A stretch of 64,000 nucleotides of DNA from Nitrospirota bacterium. GTDB taxonomy: Bacteria; Nitrospirota; Nitrospiria; Nitrospirales; Nitrospiraceae. A program made the translations under genes and the position numbers. The stretch spans positions 70,203 to 134,202 of the forward strand of contig JBFLWP010000007.1 in assembly GCA_040757595.1 (NCBI GenBank), written 5' to 3'. Under the pieces are notes generated by a model. That model was not told the origin of the DNA and did not search any database. It saw nothing but the letters and a program-made list of their open reading frames with translations. Position 1 is the stretch's first letter. Each line of letters begins with the position of its first letter. Of this stretch, positions 1 to 64,000 are shown piece by piece.

Positions 1-30
1 CCCGGCGGCGAAGTCACGGGCCTGAGTCGC

Positions 31-687
31 ATGAGTCACTGGATCGTCATCCTCGCCATTTCGGTCGGCCTCCTGGTCGTCTACGCGCTGGTGTTCTACC
101 TCTCCAGCCTGCTCGCGCGCGGCTCCCTGTTTCGGATCAAGCTTTCGTATTTCTTCGAGTCCGTCTTGCCCCAACCTAAAGCCGGACCGGCCAGGTCGAA
201 GAGCGACGCGGCCCCCGCTCCTCCCGCCCCGAGCAACCGGCGCAAGGCCGAGTCGGCCAGGCCCGCTCCTCGCCCCGAAGCTGCGGCTCCGTCCCCCAGC
301 GAGCCTCAGGCCCCTGCGCCCCCGCCGCCGAAGAAACAGGGCATCGTCATGCGAAGAATGCCCAAGCCGAGCGCGGCGCCGTTCACGCTTCGCGACGCCC
401 GGGAGGCAGCCGCCTCCCAGCAGCGGGTCTGGGTGAAGTTCACGAACGATTTCAACCGGGATGACGAGGACAAACTCGAAATCTACCGAGCCACGCGCGG
501 CGGAAGCCTGTTCGTCTGGTTCTGCTACGAACGGAAGCGAGGCACGCTCCGGCGGAATCGCATCACGGCCTGGCAGCTTCTCGAGGAGCGGTTCGATCGG
601 TCCGCGCACCTGGCGGAATGGGCCCGCTGGCAAGGGCTGAAGGGGTTGCCGCATCGGATGGCGGCATTGCTGCGGCGGCAGCCCTAG
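31..687 (+). CDS. Membrane-anchored protein with WYL-like C-terminal domain
   Basis: This 218-residue protein has one N-terminal membrane segment (about residues 4-28), a long Pro/Ala-rich linker (about 55-105), and a compact basic domain (about 120-215). The C-terminal part reads like a WYL-type beta-barrel: a patch with FVWFCYERKRG followed by LRRNRITAWQLL, close to the usual pattern of a Tyr/Trp-rich strand followed by a basic 'R-x-x-R-I' strand. WYL domains usually bind ligand or nucleic acid and sit in DNA-binding regulators; here the domain hangs from the membrane on a flexible tether and no HTH is visible. The family assignment is by eye. It could equally be an unrelated lineage-specific domain. 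Function unknown. Confidence 0.6.
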   Translation: MSHWIVILAISVGLLVVYALVFYLSSLLARGSLFRIKLSYFFESVLPQPKAGPARSKSDAAPAPPAPSNRRKAESARPAPRPEAAAPSPSEPQAPAPPPPKKQGIVMRRMPKPSAAPFTLRDAREAAASQQRVWVKFTNDFNRDDEDKLEIYRATRGGSLFVWFCYERKRGTLRRNRITAWQLLEERFDRSAHLAEWARWQGLKGLPHRMAALLRRQP

Positions 688-799
688 CCCACCTTTGCGG
701 AGATGCGCGGGCGGGGAGTAAGGGGGGGGAGGTGACCCCATGGCGATGGGTGAGTCGCGCAGAGGCAGGTTTCGGCTGGCGCCGGAGGGAGAACCGCCC

Positions 800-991
800 A
801 TGCGGCAGGTTCTGGAAGGGGCGTTGAAAGAATTCCGACAGGCCCTCGTGGATCGCGGCGTCTACAGAAAAGACCACCAGAACCTGGAACGGGCGTTCAA
901 CGGAGCCAGGGACTTCGTGGACTTCCTGCTGGAAGGACCCTGGGCCCTGGAGCGAGGACGGCGTCGCCCGAAGATCCGATGCCCCCCATGA
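800..991 (+). CDS. Small hypothetical protein
   Basis: The ATG at 800 is preceded by GGAGGGAG with 9 nt spacing, a better start than the upstream in-frame ATG at 740, which has no ribosome site. The 63-residue product is charged and mostly helical (an amphipathic stretch around EFRQALVDRGV and LERAFNGARDFVDFLLEG) and ends in a basic Arg/Pro tail. There is no signal peptide and no recognisable motif. The 110 nt between the previous gene and this one show nothing obvious. Its stop overlaps the predicted -35 box of the next gene. Function unknown. Confidence 0.5.
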   Translation: MRQVLEGALKEFRQALVDRGVYRKDHQNLERAFNGARDFVDFLLEGPWALERGRRRPKIRCPP

Positions 992-1016
992 CTTCTCCCC
1001 AGCCTCCCGCTATACT
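988..1016 (+). promoter_or_regulatory. Predicted sigma70 promoter of the hdrB-like gene
   Basis: ATGACT (988-993), 17 nt, TATACT (1011-1016). The -10 is close to consensus and the -35 is weak. It would give a leader of about 26 nt carrying the GAGG ribosome site before GTG 1049. Prediction by eye. Confidence 0.4.
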
Positions 1017-1048
1017 GCGAGCCAGCGACCGGACGTGACGGAGGAACC

Positions 1049-1972
1049 GTGCCGTTGAAGTACGCGCTCTATCCGGGCTGTGCCGCCAAGGGGGCGACTC
1101 CGGAGCTCTACCAGTCCACCATGGCCATCGTCGGCCGGCTAGGGATAGACGTGGTCGAGCTGACCGCCTCGTCCTGCTGCGGGGCCGGCGTGATCGGAGA
1201 GGGGGAGCCGGAAGTCGCCCTGGCCTTGAGCGCCAGGACCTTCGCCCAGGCGGAGCAGCTCGGCCTGGACATCATGACGATCTGCGGCACTTGCCAGGGC
1301 GTCATGGGTTCGGCGAACAAACGACTCAAGGGCGACAGGGCATTGCTGGACCGGATCAACCAAGTGCTGGAGCGGGACGGGCTCCGTTACAGCGGGAAGG
1401 TCCAGGTCAAGCACCTGCTCTGGATCGTCGTACGGGAAGTCGGGCTCGCCAAGCTGGCCGCGGAGGTCAGGACCCCGATGGACCAGTTCCGGATCGCCCC
1501 CTTCTACGGGTGCTACATCCTGCGGCCCTCCTGGGATGTCGGGTTCGACGATCCGGAAAACCCCACGTCGCTGGAGAAGGTCATTCGGACCGTGAAGGGC
1601 GAGCCGGTGGCCTACGCAGGCCGGACCAAATGTTGCGGGTTCCCGATCATCCTCGAAAAGGAAGCCATTGCGGTGGCGATGGCCGGGCAGAACATGAAGG
1701 AGGCCAAGGACGGAGGAGCGGACTTCATGGTCACCCCCTGTCCGCTCTGCCACATGAGCCTGGACATCTATCAGGACCGGGCGGGACGGGCGGTCAACGC
1801 CAGGCTCAGCCTGCCGATCCTGCACCTGCCGCAACTGCTCGGGCTGGCCATGGGAATCCCGGCCAAGGATCTGGGGGTCTCCCGACACCTTGTCCCGGCA
1901 GACTCCATCATCCACACGATCGAGCGGCACCAGGCCGACCAGAAGCCATCCTCGAGGAGCCTGATACGATGA
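1049..1972 (+). CDS. HdrB-like CCG-domain iron-sulfur protein
   Basis: This is a 307-residue member of the heterodisulfide reductase subunit B / cysteine-rich (CCG) domain family. Two CCG modules are complete: C11, C43-C44, C79 and C82 in the first; C155, C195-C196, C231 and C234 in the second. In HdrB such clusters hold non-cubane [4Fe-4S] centres that handle two-electron disulfide or thiol chemistry; relatives also occur as subunits of succinate or other dehydrogenases. No HdrA or HdrC partner lies beside it, so its electron partners are unknown. The start is GTG behind a GAGG site; no signal peptide, so cytoplasmic. It overlaps the following cupin gene by 4 nt and is probably co-translated with it. 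The family call is secure; the precise role is not. Confidence 0.8.
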   Translation: MPLKYALYPGCAAKGATPELYQSTMAIVGRLGIDVVELTASSCCGAGVIGEGEPEVALALSARTFAQAEQLGLDIMTICGTCQGVMGSANKRLKGDRALLDRINQVLERDGLRYSGKVQVKHLLWIVVREVGLAKLAAEVRTPMDQFRIAPFYGCYILRPSWDVGFDDPENPTSLEKVIRTVKGEPVAYAGRTKCCGFPIILEKEAIAVAMAGQNMKEAKDGGADFMVTPCPLCHMSLDIYQDRAGRAVNARLSLPILHLPQLLGLAMGIPAKDLGVSRHLVPADSIIHTIERHQADQKPSSRSLIR

Positions 1973-2289
1973 AAATCGTGAAACTCTCAGATTATCATCA
2001 GTTTAGCTCTGAAAAGATGAAGAAGAACAATATCTTTCAGACGCCCAGATTTTTCTGCGACGTCTACTGCTTCGAGCCGGGCCAGGAACAGAAGGGGCAC
2101 GTCCACGGGGATCAGGACAAGATCTACATCGTCCTAGAAGGGCAGGGGACTTTCCGGGTCGGGCAAGAAGAACAAGTCTTGGAACCGGGGCAGGGCACCC
2201 TCGCCCCGGCCGGGGAGGAGCATGGGGTCCGCAACCACACCAAGGACCGGCTCCGGGTGCTGGTCTTCGTCGCGCCGAATCCCTCCTGA
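1969..2289 (+). CDS. Cupin-domain protein
   Basis: This 106-residue single-domain cupin starts at the ATG that overlaps the previous stop codon (ATGA). Motif 1 reads PGQEQKGHVHGDQDKIYIV, with metal-ligand candidates H44 and H46 and an acidic residue near D50; motif 2 contributes H85 in EEHGVRNH. The fold would form a small metal-binding beta-barrel, possibly sensing or oxidising a small molecule. Coupling to the HdrB-like gene suggests a shared pathway, but the sequence does not show the substrate. Confidence 0.75.
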   Translation: MKIVKLSDYHQFSSEKMKKNNIFQTPRFFCDVYCFEPGQEQKGHVHGDQDKIYIVLEGQGTFRVGQEEQVLEPGQGTLAPAGEEHGVRNHTKDRLRVLVFVAPNPS

Positions 2290-2388
2290 GAAGTCTACAG
2301 GAGAGCGCGACAGGCAACGGGTGGGAGAACGGTGTCGGCCCAGCCGACCGCCTCCTGCCCGTTGCCTTCTGCGCTCGAGACCGCTCCG

Positions 2389-3381
2389 TTACTGCGCGGG
2401 CGGAGTGATTTCCGTCTGCGGCACCTCCGGCTTCCACGGAGTCTGCGGCATCAACGGAGCCGGCTTTGCCCCGGGGGACGCCACCAGCACCGCGATCGCT
2501 CCCCGCAGCGCCCCGGTCAGGGAATGGGTCACGAGGGGATAGGCGCCGGCCGACTCCACCACCACGTCAAAGGTCGCGGCGCCGCCCGGCCCCACCACGT
2601 AGGTCTGCACCCCCTTCAGACTGTTGGCGGGATTGCCGCTCTCATACACGTTGTCCCAGATCTCTCCGATCGGGTGGAACGCGGAAAACTCGTTGGGGCC
2701 CGCGTTCACGAAGTAGATCCGGACCCGCTCGCCCGGCTTGGCTTCCAGCGCCTTCCCACCGGTCACGAACGGATGGTACTTGAAGACCCCGCCGTTGAAG
2801 ATGATGTGGTCGAACTTCCGGTCGAACATGGCCTGGACGTCATCCGGGTTCTTGAACAGCTCGGACTGCACGAGCACGTACTCCCGGTCGGCCTTGGGCC
2901 AGGCCTTGGCATTCTTGGGATCCACGATGATGGCCCCGAACATGCCGCGGGCCACGTGCTGAATCATCGGGGGCGCGCCGCAATGGTAGAAGAACACGCC
3001 TGGCTTCTTGGCGACGAACGTGTAGCCGATCGTCTCCCCCGGGTTGACGGCTTTGTAGTTGTTGAGAAAGTCGATTTCGGCCGCGTGGAAGTCCATCGCA
3101 TGCGGGTAGGTGTTGGTCTTGGGATTCTCCAGCGTGAACTTGACCGTGTCGCCTTCGGTCACCCGCACCACGGGTCCCGGAAACTGCCCGTTGAACGTCC
3201 AGGCCTTGTATTGCTGGCCTCCGCCCTCCACGACCACTTCGGCCTCGACTGCGGTCATTCGGACCTCATGAGTCTTGGCCGAAACGGGGGAGGCGCTCCA
3301 GGCCATTCCCCCCAAGATTGCGGCACAGCCCAGCGTCACGGCGGCGAACCGCTTCACCGGCAATCCGTTACCAAACGACAT
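2389..3381 (-). CDS. nirK: Copper-containing nitrite reductase (NO-forming)
   Basis: This protein reduces nitrite to nitric oxide in the periplasm. The 330 residues start with a signal peptide (cleavage likely near residue 35) followed by two cupredoxin domains. All expected ligands are visible: type 1 copper H94, C134, H142 and M147; type 2 copper H99, H133 and H286; the catalytic Asp D97 and second-sphere His H236. The segment YHCGAPPMIQHVARGM, with a shortened C-x7-H spacing, is the form typical of nitrifier NirK rather than classical denitrifier enzymes. The ATG has a strong AAGGAGG site. It lies downstream of a Crp/Fnr gene on the same strand, with an Fnr-like box about 96 nt before the start codon, so redox or NO control is likely (inference). 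Confidence 0.92.
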   Translation of the reverse strand: MSFGNGLPVKRFAAVTLGCAAILGGMAWSASPVSAKTHEVRMTAVEAEVVVEGGGQQYKAWTFNGQFPGPVVRVTEGDTVKFTLENPKTNTYPHAMDFHAAEIDFLNNYKAVNPGETIGYTFVAKKPGVFFYHCGAPPMIQHVARGMFGAIIVDPKNAKAWPKADREYVLVQSELFKNPDDVQAMFDRKFDHIIFNGGVFKYHPFVTGGKALEAKPGERVRIYFVNAGPNEFSAFHPIGEIWDNVYESGNPANSLKGVQTYVVGPGGAATFDVVVESAGAYPLVTHSLTGALRGAIAVLVASPGAKPAPLMPQTPWKPEVPQTEITPPAQ

Positions 3382-3470
3382 ACGTGACCTCCTTCGTCAT
3401 GCGACAGTCGGAAAATTGTGGACGGGAACCGAATTGAAGGGAAGGATAGGCCGGCGCAGGAAGGAGCGCT

Positions 3471-3484
3471 ATGATCTAAATCAT
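3471..3484 (-). promoter_or_regulatory. Fnr/Dnr-like operator upstream of nirK
   Basis: The site is a perfect inverted repeat, ATGAT-N4-ATCAT. It overlaps the stop codon of the Crp/Fnr gene and is centred about 96 nt upstream of the nirK ATG. The Fnr consensus is TTGAT-N4-ATCAA, so only the outermost base of each half differs. If it acts as a class II site (-41.5), transcription would start near 3436 with a 55-nt leader. The likely binder is the neighbouring regulator; this is inference. Confidence 0.6.
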
Positions 3485-4216
3485 GTTTTGAGTTTTTCGC
3501 GCGCGGACCGGCATCAACACCCCTTGACAGGAGGCGGAGGCCATTTGTCTGAGCTTCGGCAGATCCCAGATGACCAGGCGTCTGGCCGTGCCGGAGACCA
3601 GGCGCGCCCGTTTGAATCGGCTCATGATCCGGATCGCCGTCTCTACGGTGATCCCCGTCATGTCCGCAAGATCCTGGCGCGTCAACCGGACCGTGAGCCG
3701 CAGCCCGTTACCGTCGCGGATGCTGGCACGCGACGCCAGGTTGGACAGGAGCGCGGCGACCCGCTGCTCGGCCCGGTCCAGAGCGAGCACCTTGGCGTTT
3801 TCCTGCGCCTCGTTGAGCCGGGCGCCCAAGTATCTGATGATGTCCAACGCGGCGTCGGGATTCCGCCGCAACAGATCGAAGTAGGATTTCTTGCTCAAAC
3901 GCAGGACGCTCACGTCCTCCATCGGCAGGGCGCAGCCGGGATGGGGCGCCCCGTCGAAGACCGCCGCCTCGCAACAGAAGAGATCGCCGGGCATCAGGAC
4001 CTTGAGCGTGACCTCCCGGCCGTCCGGCGATGTCTTCACGCACTTGACCGAGCCTTCCTTGAGGATGTGGAAGGAGTCGGCCGGATCGCCCTCCTGGAAG
4101 ATGTACTGGCCCTTTGCATACCGGGTTTCGACGACCTCGCGCGCGACCCGACGGCGGTCCGGCTCAGACAGGAAACGAAACAGAGGGATGGTGTGAAGGA
4201 GATTCGCCTTCTTCAC
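3476..4216 (-). CDS. Crp/Fnr-family transcriptional regulator
   Basis: 246 residues: cyclic-nucleotide-like sensor fold (about 12-130), dimer helix (about 125-160) and winged HTH (about 175-225). The recognition helix contains V191-E192-T193-A194-I195-R196, where Fnr has V-E-T-I-S-R; the Glu and Arg that read the GA of the half-site are kept and the Ser is replaced by Ile. There is no N-terminal Cys cluster, so an oxygen-labile [4Fe-4S] sensor like Fnr is unlikely; a Dnr/NnrR-like NO or haem sensor is possible. The GTG start overlaps the transketolase stop (GTGA), and nirK follows on the same strand. A matching operator sits at the end of this gene. Target and signal are inferred. Confidence 0.85.
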   Translation of the reverse strand: MKKANLLHTIPLFRFLSEPDRRRVAREVVETRYAKGQYIFQEGDPADSFHILKEGSVKCVKTSPDGREVTLKVLMPGDLFCCEAAVFDGAPHPGCALPMEDVSVLRLSKKSYFDLLRRNPDAALDIIRYLGARLNEAQENAKVLALDRAEQRVAALLSNLASRASIRDGNGLRLTVRLTRQDLADMTGITVETAIRIMSRFKRARLVSGTARRLVIWDLPKLRQMASASCQGVLMPVRARKTQNMI

Positions 4217-6075
4217 AAGAGCCGCTTGGCGGTCTCGACGATCATCCTCGCGCTGAGGCCATACCGGTCGAGCAGCTCGTCCGGCTTGCCGCTGTGGGGG
4301 ATCTCCCGGACCGCCATCTTGTGCACCCGGACACCCTCGCTGCCGACCGCGCCCAGAACCGCGTCGCCCAGCCCGCCGTGCTCATAATGGTCCTCGACGG
4401 TCAGGATTCGGCCGCCCGTGGCGCGCGCGCTGTCGAGCAGCGTGGCCCGGTCGATCGGCACGATGCTGTAGAGGTCGATGACGCGCACCGGGATGCCGGC
4501 GGCTTTCAACTGGTCGTGCGCCTTCAGGGCCTCGAACAGCGTCACGCCGGCGGCCACGATGGTCAGCCGGTCCGAAGGACTCTGCCGTACGACCTTCGAG
4601 CCGCCGATCGTGAAGGTCTCGTCGCTTCCGTACAGGATCGGGGACTTGGGGCGCCCGGTCCTGATATAGACCGGCCCCCGGTGGGCCGCGGCCGCTTCAA
4701 CCAGCTTGTGAGTGCAGACCCCGTCGGATGGATAGAGGACCACCATGCCCGGCTGCGCCGCCATCATGGCGATGTCCTCGAGCCCCATCTGGGACGGCCC
4801 GTCCTCGCCGATGCTCACGCCTACGTGGGACCCCATCAGCTTGATGTTGGCCCGGCTGATCGAGGCCATGCGGATGAAGTCGTAGGCGCGGGTCAGGAAA
4901 CAGGCGAAGGTGGCCACGAAGGGAATCTTGCCGCAGGCGGCGAGCCCCACGGCGGCTCCCACCATGTTCTGCTCGGCGATGAAGCTCTCGAAGAACCGGT
5001 CGGGGAACTGCTTGCCGAACTTGTCGGTGAAGGTGGAGTTCTTGACGTCCGCGTCCAGGCCCACCACGAGCGGGTTGGCCTCGCCCAACGCGGCCAGCGC
5101 CGTCCCGAAAGCCTCCCTGGTGGCCACCGAGTCGGCCGGTTTGTACGCGGGCGGCGCCATCGGCTTCGCCGGCTTGGCTCCGGCCGCCGGCGCGTCCGGC
5201 TTCCTGACCTCGGGAGCGGTTCCGTCGGGCTTGAGCTGGCCCGTGAGTTCCCGGATCGCCTTCTCGGTCTCCTCGCCCTTCTTGAGCGGCTTTCCGTGCC
5301 AGTCCGGACGGTCCTCTACGAACGAGATGCCTTTGCCTTTCAAGGTCCTCGCCAGCAGGACGGTCGGCTTGCCCGTCGTCCGCGCGGCTTCGTCAAAAGC
5401 CGCCAGCAACGCCGCAATGTCGTGACCGTCCACCACGATCGCATGCCAGCCGAAGCCGGACCAGCGGGCACGATAGGCCTCCATGTCGTGCTGGAGCATC
5501 GTCGGATCGCTCTGCCCCAGGCGGTTCACGTCCACGATCGCGCAGAGATTGTCGAGTCCGTAATGGCGGGCGATCTCCGCCGCCTCCCAGACCGAGCCCT
5601 CCACGGACTCTCCATCGCCCATCAGCACGTAGGTCCGGTAGCCCGCCCGGTCGATCCGCTTGGCGTTCATCGCCATGCCGACCCCGGCGGCCAGCCCCTG
5701 TCCGAGCGAGCCGGTCGCCACGTCTACGAACGTCAGGCGGGGAGTCGGATGTCCCTCGAGATCGGACTTCAGCGTGCGCAGACCGAGCAGGTCCCGCTTG
5801 TCGAAGAGCCCGGCTTCCGCCCAGGCCGCGTAGAGCAGCGGCGCCGCGTGGCCCTTGGACAGGATGAAGCGATCGCTGTTGGGATGCCGGGGATTTCGGG
5901 GATCATAGCGCATCACGGAGAAGAAGAGCGTCGCGACGATGTCGGCGGCGGAGCAACAGCTCGTTGGGTGCCCGCTACCGGCTTCGCTGGTCGCGCGAAC
6001 GCTTTCGATCCGCAGGTTCGTCGCCTTGTTGTGCAGCGCGGCCACCAATGAGGGAGAGATCCCGGTCGGAGCCAT
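4213..6075 (-). CDS. tkt: Transketolase
   Basis: Thiamine-diphosphate enzyme that moves two-carbon ketol units between sugar phosphates in the non-oxidative pentose phosphate pathway. At 620 residues it is the shorter form rather than the ~660-residue E. coli type. N-terminal pyrimidine-binding and ThDP motifs include SGHPTS (34-39), SKGH (73-76), GDGESVEG (153-160) and N184 closing the Mg/ThDP site; the catalytic Glu is in IAEQN (E368). A Pro/Ala/Lys-rich linker (about 283-315) joins the two halves, longer than usual. The start has a strong AAAGGAGAC site. It heads a unit with the Crp/Fnr gene (4-nt overlap) and probably nirK. Confidence 0.93.
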   Translation of the reverse strand: MAPTGISPSLVAALHNKATNLRIESVRATSEAGSGHPTSCCSAADIVATLFFSVMRYDPRNPRHPNSDRFILSKGHAAPLLYAAWAEAGLFDKRDLLGLRTLKSDLEGHPTPRLTFVDVATGSLGQGLAAGVGMAMNAKRIDRAGYRTYVLMGDGESVEGSVWEAAEIARHYGLDNLCAIVDVNRLGQSDPTMLQHDMEAYRARWSGFGWHAIVVDGHDIAALLAAFDEAARTTGKPTVLLARTLKGKGISFVEDRPDWHGKPLKKGEETEKAIRELTGQLKPDGTAPEVRKPDAPAAGAKPAKPMAPPAYKPADSVATREAFGTALAALGEANPLVVGLDADVKNSTFTDKFGKQFPDRFFESFIAEQNMVGAAVGLAACGKIPFVATFACFLTRAYDFIRMASISRANIKLMGSHVGVSIGEDGPSQMGLEDIAMMAAQPGMVVLYPSDGVCTHKLVEAAAAHRGPVYIRTGRPKSPILYGSDETFTIGGSKVVRQSPSDRLTIVAAGVTLFEALKAHDQLKAAGIPVRVIDLYSIVPIDRATLLDSARATGGRILTVEDHYEHGGLGDAVLGAVGSEGVRVHKMAVREIPHSGKPDELLDRYGLSARMIVETAKRLL

Positions 6076-6144
6076 CCTGTCTCCTTTCTTGCTTTACTCC
6101 TATCGTCCCGTATCGGCAGGGAATATCCCGACTTGATAAGCGGC

Positions 6145-6174
6145 AGCCTAGCAAACGGAACCAGGACGAGTCAA
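6145..6174 (-). promoter_or_regulatory. Predicted promoter of tkt
   Basis: Reading the minus strand: TTGACT (6174-6169), 18 nt, TAGGCT (6150-6145). It would give a leader of roughly 60 nt before the transketolase ATG. Prediction by eye. Confidence 0.4.
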
Positions 6175-6213
6175 TGCGCCCCAATCCTGGCCGTTCGGTT
6201 CGAATGACCCTCG

Positions 6214-6242
6214 TTGCGAACCGTCTTCCGCCTGTGTTATTT
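6214..6242 (+). promoter_or_regulatory. Possible promoter of the metal-efflux operon
   Basis: TTGCGA (6214-6219), 17 nt, TTATTT (6237-6242), about 20 nt before the small exported protein at 6263. Moderate match only; no obvious MerR- or CusR-type palindrome was seen next to it. Confidence 0.3.
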
Positions 6243-6262
6243 GTAGTGCGTTGGCAACAGGC

Positions 6263-6601
6263 ATGAAGGCTTCAGGTATGCCACCCCGCGCCGCCGGCCC
6301 GTTGGTGTCGCTCTCTCTGGTGATCCTCACCACGTTGCAGGTGCTCGGCCCGTCCTGTCTGGAGATTTGCTGCTTCGATGGAGCCGTCGCCGCCGCCTGC
6401 ACCCAAGATCAACTTACGGCTGCGGCCGACGGCGCACCGGCCGATGGAACCGACCGTCTTGCCGACCAGCTGGACGAGGCGACCCTCAACTGGGCCTCGC
6501 TGACGATCAGCCCTCCAACCTCGCTGGTTTCCTTGGACGACCCCCTCGTGCACCGACTTCAACTGGGCCACTCTCCGTTCCATCCTCCATCTGTCCTCTA
6601 G
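6263..6601 (+). CDS. Small exported protein heading the metal-efflux operon
   Basis: This 112-residue product starts at ATG 6263 (an in-frame TTG lies at 6251). It has a hydrophobic N-terminal segment (about residues 10-30) followed by a Cys cluster (SCLEICCFDGAVAAAC) that could bind a soft metal ion, then an acidic Ala/Asp-rich region. It sits just before the TolC-like gene on the same strand, where small Cys- or His-containing exported proteins sometimes precede Czc/Cus operons. No family is recognised, and the C-terminal part is low in conserved-looking features. Moderate confidence that it is a real gene. Confidence 0.45.
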   Translation: MKASGMPPRAAGPLVSLSLVILTTLQVLGPSCLEICCFDGAVAAACTQDQLTAAADGAPADGTDRLADQLDEATLNWASLTISPPTSLVSLDDPLVHRLQLGHSPFHPPSVL

Positions 6602-6631
6602 CGGTTCGCCGTCATTCCTGAACACCGTGAG

Positions 6632-6651
6632 CGGCGGAGACGCCTCCGCCG
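6632..6651 (+). repeat. Short hairpin before the tolC-like gene
   Basis: CGGCGGAG (6632-6639), loop ACGC, CTCCGCCG (6644-6651). The stem is perfect, 8 bp, with no T-tract. It lies between the small exported protein and the outer-membrane gene and may tune message stability or translation; no further evidence. Confidence 0.4.
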
Positions 6652-6679
6652 TTCGGCGACTCGTTGCTGGAGGATTCCC

Positions 6680-7963
6680 ATGGCACGCCGATTCCACATC
6701 GCGATCGGACTCCTGCTCTTTTCCTTTTGGTCCACGGCCCTGCCGGTGCCCACGGCCGCGCAGCCCCCCGCCCCGTCACACTCGCTCGACGAGATCCTGA
6801 ACCTGGCCTTGACCCGTCATCCGTCCGTCGCCGGCGCGGAAGGCCTGGTGGACCAGAGCCGCGGACGGCGAATTGAGGCCGGCGCCTATCCCAACCCCAC
6901 CATCACGGGCCAGAGCGGGGGCGGAATCATCAGAGATCCGAGCACCGGAACCGAGCTGAACGAATACCTGTTCTCCTTGAGCCAGCCGTTGGAATGGTTC
7001 GGCAAACGAACGGCGCGCCAGCGAGCGGCCGAGGCAGGCCTCATCGGCGCCGCCGCAGGGCTGGAGGAAACGCGGCTCAACCTGACGGCCGAGGTCAAGA
7101 TCGCCTTCTACGACCTGCTGTTGGCCCAACGGGCCACGGAGCTGGCCAAGCAAAACCTCGCGATCGTGCAGGAGGTCGCCCGGATGGTGAAGGCCCGGGT
7201 CCAGTCGGGAGAAGGGGCCCAGTTCGAATTCATCAAGGCCGAGGTCGAGCTGATGAAAGCCGATCAGGAGCTGACGCGGGCGCAGAACGCCATCAGGGTC
7301 AAACGGGTGCGCGTGGACACGCTCACCGCCGGGGCGCTCGGACCGGTCTTCACGATCCACGGCGACTTTGCGTCCTTCGACGAAGGCGCCCGGCTCGAGA
7401 TCGGGGCGTTGACGCGGACGGCTCTGGACCGCCATCCCACGATCAGGCGGCTGGCGAAGCTGGTCGAGCGGGCAGGCTTCGCCGTCACGAAGGAGCGACA
7501 GAGTCGGATTCCCGACGTGACCGTGTACGGCGGCGTGGCCCGCGAGGTCGGGCGCGAGGCCTATATCGGCGGCCTCTCGGTCCCGACGCCGATCTGGTAC
7601 CAACGCCAGGGGGAGATCGCGGCGGCGTTGGGCGCCAAGCGCAGGGAGGAGGCGGATCTCCTGCGCGCGAGGTATGAGCTGGTCCGGGCGATCAACGAGC
7701 ATTTCCAGGACGCCAAGACCGCCGTCGAGCTGATCGAGCTGTTCGAAAAGGGGCTGTTGAAGCAAGCGCAGGAAGCACTCCGTATCGCACAGTTCAGCTT
7801 CCGGCAGGGAGTCTCGAGCCTGCTGGAGGTGCTGGATGCCCAGCGGGTCTACCGGCAGACGCAGTTGGAGTACGCCCTGGCGCGCTTCGACCTGTCGGCC
7901 GCACGCGCCAAGCTCGAACGGGCGGTCGGCGGACCCTTGGAAGCGGGGAGCACCGGCGAATGA
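6680..7963 (+). CDS. TolC/CzcC-family outer-membrane efflux protein
   Basis: 427 residues with a Sec signal peptide (about 1-30) and two outer-membrane-efflux repeats rich in Ala/Gln/Glu helices, as in CzcC and CusC. Conserved marks are the DEILNLALTRHPSV start of repeat one and the LLEVLDAQRVYRQTQLEY helix near the C-terminus. It would form the trimeric outer-membrane duct of a tripartite metal pump. The stop overlaps the adaptor gene start (ATGA), and the adaptor in turn overlaps the pump gene, so all three are one operon. A lipobox is not evident, unlike CusC. Confidence 0.88.
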   Translation: MARRFHIAIGLLLFSFWSTALPVPTAAQPPAPSHSLDEILNLALTRHPSVAGAEGLVDQSRGRRIEAGAYPNPTITGQSGGGIIRDPSTGTELNEYLFSLSQPLEWFGKRTARQRAAEAGLIGAAAGLEETRLNLTAEVKIAFYDLLLAQRATELAKQNLAIVQEVARMVKARVQSGEGAQFEFIKAEVELMKADQELTRAQNAIRVKRVRVDTLTAGALGPVFTIHGDFASFDEGARLEIGALTRTALDRHPTIRRLAKLVERAGFAVTKERQSRIPDVTVYGGVAREVGREAYIGGLSVPTPIWYQRQGEIAAALGAKRREEADLLRARYELVRAINEHFQDAKTAVELIELFEKGLLKQAQEALRIAQFSFRQGVSSLLEVLDAQRVYRQTQLEYALARFDLSAARAKLERAVGGPLEAGSTGE

Positions 7964-9186
7964 AGCGCGTGCGCTCGATCGAATCGCGGATCCCGGCCTT
8001 CCTGCCCGTGCTGCGCTGGGCCTGCACCGGAATCACGCTCCTGGCATGTCCCGGCTGCGACACCGCTCCCGGCGACGCCACCGGCGCCAGACCCGTCCAG
8101 CCTTCCACCCAGCCAGGCATCGTGAGGCTCGCGCCTGAAGCCCTCGCGCAGATCGGGATCGAAACGAAGCCGGTCGCGAAAGGGGAGTTCCGCTCTTACC
8201 GGGATTTCCCGGGTACCGTCCAGCCGAACGAGAACGCGCTGGCCGAAATCACGGCGCTGGTGCGCGGACGCATCCTCGACGTCCACGCAGACCTCGGACA
8301 GGAGGTCAAGGCCGGTGCGCTGCTGGCGTTGCTGTACAGCAGCGAGCTCGGGATCGCCCAATCGTCTTACCTGAAGGCCAACGCGAAGCTGCACCTGGCC
8401 GAGCAGGCCTTCGGACGAGCCCAGCTGTTGCTCAAGGAGAAGGTCATCGGCCGCAGCGAGTTCCAGCGCCGGCAAGGAGACCTGGTCAGCGCCAGGGCCG
8501 AAGCTCGTGAAGCAAGGGATCGACTCCAGTTGCTCGGCATGAAAGACAAAGAGATTCGGGAGCTGGAGCGGAAGGAACGCATTCGCTCCCACGTTCCCAT
8601 CCACGCCCCGTTCGACGGTCGCATCATTGCTCGCAACGTGACCAGGGGCGAGGTGATCAACACCTCTGACCGACTCTTCGTGGTCGCGGACCTTTCAACC
8701 GTGTGGGTCCTTGCCAACGTACCGGAGAAAGACATCCCGCCCATCCTTCGATCCGTGGAGCAAAACCGGTCGGTGGAGGTGCACGTCTCCGCCTACCAAA
8801 ACCAGGTCTTTCCGGGGCGAATCACCTACGTCGGAGACCTGCTCGATCCTGCGACCCGTACGATGAAGGTCCGCGTCGAAGTGCCAAACTCCGACGGGCG
8901 TCTTAAAGGCGAAATGTTCGCTTCAGTGCGCATCCCGCTGGATCCGCTGCCGGATTCCCTGACGGTGCCCGTGGCGGCCGTGCAGCAGGACCAGGGAGAG
9001 ACGATCGTCTTTGTCCAAGTCGCCGACCGCCAGTTCGCCAGACGGACGGTGAGACTCGGCGGCGAAAGCGGAGGGCATATCCTGGTCCTGGGCGGGCTTT
9101 CTGAGGGAGAGTTGGTCGTGACCCAAGGCGCGTTCGTCCTGAGGACCGAGCTCGCAAAGACCGTGCAGGGCGGTCCCTTGGAATGA
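7960..9186 (+). CDS. RND efflux periplasmic adaptor (CzcB/CusB-like)
   Basis: Membrane-fusion protein of 408 residues that links the inner-membrane pump to the outer-membrane duct. The N-terminus carries a hydrophobic segment ending in LLACPGC, so lipid attachment at one of these Cys is likely. The core shows barrel-sandwich (lipoyl-like) halves around 'ALVRGRILDVHADLGQEV' and 'HAPFDGRIIARNVTRGEV', separated by an alpha-hairpin, followed by beta-barrel and membrane-proximal domains. There is no His-rich N-terminal or CusF-like extension. 4-nt overlaps on both sides. Confidence 0.88.
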   Translation: MKRVRSIESRIPAFLPVLRWACTGITLLACPGCDTAPGDATGARPVQPSTQPGIVRLAPEALAQIGIETKPVAKGEFRSYRDFPGTVQPNENALAEITALVRGRILDVHADLGQEVKAGALLALLYSSELGIAQSSYLKANAKLHLAEQAFGRAQLLLKEKVIGRSEFQRRQGDLVSARAEAREARDRLQLLGMKDKEIRELERKERIRSHVPIHAPFDGRIIARNVTRGEVINTSDRLFVVADLSTVWVLANVPEKDIPPILRSVEQNRSVEVHVSAYQNQVFPGRITYVGDLLDPATRTMKVRVEVPNSDGRLKGEMFASVRIPLDPLPDSLTVPVAAVQQDQGETIVFVQVADRQFARRTVRLGGESGGHILVLGGLSEGELVVTQGAFVLRTELAKTVQGGPLE

Positions 9187-12100
9187 TCAATCCCCTCCTG
9201 GCTTTCTCACTCCGTCAGCCTGTTCTCATCCTGGCCCTGGTCTGTCTGGCAGGACTGGCAGGGCTCTACGCCTTCCAGGTCCTGCCGATCGACGCTTTTC
9301 CGGACGTCACCAACGTCCAGGTGCAGATCCTCACCGAAGCCCATGGCCTCTCCCCGGTGGAGGTGGAGCGTTTCATCACGATCCCGATCGAGTTGCAGAT
9401 GATGGGACTGCCGGATCTCACTCAGATTCGCTCCTTGTCCAAATTCGGGCTGTCCCAAATCACGGTCGTCTTCCAGGACCACGTCAACGTCTACTTTGCC
9501 AGGCAGCTCGTGCTCGAGCGGCTGATCGAGGCGAAGGACCGTCTGCCCGACCGGGCCGAACCGGTATTGGCCCCGGTGACCACCGGGCTCGGGGAGGTCT
9601 ATCAATACTATCTGGCGAGGCCGGGCGACCTGGGCGACATCCCGGCGATCCGGGAAGAGGAACTCACGGAGCAGCGGACCATCCAGGATTGGATCGTCCG
9701 GCCGCTGCTGAAGAGCGTGCCCGGCGTGATCGACGTCAACTCGCTGGGCGGGTACGTCAAACAATACCAGGTTCTGGTGGATGCCGCCAAGCTGCGCAAG
9801 TACGACCTCTCGCTGCACGAGGTGTTCAACGCCATCGCCAACAACAACGCGAACGCCGGCGGCAACGTGATCGAGCGACAGGCGGAGAAACTGATCGTGC
9901 GCGGCGTCGGGCTGATCAAGACGGCCGCGGACGTGGAGCACATTGTCGTAAAAGCGGCCGGCGGTACGCCGGTGTTCGTGCGGGACATCGCCGACGTCCG
10001 GATCGCCCACGCGGTCCGCCATGGAGCGGCCGTGCTGAACGGGAACCTGGAGGTGGTGGCGGGTATCGTGCTGATGCTGCGCGAGGGCAACGCACGGGAG
10101 GTCGTCGAGCAAGTCAAACGGAAGGTGGAAGAGCTCCACCGCAACCGCGTGCTGCCGGGCAATCTCCAGATCGTGCCCTTTTACGACCGGAGCGAGTTGG
10201 TGACGTCGGCCCTCCGCACGGTGCACAAGGCTCTGGTGGAGGGCGTCGTCTTCGTCGTGCTCGTCCTGTTCCTGTTTCTCGGCAATCTCCGGAGCGCCCT
10301 CATCGTGACCGCGACCCTGATCGTCGCGCCGCTCAGCACCTTCATCGTCATGCGACAGGTCGGCCTCTCGGCCAATCTGATGTCGCTCGGCGGGCTGGCG
10401 ATCGCGATCGGCATGATGGTGGACGGTTCGGTGGTCGTCGTGGAAAATGTGTCCCGGCGGCTCTCCGAAGGAGGGGGCAGCGCGGACGCCAGGTGGCGGG
10501 TCGTGCTGGAGGCCGCCAGGGAAGTGGGGCAGCCGGTCGTCTTCGGCATTCTGATCATCATCCTCGTATTCCTGCCGTTGCTCGCACTCCAGGGGATGGA
10601 GGGAAAGCTCTTCGCGCCCATGGCCTACACGATCGTCATCGCCCTCGTCGTCTCCCTGCTCCTGTCCCTGACCCTGTCCCCCGTGCTCTGTTCACTCTCC
10701 CTGAAGCCCGAAGGGGAGCGGGACACCGTTCCGGTCCGGTGGGCCAAGCGGGTCTACGAGCCCGCCCTCCGCTGGACGTTGGGGCACCGGCGCCACGTGC
10801 TGGCCGCGGCGCTCATCCTGCTCGTGACCAGTCTCCTTATGGTGCCTTGGCTGGGCACCGAATTCATTCCCATCCTCGACGAAGGGGCCATCACGCCGCA
10901 AACCGTCCGGCTGCCGAGCATTTCTCTGTCTGAATCCATCGAGCTGGAAAAGCAGGTCCATCGGGCCATCCGCGAGTTCCCCGAGGTGCGGTCCGTGGTC
11001 GGGAAGATCGGACGGTCCGAGATCGCGAACGATCCACAGGAGCCCAACGAGAGCGATCCGGTCGTCCTGTTGCACCCGCGCGAGACCTGGACGACCGCGT
11101 CGGGCAAAAAGGAACTGGTCGACAAGATCCGGCACAGACTGGCCAAGATTCCCGGCGTCTCGATCCTGATGAGCCAGCCGATCCAGCAGCGGGTGGACGA
11201 GTTGATCTCCGGGGTCCGAACCGAGGTTTCGATCAAGCTGTTCGGGGACGACTTGGACATCTTAAGGGCGAAGGCCGAGCAGATCGCCTCGGTCATGCGG
11301 AGCATCCGGGGCGTCGAGGACCTCAAGGTGGAGCAAATTTCGGGACAACCCTACCTCACCGTGGACATCGATCGGGGCCGGATCGCCAGGCACGGGATCA
11401 ACGTCGCGGACGTGCAGGAGATCATCGAGACGGCCATCGCCGGAAAGGCCGCCACGCAGGTCTACGAGCAGGAACGGCGCTTTGCCCTGGTCGTCCGCTT
11501 CCCGGAAGACCAGCGAAGCAGCGTGGAGGCGATCAGCAACATTCTCGTGAAGACCGCCTCCGGAGCTCTGATCCCGCTCAGCGATCTGGCCTCCATCCAG
11601 ATTCGCGAGGGGCCCGTGCACATCAGTCGGGAGCAAGTCCGCCGTCGCGTTTACATCGGCTTCAACGTGGAAGGCCGGGACATCGCGAGCGTGGTCGCCG
11701 AGGGTCAGAAGAAGCTCGCGTCCCAGATGACCCTGCCCCCCGGCTACACGGTCGCTTGGAGCGGGGCGTTCGAGAACATGCAACGGGCCATGGCCCGCCT
11801 GCGAATCATCGTGCCCGTCACGATCGGCCTGATCTTTCTCCTGCTTTTTTCCTCTTTCAACTCAGCCCGCTACGCCGCGCTGATCATCCTGAATTTGCCG
11901 TTTTCCCTGATCGGCGGCATCGTGGCCCTCTGGACGACCGGCCACTACCTCAGCGTCCCGGCCGCCGTCGGGTTCATCGCCCTTTTCGGCGTCGCCGTGC
12001 TGAACGGGATCGTCCTGGTCTCCTGCATCAACAAACTGCGGGAGGACGGGGTGGCCGACGAGGAAGCCGTCGTGACCGGCTGTACGCTGCGTCTGCGGCC

Positions 12101-12287
12101 GGTCCTGATGACGGCGCTGGTGACGCTGCTCGGTCTCCTGCCCATGGCCTTCGCCCAGGGGATCGGGGCCGAGGTCCAGCGTCCGCTGGCGATCGTCGTG
12201 ATCGGAGGGCTCGTCAGCTCGACGCTCCTGACCCTGGTCGTGCTGCCGGCTCTCTACCGCTGGTTCCAGGAACCGTCCAGGGCGTGA
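9183..12287 (+). CDS. Heavy-metal efflux RND permease (CzcA/CusA family)
   Basis: Proton-driven inner-membrane pump of 1034 residues exporting metal cations via the adaptor and outer-membrane duct. N-terminal family marks are clear (LPIDAFPDVTNVQVQ; RSLSKFGLSQITVVF). Transmembrane helix 4 reads A406-I-A-I-G-M-M-V-D414-G-S-V-V-V-V-E421: the proton-relay D414 and E421 are present, but the first Asp of the CzcA 'DFG' motif is absent, as in CusA. This points away from the classical Co/Zn/Cd CzcA subgroup and toward a Cu/Ag-like or unclassified subgroup; substrate remains unproven. Last gene of the operon. Confidence 0.9.
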   Translation: MINPLLAFSLRQPVLILALVCLAGLAGLYAFQVLPIDAFPDVTNVQVQILTEAHGLSPVEVERFITIPIELQMMGLPDLTQIRSLSKFGLSQITVVFQDHVNVYFARQLVLERLIEAKDRLPDRAEPVLAPVTTGLGEVYQYYLARPGDLGDIPAIREEELTEQRTIQDWIVRPLLKSVPGVIDVNSLGGYVKQYQVLVDAAKLRKYDLSLHEVFNAIANNNANAGGNVIERQAEKLIVRGVGLIKTAADVEHIVVKAAGGTPVFVRDIADVRIAHAVRHGAAVLNGNLEVVAGIVLMLREGNAREVVEQVKRKVEELHRNRVLPGNLQIVPFYDRSELVTSALRTVHKALVEGVVFVVLVLFLFLGNLRSALIVTATLIVAPLSTFIVMRQVGLSANLMSLGGLAIAIGMMVDGSVVVVENVSRRLSEGGGSADARWRVVLEAAREVGQPVVFGILIIILVFLPLLALQGMEGKLFAPMAYTIVIALVVSLLLSLTLSPVLCSLSLKPEGERDTVPVRWAKRVYEPALRWTLGHRRHVLAAALILLVTSLLMVPWLGTEFIPILDEGAITPQTVRLPSISLSESIELEKQVHRAIREFPEVRSVVGKIGRSEIANDPQEPNESDPVVLLHPRETWTTASGKKELVDKIRHRLAKIPGVSILMSQPIQQRVDELISGVRTEVSIKLFGDDLDILRAKAEQIASVMRSIRGVEDLKVEQISGQPYLTVDIDRGRIARHGINVADVQEIIETAIAGKAATQVYEQERRFALVVRFPEDQRSSVEAISNILVKTASGALIPLSDLASIQIREGPVHISREQVRRRVYIGFNVEGRDIASVVAEGQKKLASQMTLPPGYTVAWSGAFENMQRAMARLRIIVPVTIGLIFLLLFSSFNSARYAALIILNLPFSLIGGIVALWTTGHYLSVPAAVGFIALFGVAVLNGIVLVSCINKLREDGVADEEAVVTGCTLRLRPVLMTALVTLLGLLPMAFAQGIGAEVQRPLAIVVIGGLVSSTLLTLVVLPALYRWFQEPSRA

Positions 12288-12348
12288 GGGGACCGGAGGC
12301 AACGGAGACGCGATGGCAGATGAGTCAGCGGACCGCCGGTCGGTCAAA

Positions 12349-12570
12349 CTATGGGGAGCTGACCGTAGGGACCAGGCGTCCCCAACGAATCCGCTGCCAC
12401 ACCCTTTCATGGGCCCAATAAAGAAATATTTTGGTAACAGCTTCGGTAGATCCCACGAAGGCCGCAACCTTGATGCTCCCCGAAAAGATGAAGGTCAACA
12501 GCATCGTATCGAGGGTCCCAACCACACGCCAACTGATCCCCTTGAGAACACTCCGAATGTGGGTTTCCAT
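12349..12570 (-). CDS. DUF2061-family small membrane protein
   Basis: 73 residues with the start chosen at an internal ATG, because AAGGAG lies 7 nt upstream there; the longer reading from 12606 lacks a ribosome site. The sequence 'SVLKGISWRVVGTLDTMLLTFIFSG' plus a second hydrophobic helix and 'KIFLYWAHERVW' is typical of DUF2061, small two-helix inner-membrane proteins of unknown function, sometimes found near sulfur-assimilation genes. It follows the Rrf2 regulator by 45 nt on the same strand and is probably its co-transcribed target. Confidence 0.75.
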   Translation of the reverse strand: METHIRSVLKGISWRVVGTLDTMLLTFIFSGSIKVAAFVGSTEAVTKIFLYWAHERVWQRIRWGRLVPTVSSP

Positions 12571-12615
12571 TCCCGCTCCTTGTCGCCCGGTCGCAATTTC
12601 ATTCATGGCATTCGA

Positions 12616-13065
12616 TCATTCCCGACCATGCTCAACGTTTCCGACGTTCCTGACGAAGTTACTGAGCGTGTAGTTGTCCAGGATGTCGGCGATCGCGTTC
12701 CTCACCCCGAGCATCACCTGCTGTATGGGGCAACTGGCCTTGTCCGCATAGGGGCAATCGCTGCACTTCTGATAGGCGGTCTTGCTGACGCAGCGGATGG
12801 GCGCCAGGGGGCCGTCCAGGAGCCGGATCACCTGGCCCAATGTGATCTCGTCGGGAGATTTGATGAGGCTGTAGCCCCCGCTCACGCCGCGCTTGCTGGC
12901 CAACAGCCCGGCGTTCTTGAGCGTCAGCAGGATCTGCTCGAGAAACTCGATGGGAATGTTCTGCCGCTCGGCGATCTCGTAGCGTTGCAGCAGCCTCCGG
13001 CCATGCTGGGCCGTCAGCTCCAGAAGGGCCCTGAGCGCGTACTCGCTTTTCTTTGAGAACTTCAC
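12616..13065 (-). CDS. Rrf2-family transcriptional regulator
   Basis: 149 residues from the GTG at 13065, which puts the conserved MKFSKKSEYALRALLEL-type opening at the N-terminus; a longer reading from 13134 adds non-conserved residues. A winged HTH (about 1-65, 'IPIEFLEQILLTLKNAGLL') is followed by a dimer helix and a Cys cluster: C92-x8-C101-x2-C104-x7-C112. Rrf2 proteins use such Cys to hold an Fe-S cluster that senses iron, redox state or NO; the four-Cys spacing differs from IscR (C-x5-C-x5-C). The ribosome site is weak. Likely regulates itself and the DUF2061 gene. Confidence 0.82.
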   Translation of the reverse strand: MKFSKKSEYALRALLELTAQHGRRLLQRYEIAERQNIPIEFLEQILLTLKNAGLLASKRGVSGGYSLIKSPDEITLGQVIRLLDGPLAPIRCVSKTAYQKCSDCPYADKASCPIQQVMLGVRNAIADILDNYTLSNFVRNVGNVEHGRE

Positions 13066-13365
13066 GGCAGCGGCGAATCTAAACTGACTTTCTAAATTTT
13101 TCCGACAATAGAGCAACCGCCTGTGATTCGTCAAGCCTAAATGACGAACCCACCGCGGCAGCTCAGGAACGATTTGCTTGTCAGACCGCTTCCAAGGACA
13201 GCAATATTTCAGATCATTTCAGTCCTCTACCTGCTTGACACCATGCCGCGTTCCTTGTTAGCTTTGCGAGGTCTGTCACCCGTTGGGAACCGGTTCGCCA
13301 GAGCGTCAATCTTCTGCATCAACCAAGCCCTGGACCAGTCGCGCCGTAACGGTTAAGGAAGACCT
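13066..13365. other. Intergenic region between Rrf2 gene and glyQ
   Basis: 300 nt between divergent genes. The Rrf2 side is AT-rich (about 13075-13110) and would hold its promoter and operator. The glyQ side holds the promoter listed at 13235. No T-box (tRNA-sensing leader) features such as a clear terminator were seen. A 71-codon open frame inside looks spurious. Confidence 0.5.
13235..13263 (+). promoter_or_regulatory. Possible glyQ promoter
   Basis: A consensus TTGACA (13235-13240) is followed after 17 nt by TTAGCT (13258-13263), a weak -10. It would leave a leader of about 95 nt before the glyQ GTG. Confidence 0.35.
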
Positions 13366-14277
13366 GTGACCCTCCAGGAGCTGATCCTCTCCCTTCACCG
13401 CTTTTGGGCCGACCGCGGCTGCGTAATCCATCAACCTTACGATCTGGAAATGGGAGCCGGGACCTTTCACCCGGCCACCTTCCTGAGGGCCCTGGGACCG
13501 GAGCCCTGGCGCGCCGCCTATCCTCAGCCCTGCCGCCGCCCGACCGACGGCCGCTACGGGGAAAATCCCAATCGCCTGCAGCATTACTACCAGTACCAGG
13601 TCGTGCTGAAACCGTCGCCCGACGACGTCCAGGCTCTGTACCTGGAGAGTCTGGCGAGCCTGGGAATCAACCCGCGGCAGCACGACATCCGGTTCGTTCA
13701 GGACGACTGGGAATCCCCCACGTTGGGCGCCTGGGGCCTCGGGTGGGAAGTCCGCCTGGACGGGATGGAGATCACCCAGTTCACCTATTTCCAGGAGATC
13801 GGGGGAATCGAGCTGAACCCGATCACGGTCGAGCTCACGTACGGCACCGAGCGGATCGCCATGTACCTTCAGCAGGTGGACAGCGTGTTCGATCTGGCCT
13901 GGAACGACGGGGTCACCTACGGTGAAATTCACCACGAGACGGAAGTCCAATTCTCGAAATATAATTTCGAGTCGGCGGACGTGCCCTTGCTCGCCGAGGC
14001 CTTCAAGGCCTACGAGGCGGAATGCACCAGGCTGATCGGGCAGGATCTGGTCCTGCCGGCCTATGACTGCTGCATCAAGACCTCCCACGTCTTCAACCTG
14101 CTGGATGCGCGCGGAGCCATCAGCGTCGCCGAGCGAACGGGCTACATCGCCCGCGTCCGGGCCCTGGCCCGGCGGTGCGCGGAACGGTACGTCGCGCAGC
14201 GCGAAGCGCTGGGCTATCCGCTGCTGAGGCATGCCGCTCGTGCCAAGGGCGGCAAGGCTGAGGTTTCGCCCCGGTAG
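13366..14277 (+). CDS. glyQ: Glycine--tRNA ligase alpha subunit
   Basis: Catalytic subunit of the bacterial alpha2beta2 glycyl-tRNA synthetase; activates glycine with ATP and charges tRNA-Gly. 303 residues, normal length. Class II core motifs are evident: '[33 protein letters not shown]', '[12 protein letters not shown]', '[12 protein letters not shown]' and '[14 protein letters not shown]'. It starts at GTG behind an AAGGAAG site. glyS follows after 12 nt, so they form an operon. Confidence 0.96.
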
Positions 14278-14289
14278 CAGTCAGTCTCC

Positions 14290-16515
14290 ATGGCCAAGCC
14301 GACGACAGGCAAGAACGCCGCTTCCCGACGCCAGACTCCGGCCTCACCTAGCGCGGAGCTCCTGCTGGAGATTGGAACAGAGGAGCTCCCGCACCAGTTC
14401 ATTGCCCCCGCGCTACGCTCTCTCCGAGAGTCGGCCGAACGGCTGTTCAAGGAACACCGGCTCACCCACGGCACCATCGGAACGTTCGGAACGCCGAGGC
14501 GGCTCGTCCTGGCGGTTCAGGCCCTGGCCGGCCGGCAGACGGCGACGATGCGCGAAGCCATGGGCCCTTCGAAAGCCGTCGCCTTCGACGCAGCCGGACA
14601 GCCGACGAAGGCCGCCCTCGGGTTCGCCGGTTCGCAGGGAATCGCCGTCGCCGACCTGGGGATCCGCCGGACCCCCAAGGGCGAATACGTCTTTGCCGTC
14701 AAGCGCGACCAAGGACGTACGGCCCCGGCAATCCTCGCGGAGCTCCTGCCCGGCCTGATCGCCGGCCTCTCCTTTCCCAAGTCCATGAAGTGGAACGAGA
14801 CCGGCCTGCGCTTCGCGCGGCCCATCCGCTGGCTGCTCGCCCTCTACGGCGGCAAGCCCGTTCCGTTTCAGGTCGGCGGCATCTCCTCCGGCGCCAAAAC
14901 CTGGGGCCATCGGTTCCTCGGCCCATCGGGGAAGGGAAGCCGGCTGGGCCTGCCGGTGAAGGATCTCAAGTCCTACCAGCACGTGCTGAAGAAGCACTTC
15001 GTCATCCCGGATCAGGACGAACGGCGCAGGCTGATTGACAAGCAACTGGATGACCTGGCCAGGTCGGCTCGCGGGCATCTGCACCGGGACGAAGAGCTGC
15101 TGGAGCAGGCCGTCTACGCGGTGGAGCACCCGCACGCCGTCCTCGGAGAGTTCAATCCGCAGTACCTGTCCCTCCCCAAAGAGACCATCATGACCGCGAT
15201 GAAGGAGCACCAGGGCTTCTTCGCCCTCATGGACCGGAAGGGGAACGTGCTCCCGCGCTTCGTCTCGGTCACGAACATGAAGCTGCCCAACATGGGGCTG
15301 ATCAGGGCGGGGAACGAGCGGGTGCTGGCCGCCCGGCTGGCCGACGCCAAGTTCTACTTCGACGAGGATCGGAAGACCAGGCTGGCCGATCGGATGGAGA
15401 AGCTCAAAGGGGTCATCTTTCACCAAAAGATCGGCACGCAGTACGAGCGGACCCTTCGTCTGAAAGAGCTGGCTGGGGAATTGGCCAACAGACTCCAACA
15501 GGCGGGTCTGCCAGTTGAACCAACCGTTAACACGACCTGCCGCCGCGCCGCGGAATTGTGCAAGGCTGACCTTACCACGGGCCTTGTCGGCGAGTTCCCA
15601 ACTCTTCAGGGCGTCATGGGAGGGGAATATGCCAGGCACGACGGGGAGCCGGAAGAAGTCTGCCGCGCGATCGCCGAACAGTACCTTCCCCGGTTCGCGG
15701 AGGACGAGCTGCCCAAGACGCAGGCCGGCCTGATCCTGTCTCTTGCGGACCGGCTCGATTCGATCTTCTCGTTCTTCCGCGTCGGTCTCATCCCCAGCGG
15801 CTCCGAGGATCCGTTCGGGCTCAGGCGGCATGCCCTGGCCATTGTCAGAATCATTCTGGAGGGCAACCTGCCGTTAGACCTCGGGAAGTTAGCGGTCACA
15901 GTCTACGATATCTTGCTCGACGCAGGGATTAAGTCCGCCACTGCCGCGGCCAAAGCTGACACGCCTCATCCAGAAGTTGAGTTCATCCTGGACCGGTTGC
16001 GATACTATGGACGGACAGTAGATGGATTGCGGGACGACGTCATGGACGCCGTGCTTGAGGCTGAGAGGAAGAGGACGCCGACTCTGGAGGACCGGTTCAA
16101 GAACTTGCCCGACCTGTACGCCAGGATGAAAGCCATCCAGGCCATTACGACCAGGCCCGAGTTCGATCCGCTGATGATCGGCTTCAAGCGGGCGCACCGC
16201 ATCGTGGAGAAGGAGCGATGGGTGCAGGAGGAGGTGGACCCGGTCCTCTTCCAGCATCCCTCCGAGACCGAGCTGCACAAGGCCCTCGACGAGGTGAGGC
16301 TCCAGGTTCCCTATGCCATCGCGCAGGGGGACTATGCGACGGCCCTCGACGGGCTCGTCCGGCTCAAGCCGGCCATTGATGCGTTCTTCGTCGGCGTGCT
16401 GGTCAACACCGAGGAAAAACGCTTGCGGGAGAATCGTCTGTCGCTCCTGTGCGCGGTGGACCGGCTGTTCCTGCAGTTCGCGGACTTTTCGCAGATCGTG
16501 GTGCAGGGGGCCTGA
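14290..16515 (+). CDS. glyS: Glycine--tRNA ligase beta subunit
   Basis: 741 residues, near the usual ~690-720 with a slightly longer basic N-terminus. The opening 'LLLEIGTEELPHQFIAPALRSL' and 'LPKSMKWNETGLRFARPIRWLLALYGG' are hallmark segments. The HD-like central domain includes 'ADLTTGLVGEFPTLQGVMGGEYAR', and the C-terminal anticodon-binding domain ends in 'RENRLSLLCAVDRLFLQFADFSQIV'. It binds tRNA-Gly and is needed for charging with GlyQ. No anomalies. Confidence 0.96.
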   Translation: MAKPTTGKNAASRRQTPASPSAELLLEIGTEELPHQFIAPALRSLRESAERLFKEHRLTHGTIGTFGTPRRLVLAVQALAGRQTATMREAMGPSKAVAFDAAGQPTKAALGFAGSQGIAVADLGIRRTPKGEYVFAVKRDQGRTAPAILAELLPGLIAGLSFPKSMKWNETGLRFARPIRWLLALYGGKPVPFQVGGISSGAKTWGHRFLGPSGKGSRLGLPVKDLKSYQHVLKKHFVIPDQDERRRLIDKQLDDLARSARGHLHRDEELLEQAVYAVEHPHAVLGEFNPQYLSLPKETIMTAMKEHQGFFALMDRKGNVLPRFVSVTNMKLPNMGLIRAGNERVLAARLADAKFYFDEDRKTRLADRMEKLKGVIFHQKIGTQYERTLRLKELAGELANRLQQAGLPVEPTVNTTCRRAAELCKADLTTGLVGEFPTLQGVMGGEYARHDGEPEEVCRAIAEQYLPRFAEDELPKTQAGLILSLADRLDSIFSFFRVGLIPSGSEDPFGLRRHALAIVRIILEGNLPLDLGKLAVTVYDILLDAGIKSATAAAKADTPHPEVEFILDRLRYYGRTVDGLRDDVMDAVLEAERKRTPTLEDRFKNLPDLYARMKAIQAITTRPEFDPLMIGFKRAHRIVEKERWVQEEVDPVLFQHPSETELHKALDEVRLQVPYAIAQGDYATALDGLVRLKPAIDAFFVGVLVNTEEKRLRENRLSLLCAVDRLFLQFADFSQIVVQGA

Positions 16516-16530
16516 TGGGGTAGCCAGCCC

Positions 16531-17031
16531 ATGACCGACCCGGGCGAAGACCGCGCCGTCTCCGCGGACCCTGGCGCGGAGGAGAAGACTCGACGGCTGC
16601 GACGCTACGCCTACGGCGTCACGGCCGCGATGATCGTCCTGTGCAATGCGATCTTTCTGCTGGGGGTGTGGGGAAGCGGCGTCAACCTGGAAACCCTGGT
16701 CCGCATGCCGGACGTCTTCGATCCGGCCAAGGACGTGTGTCTGCGGCTGAGCTGGCACCGGGTGCCCGGGGTCGAGGGTCCGGTGCGGCTCTGCAACGAG
16801 TGGATCAACCTGTCGGATCCCTCGGGGCAGACGCACCAGTTCCAGAAGGACACCAAGATCGTGCAGGGCGCTGACGGCCGGCTGTATTTCGAGCACGGCA
16901 CCAGAGTAGACTACCGGCTGTTTCTGCTCGGCGCCTTCATCGCGGCCGTGATCGCGATGGGCCTTCTGCTCAAGCGCTACCTGATCACCCGGTACCGGCT
17001 GCGGCTGGAGACCCAGGGCGGCGGAGGCTAA
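16531..17031 (+). CDS. Two-helix membrane protein of unknown function
   Basis: 166 residues with transmembrane segments at about 30-50 and 128-150. The extracytoplasmic loop between them (about 52-125) has two Cys in 'KDVCLRLSWHRVPG' and 'VRLCNEWINLSD', about 24 residues apart, that could form a disulfide. The short cytoplasmic tail is basic and ends in a Gly run. It sits 15 nt after glyS and 41 nt before ppdK, so it is likely co-transcribed. No family recognised. Confidence 0.6.
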   Translation: MTDPGEDRAVSADPGAEEKTRRLRRYAYGVTAAMIVLCNAIFLLGVWGSGVNLETLVRMPDVFDPAKDVCLRLSWHRVPGVEGPVRLCNEWINLSDPSGQTHQFQKDTKIVQGADGRLYFEHGTRVDYRLFLLGAFIAAVIAMGLLLKRYLITRYRLRLETQGGGG

Positions 17032-17072
17032 AGTTCCGGACGACTTCATCACGAGCAAAGGTAGGATCAGGC

Positions 17073-19952
17073 ATGAAGAAATACGTCTATTACTTCGGTG
17101 ACGGCAAGGCCGAAGGAGCCGGCGACAACAAGGAGCTGCTCGGCGGCAAAGGGGCCGGACTGGCCGAGATGACCAACCTGCGGATCTCCGTCCCCCCCGG
17201 CTTCACGATCACGACCGAGGCCTGCATCGAGTATTACAAGCGCAGGAAGACCTACCCGCCGGGGATGTGGGATCAGGCGATGCAGGCCCTGAAGAAGGTC
17301 GAGCGGTCCATGAACGCCCGCTTCGGGGATCCGGCCAGTCCGCTCCTCGTGTCGGTCCGCTCCGGAGCCCGGGCCTCCATGCCCGGGATGATGGACACGG
17401 TCCTGAACGTCGGGCTCAACGAACGGACCGTCGAAGGGCTGACGGCCAAGACGAGGAACGAGCGGTTCGCCCAGGACAGCTACCGGCGCTTCATCACGAT
17501 GTTCGGCAGCGTGGTCATGGGCGTGGACCGGGAGCGGTTCGAAGAGATCCTTTCGCACGTGAAGGCCGAGCGGCGGGTCAAGCACGACACGGAACTGGAC
17601 GCCAAGGCGCTCAAGGAACTGGTCCACCTGTTCAAGGGCGCCGTGCGCGAGGCGACCGGCCGCGAGTTTCCGGAGGACCCGATCGAGCAGCTCCGGATGG
17701 GCATCAACGCGGTCTTCACCTCCTGGTTCGGCGCCCGGGCCGTGACCTACCGGCGGCTCTACAACATCCCGGACAGTTGGGGCACGGCCGTGAACGTGGT
17801 CGCCATGGTCTTCGGCAACATGGGGGACACGAGCGGCACCGGCGTGGCGTTCACGCGCGACCCGGCCTCCGGCGAGCCCACCTTCTTCGGCGAGTGCCTG
17901 CTGAACGCCCAGGGGGAGGACGTCGTCGCCGGCATTCGGACGCCGCTGCCGGTGAAGGCCCTGGCCCAGACCCTGCCGCGGGCCTACAAGGACCTCGTGG
18001 CCACGCAGAAGACGCTCGAGCGCCACTACCGCGACATGTTGGACCTGGAGTTCACGATCCAGGAAGGCAAGCTCTACATGCTCCAGACGCGGGTCGGGAA
18101 GCGGACCGGCATCGCCGCGGTGCGCATCGCCGTGGACATGGTGAAGGAGGGATTGATCAGCAAACGGGAAGCGGTCCTGCGCGTCGCCCCGGAGCAGCTC
18201 TCCCAGTACCTCTACCCGATCTTCGACTCGGCGGAGGAGGGGAAGCATCCGCCGATCGGCAAGGGCCTGCCCGCGGGACCGGGGGCCGCCGCCGGCAAGA
18301 TCGCGCTCACGCCGGACCGGGCGGTGGAGATGCAGGCACGGGGAGAACGGGTCATCCTGGTCCGGCAGGAGACCAGCCCGGACGACATCCACGGCATGAA
18401 CGCGGCGCTGGGTTTCCTGACCGCCAGGGGCGGGATGACTTCGCACGCCGCCGTGGTGGCCAGGCAGATGGGCAAGGTCTGCGTGGCCGGCTGTGAGGCG
18501 GTGGAGGTGGGAAGCGGCAACACGGTCCGGATCGGCTCGCAGCAATTCCGGGAAGGCGACTACCTCTCGATCAACGGTTTCACCGGCCAGGTCTACGCGG
18601 GAGACATTCCCGTGGTCCCCTCAGAAGTCATTCAGGTCATTCAGGGCAAGCTGGACCCGAAGCAGTCGGAGAAGTACCGGCGCTTCGCGACGTTCCTCAG
18701 GTGGGCCGACGAGTTCCGCGCCTTGAAGGTCCGGGCCAACGCGGACATCCCGGACCAGGCCATGGTCGCGCGCGGTTTCGGGGCGGAAGGCATCGGGCTC
18801 TGCCGGACCGAGCACATGTTTTTCGCGGACGATCGGATCCCCATCATGCAGAAGATGATCCTCGCCCGCACCAGCCAGGAGCGCGAGCGGTACCTGGACC
18901 AGTTGCTCCCGCTGCAGAAGCAGGACTTCATCGGCCTCTACCGGGAGATGCAGGGCTTTCCGGTGACCATCCGCCTCCTGGACCCGCCGCTCCACGAGTT
19001 CCTGCCCCATCGGGAGGACCTGATGGTGGAAATCGCCCGGCTGGAGCTGACCGGCGGAGACCGGGCCCTCGTCGAGGAGAAGCGCCAGCTCCTGGCGAGG
19101 GTGGAGGAGTTGCACGAGTTCAACCCGATGCTGGGGCTGCGGGGATGCCGCCTCGGGATCACCATGCCGGAGATCACCCGGATGCAGACCCGCGCGATCA
19201 TCGAAGCCGCCTGCGAGGTGGCGCGCGAGGGGAAGAAGATCGTCCCCGAGATCATGATCCCGCTCGTCGGCATGGTCTCGGAGATGAAGGCCCAGAAGGA
19301 GCTGATCCGCGAGGTGGCGGACGAGACGCTCAAGCGCTGCGGGATGAAGCTGACCTACCTGGTGGGCACGATGATCGAGCTGCCGCGGGCCGCCGTGACC
19401 GCCGGGCGGATCGCGGAAGAGGCCGAGTTCTTCTCGTTCGGCACCAACGACCTGACCCAGACCACCTTCGGGTTCTCGCGCGACGACGCCGCCAAGTTCG
19501 TCGGGTTCTACATGCGGCGGCAGGACAGTTGTCCCCACTGTCTGTCCACCGACGTGGACTGGAAGGAGATGAAGTGCCGCAGCTGCGGCGCCGCCATCGC
19601 CAAGAAGGCCGAGAACATCCTGGACGCCGACCCCTTCGCCGTCCTGGACCGGGAAGGGGTCGGGGCCATGATGCGCATGGCCATCACCGAGGGCCGCCAG
19701 ACGCGCCCGGACATCAAGCTGGGCATCTGCGGAGAGCACGGCGGAGAGCCGAGCTCCGTCGCCTTCTGCCACGAGCTGGGCCTGAACTACGTCAGCTGCT
19801 CCCCGTACCGGGTCGCGATCGCGCGGCTCGCGGCGGCTCAAGCGGCGCTGCAAGCCGACCCCGGCAGCGCCCTGAAGAGAGCCGGCCGCGGGGCACGGAC
19901 CCGGCGTGGCAAGGCTGCACCGGCCCGGCGGCCAAGTCGGCGCGCCAGGTGA
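17073..19952 (+). CDS. ppdK: Pyruvate, phosphate dikinase with zinc-ribbon insert
   Basis: Interconverts pyruvate + ATP + Pi and PEP + AMP + PPi, supplying PEP for gluconeogenesis or autotrophic carbon fixation. The 959 residues contain the ATP-grasp domain (about 1-340), the swivelling phospho-His domain (H458 in GGMTSHAAVVARQMGK) and the PEP/pyruvate TIM barrel (about 530-905) with catalytic C886 in GICGEHGGEP. Unusual: between 'FGFSRDDAAKFVGFYM' and 'DPFAVLDREGVG' lies an extra ~30 residues with C820-x2-C823-x11-C835-x2-C838, a zinc-ribbon pattern absent from the standard enzyme. A basic Ala/Arg tail (about 920-959) follows the core. ribD overlaps the stop by 4 nt. Confidence 0.95.
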   Translation: MKKYVYYFGDGKAEGAGDNKELLGGKGAGLAEMTNLRISVPPGFTITTEACIEYYKRRKTYPPGMWDQAMQALKKVERSMNARFGDPASPLLVSVRSGARASMPGMMDTVLNVGLNERTVEGLTAKTRNERFAQDSYRRFITMFGSVVMGVDRERFEEILSHVKAERRVKHDTELDAKALKELVHLFKGAVREATGREFPEDPIEQLRMGINAVFTSWFGARAVTYRRLYNIPDSWGTAVNVVAMVFGNMGDTSGTGVAFTRDPASGEPTFFGECLLNAQGEDVVAGIRTPLPVKALAQTLPRAYKDLVATQKTLERHYRDMLDLEFTIQEGKLYMLQTRVGKRTGIAAVRIAVDMVKEGLISKREAVLRVAPEQLSQYLYPIFDSAEEGKHPPIGKGLPAGPGAAAGKIALTPDRAVEMQARGERVILVRQETSPDDIHGMNAALGFLTARGGMTSHAAVVARQMGKVCVAGCEAVEVGSGNTVRIGSQQFREGDYLSINGFTGQVYAGDIPVVPSEVIQVIQGKLDPKQSEKYRRFATFLRWADEFRALKVRANADIPDQAMVARGFGAEGIGLCRTEHMFFADDRIPIMQKMILARTSQERERYLDQLLPLQKQDFIGLYREMQGFPVTIRLLDPPLHEFLPHREDLMVEIARLELTGGDRALVEEKRQLLARVEELHEFNPMLGLRGCRLGITMPEITRMQTRAIIEAACEVAREGKKIVPEIMIPLVGMVSEMKAQKELIREVADETLKRCGMKLTYLVGTMIELPRAAVTAGRIAEEAEFFSFGTNDLTQTTFGFSRDDAAKFVGFYMRRQDSCPHCLSTDVDWKEMKCRSCGAAIAKKAENILDADPFAVLDREGVGAMMRMAITEGRQTRPDIKLGICGEHGGEPSSVAFCHELGLNYVSCSPYRVAIARLAAAQAALQADPGSALKRAGRGARTRRGKAAPARRPSRRAR

Positions 19953-21079
19953 GCCGGTCCGACCTCGACCGCCGGCACATGGCGTTGGCGCTCCGCCTCG
20001 CCGCCAAGGGACGCGGCGCCACGAGCCCGAACCCGATGGTCGGAGCGGTGATCGTCGCGAACGGCCGCATCGTCGGCCGGGGCTACCACCGGCGGGCCGG
20101 CGAGCCCCATGCCGAGCGACTGGCTCTGCGAGCGGCCGGGCGCCGCGCCAGGGGCGCCACCCTCTACGTCACCCTCGAGCCTTGCAGCCACACCAAGAAG
20201 CGTACGCCTCCCTGCGTCCCGGCCGTGCTCGCAAGCGGCCTCCGCCGCATCGTCGTCGGGATGAAGGACCCCAATCCCCTGGTTGCGGGACGAGGCATCC
20301 GGGCCCTTCGCCGGGCCGGCATCAGAGTCGAGGTCGGCTGCCTGGGCAAAGAAGCGGAACGGCTGAACCAATTCTACTGTCATTGGCGGAGAACCGGCCG
20401 GCCTTTCGTCATCCTGAAAGCGGCCATGACCCTGGACGGAAAGATCGCGACAGCCGGCGGGGAGTCCCGGTGGATCACCGGCCCGGCGGCCAGGCGCGAG
20501 GTCCATCGGCTGCGCAGCCAGGTGGACGCGATCCTCGTGGGGATCGGGACCGTCCTCCGCGACGATCCGCGGCTGACCGCGAGGCCGCCGCATCGGGCCG
20601 GACACGCCCCCCGGCAACCCCTCCGCGTCATCCTCGACAGCACGCTCCGTATCCCCCCGTCGGCCCGCGTGCTCACGCGGCCGCCCGGCAGCCCAACCGT
20701 CAACACGTTGATCGTCACGACCGTCAGGGCCCCCAGACAACGGATCCGACGCCTGCGCGAGCGGGGAGTGGGGGTGCTCGTCCTGCCGGCCAGCCGCGGG
20801 CAGGTTTCGCTCCGTGCCTGTCTGGCGCACCTGGGCAAGCGCGGCATCAGCTCGGCCCTCATCGAAGGGGGAAGCCGCATCCACGCGTCGGCGCTCCGTG
20901 AGAATCTGGTGGATCACGTGAAGCTCTTCGTCGCTCCGCGTCTTCTGGGCGGTCAGGACGCCAAGGCCGTCATCGGCGGGGCGTCACCCAAACGGCTCGC
21001 GGAGGCCGTTCCCCTGCACGGGGTCTCGGTCACGAATCTGGACGGAGACTTCCTCATCGAAGGAACGCCTGCACGCTAG
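19949..21079 (+). CDS. ribD: Bifunctional diaminohydroxyphosphoribosylaminopyrimidine deaminase / reductase
   Basis: Second and third steps of riboflavin synthesis. The GTG at 19949 overlaps the ppdK stop (GTGA) and gives 376 residues, near E. coli RibD (367). N-terminal deaminase: 'GRGATSPNPMVGAVIV', the zinc/proton-shuttle HAE motif, then 'EPCSHTKKRTPPC' with two zinc Cys. C-terminal reductase: 'LKAAMTLDGKIA', 'ITGPAARREVHRLRSQVDAILVGIGTVLRDDP' and 'LIEGGSRIHASAL'. Riboflavin synthase (ribE) is encoded 3.8 kb downstream on the same strand with unrelated genes between. No FMN riboswitch was seen. Confidence 0.94.
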   Translation: MSRSDLDRRHMALALRLAAKGRGATSPNPMVGAVIVANGRIVGRGYHRRAGEPHAERLALRAAGRRARGATLYVTLEPCSHTKKRTPPCVPAVLASGLRRIVVGMKDPNPLVAGRGIRALRRAGIRVEVGCLGKEAERLNQFYCHWRRTGRPFVILKAAMTLDGKIATAGGESRWITGPAARREVHRLRSQVDAILVGIGTVLRDDPRLTARPPHRAGHAPRQPLRVILDSTLRIPPSARVLTRPPGSPTVNTLIVTTVRAPRQRIRRLRERGVGVLVLPASRGQVSLRACLAHLGKRGISSALIEGGSRIHASALRENLVDHVKLFVAPRLLGGQDAKAVIGGASPKRLAEAVPLHGVSVTNLDGDFLIEGTPAR

Positions 21080-21185
21080 GCTCGTCCTGTCCCAGCCTCG
21101 ATACCTCCGCACAAAACTGAACAGCCATCCGAACCGGTCGGTTCCCCCTTCTTCCAGGAAAACAAGACGTTAGCAAGCCCGGCGG

Positions 21186-21953
21186 ATGGCACAGCTCTTG
21201 CTGGACCGGCTGGGCATGAACCATCGCACATCAGCCGCTTCGACCTGGACCGTTCCGCCGATTCTCACCCAATCCGAGGAGGCGGCCGCATCCACGCTCG
21301 CGAGTTTTGGGTCGCTCCTGAGCCTTCGCGACGCGGAGACCTTCGCCCATTCCCAGCGGGTCATCCGTTACGCGCTGAAGCTGGGCCGGCGGTTGGGACT
21401 GGCGTGGGAAGGCTTGTCCACCTTGGGACGGGGAGTGTTCCTGCACGACCTGGGAAAGATTCACGTCCCCAAGACCATCCTGAACAAACCCGGCCCCCTC
21501 TCCGAAGCCGAATGGGTCGTCATGAAACGGCACCCCGCGACCGGATACGGCATGCTCCGCACGGCCCCCCACCTCGAGGACGAAGCCCGCATCGTCCTGT
21601 GCCACCACGAGTGGTATGACGGGACCGGATATCCGCAAGGGCTCAAGGGGGAACAAATCCCGCTTGGAGCGAGGATCTGCGCCGTGGTGGACATGCTGGA
21701 CGCCCTCACCTCGGCGCGTCCCTACCGGCGCTCCGTGAGCTTCGCCGAAGCTTGCGAGCAGATTCGATCCGAACGCGAGACCCACTTCGACCCGTTCGTC
21801 GTCGAAGCCTTCCTGTCAATCAGCGGGGCGGAGTGGCAGGCGCTGAAGGAGGAGGACCACGGCCTCCGGTCGTTCGTCTCGCCCTTCGCGGCTCGCCCGC
21901 TCGCGCCGTGGAAGGGCGTCCACGCCACGTTCGCCGTCGTTCGGGAGAGGTGA
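21186..21953 (+). CDS. HD-GYP domain phosphodiesterase
   Basis: 255 residues containing an HD-GYP domain (about 38-215), which normally hydrolyses cyclic di-GMP. Metal and catalytic motifs are intact: H55, HDLGK (87-91), H116, HH (140-141), DGTGYP (145-150), and the downstream D in VVDMLDALTSARPYR. No receiver, PAS or membrane domain is attached, so any input comes from a short N-terminal stretch or a partner. The start is uncertain; ATG 21216 is an alternative. A second cyclic-di-GMP protein (GGDEF-EAL) is encoded near 45 kb. Confidence 0.88.
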   Translation: MAQLLLDRLGMNHRTSAASTWTVPPILTQSEEAAASTLASFGSLLSLRDAETFAHSQRVIRYALKLGRRLGLAWEGLSTLGRGVFLHDLGKIHVPKTILNKPGPLSEAEWVVMKRHPATGYGMLRTAPHLEDEARIVLCHHEWYDGTGYPQGLKGEQIPLGARICAVVDMLDALTSARPYRRSVSFAEACEQIRSERETHFDPFVVEAFLSISGAEWQALKEEDHGLRSFVSPFAARPLAPWKGVHATFAVVRER

Positions 21954-21960
21954 GGCGCTG

Positions 21961-22146
21961 ATGGACGGTCCCGTTCGCTGTCCCTCCTGTGGGAGCCCGT
22001 TCGTGTTCCGGGTCAAACGGAAGCTGGTGGACCGTCTGGCCAGTCTCCTCGGGCTCTATCCCTTCGTTTGCGAATCCTGTCACAACCGTTTCCGGGCCGT
22101 CGCCTCAAACCAGCCCAAGATCGGCCGCATCGGCCGGTGGTTTTGA
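21961..22146 (+). CDS. Small zinc-ribbon protein
   Basis: 61 residues with two Cys pairs, C7-x2-C10 (RCPSCGS) and C37-x2-C40 (VCESCHN), a classic zinc-ribbon knuckle arrangement, separated by a basic helix, with a basic C-terminus (KIGRIGRWF). Seven nt downstream of the HD-GYP gene. Likely binds zinc; it may contact nucleic acid or a partner protein. No specific family recognised. Confidence 0.6.
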   Translation: MDGPVRCPSCGSPFVFRVKRKLVDRLASLLGLYPFVCESCHNRFRAVASNQPKIGRIGRWF

Positions 22147-22178
22147 CAAGCTCAAACTAAAGATGCTACCGTCTTTCC

Positions 22179-23534
22179 GTGCGCCGGCTGCCTGGGCTCG
22201 ACGATTCCCTTCTTCCGACTTCCGCTTTTCCGACGATCTTCCGGAACCGGTTCGGCAACGCCGTCGTCTTACTCCCTCTCCTGATTCTGCTCTCCCTCTG
22301 TGACGCGCCGCCCGCCGGTTCGGACGAATCTCAGAGATGGACACTCGATCCGGTGGTCCAGACATTTCTCCGGACCGAGGACGCCGACCAAGCCGACCGG
22401 ACGCTGGCCGCCATCCTGCACCGTCCCGACGCGACCCTGGGCGCGGTGGACGCAGCCATCGCCGCCGGGCCGCGGTACCGGGACGAAGCGACGGGCTTGC
22501 AGCCGGGGGTGCCGGTCCGCGTCAAGGGCCGGACCTTCCACTACGGACTCTATGTTCCCGCCTCCTACCGTCCGACTCAGGACCATGCGCTCGTCGTCTG
22601 CCTGCACGGCGCCGGATTCACGGGAGACGCCTACCTGGAGCGGTGGCGGCCCCGCCTGGGCGAAGGCTACATCCTGGCCTGTCCGACCTTCATCGCAGGC
22701 ACCTGGTGGACCCGCCAAGCCGAGGAGTTGGTCCTGGCCACGATCCGGGCGGTCCAGACCCGGTACCGGATCGACCCGGATCGCATCTTCCTTACCGGCA
22801 TGTCCAACGGCGGCATCGGCACGTACCTGATCGGGATGCACCACGCGCCCCTGTTCGCCGGCCTGGCGCCGATGGCCAGCGGCCTGGACGACGTCCTGTG
22901 GCCGTTTCTCGAGAACCTTCGGCAGACGCCGGTCTATCTGATCCATGGAGCCAGGGATCAGGTCATGCCGGTGGAGCTGAGCCGGGCGATCGCGGAGGAA
23001 CTGTCGCGTCTCGGCTATGAGTTCCAGTATCGGGAGCACGATCGAACCCATCCGATGGCGGGCGGGCATTTCTTTCCCCGGGAGGAGCTGCCGGCCCTGG
23101 TCTCCTGGTTCGGAGCGCGCCGCCGGAACCCGCTGCCTCGTCACGTGACGGTCGTGCGCGACGCCACCCACTTGGCCCCGTTCGGATGGGTCCGGATCGA
23201 CGCCACGGACCCGATCGCCGCCTTCCGAGACGATCTGATTGAAAGCCGGGACGACGCGGTCAGGAACCGTCTGTACGCGAAACTAGACGTCCGGATCGCC
23301 GAACCCAATCGGATCGAAGTCCACACGCGGCGGGTGAGACGATACAGCCTGTTCCTGAACTCCACTCTGGTCGACTTCTCCAAACCGGTCACGGTCGTGA
23401 CGGACGGACGGACCAGCTTCGAGGGCACGGTCACTCCCAACGTGGAGACGCTGTTGCGCGACGCGCGACGCCGGCAGGACCGTCGCATGCGGTTCTCGGC
23501 CGTCGTGACCATTGCCTCGGAATCCCGGCCGTGA
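22179..23534 (+). CDS. Secreted alpha/beta-hydrolase (esterase/depolymerase-like)
   Basis: 451 residues from a GTG start with a weak ribosome site. A hydrophobic N-terminal segment (about 28-42) should direct export. The core resembles LpqC/PHB-depolymerase or feruloyl-esterase folds: oxyanion 'VCLHGAGFTGD', nucleophile S209 in GMSNGG, Asp in 'HGARDQVMP', and His in 'HPMAGGHFF'. An extra ~130-residue beta-rich C-terminal region (HVTVVRDATHLAPFGW... onward) may bind substrate; similar tails are described as putative polysaccharide- or substrate-binding. Substrate unknown. The MFS gene overlaps the stop by 4 nt. Confidence 0.75.
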   Translation: MRRLPGLDDSLLPTSAFPTIFRNRFGNAVVLLPLLILLSLCDAPPAGSDESQRWTLDPVVQTFLRTEDADQADRTLAAILHRPDATLGAVDAAIAAGPRYRDEATGLQPGVPVRVKGRTFHYGLYVPASYRPTQDHALVVCLHGAGFTGDAYLERWRPRLGEGYILACPTFIAGTWWTRQAEELVLATIRAVQTRYRIDPDRIFLTGMSNGGIGTYLIGMHHAPLFAGLAPMASGLDDVLWPFLENLRQTPVYLIHGARDQVMPVELSRAIAEELSRLGYEFQYREHDRTHPMAGGHFFPREELPALVSWFGARRRNPLPRHVTVVRDATHLAPFGWVRIDATDPIAAFRDDLIESRDDAVRNRLYAKLDVRIAEPNRIEVHTRRVRRYSLFLNSTLVDFSKPVTVVTDGRTSFEGTVTPNVETLLRDARRRQDRRMRFSAVVTIASESRP

Positions 23535-24688
23535 CCCCGTTCCTCCTCCTCTGCGGCATCGGCGTTTCCTGTTTCATCAGCTACAACCTGGTCCGGATGC
23601 CCGCGTTGGCCCTCTTTGCCCAGTCTCTGGGGGCGGGGCCTGAGCGCATCGGCCTCGTGGTCTCGGTCTCCACCCTGGCCGGCGTGCTGATGAAGCTGCC
23701 GGCCGGGGCCCTCTCGGACATCTACGGCCGGCGGGTTCTGATGCGGGTCGGCATCCTCGCGTTCGGACTGCCGCCCTTCTTCTATCCGTTCGTCTCCGAC
23801 CTGGAGCAACTGATCGGCCTGCGCTTCGCGCACGGGCTGGCCACCGCGATCTTCGCCCCCAGCGCGCTGGCGACGGTGGCCGACCTGTACCGGGAGCGGC
23901 GCGGCGCCGCGCTGGGCTGGTACACCGCGTCCACCCAGGCCGGCGCTCTCCTGGGCCCGGTGCTGGGCGGGTGGCTGGTCTACGCCGCCGGATTTCCCGC
24001 GACCTTCGTGACCGCGGGGGTCTTCGGCTGCCTGGGCCTGTTCCTCTTCCTCAGCCTGCGGCTGGCGCCGCCTCCGCCGCGCGCGGTCGAAAAGGGGATC
24101 GGGGCGGTCCTGGGGGAAGTATGGAAGGGCTCGCGCACGGTCTGGCGCAATACCAGGGTGCTGGTCACCAGCGGCACCGACGCGGCCAAGATGGTCGCCA
24201 ACGGCGCGCTCATGGCGTTCCTGCCGATCTACGGGGTTGCGGTCGGCTTGAACCCCGGCGAGGTGGGCCTGCTGTTCGGTATCCAGGGCGTCACCTCGTT
24301 CCTCTCCAAGCCGGTGATGGGACGGGCGTCCGACCTGGTCGGGCGCCGTCCGCTCATCCTGATCGGGCTGGTCATCTGCGCCGGCACGTTTCTGCTGATC
24401 CCGCAGGTCTCCGCCCTCCCGCTCCTGCTCCTCCTCGCCGCCGGCTTCGGGTTCGGCGAGGCAGTCGTGACTTCGTCCACCACGGCCCTGGTGGCGGACC
24501 TGTCCGAGCTCAAGACGATGGGCGCGGGCATCGGCATGCAGGGCACGATCAACGACATCGGGCACGCGGCCGGCCCTCTGCTGGCCGGGGTCTTGATCGC
24601 ACATCTGAGCTATCGGGGCGCCTTCGCCGCCATCTCCGGGCTGCAGGTGGCGGCCGCGCTGGTCTTCTGGCGCGTCGTGCGGCAATAG
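23531..24688 (+). CDS. MFS transporter
   Basis: 385 residues forming about 12 transmembrane helices. The motif-A-like loop 'PAGALSDIYGRRVLMRVG' (between helices 2 and 3) and its echo 'PVMGRASDLVGRRPLILIG' in the second half mark the Major Facilitator fold. Similar to drug/sugar efflux members, but the substrate cannot be read from the sequence. The GTG start overlaps the esterase stop, which suggests the pair handles a related compound (inference). Confidence 0.87.
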   Translation: MTPFLLLCGIGVSCFISYNLVRMPALALFAQSLGAGPERIGLVVSVSTLAGVLMKLPAGALSDIYGRRVLMRVGILAFGLPPFFYPFVSDLEQLIGLRFAHGLATAIFAPSALATVADLYRERRGAALGWYTASTQAGALLGPVLGGWLVYAAGFPATFVTAGVFGCLGLFLFLSLRLAPPPPRAVEKGIGAVLGEVWKGSRTVWRNTRVLVTSGTDAAKMVANGALMAFLPIYGVAVGLNPGEVGLLFGIQGVTSFLSKPVMGRASDLVGRRPLILIGLVICAGTFLLIPQVSALPLLLLLAAGFGFGEAVVTSSTTALVADLSELKTMGAGIGMQGTINDIGHAAGPLLAGVLIAHLSYRGAFAAISGLQVAAALVFWRVVRQ

Positions 24689-24751
24689 GGGCCAGCCGGT
24701 GCACACAACCGGCGACGGTGTGATAAGATCGGTCTCCGTCGGAGTTCTGCC

Positions 24752-24874
24752 GTGAGACCGGACATCGGGACAGGCGACATCGTGGTGGGCGTCCTGGCGA
24801 CGCTGGGTGTCGTCGTCCTGATCGTGGTGTTCGTCTTGGTCGTCAAGCACGTGCTGCTCAAGAAGGAAGAATAG
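24752..24874 (+). CDS. 40-residue single-pass membrane peptide
   Basis: GTG start at 24752, TAG stop at 24872-24874. The product opens MRPDIGTGDIVVGVLATLG, continues through one strongly hydrophobic helix and ends in a basic/acidic tail, HVLLKKEE. It ends 4 nt before the riboflavin synthase start, so the two are likely translated from one message; the peptide's terminal codons supply the AAGGAAGAA ribosome site for ribE. Real status is plausible but unproven. Confidence 0.5.
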   Translation: MRPDIGTGDIVVGVLATLGVVVLIVVFVLVVKHVLLKKEE

Positions 24875-24878
24875 CAGG

Positions 24879-25535
24879 ATGTTCACCGGCATCGTGGAGG
24901 AAATGGGCGTCGTCAAGTCGCTGGAGGGAAGCCTGGCGGGCAGCCGCCTGTCCATCCTCGCTTCGACGGTCATGAGCGACCTGGCGATCGGCGCCAGCGT
25001 CAGCGTGAACGGGGCCTGTCTGACCGTCGTCTCGGTCGGGGAGCGGGAGTTCGCCGTCGAGGTTTCGCCCGAGACGCTCTCCGTGACCAACCTGGGCAGG
25101 CTGGCGGCCGGGATGCCGGTGAACCTGGAACGGGCAATGAGGATCAACGAGCGGATCGGCGGGCACCTGGTGGCCGGGCACGTGGACGCGGTCGGCTCGA
25201 TCCGCGACCGGCGTCAGGAGGGGAACTCGCTCGTGCTGACGATCGAAGCCCCGACCGAGATTCTCCGCTACTGCGTGCCGAAGGGCTCCGTCACGATCGA
25301 CGGGATCAGCATGACCGTGAACGAAGTCACCGACCGGACGTTCAGCGTCGCGGTGATCCCCCACACGGCGAAAGCGACCACGCTGGGCCTCAAACACCCG
25401 GGAGACTCGGTCAACCTGGAGTCGGACCTGATCGGCAAGTACGTCGAGCGGCTCCTGCAGGAGCGGAGCCACCTGCCTCCCAAACCGCCCCCCGCGATCG
25501 ACCGGGACTACCTCCTCAAGCGCGGGCTGATCTGA
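24879..25535 (+). CDS. ribE: Riboflavin synthase, alpha chain
   Basis: Dismutates two 6,7-dimethyl-8-ribityllumazine molecules to riboflavin. 218 residues with the characteristic internal duplication: MFTGIVEEMG plus SVNGACLTVVS in the first lumazine-binding barrel and GHVDAVG plus TIDGISMTVNEV in the second, followed by the trimerisation helix. Normal length. It completes the riboflavin pathway together with ribD upstream; ribBA and ribH are not in the window. Confidence 0.95.
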   Translation: MFTGIVEEMGVVKSLEGSLAGSRLSILASTVMSDLAIGASVSVNGACLTVVSVGEREFAVEVSPETLSVTNLGRLAAGMPVNLERAMRINERIGGHLVAGHVDAVGSIRDRRQEGNSLVLTIEAPTEILRYCVPKGSVTIDGISMTVNEVTDRTFSVAVIPHTAKATTLGLKHPGDSVNLESDLIGKYVERLLQERSHLPPKPPPAIDRDYLLKRGLI

Positions 25536-25538
25536 GAA

Positions 25539-25622
25539 GGCGAGGGGCACGAGGCCAGAGGCGAGCGGGGCGGAATCCGAGACGCTTTCTCTCGCCCTTT
25601 GCCTCTCGCCTCTCGCCACCCA
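25539..25622. repeat. GAGGCGAG-type intergenic sequence between convergent genes
   Basis: The gap between ribE and the TIG-domain gene is made of near-repeats of GAGGC/GCGAG words on one side and their complement (CTCGCC, CTCTCGCC) on the other, so it can fold into an imperfect hairpin. It shares GGGCACGAGGC (25545-25555) with the spacer at 62506-62516. It may act as a bidirectional terminator; no T-tract. Confidence 0.45.
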
Positions 25623-26093
25623 TCATTTCACCAAAAACGGCTTCGAATCCTCGCCCGAGGCGGTCGTGACCGTGAGGAGCAACATGCCTTTCTTGCCGGC
25701 GGGCACCGTCGCCGTCACGGTCGAATCGTTCGCATGGGTGAACTTCGCCGCCTGGCCCGGCCCGAACGACACGCCCGTGAGGCATCCGACCGCGCCGAAA
25801 TTCTGGCCGGTGATCGTGACCGCCGTGCCCGGCTTGCCCTCGTCGGGCTTGACCTGCTGGATCTTCGGCGCCTCGCCGAAGCAGGTTTTGGATTTGGCCG
25901 CGGCCGCCGCCGCCGAGGCTTTGGTGCTCTCCACCTTTGCCGTGCCGCTCCTGTCCGCTTTTGCCGCCTTCCGCTGCTTGGCCGGTTTCTCTTTCTCGGC
26001 GGCCGTCACGACTCCGGGCTGACCAACGAGCACCATCGTCATGATCGCAGACGCCGCGGCCACCGTCCACAGAACTCGTGCCTGCACGCGCAT
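25623..26093 (-). CDS. Exported IPT/TIG-domain protein
   Basis: 156 residues from the ATG at 26093, chosen for the AAGGAGG site just upstream. A signal peptide (about 1-32) is followed by a Lys/Ala-rich linker and one IPT/TIG immunoglobulin-like domain (about 72-156), marked by 'PKIQQVKPDEGKPGTAVTITG' and the glycine turn after QNFG. Two Cys (C70-ish and C103-ish) may be bridged. TIG domains mediate adhesion or binding; no catalytic motif. Probably periplasmic or surface-exposed. Confidence 0.7.
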   Translation of the reverse strand: MRVQARVLWTVAAASAIMTMVLVGQPGVVTAAEKEKPAKQRKAAKADRSGTAKVESTKASAAAAAAKSKTCFGEAPKIQQVKPDEGKPGTAVTITGQNFGAVGCLTGVSFGPGQAAKFTHANDSTVTATVPAGKKGMLLLTVTTASGEDSKPFLVK

Positions 26094-26154
26094 CGCCGGC
26101 CTCCTTCTCTCGGTTGGCCTCGGGCTCATCGCCCTCGGGTTGGTTGTGACACCG

Positions 26155-28056
26155 TCACTCTTCGATCGTTGAGATGTCGCCTGGATCCTGTCCCAACTCC
26201 TTGGCCTTCAAGACCCGGCGCATGATCTTGCCGGAGCGGGTCTTGGGGAGCGACGAAACGACCTCGATCTCCTGCGGTACCGCGATTTTGCCCAGTTCCT
26301 TGCGCACGTGGTCCTTGAGAGCCTGGATCAGGTCGTGGCTCTCCTGGTGCCCCTGCTTGAGAATCACGAAGGCTTTGATGGCCTCACCAGCCGTCTTGTG
26401 GGGCTTGCCGATCACCGCCGCCTCGGCGACCGCGAAGTGACTGACCAGCGCGCTCTCCACCTCGGCGGTGCCGATGCGGTTGCCGGCCACTTTGATCACG
26501 TCGTCGGCGCGGCCCATGAACCAGAAGTACCCGTGCTCGTCCTTGCGGCAGACGTCGCCGGCCGTGTAGCAGTTGGGGATCGTGTTCCAGTACACCTTGT
26601 AGCGGTCCGGGTCCTTGTAGATCGTGCGCATCATGGACGGCCAGGGCTTCTTGATCACCGCGAACCCGCCGGCGTTGGCCGGCAGCGGGTTCCCCTGACG
26701 GTCCACCACGTCCGCCTCGACGCCCAGGAAGGGGCGCGTGGCGGATCCGGGCTTGAGCGGCACGGTGGGAAGGGGCGTGACGAGGATCATGCCGGTCTCG
26801 GTCTGCCACCAGGTATCCATGATCGGCCTGGTCCCCCCGGTCACCCGGTGGAACCACTCCCAGGCCTCCGGGTTGATGGGCTCTCCCACGCTCCCGAGCA
26901 CGCGCAGCGACGCGAGGTCGTATTTCTTGGGCCACTCCTCCCCGTACTTCATGAGCAACCGGATCGCCGTGGGGGTCGTGTAGAAGATCGAGACCCCGTA
27001 CTGTTCGATCAGCGACCACCAGCGTCCTGGATTCGGATAGTCCGGCTTCCCCTCCGCGGTGAGGATCGTGGCTCCGTTCAGGAGCGGGCCGTAGACGATG
27101 TAGCTGTGCCCCGTGACCCAGCCCGGATCGGCCACGCAGAAGTAAACGTCCTCCTCCTTCAGATCGAAGACGTACTTGGTCGTGATGTACGTGCCGACCA
27201 TGTAGCCGCCGTGCACGTGCACGACGCCTTTGGGCTTGCCGGTGGTCCCGGAGGTGTACAGGATGTACAGGGGAGTCTCGGAGTCCAGCGGCTCCGCATC
27301 GCAGACCGCCTTCTCGCCTTCGAGCCAGGCGTCCCAGTCGATCTCCTTGGGCGCCGAGAGCGGGATGCCCGGCTTCTGGCGCCGCACCACCACCACGGTC
27401 TCGACGCTGCCGCAGTTCGACACGGCCTGGTCCACGACGCTCTTGAGGTTGATGGTCTTCCCCCGGTCGTAGCCCACGTCCGCCGTGATGACGACCCGTG
27501 ACTCGGCGTCCTGAATCCGGCTTTCCAGGGCCGGGGCGCTGAACCCCGAGTAGACGACGCTGTGGATCGCCCCGATCCTGGCGCAGGCCAGCATGGCGAC
27601 GATCTGCTCGGGGATCTTGGGAAGATAGATCGTGACCCGGTCGCCCTTGCCGAGGCCGAGCGCCTTGAGGGCGTTGGCGCAGCGGTTCACCTGCCGGTAC
27701 AGTTCGCCGTAGGTGAAGACCCGCTCTTCTCCCTGTTCGCCGACCCAAATGACTGCCACCTTGTTCTTGCGCCAGCCCTTCACGTGCCGGTCCAGGCAGT
27801 TGTAGGAGATGTTGCAGGTGGCGCCGACGAACCACTTGGCCCAGGGATAATTCCACTCGAGAACCCGCCGCCACGGCGTGAACCACTCGAGCTCCTTGGC
27901 GACCCCGTCCCAGAAGACCTCGGGATCGGCGATCGACCGGCGGTACTCGGACTCGTAATCCGTGACGTGGGCCGTCGCTTTCAGCGCCGCGGGCGGGTGG
28001 ATGATCCGGTCCACCCGCAGCAGACTGTCAACCTGCTCGACCGCCTTGTTTTCCAT
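26155..28056 (-). CDS. acs: Acetyl-CoA synthetase (AMP-forming)
   Basis: Makes acetyl-CoA from acetate, ATP and CoA through acetyl-AMP. 633 residues, a normal length. ANL-superfamily motifs: 'YTSGTTGKPKGVVHVHGGY' (P-loop-like), 'WWQTETG' and the C-terminal catalytic Lys in 'LPKTRSGKIMRR'. The N-terminal 'WFVGATCNISYNCLDRH' is typical for Acs. The Lys is the usual acetylation control site. A predicted promoter lies at 28098-28126. Confidence 0.94.
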   Translation of the reverse strand: MENKAVEQVDSLLRVDRIIHPPAALKATAHVTDYESEYRRSIADPEVFWDGVAKELEWFTPWRRVLEWNYPWAKWFVGATCNISYNCLDRHVKGWRKNKVAVIWVGEQGEERVFTYGELYRQVNRCANALKALGLGKGDRVTIYLPKIPEQIVAMLACARIGAIHSVVYSGFSAPALESRIQDAESRVVITADVGYDRGKTINLKSVVDQAVSNCGSVETVVVVRRQKPGIPLSAPKEIDWDAWLEGEKAVCDAEPLDSETPLYILYTSGTTGKPKGVVHVHGGYMVGTYITTKYVFDLKEEDVYFCVADPGWVTGHSYIVYGPLLNGATILTAEGKPDYPNPGRWWSLIEQYGVSIFYTTPTAIRLLMKYGEEWPKKYDLASLRVLGSVGEPINPEAWEWFHRVTGGTRPIMDTWWQTETGMILVTPLPTVPLKPGSATRPFLGVEADVVDRQGNPLPANAGGFAVIKKPWPSMMRTIYKDPDRYKVYWNTIPNCYTAGDVCRKDEHGYFWFMGRADDVIKVAGNRIGTAEVESALVSHFAVAEAAVIGKPHKTAGEAIKAFVILKQGHQESHDLIQALKDHVRKELGKIAVPQEIEVVSSLPKTRSGKIMRRVLKAKELGQDPGDISTIEE

Positions 28057-28097
28057 GGACCCGTCCCCTCTGCCCCGGTTTCACAACGGCGGCGATC

Positions 28098-28126
28098 ATT
28101 ATGCGCAAGCTGCTCCCTATCTGCAA
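28098..28126 (-). promoter_or_regulatory. Predicted acs promoter
   Basis: Minus strand: TTGCAG (28126-28121), 17 nt, CATAAT (28103-28098), about 42 nt before the acs ATG. It is back-to-back with the promoter of the caspase-fold gene. Confidence 0.45.
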
Positions 28127-28138
28127 GTCTTCTGCGGC

Positions 28139-28168
28139 TTGACAGTCCGAAGATGCGGAGAGTAGCAT
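28139..28168 (+). promoter_or_regulatory. Predicted promoter of the caspase-fold/TPR gene
   Basis: TTGACA (28139-28144), 18 nt, TAGCAT (28163-28168). The same two hexamers recur, with 17-nt spacing, ahead of the lipoprotein operon at 29931-29959. Confidence 0.5.
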
Positions 28169-28241
28169 CAATTTACGTAGCTCGCCGACGCGAAGCAGCC
28201 ATGCACCGAGCGCACCGGGCACGCTGGGCCTCCACCTCGAC

Positions 28242-29603
28242 ATGAAGCCCCTGACACGACTGGCCATTGTGGTCTTGGCGACCCTGCTGCAGTCCCTCGC
28301 TGCCCCGGGATTCGCCCAACTCGGCAGGCCCGAGGGGCTCTACTACAAGTCCTGGGGCGTGGTCATCGGGATCGACAATTACTTGGTAGCCCCCAAGTTG
28401 ACCTGGGCCGTCGCCGACGCCAAGGCCGTGGCCGGTGCCCTCCGGCAACTCGGCTTCGAGGAAGTCATCGAAGTCTACGACAAGGACGCCAAGTCCAGGA
28501 ACGTCAAGGAACTGCTGAACAACTCCCTCATGCGCAAGGTCGGACGTCAAGATCGGGTCGTGATCTTCTTCGCCGGCCATGCAGACGTGACCCGGGACAT
28601 GAACGGCAAGGAGCTGGGGTACCTGGTTCCCTGGGACGCGCAGCCCACGAACGCGTCCAAGGCCCTGACCCTGGACGACCTGAAGGAGTTTTCGCGCCGC
28701 GCGATGGCGAAACACATCCTCTTCCTGCTGGACGTCGGCATCGCCGGGTGGGAGGTCACCCCTCCGCAGCAGCTCTCTTTGGAGGGACGCATGTCCCCCG
28801 AGGACGAGACCGACAAGCGGGCCGTCCAGATCTTCACAGCCGCGGGCAAAGGGGAAACGCCGGTTCAGCAAGACGGGCTCAGCGTCTTCGTGAAGGCCTT
28901 CGTCACCGGACTGAAAGGGGCGGCGGACGGGGATAAGAACGGCTGGGTGATGGCCAGCGAACTGGGTGCCTACGTCAAGCGGCAGGTCGAGCAGGCGACC
29001 CAAGGCACGCAACATCCCCAATTCGCGCGGCTGGACGGCGACGGCGACGCGGTTCTGATCGAGGGGAAGAAAAGCGCGTATCGGGCCGGCCCCGAGCCCC
29101 AGACGCAGGAAGAGCGGGCCGCGGCGGCCAAACAGGAATACGAACAGGCCTTCTCGCTGCTCCAGCAGCAGAAGTCCGCGCAGGAGGCGCTGGAGCGACT
29201 GGACAAGGCCATCGGCTACGACCCGTCGTTCGGAGACGCCTACGTGCTCAAAAGCTACCTGCTCCTGGAGTTCCAGCCCAACCTGGATCAGGCGCTCGTG
29301 GCCGCCGAGCTGGGGATCAAATACGCGCCCAAGAATCCGGACTCCTTCTACACCCTCGGCCTGGTACTCCAGCGAAAAGGCCGGTTCGCCGATGCGGAGC
29401 AGGCGCTGCGGAAGGCCATCGCCGTCAACCCGACTTATACGGACGTGTTCCTCACGCTCGGAGACCTCTACGCCCAGGACCTCAAGGATCAGAAGAAAGC
29501 CGTGGAGAGCTACCAGCGGTACCTGGAGACCGGCGGCACGGAGAATCGCGTCCGCGAATATCTCAGCCGGGCCGGCGCCACCCAGCCGGCCGAGAAGCAG
29601 TAA
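28242..29603 (+). CDS. Caspase-fold (C14) protein with TPR repeats, catalytic Cys lost
   Basis: 453 residues: signal peptide (about 1-25), caspase-like p20 fold (about 36-260), charged linker, then three or four TPR motifs (about 285-440; 'AYVLKSYLLLEFQPNLDQAL', 'DSFYTLGLVLQRKGRFADAEQAL'). The catalytic His is kept (H113 in FFAGHAD), but the Cys motif, normally D-A/S-C-x-S-G, reads D164-V-G166-I-A168-G169: Cys is Gly and Ser is Ala. Peptidase activity is therefore not expected; the domain probably works as a scaffold or binding module in the periplasm. Its promoter hexamers match those of the lipoprotein operon that follows. Confidence 0.82.
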   Translation: MKPLTRLAIVVLATLLQSLAAPGFAQLGRPEGLYYKSWGVVIGIDNYLVAPKLTWAVADAKAVAGALRQLGFEEVIEVYDKDAKSRNVKELLNNSLMRKVGRQDRVVIFFAGHADVTRDMNGKELGYLVPWDAQPTNASKALTLDDLKEFSRRAMAKHILFLLDVGIAGWEVTPPQQLSLEGRMSPEDETDKRAVQIFTAAGKGETPVQQDGLSVFVKAFVTGLKGAADGDKNGWVMASELGAYVKRQVEQATQGTQHPQFARLDGDGDAVLIEGKKSAYRAGPEPQTQEERAAAAKQEYEQAFSLLQQQKSAQEALERLDKAIGYDPSFGDAYVLKSYLLLEFQPNLDQALVAAELGIKYAPKNPDSFYTLGLVLQRKGRFADAEQALRKAIAVNPTYTDVFLTLGDLYAQDLKDQKKAVESYQRYLETGGTENRVREYLSRAGATQPAEKQ

Positions 29604-29691
29604 CTGGCGTCGCTCGTCTTTCGTGGCTCGCATCTCGCTGAAACATCATATTTCCGACGAACGACGCTCCACGGATGACGAACGACGCTTC
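29604..29691. repeat. Intergenic GACGAACGACGCT direct repeats
   Basis: Two exact copies of GACGAACGACGCT at 29656-29668 and 29677-29689, plus a near-complementary GCGTCGCTCGTC just after the upstream stop codon, able to pair with either. An 11-bp version (GACGAACGACG) occurs again at 52590-52600 between tRNA-Phe and proA. It sits between convergent genes and may serve as a terminator. Confidence 0.5.
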
Positions 29692-29862
29692 TTAGTCCTG
29701 CGCCCCGCCCTTCAGGTACCCCAAGCCGATCTTCAACGCTCGCCGCGTCACTTCGGCCCAGCGGACCTCCGGATATTCGGCCAGCACCGCCGCTGCCTTC
29801 GGGTCCTGCACGTCCAGATCAACGACCTTGATGATCCCGTCTTGAATTTTGACTTCCGCCAC
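29692..29862 (-). CDS. Small hypothetical protein
   Basis: 56 residues from a GTG at 29862 preceded by AAAGGAGG with 6-nt spacing, one of the best ribosome sites in the window, which argues for a real gene. The sequence (EVKIQDGIIKVVDLDVQDP, then KAAAVLAEYPEVRWAEVTRRAL) suggests a beta-hairpin followed by a helix, somewhat like ribbon-helix or antitoxin-size proteins, but no partner toxin adjoins. Function unknown. Confidence 0.6.
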   Translation of the reverse strand: MAEVKIQDGIIKVVDLDVQDPKAAAVLAEYPEVRWAEVTRRALKIGLGYLKGGAQD

Positions 29863-29930
29863 CGTTCCCTCCTTTGCCCGTCGGGCCACGCTACCGAAAG
29901 CCGTCCGACGCCGTCAAGCCCGCCGGTTCG

Positions 29931-29959
29931 TTGACAGGTCCCAGGTCGCATGCTAGCAT
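29931..29959 (+). promoter_or_regulatory. Predicted promoter of the lipoprotein operon
   Basis: TTGACA (29931-29936), 17 nt, TAGCAT (29954-29959). Consensus -35, good -10. It would give a leader near 100 nt before ATG 30065. Confidence 0.55.
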
Positions 29960-30064
29960 CACTTTTAAAGTTTTCGAGCGATTCCGCCGATACGTTCCAT
30001 GCTGCGATGTTCACCGACCCCGCCCGGCCACGTCTCATCAGCTTATGAAGAAGGGAGGACGTCC

Positions 30065-30634
30065 ATGACCCGGAAAATGGCCGCTCTGATTCGCTTCATG
30101 GAGTGCGGACTCTTCGTCTCGCTGCTCCTCACCCTCTCCGCCTGCGGAGGTCCCCCGACCTGGGTGAAGAAAGGCTCCGGCCCGATGAACTCCAACGACG
30201 AGCGGGTATTTTACGGAGTCGGCTCGGTCGAAGGCATCCAGCATGCGGATTCGCTCGCCTGGGAGGCAGCCGAGAATCGGGCCCGGGCAGAAATGGTCCG
30301 GAACCTCCAGGCCTACACCGCCTACCTGATGCGCGACTACGCCGCCGCCACGACCGCCGGCGACTTCTCGAAGACGGCCGAGGAGCAAAACATCGAGCGG
30401 GCAGTCAAAACCTTCGCCGCCGCGACGTTGACCGGCGTCAGGAAGGTGGACCAGTACAAGGACAAAGAGACCGGCACCTACTACGTGCTGGTCAAGATGG
30501 ACCTGGAGCGCGCCAAGGAAATGCTCGGACAGTCCAAGGAGTTGAACAAGCAGGTCCGGGAATACGTCCGGCAAAACGCCGAGCGCCTGTTCGACAAGCT
30601 GGAAAAGGAAGAAGCCAAGCAGGCGCAGAAGTGA
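30065..30634 (+). CDS. LPP20-family lipoprotein
   Basis: 189 residues from the ATG with GGAGG 6 nt upstream. The N-terminus ends in lipobox LSAC (Cys about 27), so it is a lipoprotein. The body follows the LPP20 pattern: 'GVGSVEGIQHADSLAWEAAENRARAEMVRNL' then 'YYVLVKMDLERAKEML', and a long charged C-terminal helix. LPP20 proteins are small outer-membrane lipoproteins first known from Helicobacter; function poorly defined. First of four genes joined by 4- to 14-nt overlaps (LPP20, LpoB-like, COG3014, LPP20-like). Confidence 0.8.
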   Translation: MTRKMAALIRFMECGLFVSLLLTLSACGGPPTWVKKGSGPMNSNDERVFYGVGSVEGIQHADSLAWEAAENRARAEMVRNLQAYTAYLMRDYAAATTAGDFSKTAEEQNIERAVKTFAAATLTGVRKVDQYKDKETGTYYVLVKMDLERAKEMLGQSKELNKQVREYVRQNAERLFDKLEKEEAKQAQK

Positions 30635-31272
30635 TCCGCCTTCAGCGTCCAGCGTTCCGCCTCCACGGAAAGGCCGTCGCCGCCGCGACGTGCCTGGCCG
30701 TCCTCGCGCTCGCGGCCTTCGGCTGCGGGAGCGGGGTCAAGGTCACCCGCGTGGACGAGAACCTGGTCACCGACTTCAGCGGGCGCTGGAACGACACGGA
30801 CTCCCGGCTGGTGGCGGAGGCGATGGTCAGGGACGCCCTTGCGAGCCCCTGGCTGGAGAACTACGAGCGCAGCAAGGGACAACAGCCGGTCGTGATCGTC
30901 GGCACGGTCCTGAACCGGAGTCACGAGCACATCAACGTGCAGACCTTCGTCACCGACCTTTCCCGCGAGCTGACCAATTCCCAGAAGGTGGTGTTCGTCG
31001 CCGGGAGGGGCGAACGGGAGGAGATCCGGGAGGAGCGGCGCGAGCAGGCCATCCACTCCCGCGAAGACACGCAGAAGGCGCCGGGCAAGGAGCTCGGGGC
31101 GGACTTCATGCTGAAGGGGGCCATCTCCAGCATCCCGGACGAGTCGGACGGGGTCAAAGCGGTGTTCTACCAGGTGGATCTGGAAATGGTCGACCTTGAA
31201 ACCAACGTGAAGGCCTGGTTCGGCCAGAAGAAGATCAAGAAAGTCGTCGAGCGGAAACGTGTTGGATTCTGA
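30631..31272 (+). CDS. LpoB-like lipoprotein (penicillin-binding-protein activator family)
   Basis: 213 residues; GTG start overlapping the previous stop. A signal sequence ends near AAFGC (lipidated Cys about 32). The mature part matches the LpoB/CsgG-like fold: 'DENLVTDFSGRWNDTDSRLVAEAMV', 'PVVIVGTVLNRSHEHINVQTFVTDL', 'GADFMLKGAISSI'. In E. coli, LpoB stimulates PBP1B from the outer membrane. Here it lies among other lipoproteins rather than near a PBP gene, so the exact partner is open. Confidence 0.82.
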   Translation: MIRLQRPAFRLHGKAVAAATCLAVLALAAFGCGSGVKVTRVDENLVTDFSGRWNDTDSRLVAEAMVRDALASPWLENYERSKGQQPVVIVGTVLNRSHEHINVQTFVTDLSRELTNSQKVVFVAGRGEREEIREERREQAIHSREDTQKAPGKELGADFMLKGAISSIPDESDGVKAVFYQVDLEMVDLETNVKAWFGQKKIKKVVERKRVGF

Positions 31273-32788
31273 GTCCCGCGCGCGTGAGCCGTGGACTCCC
31301 GTGCCAGTCCCTTCCGACCCCGGGCCGGCAGCTCCCCGCCAGATCCTCCCGGTCTCCATTTCCGCTTTCCTTCTGCTCGCCGCTCTCGGACTGGTCCTCG
31401 ACGGCTGCAGCCAGCGGGTCAGCCGTTATGCGCTCGTGGACGACAGCCTGCGCGCCGGCGATCCCACGCGGGCGGATCAGGTCGTGGAGCGGGCGGAACC
31501 GGAGTACGGCGCCGCCGGCCGGGTCCTGTATCGGATGGACCGCGGCATGACCTTGCACCTGGCGCATCGCTACCGGGAGAGCAACGTGCTTCTGGAACAG
31601 GCGGAAGAGGAAATCGAACGGTTGTACACCAGGCGAGTGGGCACCGAGACGAGGGCCTTCCTGGTCAACGACGCGCTGCTGCCGTACGAAGGCGATCCGT
31701 ACGAGCAGGTCATGGTCAACGTGCTCAAGGCGCTCAACTATGCGGCGCTCGGCCTGTGGGACGACGCCCTGGTGGAGGCCCGGCGGATCGACCACAGGCT
31801 GAACGTCCTGTCCGACCAAGCCGACGGGCGGAATTCCTATCGCGACGACCCGTTCGCCCGGTACCTCACCGGCGTCCTCTACGAGGTGACCGGCGACACC
31901 AACAACGCCTTCATCGCCTTCCGCAAGGCCTACGAGGGCTATCGCCAGTCCCTTTCCTGGACGCACGTGCAAGTGCCCCACGGATTGCGGGCCGATCTCC
32001 TGCGGACGACGGAAGCCCTCCAGCTCGCCCAGGAGCACGAGGAATACCGGCAAGCCTTCCCTGACGCGGCCTGGCAACCCTCCGCCGTCACGGGGCAACT
32101 CGCCCACATCGTGGTGATCAGCTATAATGGCCGCGCGCCGCGCAAGGAAGACTTGTTCCTGGATCTGCCCGTCAGCCTCGACGCGCTCAGGCTCGTGCTC
32201 TTGACGAAGTCGGTCGTCGGCCCCGGCAACCAAGACAGCCGCGCCGCGGAGAGTCTCCTGTACGGACTCAACGGACGGGTGGTGCGGGTCGCGGTCCCCA
32301 CGCTCATGCCGCAGAAGACCCCCGTGGCCTACTCGCAAATCAGCCTCCTGGGCGCCAACGACACGGTGAGCGGGCGCACGGAGCTGGCGCAGAACATCGC
32401 CGCGCTGGCCGAACGGAGCCTCGGTGAGCGGTTCGGACGGATTGCGATGAAGGCCGTGGCCCGCGCGGCCGTGAAATACGCCCTGGCCGAAGGGGTCGGC
32501 CACGGGGCCAGGATGGCCGCGGGCCACAACGACGCCGGACCGTTGATCGGCCTGCTGGTCGGGAGCCTGGCCCACTTGCTAGCCATCTCGTCCGAAGAGG
32601 CGGACAAGCGGAGCTGGCGAACCCTCCCCGACGAAATCCAGATCGCGCGACTCTGGATCGCGCCGGGCACTTACGAGCTGCGCCTCCGCTCGGTCACGAA
32701 GACCGGCGAGGTGGGGCGCGAATCGGTCCAGTCCGTCACGCTGCAGGCCGGTGAAACCCGGTTCGTGACGCAACGGGTGCTGCCGTGA
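31259..32788 (+). CDS. COG3014-type lipoprotein with TPR-like helices
   Basis: 509 residues overlapping the LpoB-like gene by 14 nt. The hydrophobic segment ends LVLDGC (lipidated Cys about 50), preceded by an unusually long N-terminal extension (about 1-28) that may mean a later start. The middle (about 70-260) is helical and TPR-like ('ALNYAALGLWDDALVEARRIDHRLN', 'RYLTGVLYEVTGDTNNAFIAFRKAYEGY'). A Gly/Ala-rich hydrophobic stretch lies near 400-440. COG3014 members often travel with LpoB and LPP20 genes; function unknown. Confidence 0.75.
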   Translation: MLDSESRAREPWTPVPVPSDPGPAAPRQILPVSISAFLLLAALGLVLDGCSQRVSRYALVDDSLRAGDPTRADQVVERAEPEYGAAGRVLYRMDRGMTLHLAHRYRESNVLLEQAEEEIERLYTRRVGTETRAFLVNDALLPYEGDPYEQVMVNVLKALNYAALGLWDDALVEARRIDHRLNVLSDQADGRNSYRDDPFARYLTGVLYEVTGDTNNAFIAFRKAYEGYRQSLSWTHVQVPHGLRADLLRTTEALQLAQEHEEYRQAFPDAAWQPSAVTGQLAHIVVISYNGRAPRKEDLFLDLPVSLDALRLVLLTKSVVGPGNQDSRAAESLLYGLNGRVVRVAVPTLMPQKTPVAYSQISLLGANDTVSGRTELAQNIAALAERSLGERFGRIAMKAVARAAVKYALAEGVGHGARMAAGHNDAGPLIGLLVGSLAHLLAISSEEADKRSWRTLPDEIQIARLWIAPGTYELRLRSVTKTGEVGRESVQSVTLQAGETRFVTQRVLP

Positions 32789-33942
32789 ACAGGCGGCGGC
32801 TCGGAACCCTTGCCGCGTGCCTGGCCATCCTGGTCCTGGCCTGTCTCGGCTGCTCGGGAAGCGGATGGAGCCGGCCGCCGGTCTGGATCGAGGGCGCGAG
32901 CCCCTCGTTCCCTCCGGATCAGTATCTGGTCGGCGTCGGACAGGCAGACTCCCAGCCGGCCGCGGCCGAACGGGCGTACGCGGCGGTCGCCAGAATCTTC
33001 AAGGCGGAGGTCAGCGCCCAGTCCCGAGACTGGGAATCCTTCCTCCTGTTCGAGAACCGGGGAACCACGAGCAGCCAGCGCCGCCTGACCCTGGATCAGC
33101 TCACGCGCGTGTCGACCGACAAGGTGCTGGAGAACGTCAGGATTCTGGACGGGTGGTTCGATCCGAAGAGCGGCCTGCACTATGCGCTGGCCGGGATGAA
33201 CCGCACCCAGGCCGGAGCGGGGCTCCTGGAGCGGGTCACGGAACTGGACGGAAAGATCGAGACCGAGTTGCAGGAGGCCCGGCAATCGCCGGACAGGCTG
33301 GCTCGGCTCCGGAATCTCCGGCGGGCGGTGAAGGACCTCGTCGTGCGCGAAGCCTACAATGCGGACCTGCGGGTGATCAGACCGAGCGGGCGAGGGGAGG
33401 CTTCCCCCCACCGGGTGGCCGAGCTGACCGCCGAGCTGGAGCAGTTCCTCTCGGCCAACGTCGCGATCAGCGTCGAGGTCAGCGGAGAGCAGGCGGAGCC
33501 GGTCCGCCGCGCCGTCGTGGAAGGGCTGATCCGCGAAGGCCTGCCCGTCGTCGCCGGACCGGTCGGCCAGGACGGAGGACGCGCCGACTCCAAGCCGGTC
33601 GAGTTCGTCGCCAGGGGAACGGTGCGCCTCTGGAACGTCATGGTCCCGGACCCTCGGTTCCGCTACGTCCGCTGGTGCAGCGATTTCGTCGTCGTGGAAC
33701 CGGGCACGCAGCGGATCGTCGGCGCGGTGTCGCGGGCCGGCCGGGAGGGGCACCTCAGCGAAGGAGAAGCAAAGGCCAAGGCGGTCCGCGTCATGCAGCA
33801 GGAGCTGACCTCGGAGCTGGCCAGGACCCTCGCCAGCTACGTCTACGGCGACGCGGAATCGCTGCCCAATCCACCCCCGTCCGCCTGCCCGGGGGAGGGG
33901 AGCATCAGCGGCAATCGGGGAACGGGCGACAGATCATCATGA
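32785..33942 (+). CDS. LPP20-like lipoprotein, longer form
   Basis: 385 residues with lipobox near LACLGC (Cys about 23). The first mature domain repeats the LPP20 pattern of the first gene: 'PPVWIEGASPSFPPDQYLVGVGQADSQPAAAERAYAAVARIF', compare 'PPTWVKKGSGPMNSNDERVFYGVGSVEG'. A second domain (about 200-360) carries 'AVVEGLIREGLPVV' and 'RYVRWCSDFVVV', reminiscent of FlgT/LpoB-type accessory folds. Last lipoprotein of the operon; overlaps the antitoxin gene by 4 nt if that starts at 33939. Confidence 0.72.
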   Translation: MNRRRLGTLAACLAILVLACLGCSGSGWSRPPVWIEGASPSFPPDQYLVGVGQADSQPAAAERAYAAVARIFKAEVSAQSRDWESFLLFENRGTTSSQRRLTLDQLTRVSTDKVLENVRILDGWFDPKSGLHYALAGMNRTQAGAGLLERVTELDGKIETELQEARQSPDRLARLRNLRRAVKDLVVREAYNADLRVIRPSGRGEASPHRVAELTAELEQFLSANVAISVEVSGEQAEPVRRAVVEGLIREGLPVVAGPVGQDGGRADSKPVEFVARGTVRLWNVMVPDPRFRYVRWCSDFVVVEPGTQRIVGAVSRAGREGHLSEGEAKAKAVRVMQQELTSELARTLASYVYGDAESLPNPPPSACPGEGSISGNRGTGDRSS

Positions 33943-34214
33943 GAGGGAGGTCCATGCACAGGCACATCAGCTACGCGAGCAGCCGGCAGACGGCTGGTTC
34001 GCCGGCCGGCGCAACCGGGCGAACGTCCAGCCGTCAGGGCAAGCAACGGGCCGTCGAGCGGATCAAGGGGGAGACCCGCGCCGTTCACGCGGGGAGCCTG
34101 CTGGGCACGCTCCGCAAGCAGGGATACGAAGAGCTGCCGCTGGACGAGATCCAAGACCGGCTCTCGAAGCTCCGCACCGCCTTGGCGGAGTTCGTCTTAT
34201 CCAGGAGGGGATGA
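33939..34214 (+). CDS. VapB-like antitoxin (putative)
   Basis: 91 residues from ATG 33939 (ATGA overlap with the previous stop); an in-frame ATG at 33954, 3 nt after GGGAGG, is the alternative. The N-terminal half is basic and Ser/Arg-rich; the C-terminal half has an acidic/basic helix pair (EELPLDEIQDRLSKLRTALAEF) of the kind that wraps a PIN toxin. No clear DNA-binding fold. The PIN-domain gene overlaps its stop by 4 nt, the usual toxin-antitoxin layout. Confidence 0.6.
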   Translation: MRGRSMHRHISYASSRQTAGSPAGATGRTSSRQGKQRAVERIKGETRAVHAGSLLGTLRKQGYEELPLDEIQDRLSKLRTALAEFVLSRRG

Positions 34215-34660
34215 GCATGCCGTTCTACTATTTCGACACGTCGGCACTGGTCAAGCGGTACAGCCGGGAGCGCGGGACCAGGACGGTCAACCGGCTGCTG
34301 GCCAAGCGCGGCATGACCGCGATCCTCGGCACCGTCTCGATCCCGGAATTCTATTCGGCTCTGGCGCTCAAGGCGCAGCAGGGGGAGCTCACCAGGGACG
34401 ACTGGTACTCGGTCCTGTTCAAGTTCGAGGCCGAGTCGGACCGGGGGCTCTTCCACTACATCGCCCCCTCGGCGCGCACGTTCCTGACGACCAAGCAGAT
34501 GATCCTGGACTATCCGTTCCTGCGAAGCACCCAGGCCGTTCAACTGGCGCTGGTGCAGGAATTGAAACCGCTCCGGCTGACCATGGTGAGCTCGGACCGG
34601 CAGATTCTGGAGCTCTGCCGCCCCTTCGGGATCACACCCGTCAACCCCGAAGACGATTAG
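34211..34660 (+). CDS. PIN-domain protein (VapC-like), one acidic residue replaced
   Basis: 149 residues. PIN ribonucleases use four acidic residues to bind Mg. Here D9 (YFDTSALVKRY), E46 (IPEFYSAL) and D129 (VSSDRQILE) are present, but the third site, usually Asp in an L-R-x-x-D-A-I-H-L-A type helix, reads L-R-S-T-Q108-A-V-Q-L-A. Activity may be reduced or the site completed differently. Paired with the antitoxin-like gene upstream. Confidence 0.75.
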   Translation: MSMPFYYFDTSALVKRYSRERGTRTVNRLLAKRGMTAILGTVSIPEFYSALALKAQQGELTRDDWYSVLFKFEAESDRGLFHYIAPSARTFLTTKQMILDYPFLRSTQAVQLALVQELKPLRLTMVSSDRQILELCRPFGITPVNPEDD

Positions 34661-34679
34661 CAGGAAGAGCTGATGGCGC

Positions 34680-34744
34680 ATGGCTTATGGCGGGAAAGAA
34701 GGGATCCCACCGCTCTTGACCATACGCCATAGGCTATAAGCCAT
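34680..34744. repeat. Inverted repeat between convergent genes
   Basis: ATGGCTTAT (34680-34688) pairs perfectly with ATAAGCCAT (34736-34744); inside it GGCG (34689-34692) can pair with CGCC (34725-34728). It lies between the PIN gene and the convergent hypothetical gene; possibly a two-way terminator without a T-tract. Confidence 0.5.
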
Positions 34745-34756
34745 TGGCTCTTCTCT

Positions 34757-35248
34757 TCACCCGCATTGAAAATCGCCGGCCAGGCCCTCCAGGGTCCGGC
34801 TCCAGTCCTCAGCCGCCGCGCGGAGCCGCCGGACCTCCTGGCGAGCCGTCCGATCGTCCCCGAGCAGCGCGATCGCCCGCGTGACGGCTTGCTCCGCCAG
34901 CTTCATGGTGCCGCAGACGCCGGAGGAGGCGGGCGGCTGGCCGCCGGCCCGCTGAAAGAGGGCCAGCGCGCGGTAGCCGTGCTCCTGGGCTCGGAAAAGG
35001 GCTTCGGCCCCGCGATAGTACCGCCCCGGCTCCTGCGCCTGCTGCCGGGCCGCCAGTTGCGCGGCCATGAGGGCGGCCTTGCCGCTGTTCATGGCGGCGC
35101 CGTCCGCATCGCCGTTGGCAATCGCCTCCTCGGCCTTGCTCCGGAGCCGCTCCATCTCGGCCTCGTCCCCGATGACCTGCGCGGGCACATCAGAGCCGGC
35201 CAGCCAGAGCAGCAGGACGGCAAATCCAATCAGAGGAAGGATGTTCAA
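34757..35248 (-). CDS. Exported helical protein, start disturbed by a repeat element
   Basis: An open frame runs from 35386, but its first 46 codons lie inside the 150-bp inverted repeat and are low-quality. The first sensible start is TTG 35248, giving 163 residues: a signal peptide (NILPLIGFAVLLLWLAG) ending near VPAQ, then helices with 'EEAIANGDADGAAMNSGKAALMAAQLAARQQAQ' and a Cys pair (GVCGTM and the terminal FQCG). No ribosome site precedes the TTG. Function unknown. The gene follows the HEAT-repeat gene on the same strand and may have lost or changed its native start. Confidence 0.5.
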   Translation of the reverse strand: MNILPLIGFAVLLLWLAGSDVPAQVIGDEAEMERLRSKAEEAIANGDADGAAMNSGKAALMAAQLAARQQAQEPGRYYRGAEALFRAQEHGYRALALFQRAGGQPPASSGVCGTMKLAEQAVTRAIALLGDDRTARQEVRRLRAAAEDWSRTLEGLAGDFQCG

Positions 35249-35388
35249 AAAGGCCGTCCAGCGAGGCCGCAGCCAGCGAGGAGGCGAGGCGTACCGGGGA
35301 CCCGTTGCTCGGCACAATGCAACGGGTGAATGGTACGTTGAGCCTCCGAGCACAGCGAGAACAAAGCTGGGAGCCTTTTTCAACATCC
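35239..35388. repeat. 150-bp nested inverted-repeat element (MITE/REP-like)
   Basis: Outer arms: GGATGTTCAAAAAGGC (35239-35254) and GCCTTTTTCAACATCC (35373-35388), complementary except for one base. Middle arms: GAGGC plus GTACC (35286-35295) against GGTAC (35332-35336) and GCCTC (35342-35346). Inner arms: ACCCGTTG against CAACGGGT around 35300-35327. The whole block can fold into one long hairpin. It sits exactly between two minus-strand genes and codes for nothing evident. It resembles intergenic palindromic repeats that I associate with Nitrospira genomes (memory, unverified). Confidence 0.7.
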
Positions 35389-35390
35389 GG

Positions 35391-36467
35391 CTAATTCATC
35401 TGATCGGAGGTGTCGATCTGCTTGAGACTATAGCTGACCGCGTCCCAGAGCCTGCCCTCCTGGGAGCTGCGGTCGCTCGTACGGACGTTGCGCAGCGACC
35501 GCTGCAACGCCAGCAGCGGTTCGTAGGCGCGCTTGTCCGGGAGCTTGCCCAAGGCCCAGACGATTTCGGTCTTGACCGCAAGGTCGTCGGTCTTCAAGGC
35601 CTCGAGCAGCGGAGGGATGATCGCAAAATCCCCGTGCAACCCTCCCAGCAGGCCGAGCCCGCGGGCGGCGGCGATCTGGAGCTCCGGCTTGCCGCTCTTG
35701 AGCGCCTCGATCAGTGCGGGGATCCCGTCCTTGTGGCCGATGCTTCCCAAGGCCAGGGCCGCGGCCCTGGCAGCGGCGAGATCGGCCCCCTTGAGTTCGG
35801 CGACCAGGCGGGGAACGGCCTTGACCTCGAACAGGTCGCCCAGCAGGGCAATCACCTCCACCTTCCGCGCCGACGTGACGCCCGGTGCGTCGAGCAGCTT
35901 CAGCAAGCGGTCTTCCTGTCCCCACTCGGCCGCCACGCGGATGGGAAAGTCATACTGCTCCAGCCGCTCCTTCAGCTTCGCCAGCGCATAGGCTCCCGGA
36001 TCGCCCGCCTTGGCCTCCGACGCCGCCTTGATCGCGTCCGCGAAGTCCGTCCGCACTTCCTTCCGCCAGCCGGATTTCCTTCCGTCGAGGAGGTACGTGA
36101 ACTGACAGGCCGGGCCTTTCCAGACGCGGGACGGGGAGTCCGGAACGTCCGCGTCGCCTCCGGACGCGCTGGTCCCTTCCCAGACCTTCCGCTGCTCGCA
36201 CTTCACCTTGAAGACAGCGTCGTGCGGCTGGGCCGGATCGGTCAAGACCGTGTACCCGACCTCCCGGAGGCGCCGCACCACCTCGTCGGTCAGCGGCCCC
36301 GGATCAACCGGACCCTGATCCGTGATGGCCAGCACCTCCACCAGCACCAGAGTAATCCTCTCCAAGCGCGCCTTCTGCTCCGGCGTCAGCACCTCCCGGC
36401 GCGCCGAGATCTCGGCGGGAATCAGACAAAGCACCAGCAAGAGTAAGAAGCCGAGCAATCGCAGCAT
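35391..36467 (-). CDS. Secreted HEAT-repeat protein (paralogue A)
   Basis: 358 residues: signal peptide (about 1-22), an N-terminal alpha/beta domain containing 'VVRRLREVGYTVLTDPAQPHDAVFKVKCEQ' (about 64-93), then HEAT-like repeats (about 195-330; 'AVPRLVAELKGADLAAARAAALALGSIGHKDGIPALIEALKSG'). The N-terminal motif recurs in the protein encoded at 39442-40347, so the two are paralogues. HEAT repeats bind partners; no catalysis is suggested. SD GGAGGCG before the ATG. Confidence 0.78.
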   Translation of the reverse strand: MLRLLGFLLLLVLCLIPAEISARREVLTPEQKARLERITLVLVEVLAITDQGPVDPGPLTDEVVRRLREVGYTVLTDPAQPHDAVFKVKCEQRKVWEGTSASGGDADVPDSPSRVWKGPACQFTYLLDGRKSGWRKEVRTDFADAIKAASEAKAGDPGAYALAKLKERLEQYDFPIRVAAEWGQEDRLLKLLDAPGVTSARKVEVIALLGDLFEVKAVPRLVAELKGADLAAARAAALALGSIGHKDGIPALIEALKSGKPELQIAAARGLGLLGGLHGDFAIIPPLLEALKTDDLAVKTEIVWALGKLPDKRAYEPLLALQRSLRNVRTSDRSSQEGRLWDAVSYSLKQIDTSDQMN

Positions 36468-36509
36468 GATCGCCTCCGCAATGGGAACGAATGACGCTAC
36501 TCCGAACCC

Positions 36510-36539
36510 ACTCTACTCAAACCGCGCGGAAGTCCGCAA
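36510..36539 (-). promoter_or_regulatory. Predicted promoter of HEAT-repeat gene A
   Basis: Minus strand: TTGCGG (36539-36534), 18 nt, TAGAGT (36515-36510). Its -35 lies one base from the -35 of proC, so the two promoters are back to back. Confidence 0.35.
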
Positions 36540-36540
36540 G

Positions 36541-36569
36541 TTGAAGCAGGGAGGGCTGGTCAGTATAAT
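36541..36569 (+). promoter_or_regulatory. proC promoter, apparently leaderless
   Basis: TTGAAG (36541-36546), 17 nt, TATAAT (36564-36569), then only six bases before the proC ATG at 36576. Transcription would start at or next to the A of the start codon, so the message likely has no 5' leader. Confidence 0.6.
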
Positions 36570-36575
36570 CGCGCC

Positions 36576-37436
36576 ATGTCGCTGGACAAGCGGATCGCCC
36601 TGATCGGAGCCGGGAACATGACCGAGGCGCTGGTCGCCGGCATGGTGAAGGCCGGGGTCGCCAAGCCCGAGCAACTTTACGCCACGGACATCCTGCCGGA
36701 TCGCTGCACCCACCTCCAAAGCCGGCACCGGATCAAAACCAGCCGGGACAACCGAGAGGCGTCGGGGTGGGCGCAGGTCGTGGCGTTGTGCGTTGAACCT
36801 CAAGTTTTGGACGACGTCCTCGACCAGATCAGCTCCTCTATCAACGGTGACGCCCTGGTCATTTCGGTGGCGGCCGGCTATCCGATCGCCCGGGTGGGCG
36901 CGCACCTCAAGCCAGGGGTCCGCATCGTCCGCGCCATGCCCAACACCCCCTCCAGCGTGCTGGAGGGGATCACGGCCCTCGCTTTCGGGGCCGGGGTCAC
37001 CCAAGAAGACGGGGACGTCGCCCGGACGATCTTCGAGTCGGTCGGCAAGGTCGTCGTGGTGGAGGAACGGCTGATGGACGCGGTCACGGGGCTGAGCGGG
37101 AGCGGGCCGGCCTACGTCTTCATGATGATCGAGGCGTTGGCGGACGGCGGGGTGAAGATGGGGCTCCCTCGGTCCGTCGCCGAGCTCCTGGCGGCCCAGA
37201 CCGTCCTGGGCGCAGCCCGCATGGTCATCGAGAGCGGGGAGCATCCAGGCCGCCTGAAGGATCGGGTCGCCTCTCCCGGCGGCACCACCATCGCCGGCCT
37301 CCACCGGCTGGAGGAGGGTCGGCTCAGGGCCACGCTCATGGCCGCGGTGGAGGCGGCAGCCAAGCGGTCCAAGGAATTGGGAACGGAGAAGGGCGAGGAA
37401 ACGGGGCACAAACGCCCCCGCGCGCCAGAGCACTAA
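36576..37436 (+). CDS. proC: Pyrroline-5-carboxylate reductase
   Basis: Last step of proline synthesis: reduces pyrroline-5-carboxylate with NAD(P)H. 286 residues, slightly longer than usual because of a charged C-terminal tail. Rossmann motif 'IALIGAGNMTEALVAGMVKAG' at the N-terminus; catalytic/dimer helix 'VTGLSGSGPAYVFMMIEALADGGVKMGL' and 'VASPGGTTIAGL' near the C-terminus. The message is probably leaderless. proA for the preceding step is encoded at 52.7 kb. Confidence 0.95.
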   Translation: MSLDKRIALIGAGNMTEALVAGMVKAGVAKPEQLYATDILPDRCTHLQSRHRIKTSRDNREASGWAQVVALCVEPQVLDDVLDQISSSINGDALVISVAAGYPIARVGAHLKPGVRIVRAMPNTPSSVLEGITALAFGAGVTQEDGDVARTIFESVGKVVVVEERLMDAVTGLSGSGPAYVFMMIEALADGGVKMGLPRSVAELLAAQTVLGAARMVIESGEHPGRLKDRVASPGGTTIAGLHRLEEGRLRATLMAAVEAAAKRSKELGTEKGEETGHKRPRAPEH

Positions 37437-37458
37437 TCCCTTACGAAGGAGCCAGCCG

Positions 37459-37647
37459 GTGGTCTACTGGGTCAAGGTCGTCTTCACGGACAATCAGGAG
37501 CTGCTCGTCAAGGATGCGATCCGGCACACGATCAGCGAGGACATGGAAGTGTTGGAAGTGGACTCGGCCAAGGAAGTCATCATCGTCCCGATGAAACAGA
37601 TCAAGTACGTCGCCTGCGACGCCACGGTCTTCGCTGCGAAGAAGTAA
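37459..37647 (+). CDS. Small conserved-looking protein downstream of proC
   Basis: 62 residues from GTG behind GAAGGAG. Predicted beta-alpha-beta content (VYWVKVVFTDNQELLVKD, then MEVLEVDSAKEVIIVPMKQIKYVACD), compact and soluble, no signal peptide, one Cys. 22 nt after proC, likely same transcript. Function unknown. Confidence 0.65.
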   Translation: MVYWVKVVFTDNQELLVKDAIRHTISEDMEVLEVDSAKEVIIVPMKQIKYVACDATVFAAKK

Positions 37648-37656
37648 ACCCACCGC

Positions 37657-39315
37657 TTACGATTTGTTCGTGGCCACCCGCTTGGCCAGGCGTTTGGCCA
37701 GGCGCACCATGGCGGGGGAACGGTCGGCCGGGTCCAGCAGGACGTTCAACAGGTGCAGGCGGCGCCGGTCTGCCATCGCCTCGCCCAGGGCCTTGACGAG
37801 GTCGCCGTGGGTCGTGATCCGGTGGCCGACCCCACCGCCGATCAACTCGCAGATCCGCTCGTAGCGCCACTCCAGCACGTCGTTGAACGCGCCGTCCATA
37901 ATCTCCCGCTCCGTCGAATAACCGCGGTTGTTCAGCACGACCACGATCGGCGCCTGGCCGTAGCGGAGACAGGTGGCGAGCTCCGTGCCGGTCATCTGAA
38001 AAGCCCCGTCGCCGACCAGCACGATCGGGCGCCGGGACGGATCGGCAAAGCCTGCGCCCAGCGCCGCCGGGACCGCGAAGCCCATCGAGGTGTAATAGGC
38101 CGGAGAGAGAAATTCCGCGCTCTGGCGGACCCGGAGATCGGCGGCGGCGAACAGGGCCTCTCCCACGTCGGCGATGACCAGGGTCTCGTCGCTCAGCAAC
38201 CCGTCCAGGTGGCCGAACAGGCCGCGCAACGTGACCGGAGCGCCCGGCTCCGGTTGTCCGGCGAACACCTTGTCTCGGGCGGGCAGGGGCCGGGCGGGGA
38301 AGGACGGCATCGGGGTCTTCGCCAGTTCCTTCACGAAGTCCGCGAACCGGACCCCGTCGTACCGGTGGTGGTTGATCGTCACCGCATCCGCCGTCGCGTG
38401 GACCGTGCGCCCCTTCGCCAGCAGCTTGGCGTGAGCCTTGACGTCCTCGACGTCGCTCAGGATGGACCCGAGGATCAGCAGACAGTCCGCCTCCTCCACG
38501 AACCGGATGATCTCGTCCCGCCCGATCAACCCGCTGTAGACCCCGATCGAGAGAGGGTGGTCTTCCCGAATGACCGACTTGCCCAGCAGGGTGGAGGCGA
38601 TCGGCACGTTCATCCGCTCGACGAGCCGGGTCAGGTCGTCCTGCAAGCCGAACCGATAGACCTCGGCGCCGACCAGCACGACCGGGCGATCGGCCACCGA
38701 GAGCATCTCGCGCACCTCCGCCACCGCCTCGGCCAGCGCGTCGGGATCGCTGCCCTCGTCTCCCTTGGGCGCGGCGGATGCGACGCCCTCGATCGGCTGC
38801 AGGACCCGGTCGCGGGGGATCTCGATGTAGACAGGCCGTTTGTACCGGGCCAGCGCGGCCAGGGCCCGGTCGAGCTCCCGCTCGGCCGTCAGCGGATCGT
38901 CCAGGACCACGGCGGCGACCGTGACCTGTTCGAACACCTCCTTCTGAGTCCCGAAGTCGCGGACCATGTGGTGGAGGAACGGATTCCTGGTGCGCTCGGA
39001 GATCCCCGGCGAGCCGGTAAGCAGGACGACCGGCGACCGTTCCGCATAGGCGCAGGCGATGGCGTTCACGATGTTCAGCCCGCCGACGCAGTAGGTGACG
39101 CAGGCGCCTCCGATCCCGTGGACCCGCGCGTAGGCGTCCGCGGCATAGCCCGCGCAGTCTTCCCTCGTGGTGCCGACGTGCATGATCGGGGACTGCTCGA
39201 TCAGCTTGTACAGGGTCAGGACGTAGTCGCCGGGAATGCCGAAGATGTGCTTGAGCCCGATCGCGTGCAGCCGGTCGAGGACCAGGGAGCCGATCGTCTG
39301 TTTCGCTGCCATCAT
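37657..39315 (-). CDS. Thiamine-diphosphate 2-oxoacid decarboxylase (pyruvate/indolepyruvate decarboxylase family)
   Basis: 552 residues. The ThDP-activating Glu is in 'TTREDCAGYAADAYAR' and the His pair typical of 2-oxoacid decarboxylases is in 'NPFLHHMVRDF'. The Mg/ThDP motif runs from 'GDGAFQMTGTELAT' to 'VVVLNNRGYSTE'. This excludes acetolactate synthase and oxalyl-CoA decarboxylase; it is most like pyruvate, phenylpyruvate or indolepyruvate decarboxylase. Substrate cannot be fixed. Start: ATG 39315 behind GGAGGG; an adjacent ATG is possible. Convergent with the proC unit. Confidence 0.87.
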   Translation of the reverse strand: MMAAKQTIGSLVLDRLHAIGLKHIFGIPGDYVLTLYKLIEQSPIMHVGTTREDCAGYAADAYARVHGIGGACVTYCVGGLNIVNAIACAYAERSPVVLLTGSPGISERTRNPFLHHMVRDFGTQKEVFEQVTVAAVVLDDPLTAERELDRALAALARYKRPVYIEIPRDRVLQPIEGVASAAPKGDEGSDPDALAEAVAEVREMLSVADRPVVLVGAEVYRFGLQDDLTRLVERMNVPIASTLLGKSVIREDHPLSIGVYSGLIGRDEIIRFVEEADCLLILGSILSDVEDVKAHAKLLAKGRTVHATADAVTINHHRYDGVRFADFVKELAKTPMPSFPARPLPARDKVFAGQPEPGAPVTLRGLFGHLDGLLSDETLVIADVGEALFAAADLRVRQSAEFLSPAYYTSMGFAVPAALGAGFADPSRRPIVLVGDGAFQMTGTELATCLRYGQAPIVVVLNNRGYSTEREIMDGAFNDVLEWRYERICELIGGGVGHRITTHGDLVKALGEAMADRRRLHLLNVLLDPADRSPAMVRLAKRLAKRVATNKS

Positions 39316-39398
39316 GAGAGCCCTCCGAATGGTTGCGTGTCCCCAATAGATAGCCGACCGGCACCGCCGCTGTCGAGACTCTCCGTCATCCGCCGCCG

Positions 39399-39427
39399 TT
39401 TACTGCCGCTCTCGCGGGTGGTATAAG
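39399..39427 (+). promoter_or_regulatory. Predicted promoter of HEAT-repeat gene B
   Basis: TTTACT (39399-39404), 17 nt, TATAAG (39422-39427). The start codon is 14 nt beyond the -10, so the leader would be very short, just holding GAGGAG. Confidence 0.4.
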
Positions 39428-39441
39428 GGCTTCGAGGAGCT

Positions 39442-40347
39442 ATGGCCATGACGCGACAGGAAGGCTGGCCTCACGGCGAACGGAACAGGGCGCTCCGTTC
39501 TTGCTTGAGCCTGGCCCTGGCCGGATGGCTCGCGGCGGCCGGAGGCTGGATCACCCCGACGGCGCAGGCCGATCCCCCCATCGAGCAGCGGAACCAGTTG
39601 AAAGCCGTTCGCACGCTCCTCCTGTCCGGCGAGGCCAGCACCTGGCTGGATCTCTCAACCCCTCCGTACAACGCCTTCATCACCGTCAAGATGAAGCTGG
39701 AGCGGGCCGGGTTTGCGGTCGTGTCCGACCCCAGCCAGCCGCACGACGCCCGCGTGATCCTTCGCTACCGGGAATCCCCCGGACGGGAATATCCGCGGAT
39801 GCAGCAGGGCACGACGATCTCGTGCGACCTGTCGCTCGTTCATGCCGCGGCCGGAACCCTGTGGACCCACCGGTTCGAAGCGTCTACGACCTGGCCGACG
39901 CCCGTCGGGAGCCTCTATTGGGACGCCGTCCAGAACCTGGAGGAGGACCCCTACTACTATTATATGGGCGACCTGATCAGAGGCCGGCTGAGCGTCCAGC
40001 AGGACGCGGTCGCCGTGTTCAGCGAGACGCTGAAGCAGCCGCCCTTGGCCCTCCCGGCGGACGGCAGCGGCTCGCCGATCACCGGCCAGGTGGCCGCAAA
40101 CCAGCGGGCGCGGGTCAATGCGATCGGGGAGCTCGGCCGTCTCAAGGACCGCCGGGCCCTGGAGACGCTCTGGCATCTGGTGGACCGGGACAACCGGCTG
40201 GAGCGAGAAGCGGCCGTGGCCACCATCGGCGCCATCGGGGATCCGGCCTCGCTCACCCGGCTCGCACAGTTGGCCGAGTCCGACTCGGATCCGGCTGTCC
40301 GCGCCGCAGCCGCCGCCGCTGTCAAGCACATCGGCCGGCCGGACTGA
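39442..40347 (+). CDS. Secreted HEAT-repeat protein (paralogue B)
   Basis: 301 residues: signal peptide (about 20-44), N-terminal domain with 'VKMKLERAGFAVVSDPSQPHDARVILRYRE' matching paralogue A, then a Tyr-rich patch (DPYYYYMGDL) and HEAT-like repeats at the C-terminus ('AVATIGAIGDPASLTRLAQLAESDSDPAVRAAAAAAVKHIG'). Likely periplasmic binding protein. 3 nt upstream of the OPT transporter gene, so probably its partner in one operon. Confidence 0.75.
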   Translation: MAMTRQEGWPHGERNRALRSCLSLALAGWLAAAGGWITPTAQADPPIEQRNQLKAVRTLLLSGEASTWLDLSTPPYNAFITVKMKLERAGFAVVSDPSQPHDARVILRYRESPGREYPRMQQGTTISCDLSLVHAAAGTLWTHRFEASTTWPTPVGSLYWDAVQNLEEDPYYYYMGDLIRGRLSVQQDAVAVFSETLKQPPLALPADGSGSPITGQVAANQRARVNAIGELGRLKDRRALETLWHLVDRDNRLEREAAVATIGAIGDPASLTRLAQLAESDSDPAVRAAAAAAVKHIGRPD

Positions 40348-40350
40348 GCG

Positions 40351-42312
40351 ATGGCATCCGGCCCCGTCGTTCCCGCTTCCGTCTCACGGCCGGAGATCAC
40401 GGTCAAGGCCGTCGTCCTCTCGATCGTTCTGGCGGCGGTCCTGGCCGGGGCCAACGCCTACCTGGGCCTGTTCGCCGGAATGACCGTCTCGGCCTCGATT
40501 CCCGCCGCGGTCGCCTCGATGGCCATTCTCCGCTGTTTCCGCCGGTCGAACATCCTCGAAAACAACATCGTGCAGACCGCTGCCTCTTCGGGGGAGGCCC
40601 TGGCCGCCGGCGTGATCTTCACGATTCCCGCCCTGATCCTGATCGGGTACTGGACGTCGTTCGACTATTGGCAGACCGCCGCGATTTCCCTCGTCGGAGG
40701 CCTGCTGGGCGTGCTGTTCACGATCCCGCTGCGCCGCGCGCTCATCGTGGACGCCAAGCTCCGGTTTCCCGAGGGAGTGGCCACGGCGGAGGTCCTCAAG
40801 GTGGGAACGGGGGCTCAGCCGGAAAGCCGGACGGCCACGGGCAATGCCTCGGGGCTTAGCACGCTCCTGACCGGGGCAGCCCTCGGCGGAGCGGTCAAGC
40901 TGGGGGAAAGCGGCCTGCGGCTCTGGAGCGAAGCGGTGGAGGGTGCCGTGCAATTCGGCCGCTCGGTGGGATACCTGGGCCTCAACCTGTCGCCGGCCCT
41001 GCTCGCCGTCGGGTTCATCATCGGCTTGCCCACGGCGGCCGTGGTCTTTCTCGGCGGCGCGCTGGGCTGGCTGCTCCTGATGCCGTTCTACGGAGCCTGG
41101 GTCGGGATGCCGGACGGGTTGACCGGCGTGGCCGCGGCCAAAGCCGTGTGGAGCGGGCACATCCGTTACGTCGGAATCGGCGCCATGTTGGTCGGCGGCC
41201 TCTGGACGCTCGTGCAGCTCCGTGGACCAGTCCTCCACAGCCTGGCCCGTCTGGGCGCCGCCTATCGGCCCTCGCCGACGGCCGCCGGCCCCACGCCCCG
41301 CACCGAACGGGACGCTTCGCTTCCGTGGCTGGCCGCCTTGTTCGCCCTGTCCTTGATTCCCATGGGCCTGATCTACCGGACCGTGGTCGGCGACACGGCG
41401 GTGGCCGGGGTGATGACCGTGGTCATGGCGGTGGCGGCCTTCCTGTTCTCCTCCGTCGCCGCCTACATGGCGGGGCTCGTGGGCAGCTCCAGCAATCCGG
41501 TCTCCGGGGTGACTATCGCCACGATCATGGTGGCTTCCCTGCTGCTCGTGGCGATCATGGGCCACGGGCATCCGGCCGGACCGGCGGCGACGCTGCTCAT
41601 CGGCGCCGTGGTCTGCTGCGCGGCCGCCATGGGCGGGGACAACCTGCAGGACCTCAAGACGGGCCACCTGGTCGGAGCCACCCCGTGGAAGCAGCAGGTG
41701 ATGCAGGTGGTGGGCGTGGCGGCCGCCGCCGTCGTCATCGTGCCGGTCCTGGCTCTGCTGCAAGCCAAGTATGGGATCGGGGACGTGACGGCGGAACATC
41801 CGCATCCGCTGAGCGCCCCGCAAGCCACCCTGATGGCCAGCCTCGCGCGGGGCGTGTTCGGAGACGGGCTGCCGTGGCCCCTGGTCGGGCTGGGCGCCCT
41901 GATCGGCGTCGCCGTCATTCTGCTCGACCAACGGCAAGCGGCCCAAGGCTCAGCCTTCCGCCTCCCGGTCCTCGCCGTGGCCCTGGGGATCTACCTTCCC
42001 CTCAAACTGTCCGCCGCCATCCTCCTCGGTGGTCTCGTCGCCCGATTGGCGCAGGGAGGAAGCAAGCCTCGCGAGGCGGGAGAGGGAAATCCGGGGCTCC
42101 TGTTCGCCGCCGGGCTGGTCACGGGGGAGGCCCTGATGGGCATCTTCCTGGCGCTCCCGATCGCGCTCGGCAGCCTCTGGCCCTCGGTGCCGGCCGACCC
42201 GTTCACGCTCTTCGAAGCCCCTCCGCTGGGTCCCTGGCCCGGCGCGCTCGCTGTCGCGGGAGTGGCGTATCTGCTGTATCGCAATGGGTGCGACGTGAAG
42301 CGTCTCTCGTGA
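40351..42312 (+). CDS. OPT-family oligopeptide/metal-chelate transporter
   Basis: 653 residues with about 14-16 transmembrane segments. OPT marks: 'GANAYLGLFAGMTVSASIPAAVASM' near the N-terminus, 'NIVQTAASSGEALAAGVIFTIPAL', and 'SSNPVSGVTIATI' in the middle. Bacterial members carry oligopeptides or metal chelates with protons. It is fully coding, no breaks. Substrate unknown. Confidence 0.88.
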   Translation: MASGPVVPASVSRPEITVKAVVLSIVLAAVLAGANAYLGLFAGMTVSASIPAAVASMAILRCFRRSNILENNIVQTAASSGEALAAGVIFTIPALILIGYWTSFDYWQTAAISLVGGLLGVLFTIPLRRALIVDAKLRFPEGVATAEVLKVGTGAQPESRTATGNASGLSTLLTGAALGGAVKLGESGLRLWSEAVEGAVQFGRSVGYLGLNLSPALLAVGFIIGLPTAAVVFLGGALGWLLLMPFYGAWVGMPDGLTGVAAAKAVWSGHIRYVGIGAMLVGGLWTLVQLRGPVLHSLARLGAAYRPSPTAAGPTPRTERDASLPWLAALFALSLIPMGLIYRTVVGDTAVAGVMTVVMAVAAFLFSSVAAYMAGLVGSSSNPVSGVTIATIMVASLLLVAIMGHGHPAGPAATLLIGAVVCCAAAMGGDNLQDLKTGHLVGATPWKQQVMQVVGVAAAAVVIVPVLALLQAKYGIGDVTAEHPHPLSAPQATLMASLARGVFGDGLPWPLVGLGALIGVAVILLDQRQAAQGSAFRLPVLAVALGIYLPLKLSAAILLGGLVARLAQGGSKPREAGEGNPGLLFAAGLVTGEALMGIFLALPIALGSLWPSVPADPFTLFEAPPLGPWPGALAVAGVAYLLYRNGCDVKRLS

Positions 42313-42353
42313 AGCGTGGAGCGAGAATACCCACCTGCGAAGGACGCTTCACG
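42308..42353. repeat. Inverted repeat at the end of the OPT gene
   Basis: CGTGAAGCGT (42308-42317) and ACGCTTCACG (42344-42353), a perfect 10-bp stem around a 26-nt loop, beginning inside the OPT stop codon and lying between convergent genes. Probably a two-way terminator; no T-tract. Confidence 0.5.
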
Positions 42354-42371
42354 AAGGACGAGCGACGAGTT

Positions 42372-42839
42372 TCAATCGGAGGGTGGCTCGAAATGCCCGG
42401 AAGGGCGGGACTGCCAAGGCACGGTTGCGCGGCGGGATTGCTTGACCAGGCTCCGCAGGCTGGCCTCTGCGGCCATGAGCAGCTTCGGCTCACCGCTCCG
42501 GAGCAAGGCGGTCAGGAGGACGTACAGCTCGCGCTCCTGCTTCAGGCCGCGCAGAATCAGCTCGGCCACCGGGTCCACCCGGTCCGGGGAGAGCGGCTCG
42601 ATCGTTTCTCCCTCCGGATCGGTGGTCAGGAGATCCAGATGCTGGGGACGGCTGTACAGCCAGGAAGCGGGAATGCCGAGGGCGTCGCCCAGGGCCTCCA
42701 GCGTGGAGGCAGCAGGATCGGCCTCGCCCGATTCGATCGCGTCCAACGAGGCCGGAGAGAGGCCGGCGCTCTCGGCGAGCGCCGACACCGATTGCCGTCG
42801 AGCCAGCCGCCAGGCCTGGATGTTGGCCCCGAGAGACAC
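42372..42839 (-). CDS. XRE-family transcriptional regulator
   Basis: 155 residues from GTG 42839. The N-terminal HTH_3 domain (about 4-60) reads 'GANIQAWRLARRQSVSALAESAGLSPASLDAIESGEADPAASTLEALGDALGIP', a standard Cro/C1 fold. The C-terminal part (about 65-155) is helical without a known sensor motif. A TATGAT -10 lies six bases before the GTG, so the message may be leaderless. A perfect 22-bp palindrome just beyond the -35 is a candidate operator. Confidence 0.78.
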   Translation of the reverse strand: MSLGANIQAWRLARRQSVSALAESAGLSPASLDAIESGEADPAASTLEALGDALGIPASWLYSRPQHLDLLTTDPEGETIEPLSPDRVDPVAELILRGLKQERELYVLLTALLRSGEPKLLMAAEASLRSLVKQSRRATVPWQSRPSGHFEPPSD

Positions 42840-42845
42840 GGCAGG

Positions 42846-42875
42846 ATCATACCTAACTCGAAGAGAGCGACGCAA
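42846..42875 (-). promoter_or_regulatory. Promoter of the XRE gene, apparently leaderless
   Basis: Minus strand: TTGCGT (42875-42870), 18 nt, TATGAT (42851-42846), then six bases before the GTG at 42839. Same geometry as the proC promoter. Confidence 0.45.
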
Positions 42876-42897
42876 CTTCACGGGCCAGCCCGTGAAG
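42876..42897. promoter_or_regulatory. 22-bp perfect palindrome, candidate operator
   Basis: CTTCACGGGC, two central bases (CA), then GCCCGTGAAG. Perfect 10-bp arms. It abuts the -35 of the XRE promoter and lies about 20 nt before the trmH start in the divergent region. Operator of the XRE regulator is the simplest reading; a hairpin in the trmH leader is the alternative. Confidence 0.5.
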
Positions 42898-42916
42898 CCG
42901 TCAGGAGGAGACCATC

Positions 42917-43726
42917 GTGCCGCCAGTTGCCCCCTTGTCCTCGGCCAAGGCCAAGCTGATTCGCGATCTGCTCCGCACCAAGCGGACCCGCGATCGGGAA
43001 CGGGCCTTCGTGATCGAAGGGGAGAAGCCCGTCCAGGAACTGCTCGCCGCCCGCTCCCCGATGCTGCGCGCGGTGGTCGTAGCCGAGTCGCGTTTGCGAA
43101 AGCCCGGCCCGCTACGCCTGTTGCTGGGCCGAGGCCCGGCCCCGGCCTACGTCTGCCGCGACTCGATGTTCGAGAAGCTCTCCGAGGTGAGCAGCCCGGC
43201 CGGATTGCTGGCCGTGGTGGAACAGCCGGCCTGGAATCAGGCCGTGATCCTTCAACGGCCGCAGGTGCTCGGCCTGTACGGGGAGTGCCTCCAGGACCCG
43301 GCCAACGTCGGCGCCATCGTGCGCACCGCTCTGGGCTTCGGCCTCGACGCCCTGTGGCTGACACCGGACTCGGCGGATGTCTTCAATCCCAAGGTCGTCC
43401 GGGCGACGGCCGGCGCTCTCCTCGCCCTTCCCGTGTTCACGATCGCCGACGTCCGCCACCTGACCGGACAGGGGTGCGCGATCCTGGCGGCCGAGCCGCC
43501 CGGACCGTCCAGTCGGGCCATCCAGGACGTTGCGGCAATTCCGGCCCGTTCCATCCTGGCCTTCGGCAACGAGAGCCGGGGACTCTCTGAGACCACGACG
43601 AAGCGGGCGGCCCTGCGCTTCCACATCCCGGTGAGCCCCGCCGTCCAATCCCTGAACGTGGCCGCGGCGGCGGCCGTGGCCGCGTTCTACTTCAGCCGGC
43701 TGCTGAGGGATGGGCGCAAGTCGTGA
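42917..43726 (+). CDS. SpoU/TrmH-family RNA 2'-O-methyltransferase
   Basis: 269 residues, GTG start behind AGGAGG. An N-terminal RNA-binding region ('LIRDLLRTKRTRDRERAFVIEGEKPVQELL') precedes a SPOUT knot domain: motif 1 'LQDPANVGAIVRTALGFGLDALWL', motif 2 'ILAFGNESRGLS', motif 3 'IPVSPAVQSLNVAAAAAVAAF'. Methylates a ribose in rRNA or tRNA with SAM; which base is not evident. Confidence 0.88.
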   Translation: MPPVAPLSSAKAKLIRDLLRTKRTRDRERAFVIEGEKPVQELLAARSPMLRAVVVAESRLRKPGPLRLLLGRGPAPAYVCRDSMFEKLSEVSSPAGLLAVVEQPAWNQAVILQRPQVLGLYGECLQDPANVGAIVRTALGFGLDALWLTPDSADVFNPKVVRATAGALLALPVFTIADVRHLTGQGCAILAAEPPGPSSRAIQDVAAIPARSILAFGNESRGLSETTTKRAALRFHIPVSPAVQSLNVAAAAAVAAFYFSRLLRDGRKS

Positions 43727-43751
43727 CGGGCGTGAGGAATGCGGGAGGACG

Positions 43752-45644
43752 TTACCGGCTGCGGTGTCCGTTCAAGAGCGCCGTCAACGACTCGGCGGGC
43801 ATGGGCCGCGAGAAGTAGTACCCCTGCATTTCGTAGCACTGCTGGCTCTGGAGGAGCGCGGCCTGGGACTTCGTCTCCACGCCCTCGGCGATCACGGAGA
43901 GATTCAAGCACCGGGCGAGCGTGATGATCGTCTGGGTAATCGCGGCGTCCGTGGACTGGCTGAGGAGATCGCGGACGAACGACTGATCAATCTTGAGCGT
44001 GTTGATCGGAAGCTGCTTGAGGTAGCCCAGCGAGGAGTACTCGATCCCGAAGTCGTCGATCGCGATCCTGATCCCCAGCTCGTGTAATCGCTGCAGAATC
44101 TCGGACGTCCTCTGGCGGTCTTGAATGAAGAGACTTTCCGTGAGTTCGAGCTCCAGCGTCCCGGGATCCAGCCCGGTTTCGTGGAGAATCCTCAAGATCA
44201 TCTCGGTCAGGTTCGGGGACTGAAAGAGGCGGGGCGAAATGTTCACCGCGATCCGGACTCCCGCATGTCCATCGGCGTGCCACCGCCGAGCCTGGGTGCA
44301 GGCCGCGCGCAGAACCCATTCGCTGAGCGGCACGATCAAGCCGGATTCCTCGGCAACGGGAATGAACGTGGCCGGGTACAGCAACCCGCGATCGGGATGT
44401 TTCCAGCGGATCAGGGCCTCGACGCTCGAGATCGCCCCCTCGGGAGCCGACACGACCGGCTGGTAGTGGAGCAGCAACTCCTGCCGCTGGAGACCCCGCC
44501 GGAGATCGGTCTCCACCCGCATCCGCTCCGCCGCTTTGACGTTCATCGCGGGCGAATAGAACATGAAGGTGTTCCCTTTGGCCTTGGCGGAGTACATCGC
44601 GATGTCGGCGCCCTGGATGAGACCGTCGCGGGCCTCGCTGTCCGTGGGGTACAACACGATCCCGATGCTGCCGGTCAGGAAGAGCTCCTGGTCGCCTTCA
44701 ACCGAGCAGGGAAGGGCCACCGCATCGAGTATCTTCTGCGCCACGCGACCCGCGTCGCTGGCGGACGCGACCTCCTCGAGGATGACCAGAAACTCGTCGC
44801 CGCCCATGCGAGCCACCACGTCGCTTTGCCGGATGCATCCGGTGAGCCGGGTCGCAATGTTCTTGAGCACGAGGTCCCCGACCGGATGGCCCAGCGTATC
44901 GTTGACGAGCTTGAACCGATCGAGGTCGAGGAACAGGATCGCCACCAGCTTCTTGGTCCGGCGGGCGCGGACCAGCGCCTGATCGAGGAGTTTCATGAGC
45001 AGGCACCGGTTCGGAAGGCCGGTGAGGAAGTCGTAATAGGCGAGATCGGACTCGGAGGCGTCGGCATTCGTATATCCCCTCGCGTCCCGGGCCACGGTGG
45101 CCAGTCCGATGAGCCGTCCTCTCGAATTCCGGAGCGGCCCGAGGGTCAGCACGATCGGAATGACGTGGCCGTCTTTCCGCCGTCGGACGGTCTCCAGCCG
45201 CTCGATACACTCCCCCCGACGCACCCGCGCCATGAATTGCTCCTGCTCATAGAGGTGGTCGGAAGGGATGAGGATCGCGCTCGGCTTCCCGACGATCTCC
45301 TCGGCGGTATAGCCGAACATACGCTCGGCCGTGCCGTTCCAGGTGACCACCCGGCCGTCCACCGTCTCGCCGATCAGCGCATCGTTGGACGCATCCACGA
45401 GCGCAGCCAGATAGGCGTGCTGTGCCTGAGAGCGAGACCACCGGTGGACGAGCAAAAGGGGAACCACGGCCGACATTGCGAGCAAGAGGATGCCCGGCGA
45501 GACTTCCGGCCAGACACTCGGCACGAGGAGAAGAGCGGCGGGAAGGGCCAGCACCGCCAGAAGCGTCGCGCCGCGCCGGGGTGCCACGGAGGCGAGGAAC
45601 GGTACGGCTGCGAGGCCCATCTGGAACGTTCCCTCCGTTTTCAC
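43752..45644 (-). CDS. Membrane PAS-GGDEF-EAL cyclic-di-GMP protein
   Basis: 630 residues from GTG 45644, chosen because AAGGAGGA lies 7 nt upstream. Two transmembrane segments (about 20-70), a PAS domain (about 78-195), GGDEF (about 205-370) and EAL (about 385-625). GGDEF 281-285 is intact, with an inhibitory-site RQSD five residues before it. EAL 409-411 is intact, with ELTES, AEGVET and QGYYFSRPMP; loop 6 reads DDFG-I-E-YSSL, where T-G is usual. Both synthase and hydrolase activities are plausible. Confidence 0.88.
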   Translation of the reverse strand: MKTEGTFQMGLAAVPFLASVAPRRGATLLAVLALPAALLLVPSVWPEVSPGILLLAMSAVVPLLLVHRWSRSQAQHAYLAALVDASNDALIGETVDGRVVTWNGTAERMFGYTAEEIVGKPSAILIPSDHLYEQEQFMARVRRGECIERLETVRRRKDGHVIPIVLTLGPLRNSRGRLIGLATVARDARGYTNADASESDLAYYDFLTGLPNRCLLMKLLDQALVRARRTKKLVAILFLDLDRFKLVNDTLGHPVGDLVLKNIATRLTGCIRQSDVVARMGGDEFLVILEEVASASDAGRVAQKILDAVALPCSVEGDQELFLTGSIGIVLYPTDSEARDGLIQGADIAMYSAKAKGNTFMFYSPAMNVKAAERMRVETDLRRGLQRQELLLHYQPVVSAPEGAISSVEALIRWKHPDRGLLYPATFIPVAEESGLIVPLSEWVLRAACTQARRWHADGHAGVRIAVNISPRLFQSPNLTEMILRILHETGLDPGTLELELTESLFIQDRQRTSEILQRLHELGIRIAIDDFGIEYSSLGYLKQLPINTLKIDQSFVRDLLSQSTDAAITQTIITLARCLNLSVIAEGVETKSQAALLQSQQCYEMQGYYFSRPMPAESLTALLNGHRSR

Positions 45645-46025
45645 GCCACTCCTCCTTCTGCCCCGGAAAGGGCTGAGCAAGCCTCATGCCGCGGGGAGAC
45701 TGGGGAATACCGGACGTGGCAAAGGAGGAAGGATCAGAAAAATCCAGAAAAGACAGCGATTTCAGGCGATCAACGAATCGCTGTCGGAGTAGGGAGGACA
45801 AGCGATCGAGGGGAATTCCTACGGCGTAATTTGGTGAGAGAGAACAATATTTCGCCTCCTCAGGAACAGTTTACGGAACAGCAGCGGTCGGCCCGAGGGA
45901 GGTAGGACAGAATCGGCGTCATGCGAGGCATCACCTGATCGCGGCATGTGCCTCATTCAACGTCATTCCTCATAGTCCAACCCTTGCCCCTCGCTCCTTT
46001 CAGATCCTTAGCGCACCCTAGTCGG
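45645..46025. other. Intergenic region, left edge of a possible island
   Basis: About 380 nt without a convincing gene. The first part would hold the promoter of the GGDEF-EAL gene. At 45893-45915 there is a broken copy of the tRNA-Phe 3' end (listed separately). The remainder up to the TolC-like stop is less GC-rich than neighbouring genes and shows no further feature. Confidence 0.5.
45893..45915 (+). repeat. Partial copy of the tRNA-Phe 3' end (candidate attachment remnant)
   Basis: CCGAGGGA (45893-45900), seven extra bases, CAGAATCG (45908-45915). The two 8-mers are contiguous in tRNA-Phe on the same strand (52462-52477). The longest uninterrupted match is GGACAGAATCG (45905-45915 and 52467-52477). 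Direct orientation, flanking the second RND cluster. Confidence 0.5.
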
Positions 46026-47651
46026 TCAAGGAGCGGCGGGTTTGGTCAGATCATTGTTCACCCAGTTATTGGGAGCGTTGACATCAATGCCCCCGGCGGG
46101 CAGCGGTTTTTCCAGGTTGTCATGGTTATATTCCAAAGTATCGAAGGGCTGAATCTGCTCGTCGGCGGGCAATTGCTTGCTGGTCCAGCCTCCGCCGAGG
46201 GCCCGGATGAGCCCGACCGAGGCTCGCAGCAGGTCGGCCTTGATCTGTACTGCGTTGATGCGCGCATCAAGCGTTTGGACCTGTGCGTAGATCAGCTCGA
46301 GGCTGGAAGCCAGGCCACCCATGTAAAGTTCAGACGTCAGCTCCTGCGTCTTGAAGAAGGCCCCGACTGCCTCATCTTGGCGATCGGCCGCGATAGTGAG
46401 CCGGTTCGTCAGGCTCAACCCGTTCTCGACTTCACGAAAGGCGTTGAGCACCGTCGCCCGGTACCGGTCTTCCGTCTCGCGATAGGCAGACCAGGACTGC
46501 TGCAATTGAGCGCGGCGATAGCCCCCCTGGAACATCGGCAGGGACACGAGAGACCCGTAGGACCAGAATCCGGCGGCGAGCTTGGCGGCATTGAGGCCAG
46601 AGTCGAGCAACCCTCCGTCGGCTGAGAACCGCACATCTGGGAAAAAGGCGGCGCGGGCGATCCCGATAGCGCGGTTGGCCTCGGCCATCCGGCGCTCCAT
46701 CGCGGCAATGTCCGGCCGCCGCTCGAGCAAGGTAGAAGGGATGGTCCGAGGAATCGTAAAATTGGCCACTCGAAGATCATCAACCGGCTCGATCGTGAAG
46801 CTGGCGGGCGCCCTATTGATGAGGATGGCGATCGCTTGTTCTGTGACTTGGCGCTGGCCTTGGATCTGGGCGTATTTCGACTCCGTGCTGTACAGAAGGG
46901 ATTCGACGCGGGCGACATCCAGCGCCGACGCGATGGCGCCGGCGAACTGGATCTTGATGAGGTCGAGCGACCGCCGATAGAGGTCGATCGATTGCTGGTA
47001 GATCGCCGCCTGCGCGTCGAGGCCGCGCAGCGTGAAATAGTTCGCCGCGAGTTCCGCCTGCAGGCTGAGGCGCGCGAGCCCCCAGTCGGCCGCGCGCTCT
47101 TGGGCTCGGTAGGTCTCCACCCTCGTCGCGTTCCGGATCGCGGACCAGAAGTCGGGCTCCCAGGACGCGAGCCCCGCACCGGCCGCCAGCGACCCGGTCA
47201 GCGGACTGTCCGGGTCCTTATACAGCCCGGTATCGACTGAATTCCTACTGTCTGTGGCTTTCCCGCCGAGACCCAGGTGCGGGATCCGGCGCGAGCGGGC
47301 CATCATCATCATGTCGCGGGCCTGGACGAATCGCTCGGCGGCAGCCTGCAAATCCGGGTTCGCCGCCATGGCTTGCTCGATCAGGCCATCCAGAATCGGA
47401 TCGTTGAACACTTTCCACCAATCCGGCCGCAGCTCACCATCCGACGGCGTCGCTTCGACGAAGGGGCTCGCGCCATGCCATGACGCGGGAACGACGTACT
47501 GGGGCGGTTGATAGTTCGGCGCCAGATCGGCGTGCGGCAACCAGTCGCCGCTGCACCCCGGCAGGATGAGCGCGAACAGGAGGCCGTAGCAGGACACCGA
47601 GCGGCCCAGTCCGGACCACACACCTCCAATGCACACACGCTCCGACATCAT
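46026..47651 (-). CDS. NodT/OprM-family outer-membrane efflux lipoprotein
   Basis: 541 residues with a lipoprotein signal ending LILPGC (Cys about 33). Two OEP repeats: 'WWKVFNDPILDGLIEQAMAANPDLQAAAERFVQAR' opens the first, and 'LLERRPDIAAMERRMAEANRAIGIARAAFFPDV' is the NodT-type signature at the second. Outer-membrane duct of a tripartite RND pump. Its ATG overlaps the adaptor stop (ATGA). Base composition is lower in GC than the core genes (by eye). Confidence 0.87.
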   Translation of the reverse strand: MMSERVCIGGVWSGLGRSVSCYGLLFALILPGCSGDWLPHADLAPNYQPPQYVVPASWHGASPFVEATPSDGELRPDWWKVFNDPILDGLIEQAMAANPDLQAAAERFVQARDMMMMARSRRIPHLGLGGKATDSRNSVDTGLYKDPDSPLTGSLAAGAGLASWEPDFWSAIRNATRVETYRAQERAADWGLARLSLQAELAANYFTLRGLDAQAAIYQQSIDLYRRSLDLIKIQFAGAIASALDVARVESLLYSTESKYAQIQGQRQVTEQAIAILINRAPASFTIEPVDDLRVANFTIPRTIPSTLLERRPDIAAMERRMAEANRAIGIARAAFFPDVRFSADGGLLDSGLNAAKLAAGFWSYGSLVSLPMFQGGYRRAQLQQSWSAYRETEDRYRATVLNAFREVENGLSLTNRLTIAADRQDEAVGAFFKTQELTSELYMGGLASSLELIYAQVQTLDARINAVQIKADLLRASVGLIRALGGGWTSKQLPADEQIQPFDTLEYNHDNLEKPLPAGGIDVNAPNNWVNNDLTKPAAP

Positions 47652-48913
47652 GGCTGGATGTGTTGCCGAGCCTGCGGCGGCGATCGCAGCTCCGGCGCCT
47701 CTGAAGGCTGGGGCGCCCGTGCCGGCGGAGACACGTGCCGCGGCGCCGTCGCATTAAGGAGATCGTACCCGGGAGCCGGCGTCACCACGCGCACTTTGTC
47801 GCCTTCGAGCAGAGCTGCGCTTGGGTTGTTTACGATGCGGTCGTTCGCGGAGAGCCCCTCTGCCACTTCGACGACTTGGTCCATCAGTTTGCTCACCGTG
47901 ATGGATTTCAAATGGACTCGGTCGTCCTCCGTCAGCACGGCCACTTGCGTGTTGCGCTCCTGGAAGACCAGGGCTGTGGACGGCATCGTGAAGGCTTGCC
48001 GATCGACTGGCGCCGTGAGGTGCACCTCGGCATAGGAGCCGGGCCAGAGCGCCCGGTCTTCGTTGTCTATGATGAAGACGGTGGTCGCGGTGCGCGTACT
48101 CACTTCGAATCCGCGGGCAATGGTAAGGAACTCGGCAGTCCAACGGCGCTTAGGCAATTGCGGAACCGTCAAGTCCGCCTTCATGCCCGGCTGGAGAAAG
48201 GGGGCGAACGACTCCGGCACGTTGACAAAGAGGCGCAACCTATCGACGACGGCCACCGTATAGAGGTTGGTCTTCGCATTGGGGGTGCTGAGCGTGCCCT
48301 CTTTACTGACCAAGTCGCCGACGTTGATGTTGCGCTGGATCACGACGCCGTCAAAGGGGGCGACAATCTGCTTGAACCCAATGAACGCCTCGATGTTCTT
48401 GACCTTTTGCTCCGCGGCCTTGACCCGCGCGGCATGGGCTTGCATTTCCTTTTCCCGCACCGTGATTGCCTGTTCAGAGAGCGCATGGGTTTTGCGCATG
48501 GCCTGATAGCGTTTTGCGGTTACCACGGAGAGAGCATATTGAGCCCGCTCCGATTCCAAATCCGCCTTGGCCTGCGCATATTCAGCGTCGAGATCCGGGG
48601 TACTGATTTCGGCGAGAATGTCGCCTGTCTTCACCTGGTCCCCGTAGTCCTTGTGCCACATCTTGACGTAGCCCGTGACGCGTGCGTAGATCGGCGCCTG
48701 GTACCAGCCCACGATATTGCCGGGCAGCGTAATGGATTCGGTGGCCGGCACCGGCGTGGGACGGACGACGGCCACGGTCGGAATCGCGTTCTCGAGCGTC
48801 TGTTGGCGGAGCGCCGCGGCATCGCTGCGGTTCTCATAGACCCGATAGCCAAGATAGAGGGCACAGAGCAGGATCGCGGAGACCGCGAGGTATCTTCCAC
48901 GTCCCTCCGTCAT
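47648..48913 (-). CDS. RND efflux periplasmic adaptor (HlyD/MdtA-like)
   Basis: 421 residues from ATG 48913, one base after the pump stop; a longer reading from 49042 is only the pump gene in another frame. One N-terminal membrane anchor (about 7-25), then barrel-sandwich halves 'ARVTGYVKMWHKDYGDQVKTGDIL' and 'VAPFDGVVIQRNINVGDLV' around an alpha-hairpin (about 95-160), then beta-barrel. A Pro/Ala/Gln-rich tail (about 395-421) follows the conserved core. Confidence 0.86.
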   Translation of the reverse strand: MTEGRGRYLAVSAILLCALYLGYRVYENRSDAAALRQQTLENAIPTVAVVRPTPVPATESITLPGNIVGWYQAPIYARVTGYVKMWHKDYGDQVKTGDILAEISTPDLDAEYAQAKADLESERAQYALSVVTAKRYQAMRKTHALSEQAITVREKEMQAHAARVKAAEQKVKNIEAFIGFKQIVAPFDGVVIQRNINVGDLVSKEGTLSTPNAKTNLYTVAVVDRLRLFVNVPESFAPFLQPGMKADLTVPQLPKRRWTAEFLTIARGFEVSTRTATTVFIIDNEDRALWPGSYAEVHLTAPVDRQAFTMPSTALVFQERNTQVAVLTEDDRVHLKSITVSKLMDQVVEVAEGLSANDRIVNNPSAALLEGDKVRVVTPAPGYDLLNATAPRHVSPPARAPQPSEAPELRSPPQARQHIQP

Positions 48914-48914
48914 C

Positions 48915-50621
48915 TCAGACAGTCTCCTGTTTGGGGGCGACTCGCCGGCTGTAGACGATCGCGTACACGCTCGGCACGAAGAACAGGGTGAAAACCGTAG
49001 CCACGAGCAAGCCGCCGATGACGGCGCGACCCAGCGGCGCATTCTGCGAGTAGCCCGTCGCCATGGGAACCATGCCGAAGATCATGGCCGAGGCCGTCAT
49101 GAGCACCGGACGAAAGCGGGCTTTCCCGGCCTCGACGGCGGCCAGCAGAGCGTCGCCGTGCTCCTGGAGGCGGTCGCGCGCATAGGAGATGACGAGGATC
49201 GAGTTGGCGGTCGCCGTACCCATGGTCATGATGGCGCCGGTCAGCGCGGGCTCCGAGAGCCGCGTATGGGTCAGGAACAAGGACCAGGCGATGCCCGCCA
49301 GCGCGCCGGGCAAGGCCGTAATGATGATGAAGGGATCGAGCCATGATTGGAAGTTGACGACGATCAGCAAATAGATCAGCACAATCGCCGCGAGCAGTCC
49401 GAAGATCAGCTCCGCGTAGGCATCGTACATCAAGGCGGCCTGGCCATGGATTTCGACGGCGGCGCTGCGGGGCTTTTCGTGCTCCATGCTCGCGACGATT
49501 TTCTGGACATCCGAAAGAACCCCGCCGAGATCGCGCCCTTCGGCGGAGACATAGATGTCGAACAACGGCATGATATTCCCGTGCGTGACCACGCCCGGCG
49601 TGCCTATCGGTGTGATGCTGGCCAAATTGCCGAGGAGTTGCACGTCATCCTTCGCGGCACCGTTCGAGGAACCGACGGGGACGGTCTTGATACTGTTGAG
49701 GCTGCTGATCTGCGGCTGTGGATTATAGACATTGATCATGTACGACATGCCGGTCGAGGGATCGAGCCAATAGATCTGATCGACCTGTTGGCTCCCGGCG
49801 ACCGTCGTGAGCAGATCGTCGGCGATGTCTTTCTCGGTCCGATTCACTCCGAGGCCAAACGTGCGGTCGCCTTCGACCAGAAGCGTCGGCGTACGCATCG
49901 TCTGTTGGATCACCACGTCGACGGCGCCGGGGATGTCGCGGAACTCGGCCATCAATTTGCGGGCGAACTCGTAATTGGGGTAGACATCCGGACCGTTGAC
50001 CTGGACGTCGATCGGCGCGGGCGCGCCGAAGTTGAGGATTTTCGCCGTCAGATCGGACGGTTGGAAGGTGAATTCGGTTCCCGGGTAGCGCTCTTTCAAG
50101 CCTTTGCGGAGAATGCGCCGAATGTCCCAGACCCGCGACTTGTCATCGTTCAAGAGAATCGTCAGGTCACAATCCTGCGAACCGATCGTCGGCGTCGGAA
50201 TGAAGGCGAGGTTATGGGGTCCGAACGGCAAGCCGCAATTGCTGACAATGTTTTCCACTTGCCCGGGCAGCAACTCCTCGATGCTGTTGGAGATCAGCGT
50301 CGCAAGACGTGCGGATACCTCGATGCGTGTCCCGAGCGGCGCCCGCATATGCATCTGAATGACCCCTGACCGGATCTCGGGGAAATAGTCGCGCCCGAGG
50401 AACAAGAACAGGCTCAGGGAGCTGAGTGCGAGCGCCAGACAGATGGCGACGAAGCGGGTCCGATTGGCGACCGCCTGCTCGAGCAGCACACCGTAGCGCT
50501 CACGGACCCGATTGAACCCGCGTTCGAACCGCTGCTGAAAGCGGACGAAGACGTTCCGCGACGGTGCCGCGCCGGGGTGCCCTTCGTGATCAGGCGTTTG
50601 TGGTGTGCTGCGGCCGTTCAT
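48915..50621 (-). CDS. RND efflux pump, C-terminal half
   Basis: 568 residues corresponding to the second half of an RND permease: a cytoplasmic linker (about 1-50), helix 7 (about 54-73), the periplasmic PN2/PC domains and helices 8-12 ending 'IGGLLVATVFTLFFVPSVYAIVYSRR'. It overlaps the N-terminal half by 32 nt in a different frame. The ATG lacks a clear ribosome site, so translation may depend on coupling to the upstream half. Intact relatives are single chains of about 1,050-1,080 residues. Either a natural split or a frameshift in one gene. Confidence 0.8.
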   Translation of the reverse strand: MNGRSTPQTPDHEGHPGAAPSRNVFVRFQQRFERGFNRVRERYGVLLEQAVANRTRFVAICLALALSSLSLFLFLGRDYFPEIRSGVIQMHMRAPLGTRIEVSARLATLISNSIEELLPGQVENIVSNCGLPFGPHNLAFIPTPTIGSQDCDLTILLNDDKSRVWDIRRILRKGLKERYPGTEFTFQPSDLTAKILNFGAPAPIDVQVNGPDVYPNYEFARKLMAEFRDIPGAVDVVIQQTMRTPTLLVEGDRTFGLGVNRTEKDIADDLLTTVAGSQQVDQIYWLDPSTGMSYMINVYNPQPQISSLNSIKTVPVGSSNGAAKDDVQLLGNLASITPIGTPGVVTHGNIMPLFDIYVSAEGRDLGGVLSDVQKIVASMEHEKPRSAAVEIHGQAALMYDAYAELIFGLLAAIVLIYLLIVVNFQSWLDPFIIITALPGALAGIAWSLFLTHTRLSEPALTGAIMTMGTATANSILVISYARDRLQEHGDALLAAVEAGKARFRPVLMTASAMIFGMVPMATGYSQNAPLGRAVIGGLLVATVFTLFFVPSVYAIVYSRRVAPKQETV

Positions 50622-52107
50622 GATGCTGGTTCTTCATGAGATATTTCGCCATGGTCGGCACCAGCGTGCGCGATAGGATGAAGGAGGCGATCATCGCAAT
50701 CATGACCGCCTCCGCCATGGGCTTGAACAGGTAGCCGGAGGCGCCGGTAAGCCCGAAGAGCGGGAGCCAGACGATCGCGATGCAGAGCGTCGCGACGAGC
50801 GTCGGAACGACGATCTGGTTAGCGGCGTCGATGATGGCTTGCTCCAGCGGCTTCCCCATTTCGAGATGGCGGTCGATATTCTCGATCATCACGGTCGCAT
50901 CGTCGACCAGGATACCGACCGCCAGAGCCAGGCCGCCCAATGTCATGATGTTGATCGTCTCGCCGAGTGCATGCAGGCCGATGAGCGCCGTCAGGATGGA
51001 CAGCGGGATCGACGTCCAGACGATGACCGTGGCCTTCCATGACCCGAGCAGCAGGAGCACGATGATCCCGACCAGCGCACCGGCGGTGAGCATTTCATGG
51101 ACCACGTCCTTGATGGAATCCTTCACGAACGTCGAGGCGTCGTCGAGGAGTCTGATCTCCACGCCCCTCGGGACGACGTCCTGGGCCCGCGGGAGCATCT
51201 TCTTGATCCCGTCGACCACCGCCACCGTGGAGGCCTCGGTGCTCTTCATGGCGACGATGATGACCCTCTGCTTGCCCTTGACCAGAACGGCGTTCTGTTG
51301 CACCCGGCCCATGAGCCTGACGGTGGCGATGTCCCGCAGATAGACGAACGCGTTGCCTTCCCGCTTGATCGGAATGTTGCCGAATTCCTCGATCCGCATC
51401 GGCGACGCATTCGTGAGGACGATCCAGTCGGTCGACTTGATCTTGACGTCGCCGGACGGCAGCACGAGGTATTGCTTCATGAGGGTCGAATGAACGTCCG
51501 ACGGCGTGAGCTGCCGGGCGAGCAATTTCTGCTGATCGAGATTGACCATCACCTGCATAGGCTGGCCCCCGTACGGGAGCGGCAGGACGATTCCCGGGAC
51601 CGTCACCAGCAGGGGACGGATTCGCATGTAGGCAAGGTTAAAGAGCTCCGCGGGCGTCATATCGTCGGAACTGACTTCGATCATGGCTACCGGAATGGAG
51701 GATGGCGCGAGACGCATGATCATCGGCGGGGAAATATCGGGCGGCAGCGCCTTGATGACGTTCTGCGCAATGCCCACGATATCTGCTTCGGCCCTCCCTA
51801 CATCCACATGGTCTTGGAGAAAGATATTCGTGATGCTGACGCCGTAGTAGGAGTGACTATGGATGTACTTGATGCCTTCCACCGTCGAGGTCAAAAAGCG
51901 CTCGAATAGGTACGTGATCCGTCCTTCCACCTGCTGCGGCAGCAGGCCAGCATAGGCCCAGACCACCGAGGTGACCGGAATCGCGATATTCGGGAAGACG
52001 TCGGTCGGCATTTGGAGAACGGTAAGGCTGCCCAATATCACAATGAGAATGGACATGACGACGAAGGTATAGGGCCTTTTGAGGGCGATGAGGACGAGTT
52101 GGTTCAT
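50590..52107 (-). CDS. RND efflux pump, N-terminal half
   Basis: 505 residues: helix 1, periplasmic PN1/PC1 domains, and helices 2-6, with the helix-4 motif 'GLALAVGILVDDATVMIENIDRHLE' (two adjacent Asp, the proton-relay residues) and end of helix 6 near 'SRTLVPTMAKYLMKN'. The frame then stops after a short His/Thr tail (HHERPQHTTNA). The split falls at the linker between the pump's duplicated halves. Closest to the hydrophobe/amphiphile branch seen with NodT ducts; substrate unknown. Confidence 0.82.
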   Translation of the reverse strand: MNQLVLIALKRPYTFVVMSILIVILGSLTVLQMPTDVFPNIAIPVTSVVWAYAGLLPQQVEGRITYLFERFLTSTVEGIKYIHSHSYYGVSITNIFLQDHVDVGRAEADIVGIAQNVIKALPPDISPPMIMRLAPSSIPVAMIEVSSDDMTPAELFNLAYMRIRPLLVTVPGIVLPLPYGGQPMQVMVNLDQQKLLARQLTPSDVHSTLMKQYLVLPSGDVKIKSTDWIVLTNASPMRIEEFGNIPIKREGNAFVYLRDIATVRLMGRVQQNAVLVKGKQRVIIVAMKSTEASTVAVVDGIKKMLPRAQDVVPRGVEIRLLDDASTFVKDSIKDVVHEMLTAGALVGIIVLLLLGSWKATVIVWTSIPLSILTALIGLHALGETINIMTLGGLALAVGILVDDATVMIENIDRHLEMGKPLEQAIIDAANQIVVPTLVATLCIAIVWLPLFGLTGASGYLFKPMAEAVMIAMIASFILSRTLVPTMAKYLMKNQHHERPQHTTNA

Positions 52108-52456
52108 GCGCGAAGTCCGCCTGAAGCAGTTTCAATTTGTATCATGCTGACATGGCTCAATTAAAGGATTTCTTTGGGTTCGGCAGGCAGTGTCCCTCTT
52201 TTGCTGGAAATTGACAAGGGGGGAACCACGATCTGCTGCAGCACACCCGGACCGCCCTCGCGATCTTCAAGATCCCGCCCGCTGTGCAGCGGGAAGCTAA
52301 GGACGGGGAAGAATGGAAAAGCTGGAGGAGGTTCTCCGCGGCCTTTACCTCAATGCGGGGATGAACAGGCCGCGGCTCAAGTTCGATACAGGAAACGCTG
52401 GAGGTAATTATCCGGACTGTTTTGATCGAACGGCCCGGCACACGTCAAGCGAGGGA
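52108..52456. other. Non-coding region between the RND cluster and tRNA-Phe
   Basis: About 350 nt. The first ~60 nt (AT-rich) would hold the RND promoter; no confident -35/-10 pair was picked. A 49-codon open stretch (52215-52364, plus strand, no proper start, reading ...LAIFKIPPAVQREAKDGEEW...) looks like protein text and may be a remnant of a lost gene. No integrase motif is evident in it. Confidence 0.4.
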
Positions 52457-52532
52457 TGGTGCCGAGGGACAGAATCGAACTGTCGACACCAGCCTTTTCA
52501 GGGCTGTGCTCTGCCAACTGAGCTACCTCGGC
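52457..52532 (-). tRNA. tRNA-Phe (GAA)
   Basis: A complete cloverleaf on the minus strand, 76 nt including an encoded CCA. Acceptor stem GCCGAGG/CCTCGGC, D-loop AGCTCAGTTGGCAGAGC, anticodon loop CTGAAAA (anticodon GAA), T-loop GTTCGATTC. Its 3' end faces the RND cluster. Confidence 0.95.
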
Positions 52533-52542
52533 ACGGGCGACA

Positions 52543-52571
52543 CGATAACAAGCGGCTTCCGACCCTGTCAA
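52543..52571 (-). promoter_or_regulatory. Predicted tRNA-Phe promoter
   Basis: Minus strand: TTGACA (52571-52566), 17 nt, TTATCG (52548-52543), ending 10 nt before the mature tRNA 5' end. Confidence 0.5.
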
Positions 52572-52621
52572 GGCGGGTGAGAGCGGGGTGACGAACGACG
52601 GATCGCGCCACCGCAGGTGGC

Positions 52622-52651
52622 TTGACGCCTTTCTCGTCGGCAGAGTATTCT
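52622..52651 (+). promoter_or_regulatory. Predicted proA promoter
   Basis: TTGACG (52622-52627), 18 nt, TATTCT (52646-52651). A start near 52658 leaves a 24-nt leader with CGGAG before the GTG at 52682, which supports that start over the in-frame TTG at 52622. Confidence 0.5.
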
Positions 52652-52681
52652 CACGTTGATCCGCAACAAACGGAGACCCTT

Positions 52682-54022
52682 GTGGCCCGACAGGACGCGA
52701 CAGAGACGACGGAGGCCCAGGTTCAGGCGACCGAGAAGCCCGAGCCGGAGGCCCAGCCCAAGCCGCCCAAGGAATACGTCGAGGAGCTGGTCAAGAAGGC
52801 CAGAGCCGCGGCCGGCCGGATGGCCGGCCTGCCGACGACGGTCAAGGACCAAGCTCTGCTCGCGATGGCCGAGGGGCTGGAAGCCAAGACCGACGAGGTC
52901 CTGGCGGCGAACGAGAAGGACCTGGCGGCCTTCGAAGCCAGCGACAAGGGCAAGGATACGGCCTTTGCGGACCGGCTCCGCCTGACGCCGGAGCGGGTCG
53001 CCGAGATGGCCAAGGGGGTCCGCGAGATCGTCAAGCTGCCGGACCCGGTCGGGGAGTCGCTCAAGATGTGGCGCCGGCCGAACGGCATGCTGGTCGGCCG
53101 CGTGCGGGTGCCGATCGGCGTGATCGGGATCATCTACGAGTCGCGCCCCAACGTGACCGTGGACTCGGCCGCCCTCTGCCTCAAATCCGGGAACGTCTGC
53201 GTCCTCCGCGGGGGATCGGAGGCCATCCACTCCAACCGGGCCATCGCCGGCATCCTGGGTGAAGCGGCCGAGAAGGCCGGCGTGCCGTCAGGCGCGATCG
53301 CCTTCGTGGACCGGACCGAGCGGGAGATCGCCCTGGAGCTTCTGAAGCAGGATCGGCACGTGGACCTCATCATCCCGCGCGGCGGCGAGTCGCTCATGAA
53401 AACCGTGACGGAGGAATCGCGCATTCCCGTCATCAAGCACGACAAGGGGGTCTGCCACGTCTACGTGGACGCGGATTCGGATGTGGAGATGGCCAAGAAG
53501 ATCTGCCTGAACGCGAAGGTCCAGCGGCCTTCCACCTGCAACGCGATGGAAACCCTCCTGGTGCACCAGAACGTCGCCCGCGCGTTGTTGCCGTCCCTGA
53601 TCAAGGCCATGGCCGATGCGGGCGTCGAGGTGCGCGGCTGCCCCAAGACTTGCCAGGTGGCTCCCGAGGCCAAGCCCGCGAGCGAAAAGGACTATGGCCA
53701 GGAGTTTCTCGCCCTGATCCTGGCCGTGAAGGTCGTCAGGAACATGGAAGAGGCGATGGAGCACATCGCCGCGTACGGGTCCCGCCACACCGAGGCGATC
53801 GTGACCAACGACTATGCCCGCGGGCTCCGCTTCCTGCGGGAGGTGGACGCCAGCGCCGTGCTGATCAACGCCTCCACGCGGCTGAACGACGGGTACCAGT
53901 TCGGCCTCGGGGCGGAGATCGGCATCAGCACGACCCGCATCCACGCCCGCGGCCCGATGGGGCTGGAGGACCTGACCTGCGCCAAGTTCGTGGTCTATGG
54001 CTCCGGCCAAATCCGTGAATGA
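52682..54022 (+). CDS. proA: Glutamate-5-semialdehyde dehydrogenase (gamma-glutamyl phosphate reductase)
   Basis: Second step of proline synthesis: reduces gamma-glutamyl phosphate with NADPH. 446 residues from GTG 52682, including an Ala/Glu/Pro-rich N-terminal extension of about 30 residues not usual for ProA. Aldehyde-dehydrogenase fold: 'RVRVPIGVIGIIYESRPNVTVDSAALCLKSGN' and catalytic Cys in 'KVQRPSTCNAMETLLVH'. proB is not in the window; proC lies at 36.6 kb. Confidence 0.93.
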   Translation: MARQDATETTEAQVQATEKPEPEAQPKPPKEYVEELVKKARAAAGRMAGLPTTVKDQALLAMAEGLEAKTDEVLAANEKDLAAFEASDKGKDTAFADRLRLTPERVAEMAKGVREIVKLPDPVGESLKMWRRPNGMLVGRVRVPIGVIGIIYESRPNVTVDSAALCLKSGNVCVLRGGSEAIHSNRAIAGILGEAAEKAGVPSGAIAFVDRTEREIALELLKQDRHVDLIIPRGGESLMKTVTEESRIPVIKHDKGVCHVYVDADSDVEMAKKICLNAKVQRPSTCNAMETLLVHQNVARALLPSLIKAMADAGVEVRGCPKTCQVAPEAKPASEKDYGQEFLALILAVKVVRNMEEAMEHIAAYGSRHTEAIVTNDYARGLRFLREVDASAVLINASTRLNDGYQFGLGAEIGISTTRIHARGPMGLEDLTCAKFVVYGSGQIRE

Positions 54023-55796
54023 TGTGGACCCTTCCGTCCGTTCCGCGCTGACCCGTCCCGGCAATCTCGTCTTCCCCTCCAACTTGCCCCACCTTCGCGA
54101 CCCGAGCGCCGCGGGCGGACGAGTCGTCCGCCTTCCGAGCGGCCATCTCGTGCTGTACGGAGCCCACGGCCGACGCATCCTGGCCACCGACCCGGATGGC
54201 CACCCGCTGCACGAGTGCGAGTGGCGCACCGCGCCGGACGGAACCGCTGCCTTGGCTCGTGCGCGCATCCGGCTGGACTGGGACCAATGGGTCGGGATCA
54301 AACCGGAGGGCCTCGTCAACGCCACGGCCCTGGACCTGTCCCGGAAGCCCGGCTGGCAGAAGCTCACCGCCGACGACCTCCGGCAGATGGCCGCGCAGGC
54401 GCTACAAGTCCCGATCGGGGAAGTGCGGTTCTTCTACGGGGACGATGATCTGGTCATTGACCGGCGTGGGCAGGCGACGATCAGGCACAGGAAGGACGCC
54501 TTCTACGTGCTGGACGACGGCACCTTCGAGCGGGCCCGTTTCATGGCCTGCATGGGCGCGATGCACTGGGCCAGGATCGATTTCCTGCCGGTCGTGGAGC
54601 TGTTCCAATCGCTCCTGCCGGGGACCGGCAGCGCCACGTTCGAGCTGATCCGCGGCCTCTACGACGATCAGAACCGGGACGAGCCGCTCCCGCTCCGCTA
54701 TCGCGGCATCCCGACCTATCCCTCCGAAGCCGCCTTCCGTCTGTTCAGTGCCTTCTTCACGCCCCAGGGTCCGGGGGGAAGCGACCCGTTCCCGGTCTTC
54801 ATGGACGTGCCGCGCTCCCACGAGGTGACCTGGCTGCCCGTGCCGGATCAGCCGCGGCGCTACTTCGATGAGCCGCACCGCCTGTGCCTGACCGTCAAGG
54901 GAGGTCTCGTCCAGAAAGTGACCGTGGCGGACGATCCGACCGGTCTCCCCTACGTGGCCGCTGGACCGCACGGGTTCGCCCCCTGCGACCGATCCGTCCA
55001 CGTGGCGCAGGGCAAGTTGGTGCTGAAAGAGGGGGAGAGGAGCAGCGAGATTCCGATCAGTCCGATCTGGGGAAACCTGCACGAAACCCTCGCCCCTAAG
55101 GAGCGAGGGGAGGGAAGTTGGCGGGCCCTGTTCGGCGGACCGCCGCCGGCGGTCACGCCGTCGGAGGCCTATTCGGCCGTGCTCCTCTATCCGGACGACG
55201 ACCGGGAGATTGACGAGGCAGGGAGCCAGCCGTTCGTCGCGGACTATCTGGAAGACCTCGTCGAGCAGCGGCCGGAACTGGCCGGAAAGGTCGCGCAAGC
55301 CTCCCGCATCCTGATTGACGGCTTCGACGCGGCTCTCGACGCCTGCATCCGCTTGGACCGGCCGAGGGACTATACGGTGCTCTACCGGCATCCGGCCTTG
55401 GCCCAGAAGCAGGCCCAGAATCTCTGGAACAAGCTGGCGCAAGCGCAGCGGCTCGACCGGACCAGGCGGATCACGTTCCTGCCGGCCGAGTCATCCAGCC
55501 GGCGGACCTACGAGCAGCAGCATGACCTGATCTACCAGTGGGGCTCGTTTGCGCGCTTCGACCAGCAGGCAAAGCTGACCGAAACCGTCGGCGCCATTGC
55601 CGCCGCGCTCAAGCCGGGAGGGTTCGCTTTTGCCGTGGGGCCGACGATGCTGGCCCCCCTCATGCGGGCTCGGGGACTCCGTGTTCTGCGCTCCGAGCCG
55701 GTCGAGTCTCTCCCGACCTTCCGCATGCACCGGACCATCCTGCCGCAGGCGCGTCTCAAACCCGGCCTGACGCTCTTTCATCTGACCAAGAGCTGA
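53997..55796 (+). CDS. Unknown 599-residue protein
   Basis: No family recognised. It overlaps proA by 26 nt if it starts at ATG 53997; GTG 54015 is an alternative. The protein is soluble with no signal peptide. An N-terminal beta-rich part contains what look like repeated turn units (SGHLVLYGAHGRRILATDPDG), as in Rhs/WD-like strands. The C-terminal ~150 residues end in 'VGAIAAALKPGGFAFAVGPTMLAPL', which resembles the post-motif region of class I SAM methyltransferases ('LkPGG' turn), but the glycine-rich SAM motif is not clear. Function unknown. Confidence 0.6.
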   Translation: MAPAKSVNDVDPSVRSALTRPGNLVFPSNLPHLRDPSAAGGRVVRLPSGHLVLYGAHGRRILATDPDGHPLHECEWRTAPDGTAALARARIRLDWDQWVGIKPEGLVNATALDLSRKPGWQKLTADDLRQMAAQALQVPIGEVRFFYGDDDLVIDRRGQATIRHRKDAFYVLDDGTFERARFMACMGAMHWARIDFLPVVELFQSLLPGTGSATFELIRGLYDDQNRDEPLPLRYRGIPTYPSEAAFRLFSAFFTPQGPGGSDPFPVFMDVPRSHEVTWLPVPDQPRRYFDEPHRLCLTVKGGLVQKVTVADDPTGLPYVAAGPHGFAPCDRSVHVAQGKLVLKEGERSSEIPISPIWGNLHETLAPKERGEGSWRALFGGPPPAVTPSEAYSAVLLYPDDDREIDEAGSQPFVADYLEDLVEQRPELAGKVAQASRILIDGFDAALDACIRLDRPRDYTVLYRHPALAQKQAQNLWNKLAQAQRLDRTRRITFLPAESSSRRTYEQQHDLIYQWGSFARFDQQAKLTETVGAIAAALKPGGFAFAVGPTMLAPLMRARGLRVLRSEPVESLPTFRMHRTILPQARLKPGLTLFHLTKS

Positions 55797-55881
55797 CCCA
55801 AATTAAGGCCCGCGCGGTTTTTGCCGATAAGAAGATTGGTGACGGTCCACAGACCCGGCACCGACAGGTCTACGCGCACCC

Positions 55882-56739
55882 ATGAACCCCTGGATCGACA
55901 CGCTGTTCTCCAACGAGGCCCTTCGGCGCCTGGTGGAGCAGATTCACACCCTGCCGAGCCTGCCCGCCATCTATCGTGAGCTGCGGGACGAGCTTCGATC
56001 GCCGGACCCCTCCATCGACAAGGCCGCCCGCATCATTGCCAAGGACATGGGCATGGTGACCAAGATCCTCCAAGTGGTCAACGCGCCGTTCTTCGGCCTG
56101 TCCACGAAGATCTCCAACCCGGTCCAAGCGGTGGCGTTTCTGGGTTTGGACCGCCTCAAGGCCCTCGTCCTTTCCATGCAGGTCTTCTCGCAATTCCGCG
56201 GAACCCGGTTGGCCTTTTTCTCGCTGGAAGTGCTGTGGCGCCACAGCTTGGCGACGGGCGGCCATGCACGGGCCATCGCGAAGGAGGAGAAGGCTCAGCC
56301 GCAGGTCATTGACGACGCCTTTACCGCGGGGCTTTTGCACGACGTGGGGATTCTGGTCCTGATCACCAATTTGCCGGAGAAATACACGGACGCTCTGGCC
56401 CTGATGCAGGACCGGGGAATCGCGGAGTGGGAGGCCGAATACGAAGCGTTGGGCGCCACCCACGGGGAGGTGGGCGGGTATTTGCTGGCCAATTGGGGCC
56501 TGGAGGGCCCGATTGTGGAAGCCGTCTCCTACCACCACGACCCGATGCGGTCCGTCAGCCAGCCCTTCAGTCCGCTGGCGGCGGTGCACGTGGCCAACGC
56601 GGTGGACGAGGAACAGCACGAATCGGACCTGGGCGGCATCCCGACGCCGCTGGACACGGCCTATCTGGCCGCCTGCGGCTTGGCTGACCGGCCCAGAACG
56701 TGGCGGGCCGTCCGCCGGGGAGCCGTTGTTCTGTCTTGA
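55882..56739 (+). CDS. HDOD-domain protein
   Basis: 285 residues dominated by an HDOD domain (about 18-215): 'LPSLPAIYRELRDELRSPDPSIDKAARIIAKDMGMVTKILQVVNAPFFGL' is typical, followed by a helix with 'GLLHDVGILVL'. HDOD domains are usually non-catalytic relatives of HD phosphohydrolases that serve as signalling scaffolds. H-D of the HD motif is retained here. No attached receiver or GGDEF domain. Its stop codon overlaps the pyr promoter. Confidence 0.85.
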   Translation: MNPWIDTLFSNEALRRLVEQIHTLPSLPAIYRELRDELRSPDPSIDKAARIIAKDMGMVTKILQVVNAPFFGLSTKISNPVQAVAFLGLDRLKALVLSMQVFSQFRGTRLAFFSLEVLWRHSLATGGHARAIAKEEKAQPQVIDDAFTAGLLHDVGILVLITNLPEKYTDALALMQDRGIAEWEAEYEALGATHGEVGGYLLANWGLEGPIVEAVSYHHDPMRSVSQPFSPLAAVHVANAVDEEQHESDLGGIPTPLDTAYLAACGLADRPRTWRAVRRGAVVLS

Positions 56740-56764
56740 CAGGGCCGGCCTGACCCAGTAGGAT
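56736..56764 (+). promoter_or_regulatory. Promoter of the pyr operon
   Basis: Consensus TTGACA (56736-56741), exactly 17 nt, TAGGAT (56759-56764). Start expected near 56771, giving a leader of about 115 nt that contains the PyrR hairpin and terminator. Confidence 0.7.
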
Positions 56765-56778
56765 ACGGCTACCTTTAA

Positions 56779-57463
<685 letters not shown>

Positions 57464-57475
57464 TGGAGGCTGACC

Positions 57476-58396
57476 ATGAGCCTCAAATGCAAAGACCTGA
57501 TCAGCATCGCGACCCTGTCGCCCGACGAGATCCTGCTCGTCCTGGAGACCGCCGACTCCTTCAAAGAGGTCAGCGGACGCGACATCAAGAAGGTGCCGGC
57601 GCTCCGGGGCAAGACCGTGGTCAACTTCTTCTTCGAGCCCAGCACGAGGACCCGCACTTCCTTCGAGCTGGCGGCCAAGCGGCTCAGCGCCGACGTCATC
57701 AACTTTTCGCCCTCCTCCAGCAGCGTCGTGAAAGGCGAGACGCTCCTGGACACGGCCCGGAACGTCGAGGCGATGCAGGCCGATATCATCGTGCTGCGGC
57801 ACCAGGCGGCGGGGGCGGCGGAGACCCTGGCCCGCGGCGTCAAGTCCTCGGTGATCAACGCGGGGGACGGCTGGCACGAGCACCCGACCCAGGCGCTTCT
57901 GGACCTGTACACCCTGCGGGAGAAGAAGCGGGAGTTTAGAGGGCTCCGGGTGGCCATCGTGGGGGATCTCGCCCACAGCCGGGTGGCCCGGTCTAACATC
58001 CACGCGCTCACGAAGCTGGGCGCGGAGGTCCGGGCGGCGGGCCCGCCGACCATGATGCCGGCCTGCCTGGACCGGCTGGGCGTCAAGGTCTATTACAACC
58101 TGGACGAGGCCCTGCGCGGCGTGGACGTGATCATGATGCTCCGCCTCCAGTTGGAGCGGCAGGGGCGGGCGCTCTTCCCCTCCATCCGCGAATACTCCCA
58201 GCTCTACGGCTTGACCGCCGAGCGGCTCAAGCTGGCCGAGCCGGGCGCGCTCGTCATGCACCCGGGTCCCGTCAACCGCGGGGTGGAGATCGCCCCGGAG
58301 GTGGCGGACAGCTTCGCCTCGGTGATTCTGGACCAGGTCGCCAACGGCGTCGCGGTGCGGATGGCGGTCCTGTATCTGCTGTCCGGCGCGGCCTAG
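57476..58396 (+). CDS. pyrB: Aspartate carbamoyltransferase catalytic chain
   Basis: Transfers the carbamoyl group to aspartate, the committed step of pyrimidine synthesis. 306 residues. Carbamoyl-phosphate site '[18 protein letters not shown]'; also '[18 protein letters not shown]' and '[14 protein letters not shown]'. The pyrI regulatory chain is absent nearby, as in Bacillus-type class enzymes. Part of the pyrR-pyrB-pyrC run. Confidence 0.96.
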
Positions 58397-58469
58397 GGCC
58401 GCGGTGCGAGGCTCAGGTGCGGCAAGCGGCCAAGTCTGCAACCAACCGATCGTTGAAAGCTGAACGCTG

Positions 58470-59768
58470 ATGGCTCTTTTGATCAAAGGCGGACGGGTGA
58501 TTGACCCGGGACGGATCAACGGCCCGGCCGACGTGCTCATCGAGAACGGGAAGATCGCGGCGGTCGGTCCGAACCTGAAGCTTGCGCGCAACGGCGACCC
58601 TGGACTGCAGATCCTGGACGCGACCGGCAAGCTGGTCGTCCCCGGCTTCGTGGACCTGCACGTTCACCTGCGCGAGCCGGGCTTCGAGTACAAGGAGACG
58701 ATCCTGACCGGCACCGCGGCGGCCGTGGCCGGCGGCTTTACGTCCGTCTGCTGCATGCCGAACACCAACCCGGTGAACGACAACCAGTCCATCACCGAGT
58801 TCATCCTCGACCAGGCCCGCGCCGCCGGCAACGCCCGCGTGTTTCCGATCGGCGCGATCACCAAGGGCTCAGAAGGCAAGGAGCTGGCCGAGATCGGCGA
58901 CCTGCGGCGGGCGGGCTGCGTGGCCATCTCGGACGACGGCCGGCCGGTCATGAACAGCCTCGTCATGCGCCGCGCGATGGAATACGCGCTGGCCTTCGAC
59001 CTTCCCGTGATCGACCATTGCGAGGACCTGCACCTGTCCGAGGGCGGCTGCATGAACGAGGGGTTCGTCTCCACCCAATTGGGACTGCCGGGCATCCCCT
59101 CGGCGGCGGAGGACGTGATGGTCGCCCGCAACCTGGCCCTGGCCGAGTTGACCGGCGCGCGGCTGCACCTGGCCCACGTCAGCACGGCCGGCTCGGTCCG
59201 GATGGTCCGGGAGGCGAAGGCCCGCGGTCTGAGGGTCACGGCGGAAGCCTGCCCGCACCATTTCACGCTGACCGAAGAGGCCGTGCGCGGCTTCAACACC
59301 CACGCGAAGATGAACCCGCCGCTGCGCACTTGGCAAGACGTGCACGCGATCAAGGAGGGGCTGCGGGACGGGACGATCGACGTAATCGCGACGGACCATG
59401 CCCCGCACGCGGCCCAGGACAAGCAGCGGGAGTTCGCCGACGCGCCCTTCGGCATCGTGGGGCTGGAGACCGCCCTGCCGCTGACCCTCGCCCTGGTCGA
59501 GGAAGGAATTCTGCCGCTGGAAGGTGCGATCGCCAAGCTGACGACCGAGCCGGCCCGGGTCTTCAGCCTCGCGCAGGGGAGCCTGGCCCCAGGAGCCGAC
59601 GCCGACCTCGCCATCGTGGATCCGGAACGGTCGTGGGAAGTGGACCCGGCCCGGTTCCGCTCCAAGAGCCGGAACACCCCGTTCGCCGGCTGGAAGGTCA
59701 AGGGCCGGGTCACGGCGACGCTGGTGTCCGGACGGATCGTGTATGAACTCCCCGAGGACGGCCGGTGA
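58470..59768 (+). CDS. pyrC: Dihydroorotase
   Basis: Cyclises carbamoyl aspartate to dihydroorotate. 432 residues, type I (amidohydrolase fold). Zinc ligands: HxH in 'DLHVHLREPGFEYKETI', His in 'DHCEDLHL' and 'HLAHVSTAGS', and Asp in 'IATDHAPHA'. The 73-nt gap after pyrB contains no gene. It overlaps the DUF4149 gene by 4 nt. Confidence 0.95.
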   Translation: MALLIKGGRVIDPGRINGPADVLIENGKIAAVGPNLKLARNGDPGLQILDATGKLVVPGFVDLHVHLREPGFEYKETILTGTAAAVAGGFTSVCCMPNTNPVNDNQSITEFILDQARAAGNARVFPIGAITKGSEGKELAEIGDLRRAGCVAISDDGRPVMNSLVMRRAMEYALAFDLPVIDHCEDLHLSEGGCMNEGFVSTQLGLPGIPSAAEDVMVARNLALAELTGARLHLAHVSTAGSVRMVREAKARGLRVTAEACPHHFTLTEEAVRGFNTHAKMNPPLRTWQDVHAIKEGLRDGTIDVIATDHAPHAAQDKQREFADAPFGIVGLETALPLTLALVEEGILPLEGAIAKLTTEPARVFSLAQGSLAPGADADLAIVDPERSWEVDPARFRSKSRNTPFAGWKVKGRVTATLVSGRIVYELPEDGR

Positions 59769-60319
59769 TGAGCGACGCGCCGCCCGTGAACGGTCACCCG
59801 CCGGCCCTCGCACGGTCCCTGCGCGGCGCGCGGGGGCTGGTCGTGTGCTCGACGCTGGAGCTGCTGGCCCTGGCGGTCTGGGTCGGCGGGCTGGTCGTGA
59901 TCGTGGCCGCGGTCATTCCGGCCGTGTTCAACACCTTCGGGATGGAGCCGGGAGGCCGGTTCCTGACCCGCGTGTTCGACGGCTATAATAGGCTCACGGT
60001 CGGGGCCATCGTGGTGCTGGCGGCCGCGGCGGCGTGGCGGCTCCGCGTCGATCGCGCGGGGCTCGGGCGAGCGGAGATCGCGCTTCTGGCTCTGATGGCG
60101 GGCGTGGCGGCGGTGATCATGCTCTGGCTCGGTCCCCGGTCGATCGGCCTCCAGGAGCAGGCCTTCGCGGCCCAGGGGGAAGCGGAGCGGAAGGTGGCCT
60201 ACGAGGCGTTCTTTCGGACCCACACGGTCGTGCGCGGCCTGTACCTCCTGAACCTGGGATTGGGCGTCGCGGTGCTGACCGTGAAAGCGCGAGCATGGCG
60301 CATGAATTCTCCGTTTTGA
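59765..60319 (+). CDS. DUF4149-family membrane protein
   Basis: 184 residues with four transmembrane helices (about 27-50, 70-90, 102-122, 150-172). The pattern '[22 protein letters not shown]' followed by '[14 protein letters not shown]' is typical of DUF4149 (TMEM205-like) proteins, whose function is unknown. Embedded in the pyrimidine operon by a 4-nt overlap with pyrC. Start: one of two adjacent ATGs. Confidence 0.72.
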
Positions 60320-60375
60320 ATCTTGAGTCGTCCGAAAACAGTGACTGCAAACTCAACACTCCCAACTCCAAACTG

Positions 60376-61519
<1,144 letters not shown>

Positions 61520-61527
<8 letters not shown>

Positions 61528-62497
61528 GTCCCCGAAGAGCGTTCGGCCCCTGACGTGCGGGATCGGCGTGGTGGCCGCAGCCGCGCTGCTGTCGAGCTGC
61601 ATCACGATCAATCTGCTGCCCATGCCCGGTCCGCTCCACGAAGACCAGCTGAGCGGCAGCGGCTCAGCCAAGGTCCTCGTGATGGAACTGTCCGGGCTGA
61701 TCAGCTCGGCGGACGGCGGCGGGCTCATCGAGCAACCCAATCTCGTCGCCCGCGTCAAGGAGGAGCTCACGCTGGCGGCGGAGGACCGGAAGGTCAGCGC
61801 GATCGTGCTCCGCGTCAACAGCCCGGGTGGAACCGTGACCGCCTCCGACATGATCCACCATGAGCTGCGGGCCTTCAGAGCGAAGCGCAAGATTCCCGTG
61901 GTGGCCTCGATCATGGACGTCGGCGCCTCCGGCGGCTACTACATCGCGGTGGCCGCGGACAAGATCGTCGCCCACCCTTCGTCCGTCACCGGCAGCATCG
62001 GCGTGATCATGATGACGGTCAACGCCCGCGGGTTGCTGGAGAAGGTCGGGGTGGAAGCCACCGCGGTGACGTCCGGCCCGAAGAAGGACATGGGCTCGCC
62101 CTTCCGCCCGATGACCGAAGAGGAACGGGCCATTTTCCAAAGCGTCATCAACTTCTTCTACGAACGGTTCCTCACCGTCGTCCGGGAAGGCCGTCCCAAC
62201 TTGAAAGCCGACGAGGTGCGGAAGCTGGCCGACGGGCGCATCTACTCCGGCGAGCAGGCGAAGGCTGCCGGCCTGGTGGACGAAATCGGCTACCTGGACG
62301 ACGCGATCGAGCTGGCCAAGCAGCAGGCCAGTCTTTCGGAGGCCCGCGTCGTCGTGTACCGGCGCGCGGGGGAATACCGCCCCAACATCTACGCCCGCTG
62401 GATGGGCGGCGGAAGCCTCGCAGGCCTGGCCAGCCTGGACCTGATGACCCTGGTGCGCGGCGGCACGCCGCAGTTCATGTACCTGTGGTGGCCATGA
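61520..62497 (+). CDS. sppA: SppA-type signal peptide peptidase, lipoprotein form
   Basis: 325 residues of the S49 family, which cleaves leftover signal peptides. N-terminal signal ends LLSSC, so it is probably lipidated rather than a plain transmembrane anchor. Core: '[23 protein letters not shown]', nucleophile Ser in '[30 protein letters not shown]', and the general-base Lys in the '[15 protein letters not shown]' stretch. The gene overlaps carA. Confidence 0.87.
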
Positions 62498-62553
62498 TTC
62501 AAGACGGGCACGAGGCGCGAGGCAAGGGACGAGAGGCTCGTGACCAGCGGATC

Positions 62554-63489
62554 ATGAGCACGCCGATCGGGCGTCGCGCCGCCCTGTATCTTGGGGCGCG
62601 CGGCGCCTTCGGGCTCTGGGCCGTCCTGGGGACCGGCGCGTTCCTCAGCCTGATCGAGTCGGTGGCCGGCTGCGTCAAGGCGCCGGGGACTGCACGCGAT
62701 CAGTTGATCTTCATCTCCGAGGAGAAGGAAATGGCGTTGGGGGTCCAGGCTTTCCGGCAAGTCCTGCGGGGCACTCGCCTCAACGAGAATCCGGAGATCA
62801 ACGAGATGGTCAACCGGGTGGGGCAGAAGATCGCCCAAGCGGCCAACAAGCCCGAGTACCATTGGGAGTTCGCGGTAATTCAGGAAGACCGGATGGTGAA
62901 CGCCTTCGCCCTTCCGGGCGGCAAGGTCGCCGTCTTTACCGGCATCCTCAAGTACACCAAGCACGAGGCGGGCTTGGCCACGGTGATGGGCCACGAGGTC
63001 GCGCACGCGCTCCAGCGGCACGGGGCGGAGCGGATGAGCCGGGGCATCCTCGAGCAGATCGCCCAGGTCGGCGCCATGGCGGGCGCCGTGACCGGAGCCG
63101 TCAACCCGGGCGTCATGCAGGGCCTGCAGAGCGCCTACGGCGTGGGGTTTTCCTTGCCGTTCAACCGGAAGCAGGAGTCGGAAGCAGATTACATCGGGCT
63201 CCAGCTCATGGCCAAGGCCGGCTACGATCCGCACGAGGCGGTGCCGTTCTGGGAACGGATGAGCGGATGTCCGCGACAGATGATCGGCAAGCTCTGCTTC
63301 CGGTCCACCGCGGCGATTCCGGAGTTCCTCTCCACCCACCCGTCGGACGTCACCCGGATCAACCAGATCGAGGCGTGGATTCCTGACGCCATGCGCTTCT
63401 ATCACGCGACAGGCGTGCCGGAGACGCCCCAGGCACCGCCGCCCCAGCCGTATAAGCCGCTGATCGGGCCGATGCCGCAAGCAGGCTGA
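62554..63489 (+). CDS. M48-family (HtpX/BepA-like) metalloprotease
   Basis: 311 residues from ATG 62554; the upstream in-frame codons (from 62485) consist of GAGGC/ACGAGG-type repeat and are unlikely to be coding. The N-terminus has a Tat-like or lipoprotein-like segment (RRAALYLGARG... VAGC). Active site HEVAH (in 'VMGHEVAHALQRHGAERM'), third ligand Glu in 'ESEADYIGLQLMAKAGYDPHEAV'. Likely periplasmic, acting on envelope proteins. The 115-nt gap after it holds CATCACC repeats before carB. Confidence 0.85.
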   Translation: MSTPIGRRAALYLGARGAFGLWAVLGTGAFLSLIESVAGCVKAPGTARDQLIFISEEKEMALGVQAFRQVLRGTRLNENPEINEMVNRVGQKIAQAANKPEYHWEFAVIQEDRMVNAFALPGGKVAVFTGILKYTKHEAGLATVMGHEVAHALQRHGAERMSRGILEQIAQVGAMAGAVTGAVNPGVMQGLQSAYGVGFSLPFNRKQESEADYIGLQLMAKAGYDPHEAVPFWERMSGCPRQMIGKLCFRSTAAIPEFLSTHPSDVTRINQIEAWIPDAMRFYHATGVPETPQAPPPQPYKPLIGPMPQAG

Positions 63490-63493
63490 CCCC

Positions 63494-63587
63494 GTGATGA
63501 GTGATGTGTGAAGGGTGACGATAGAAGTGTGAACGTTCCCTTGCGATTTTACACGGTCTCATCACCCATCACCCATCACCCATCACT
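63494..63587. repeat. CATCACC tandem repeat and its inverted partner
   Basis: Four tandem 7-mers, CATCACC three times then CATCACT (63560-63587). The upstream GTGATGAGTGATG (63494-63506) can pair with CATCACCCATCAC with one mismatch, so a hairpin is possible. Between the protease and carB. Confidence 0.6.
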
Positions 63588-63604
63588 GGCTTTGCTGTAG
63601 AACT

Positions 63605-64000
63605 ATGCCGAAACGCACCGACATCACGAACATCCTCCTGATCGGATCGGGCCCGATCGTGATCGGGCAGGCCTGCGAGTTCGACTACTCGGGCACCCAA
63701 GCCTGCAAGGCCCTCAAAGAGGAGGGCTACCGGGTCGTCCTGATCAATAGCAACCCGGCCACGATCATGACCGACCCGGAACTGGCCGATCAGACCTACG
63801 TCGAGCCGATCACCGTGGAAGTGGTCGAGCAGGTGATCGAGCGGGAACGGCCGGACGCGCTGCTCCCGACGATGGGCGGACAGACGGCGCTGAACACGGC
63901 CGTGGGCCTGGCCAAGCGCGGCACGCTCGCCAAGTACAACGTCCAGTTGATCGGCGCTTCGGCCGAGGCCATCCACAAGGCGGAGGACCGGGAGGCCTTC
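63605..64000 (+). CDS. carB: Carbamoyl-phosphate synthase large subunit (partial, runs off the window)
   Basis: The first 132 residues of CarB, which joins bicarbonate, ammonia and two ATP into carbamoyl phosphate. '[34 protein letters not shown]' and '[19 protein letters not shown]' are diagnostic of the first ATP-grasp half. The gene continues beyond position 64000. It follows carA with two intervening genes (sppA, M48 protease), an uncommon spacing for carAB. Confidence 0.97.

Follow-up and report, generated by a model that had tools for sequence, protein, structure and literature searches.

In Nitrosomonas, nirK is controlled by NsrR, which is a case of dedicated nirK control in a nitrifier; NsrR is an Rrf2-family repressor, and both the protein and its site are unrelated to the Nitrospira regulator and operator considered here. 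The closest described systems belong to the Crp/Fnr family. NnrR and DNR are Crp/Fnr activators of the genes for NO-forming nitrite reductases, the function proposed here as well, yet His14, His15 and His139 of DNR are unmatched in the present protein, whose operator takes the form ATGAY...RTCAT with A/T flanks and whose regulon would comprise about one site. E. coli FNR shares with it the fold, the helix-turn-helix, the E...R contacts of the recognition helix, the HP motif and a 14-bp core with N4 spacing, whereas the regulator lacks the Fe-S cysteines and carries Ile for Ser, and its operator has A for T at the outer base together with extended flanks. The CO sensor CooA resembles it in that Cys81 of the regulator aligns with the haem ligand Cys75 in the motif G-D-x-F-C; in contrast to CooA, His77 is replaced by Glu/Asp, two further invariant cysteines and a histidine are present, and there is no CO operon.

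The same arrangement, with an 'Fnr' upstream of nirK, was reported in 2017; the organisms were N. moscoviensis, N. defluvii, OLB3 and UW-LDO-01 (PMC5596200), and the regulator was taken as an FNR oxygen sensor. Neither an operator nor a link to tkt is described in that work, which also leaves aside promoter geometry and the comammox question. An NnrR-like protein, which may or may not correspond to the present gene, has also been reported in a Nitrospira MAG (PMC8510549). A search confined to open-access literature found no earlier description of the operator or of the comammox replacement, and these, together with the promoter geometry, appear to be new. The protein family is an ordinary one, placed in a well-defined regulatory circuit that was apparently undescribed before.

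Organization and conservation of the locus

The locus lies in a 64,000-nucleotide stretch (the window) of a Nitrospirota genome (assembly GCA_040757595.1, contig JBFLWP010000007.1), and its three genes are read from the minus strand. The first gene of the unit is tkt, coding for a transketolase of 620 aa (4213..6075; NCBIfam NF004559, 921.9 bits), whose end shares the sequence GTGA with the start of a Crp/Fnr-family regulator gene of 246 aa with a GTG start (3476..4216; PF00027, PF13545/PF00325). The regulator is followed after a gap of 94 nt by the predicted target, nirK, which codes for a divergent copper nitrite reductase of 330 aa (2389..3381). Against TIGR02376 this NirK scores 212 bits (E=1.1e-62), where the curated cut-off is 296, and it retains the copper-ligand motifs HxMDFHA, YHC and FHPIGEI. 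The gene overlap, the close succession of nirK and the position of the Fnr-like box had been described in an earlier reading made from the sequence alone, and on re-checking all of the coordinates proved correct. Two genes of the window converge with nirK from the plus strand (1049-2289), one for a cysteine-rich protein resembling HdrB/SdhE and one for a small cupin; further families of the order also have a cupin at this position (L083, L085, L087, L090, L091, L095), and one of their loci has an HdrB-like gene there.

For comparison, 67 orthologous regulator loci were fetched from the order. Orthologues at 60-75% identity occur in N. defluvii, N. moscoviensis and many Nitrospira MAGs, and in the window's own family nearly every complete locus has tkt before the regulator and nirK after it. 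The comparison that the sequence-only reading had proposed, a search of relatives for the orthologue and for the box before nirK, thus found both gene order and box conserved.

The regulator protein

The protein scores above cut-off for PF00027, PF13545 and PF00325, which gives a cyclic-nucleotide-binding beta-roll followed by a Crp-type winged helix-turn-helix and places it in the Crp/Fnr family; its AlphaFold model (mean pLDDT 84) has GlxR and M. tuberculosis CRP as best PDB folds. Three positions stand out in an alignment of 38 diverse sequences, where they are unchanged down to 42% identity: Cys59 of the sensor beta-roll (4040..4042), Cys81-Cys82 in the motif PGDLFCC (3971..3976) and His92 in an HPG motif (3941..3943), all on the minus strand. 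The two comparable paralogues of the same genome lack the invariant cysteines. Alignment with CRP would locate Cys59 and Cys81-Cys82 at the effector pocket, where the ribose-contact Glu of CRP is kept as Glu/Asp and two cysteines are present.

Known ligand sets are matched at most in part. For this comparison the sequences of CooA and DNR (3dkw) were verified against the PDB, and that of E. coli FNR against a close PDB relative. In the alignment the regulator lacks all four cysteines of the FNR cluster (C20, C23, C29, C122), as the sequence-only reading had stated, and the protein reaches 78 bits against PRK11161 (FNR), for which the cut-off is 228. The alignment with 3dkw gave no counterparts of DNR His14, His15 and His139, and the CooA set is incomplete, the equivalent of Cys75 (Cys81) being present and that of His77 being Glu/Asp. 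These features make a sensor based on haem, Fe-S or thiols plausible, and the signal would most likely be NO or low oxygen, perceived through C59, C81, C82 and H92 by way of a haem-thiolate, an Fe-S centre or thiols, with NO somewhat favoured over low oxygen.

The operator and the predicted nirK promoter

The operator core ATGATTTAGATCAT (3471..3484, minus strand) overlies the last two codons and the stop of the regulator gene (ATG ATT TAG). Its exact form is present in five copies in the 3.37-Mb genome, and the window holds four sites at up to one mismatch against 0.63 expected; the box taken alone is therefore weak evidence. Its conservation in the loci of relatives lies far beyond chance, since 47 of the 49 family loci have the strict core between the regulator and nirK genes, compared with 0.04 expected from dinucleotide shuffles, and the remaining two carry the box with one mismatch. 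Seven of seven further regulator-bearing loci also carry it.

Alignment of the loci on the dyad extends the family core, ATGAY-N4-RTCAT, to a 24-bp palindrome, AAAAC-ATGAY-N4-RTCAT-GTTTT. The window's own operator keeps the AAAAC flank of the 5' arm (3485..3489, minus strand), which is conserved by information content at columns -7.5 to -11.5, and has lost GTTTT from the 3' arm, where the sequence is AGCGC (3466-3470, minus strand; family columns +7.5 to +11.5). This one lost flank counts against the reading of the site as an activator's operator. The FNR site TTGAT-N4-ATCAA is not the family form, and TTGAT is seen only in the subgroup of Val type and in a handful of loci of Ser type.

The specificity residues of the recognition helix, E192-T-A-I-R196 (3629..3643, minus strand), align with ETISR of E. 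coli FNR and ETFSR of DNR, which bears out the earlier remark that Ile takes the place of the FNR Ser. The further claim that this Ile matches the changed outer base of the half-site stood in part. Ile or Thr accompanies ATGA...TCAT and Val accompanies TTGA...TCAA in two separate settings, one group of regulators with ETAVR/ETTVR helices having TTGAT...ATCAA boxes, but Ser occurs with both ATGAT and TTGAT boxes, so that the helix residue alone does not set the outer base.

Downstream of the dyad, a TANNNT hexamer is centred at a distance of 31-34 bp in 58 of 61 loci. In the window it is represented by the predicted -10 hexamer TATCCT (3443..3448, minus strand), with its centre 32.0 bp from the dyad, and the nirK transcription start is accordingly predicted from sequence near 3436, which would centre the operator at -41.5. 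Class II activation by a Crp/Fnr dimer at -41.5 is established for both CRP and FNR, and the dyad-to-hexamer spacing agrees with such a promoter, given the predicted start. No -35-like element is conserved across the loci at the position of the dyad.

Distribution of the operator within and between genomes

Searched for in a 22-bp form with up to two mismatches, the operator turned up in 47 of the 69 family genomes, usually as one copy, and a reversed-pattern control gave almost no matches; most genomes therefore hold one strong site, located between regulator and nirK. The genome of the window follows this trend, as the 18-mer AAACATGAYNNNNRTCAT matches without mismatch only at the nirK site and with one mismatch nowhere. 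A genome-wide regulon sought there with a relaxed pattern was rejected: of 36 matches at up to two mismatches, only the nirK site had fewer than two.

The operator also occurs away from the regulator. A second nirK, 64% identical, stands behind an unrelated peptidase-like gene, and the operator precedes seven of the nine assessable second copies of the first sample, a tenth having been left out for too little upstream sequence. The second nirK genes of G013 and G048 have no box, though both genomes carry the regulator, which counts against the proposed control; both lie outside genus g18. Two additional second copies were discovered through the operator search itself. In related families the regulator is followed by a different NirK clade (36-41% identical), which exceeds the TIGR02376 cut-off in both tested proteins, and several of these loci carry the box or its TTGAT form. 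Related families also have nirK copies of 64-66% identity without the box (L158-L161), even in G102 and G111, two genomes with the regulator at another place.

Two further loci deserve mention. A Nitrospinota MAG (L260) has a regulator of 50% identity, and a perfect copy of the extended operator lies at the stop codon of this gene (4419-4432); it is followed by a sigma-54 response regulator, without an adjacent nirK. Either transfer between nitrite oxidisers or mis-binning may account for it. In L046 (G014) a second copy of the regulator lies between two perfect operators, at about 2611 and 4307, and the reading frame behind the downstream operator is that of a degenerate truncated haemoglobin, a weak hint at NO as the signal.

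Proposed regulation of nirK and alternative explanations

The sequence-only reading had suggested a dedicated Crp/Fnr regulator of nirK, and this is supported by the conservation of the unit, the promoter spacing, the near-single-copy operator, the box on distant nirK copies, its absence where the regulator is missing and the different box that accompanies a divergent regulator. It is quite probable, as judged from these genomic patterns, that the protein is a pathway-specific activator of nirK acting through the conserved operator, with a regulon of nearly one site per genome; that it activates rather than represses, and that the adjacent regulator is itself the binding protein, is what we infer. 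In the proposed circuit the regulator would be produced from the tkt transcript and would probably always be present. Activation of the sensor domain would cause the dimer to bind AAAAC-ATGAY-N4-RTCAT-GTTTT where the regulator gene ends, centred 41.5 bp before the nirK start, and to recruit RNA polymerase in the manner of class II activators; the regulon would be about one site per genome, plus the second nirK copy where present. The suggested tie to carbon metabolism did not hold: as an operator target tkt was rejected, the box lying upstream of it in only one of 54 loci, and tkt probably lends its promoter and transcription to the regulator. The constitutive transcription reported for the nirK copies of N. 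moscoviensis during oxic nitrite oxidation counts against a switch (PMC6606698).

The inverted repeat could instead end the tkt-regulator transcript as an intrinsic terminator, its A-rich arm, hairpin and T-rich arm serving no protein, and in relatives it does lie some 10-50 nt past the regulator stop in the form AAAAC...GTTTT. A terminator would hardly explain why the half-sites are fixed, with TGA/TCA invariant in 55 loci, why the 2.5 pair varies independently (eight C-A mismatches against about nine expected without pairing), why the spacing to the -10 is fixed, or why this site recurs ahead of second nirK copies that stand behind an unrelated gene; the window copy, moreover, has no T-run, and this explanation is very improbable. 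A real box could also be bound by another Crp/Fnr protein of the cell, the adjacent regulator controlling something else. Each genome has several such proteins, the present one having three more homologues at 26-29% identity, one of which has an ETVIR helix. Among the genomes examined, however, the ATGA box occurs upstream of nirK only together with the orthologue of the adjacent regulator, and a divergent orthologue brings a TTGA...TCAA box, as in its subtype elsewhere, which makes a different binder rather improbable.

Direct activation by the neighbouring protein being the preferred reading, the direction of control and the kind of sensor may still be weighed. The sign of control is not readable from sequence alone, and the high expression of NirK in comammox organisms without the regulator (PMC6478695) would suit a repressor released by a signal; repression is nevertheless unlikely, as the dyad occupies a class II activator position that leaves the -10 uncovered and no -35-like element is conserved beneath it. 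A conventional FNR-type oxygen sensor with a broad low-oxygen regulon, as proposed previously (PMC5596200), would agree with membership in the Crp/Fnr family, the FNR-like half-sites and the HP motif common to FNR. We consider it a poor prospect, in view of the missing cluster cysteines (0/4) and of an extended operator that is nearly single-copy per genome.

Comammox Nitrospira

A search with the AMO family identified 15 amoA-positive genomes among the first relatives, none of them with a close regulator orthologue, and in a larger sample, with 42 such genomes, a close orthologue occurs only in G143 and a divergent one only in G136. The ATGA box was absent before all 34 nirK genes (13 + 21) of regulator-less genomes. 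In the nirK tree the comammox-type genes fall together in one clade, separate from the regulated one (SH-aLRT 97), so that the absence of the box from these 34 genes represents one or two evolutionary events, and the independent weight falls on the second copies, the other NirK clade and the divergent regulator.

A truncated-haemoglobin gene (PF01152) follows the comammox-type nirK. In the surveyed loci (L144, L145, L146, L293, L295-L310, L313-L316) this cassette, with a putative signal peptide on the haemoglobin, is near-universal among comammox-type loci and almost absent from regulated ones; the amo cluster adjoins nirK in L144 and L145, and published work places nirK next to hao in certain comammox clades (PMC9714041). 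Four comammox genomes of one genus retain about 38 codons of the regulator's 5' end after tkt, broken at about the same point and followed by the haemoglobin gene and a reverse-oriented nirK; the regulator was therefore once present in these four genomes and then disrupted. Repeated loss in comammox was considered and set aside, as comammox monophyly is not rejected on the tkt tree (p-AU 0.32). With the tkt tree allowing, and the nirK tree showing, a single clade, replacement fits better, and in most comammox Nitrospira the unit appears to have given way to a nirK-truncated-haemoglobin cassette without the switch.

The presence of amoA does not strictly predict the absence of the regulator. 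The amoA-positive G143 (L317, matching the MAG 'RCA Rifle_cladeA') keeps tkt, the regulator and a near-perfect operator (box at 4090), and nirK is missing from the locus. The next long frame on the same strand there (1846-3249, minus strand) codes for a plastocyanin-like and beta-propeller protein with sub-threshold similarity to models of hydrazine synthase beta and clade III lactonase-type NosZ. Several amoA-negative genomes of comammox genera have comammox-type nirK without the regulator and perhaps hold unbinned amo. The comammox-type genomes G136 (amoA-positive) and G138, in which amoA was not detected, carry ahead of nirK a regulator of 43-44% identity, nearest (54-55%) to the ETAVR/ETTVR group, together with the box TTGACATAGATCAA; a regulator of this type would explain the Fnr reported upstream of nirK in the comammox organism UW-LDO-01 (PMC5596200). 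A relaxed TTGA...TCAT match, TTGACCCATATCAT, lies 130 bp upstream of nirK in the regulator-less comammox locus L304 (G147), at the position of the G136/G138 box, and is possibly a relic of the second operator type.

Conclusions

A broader interpretation is offered tentatively, as less likely than not: the regulator may be a new gas or redox sensor, in which a CRP fold whose pocket has an invariant C59/C81-C82/H92 set (haem-thiolate or Fe-S) gates NO production in nitrite oxidisers, and the spread of ammonia oxidation into Nitrospira may have gone with a swap to an unswitched nirK-truncated-haemoglobin cassette.

The role of NirK in nitrite-oxidising Nitrospira is a standing question (PMC6606698, PMC8115632), and a dedicated switch offers a direct test of it; the signal of the switch, once found, would tell when these bacteria want NO. 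NirK has been reported as very abundant in the comammox N. inopinata, also under oxic conditions (PMC6478695), and the swap of the switched nirK in comammox, together with this abundance, suggests a different role there. The switch may also serve as an easy genomic marker to distinguish regulated from unregulated NO formation in nitrifiers.
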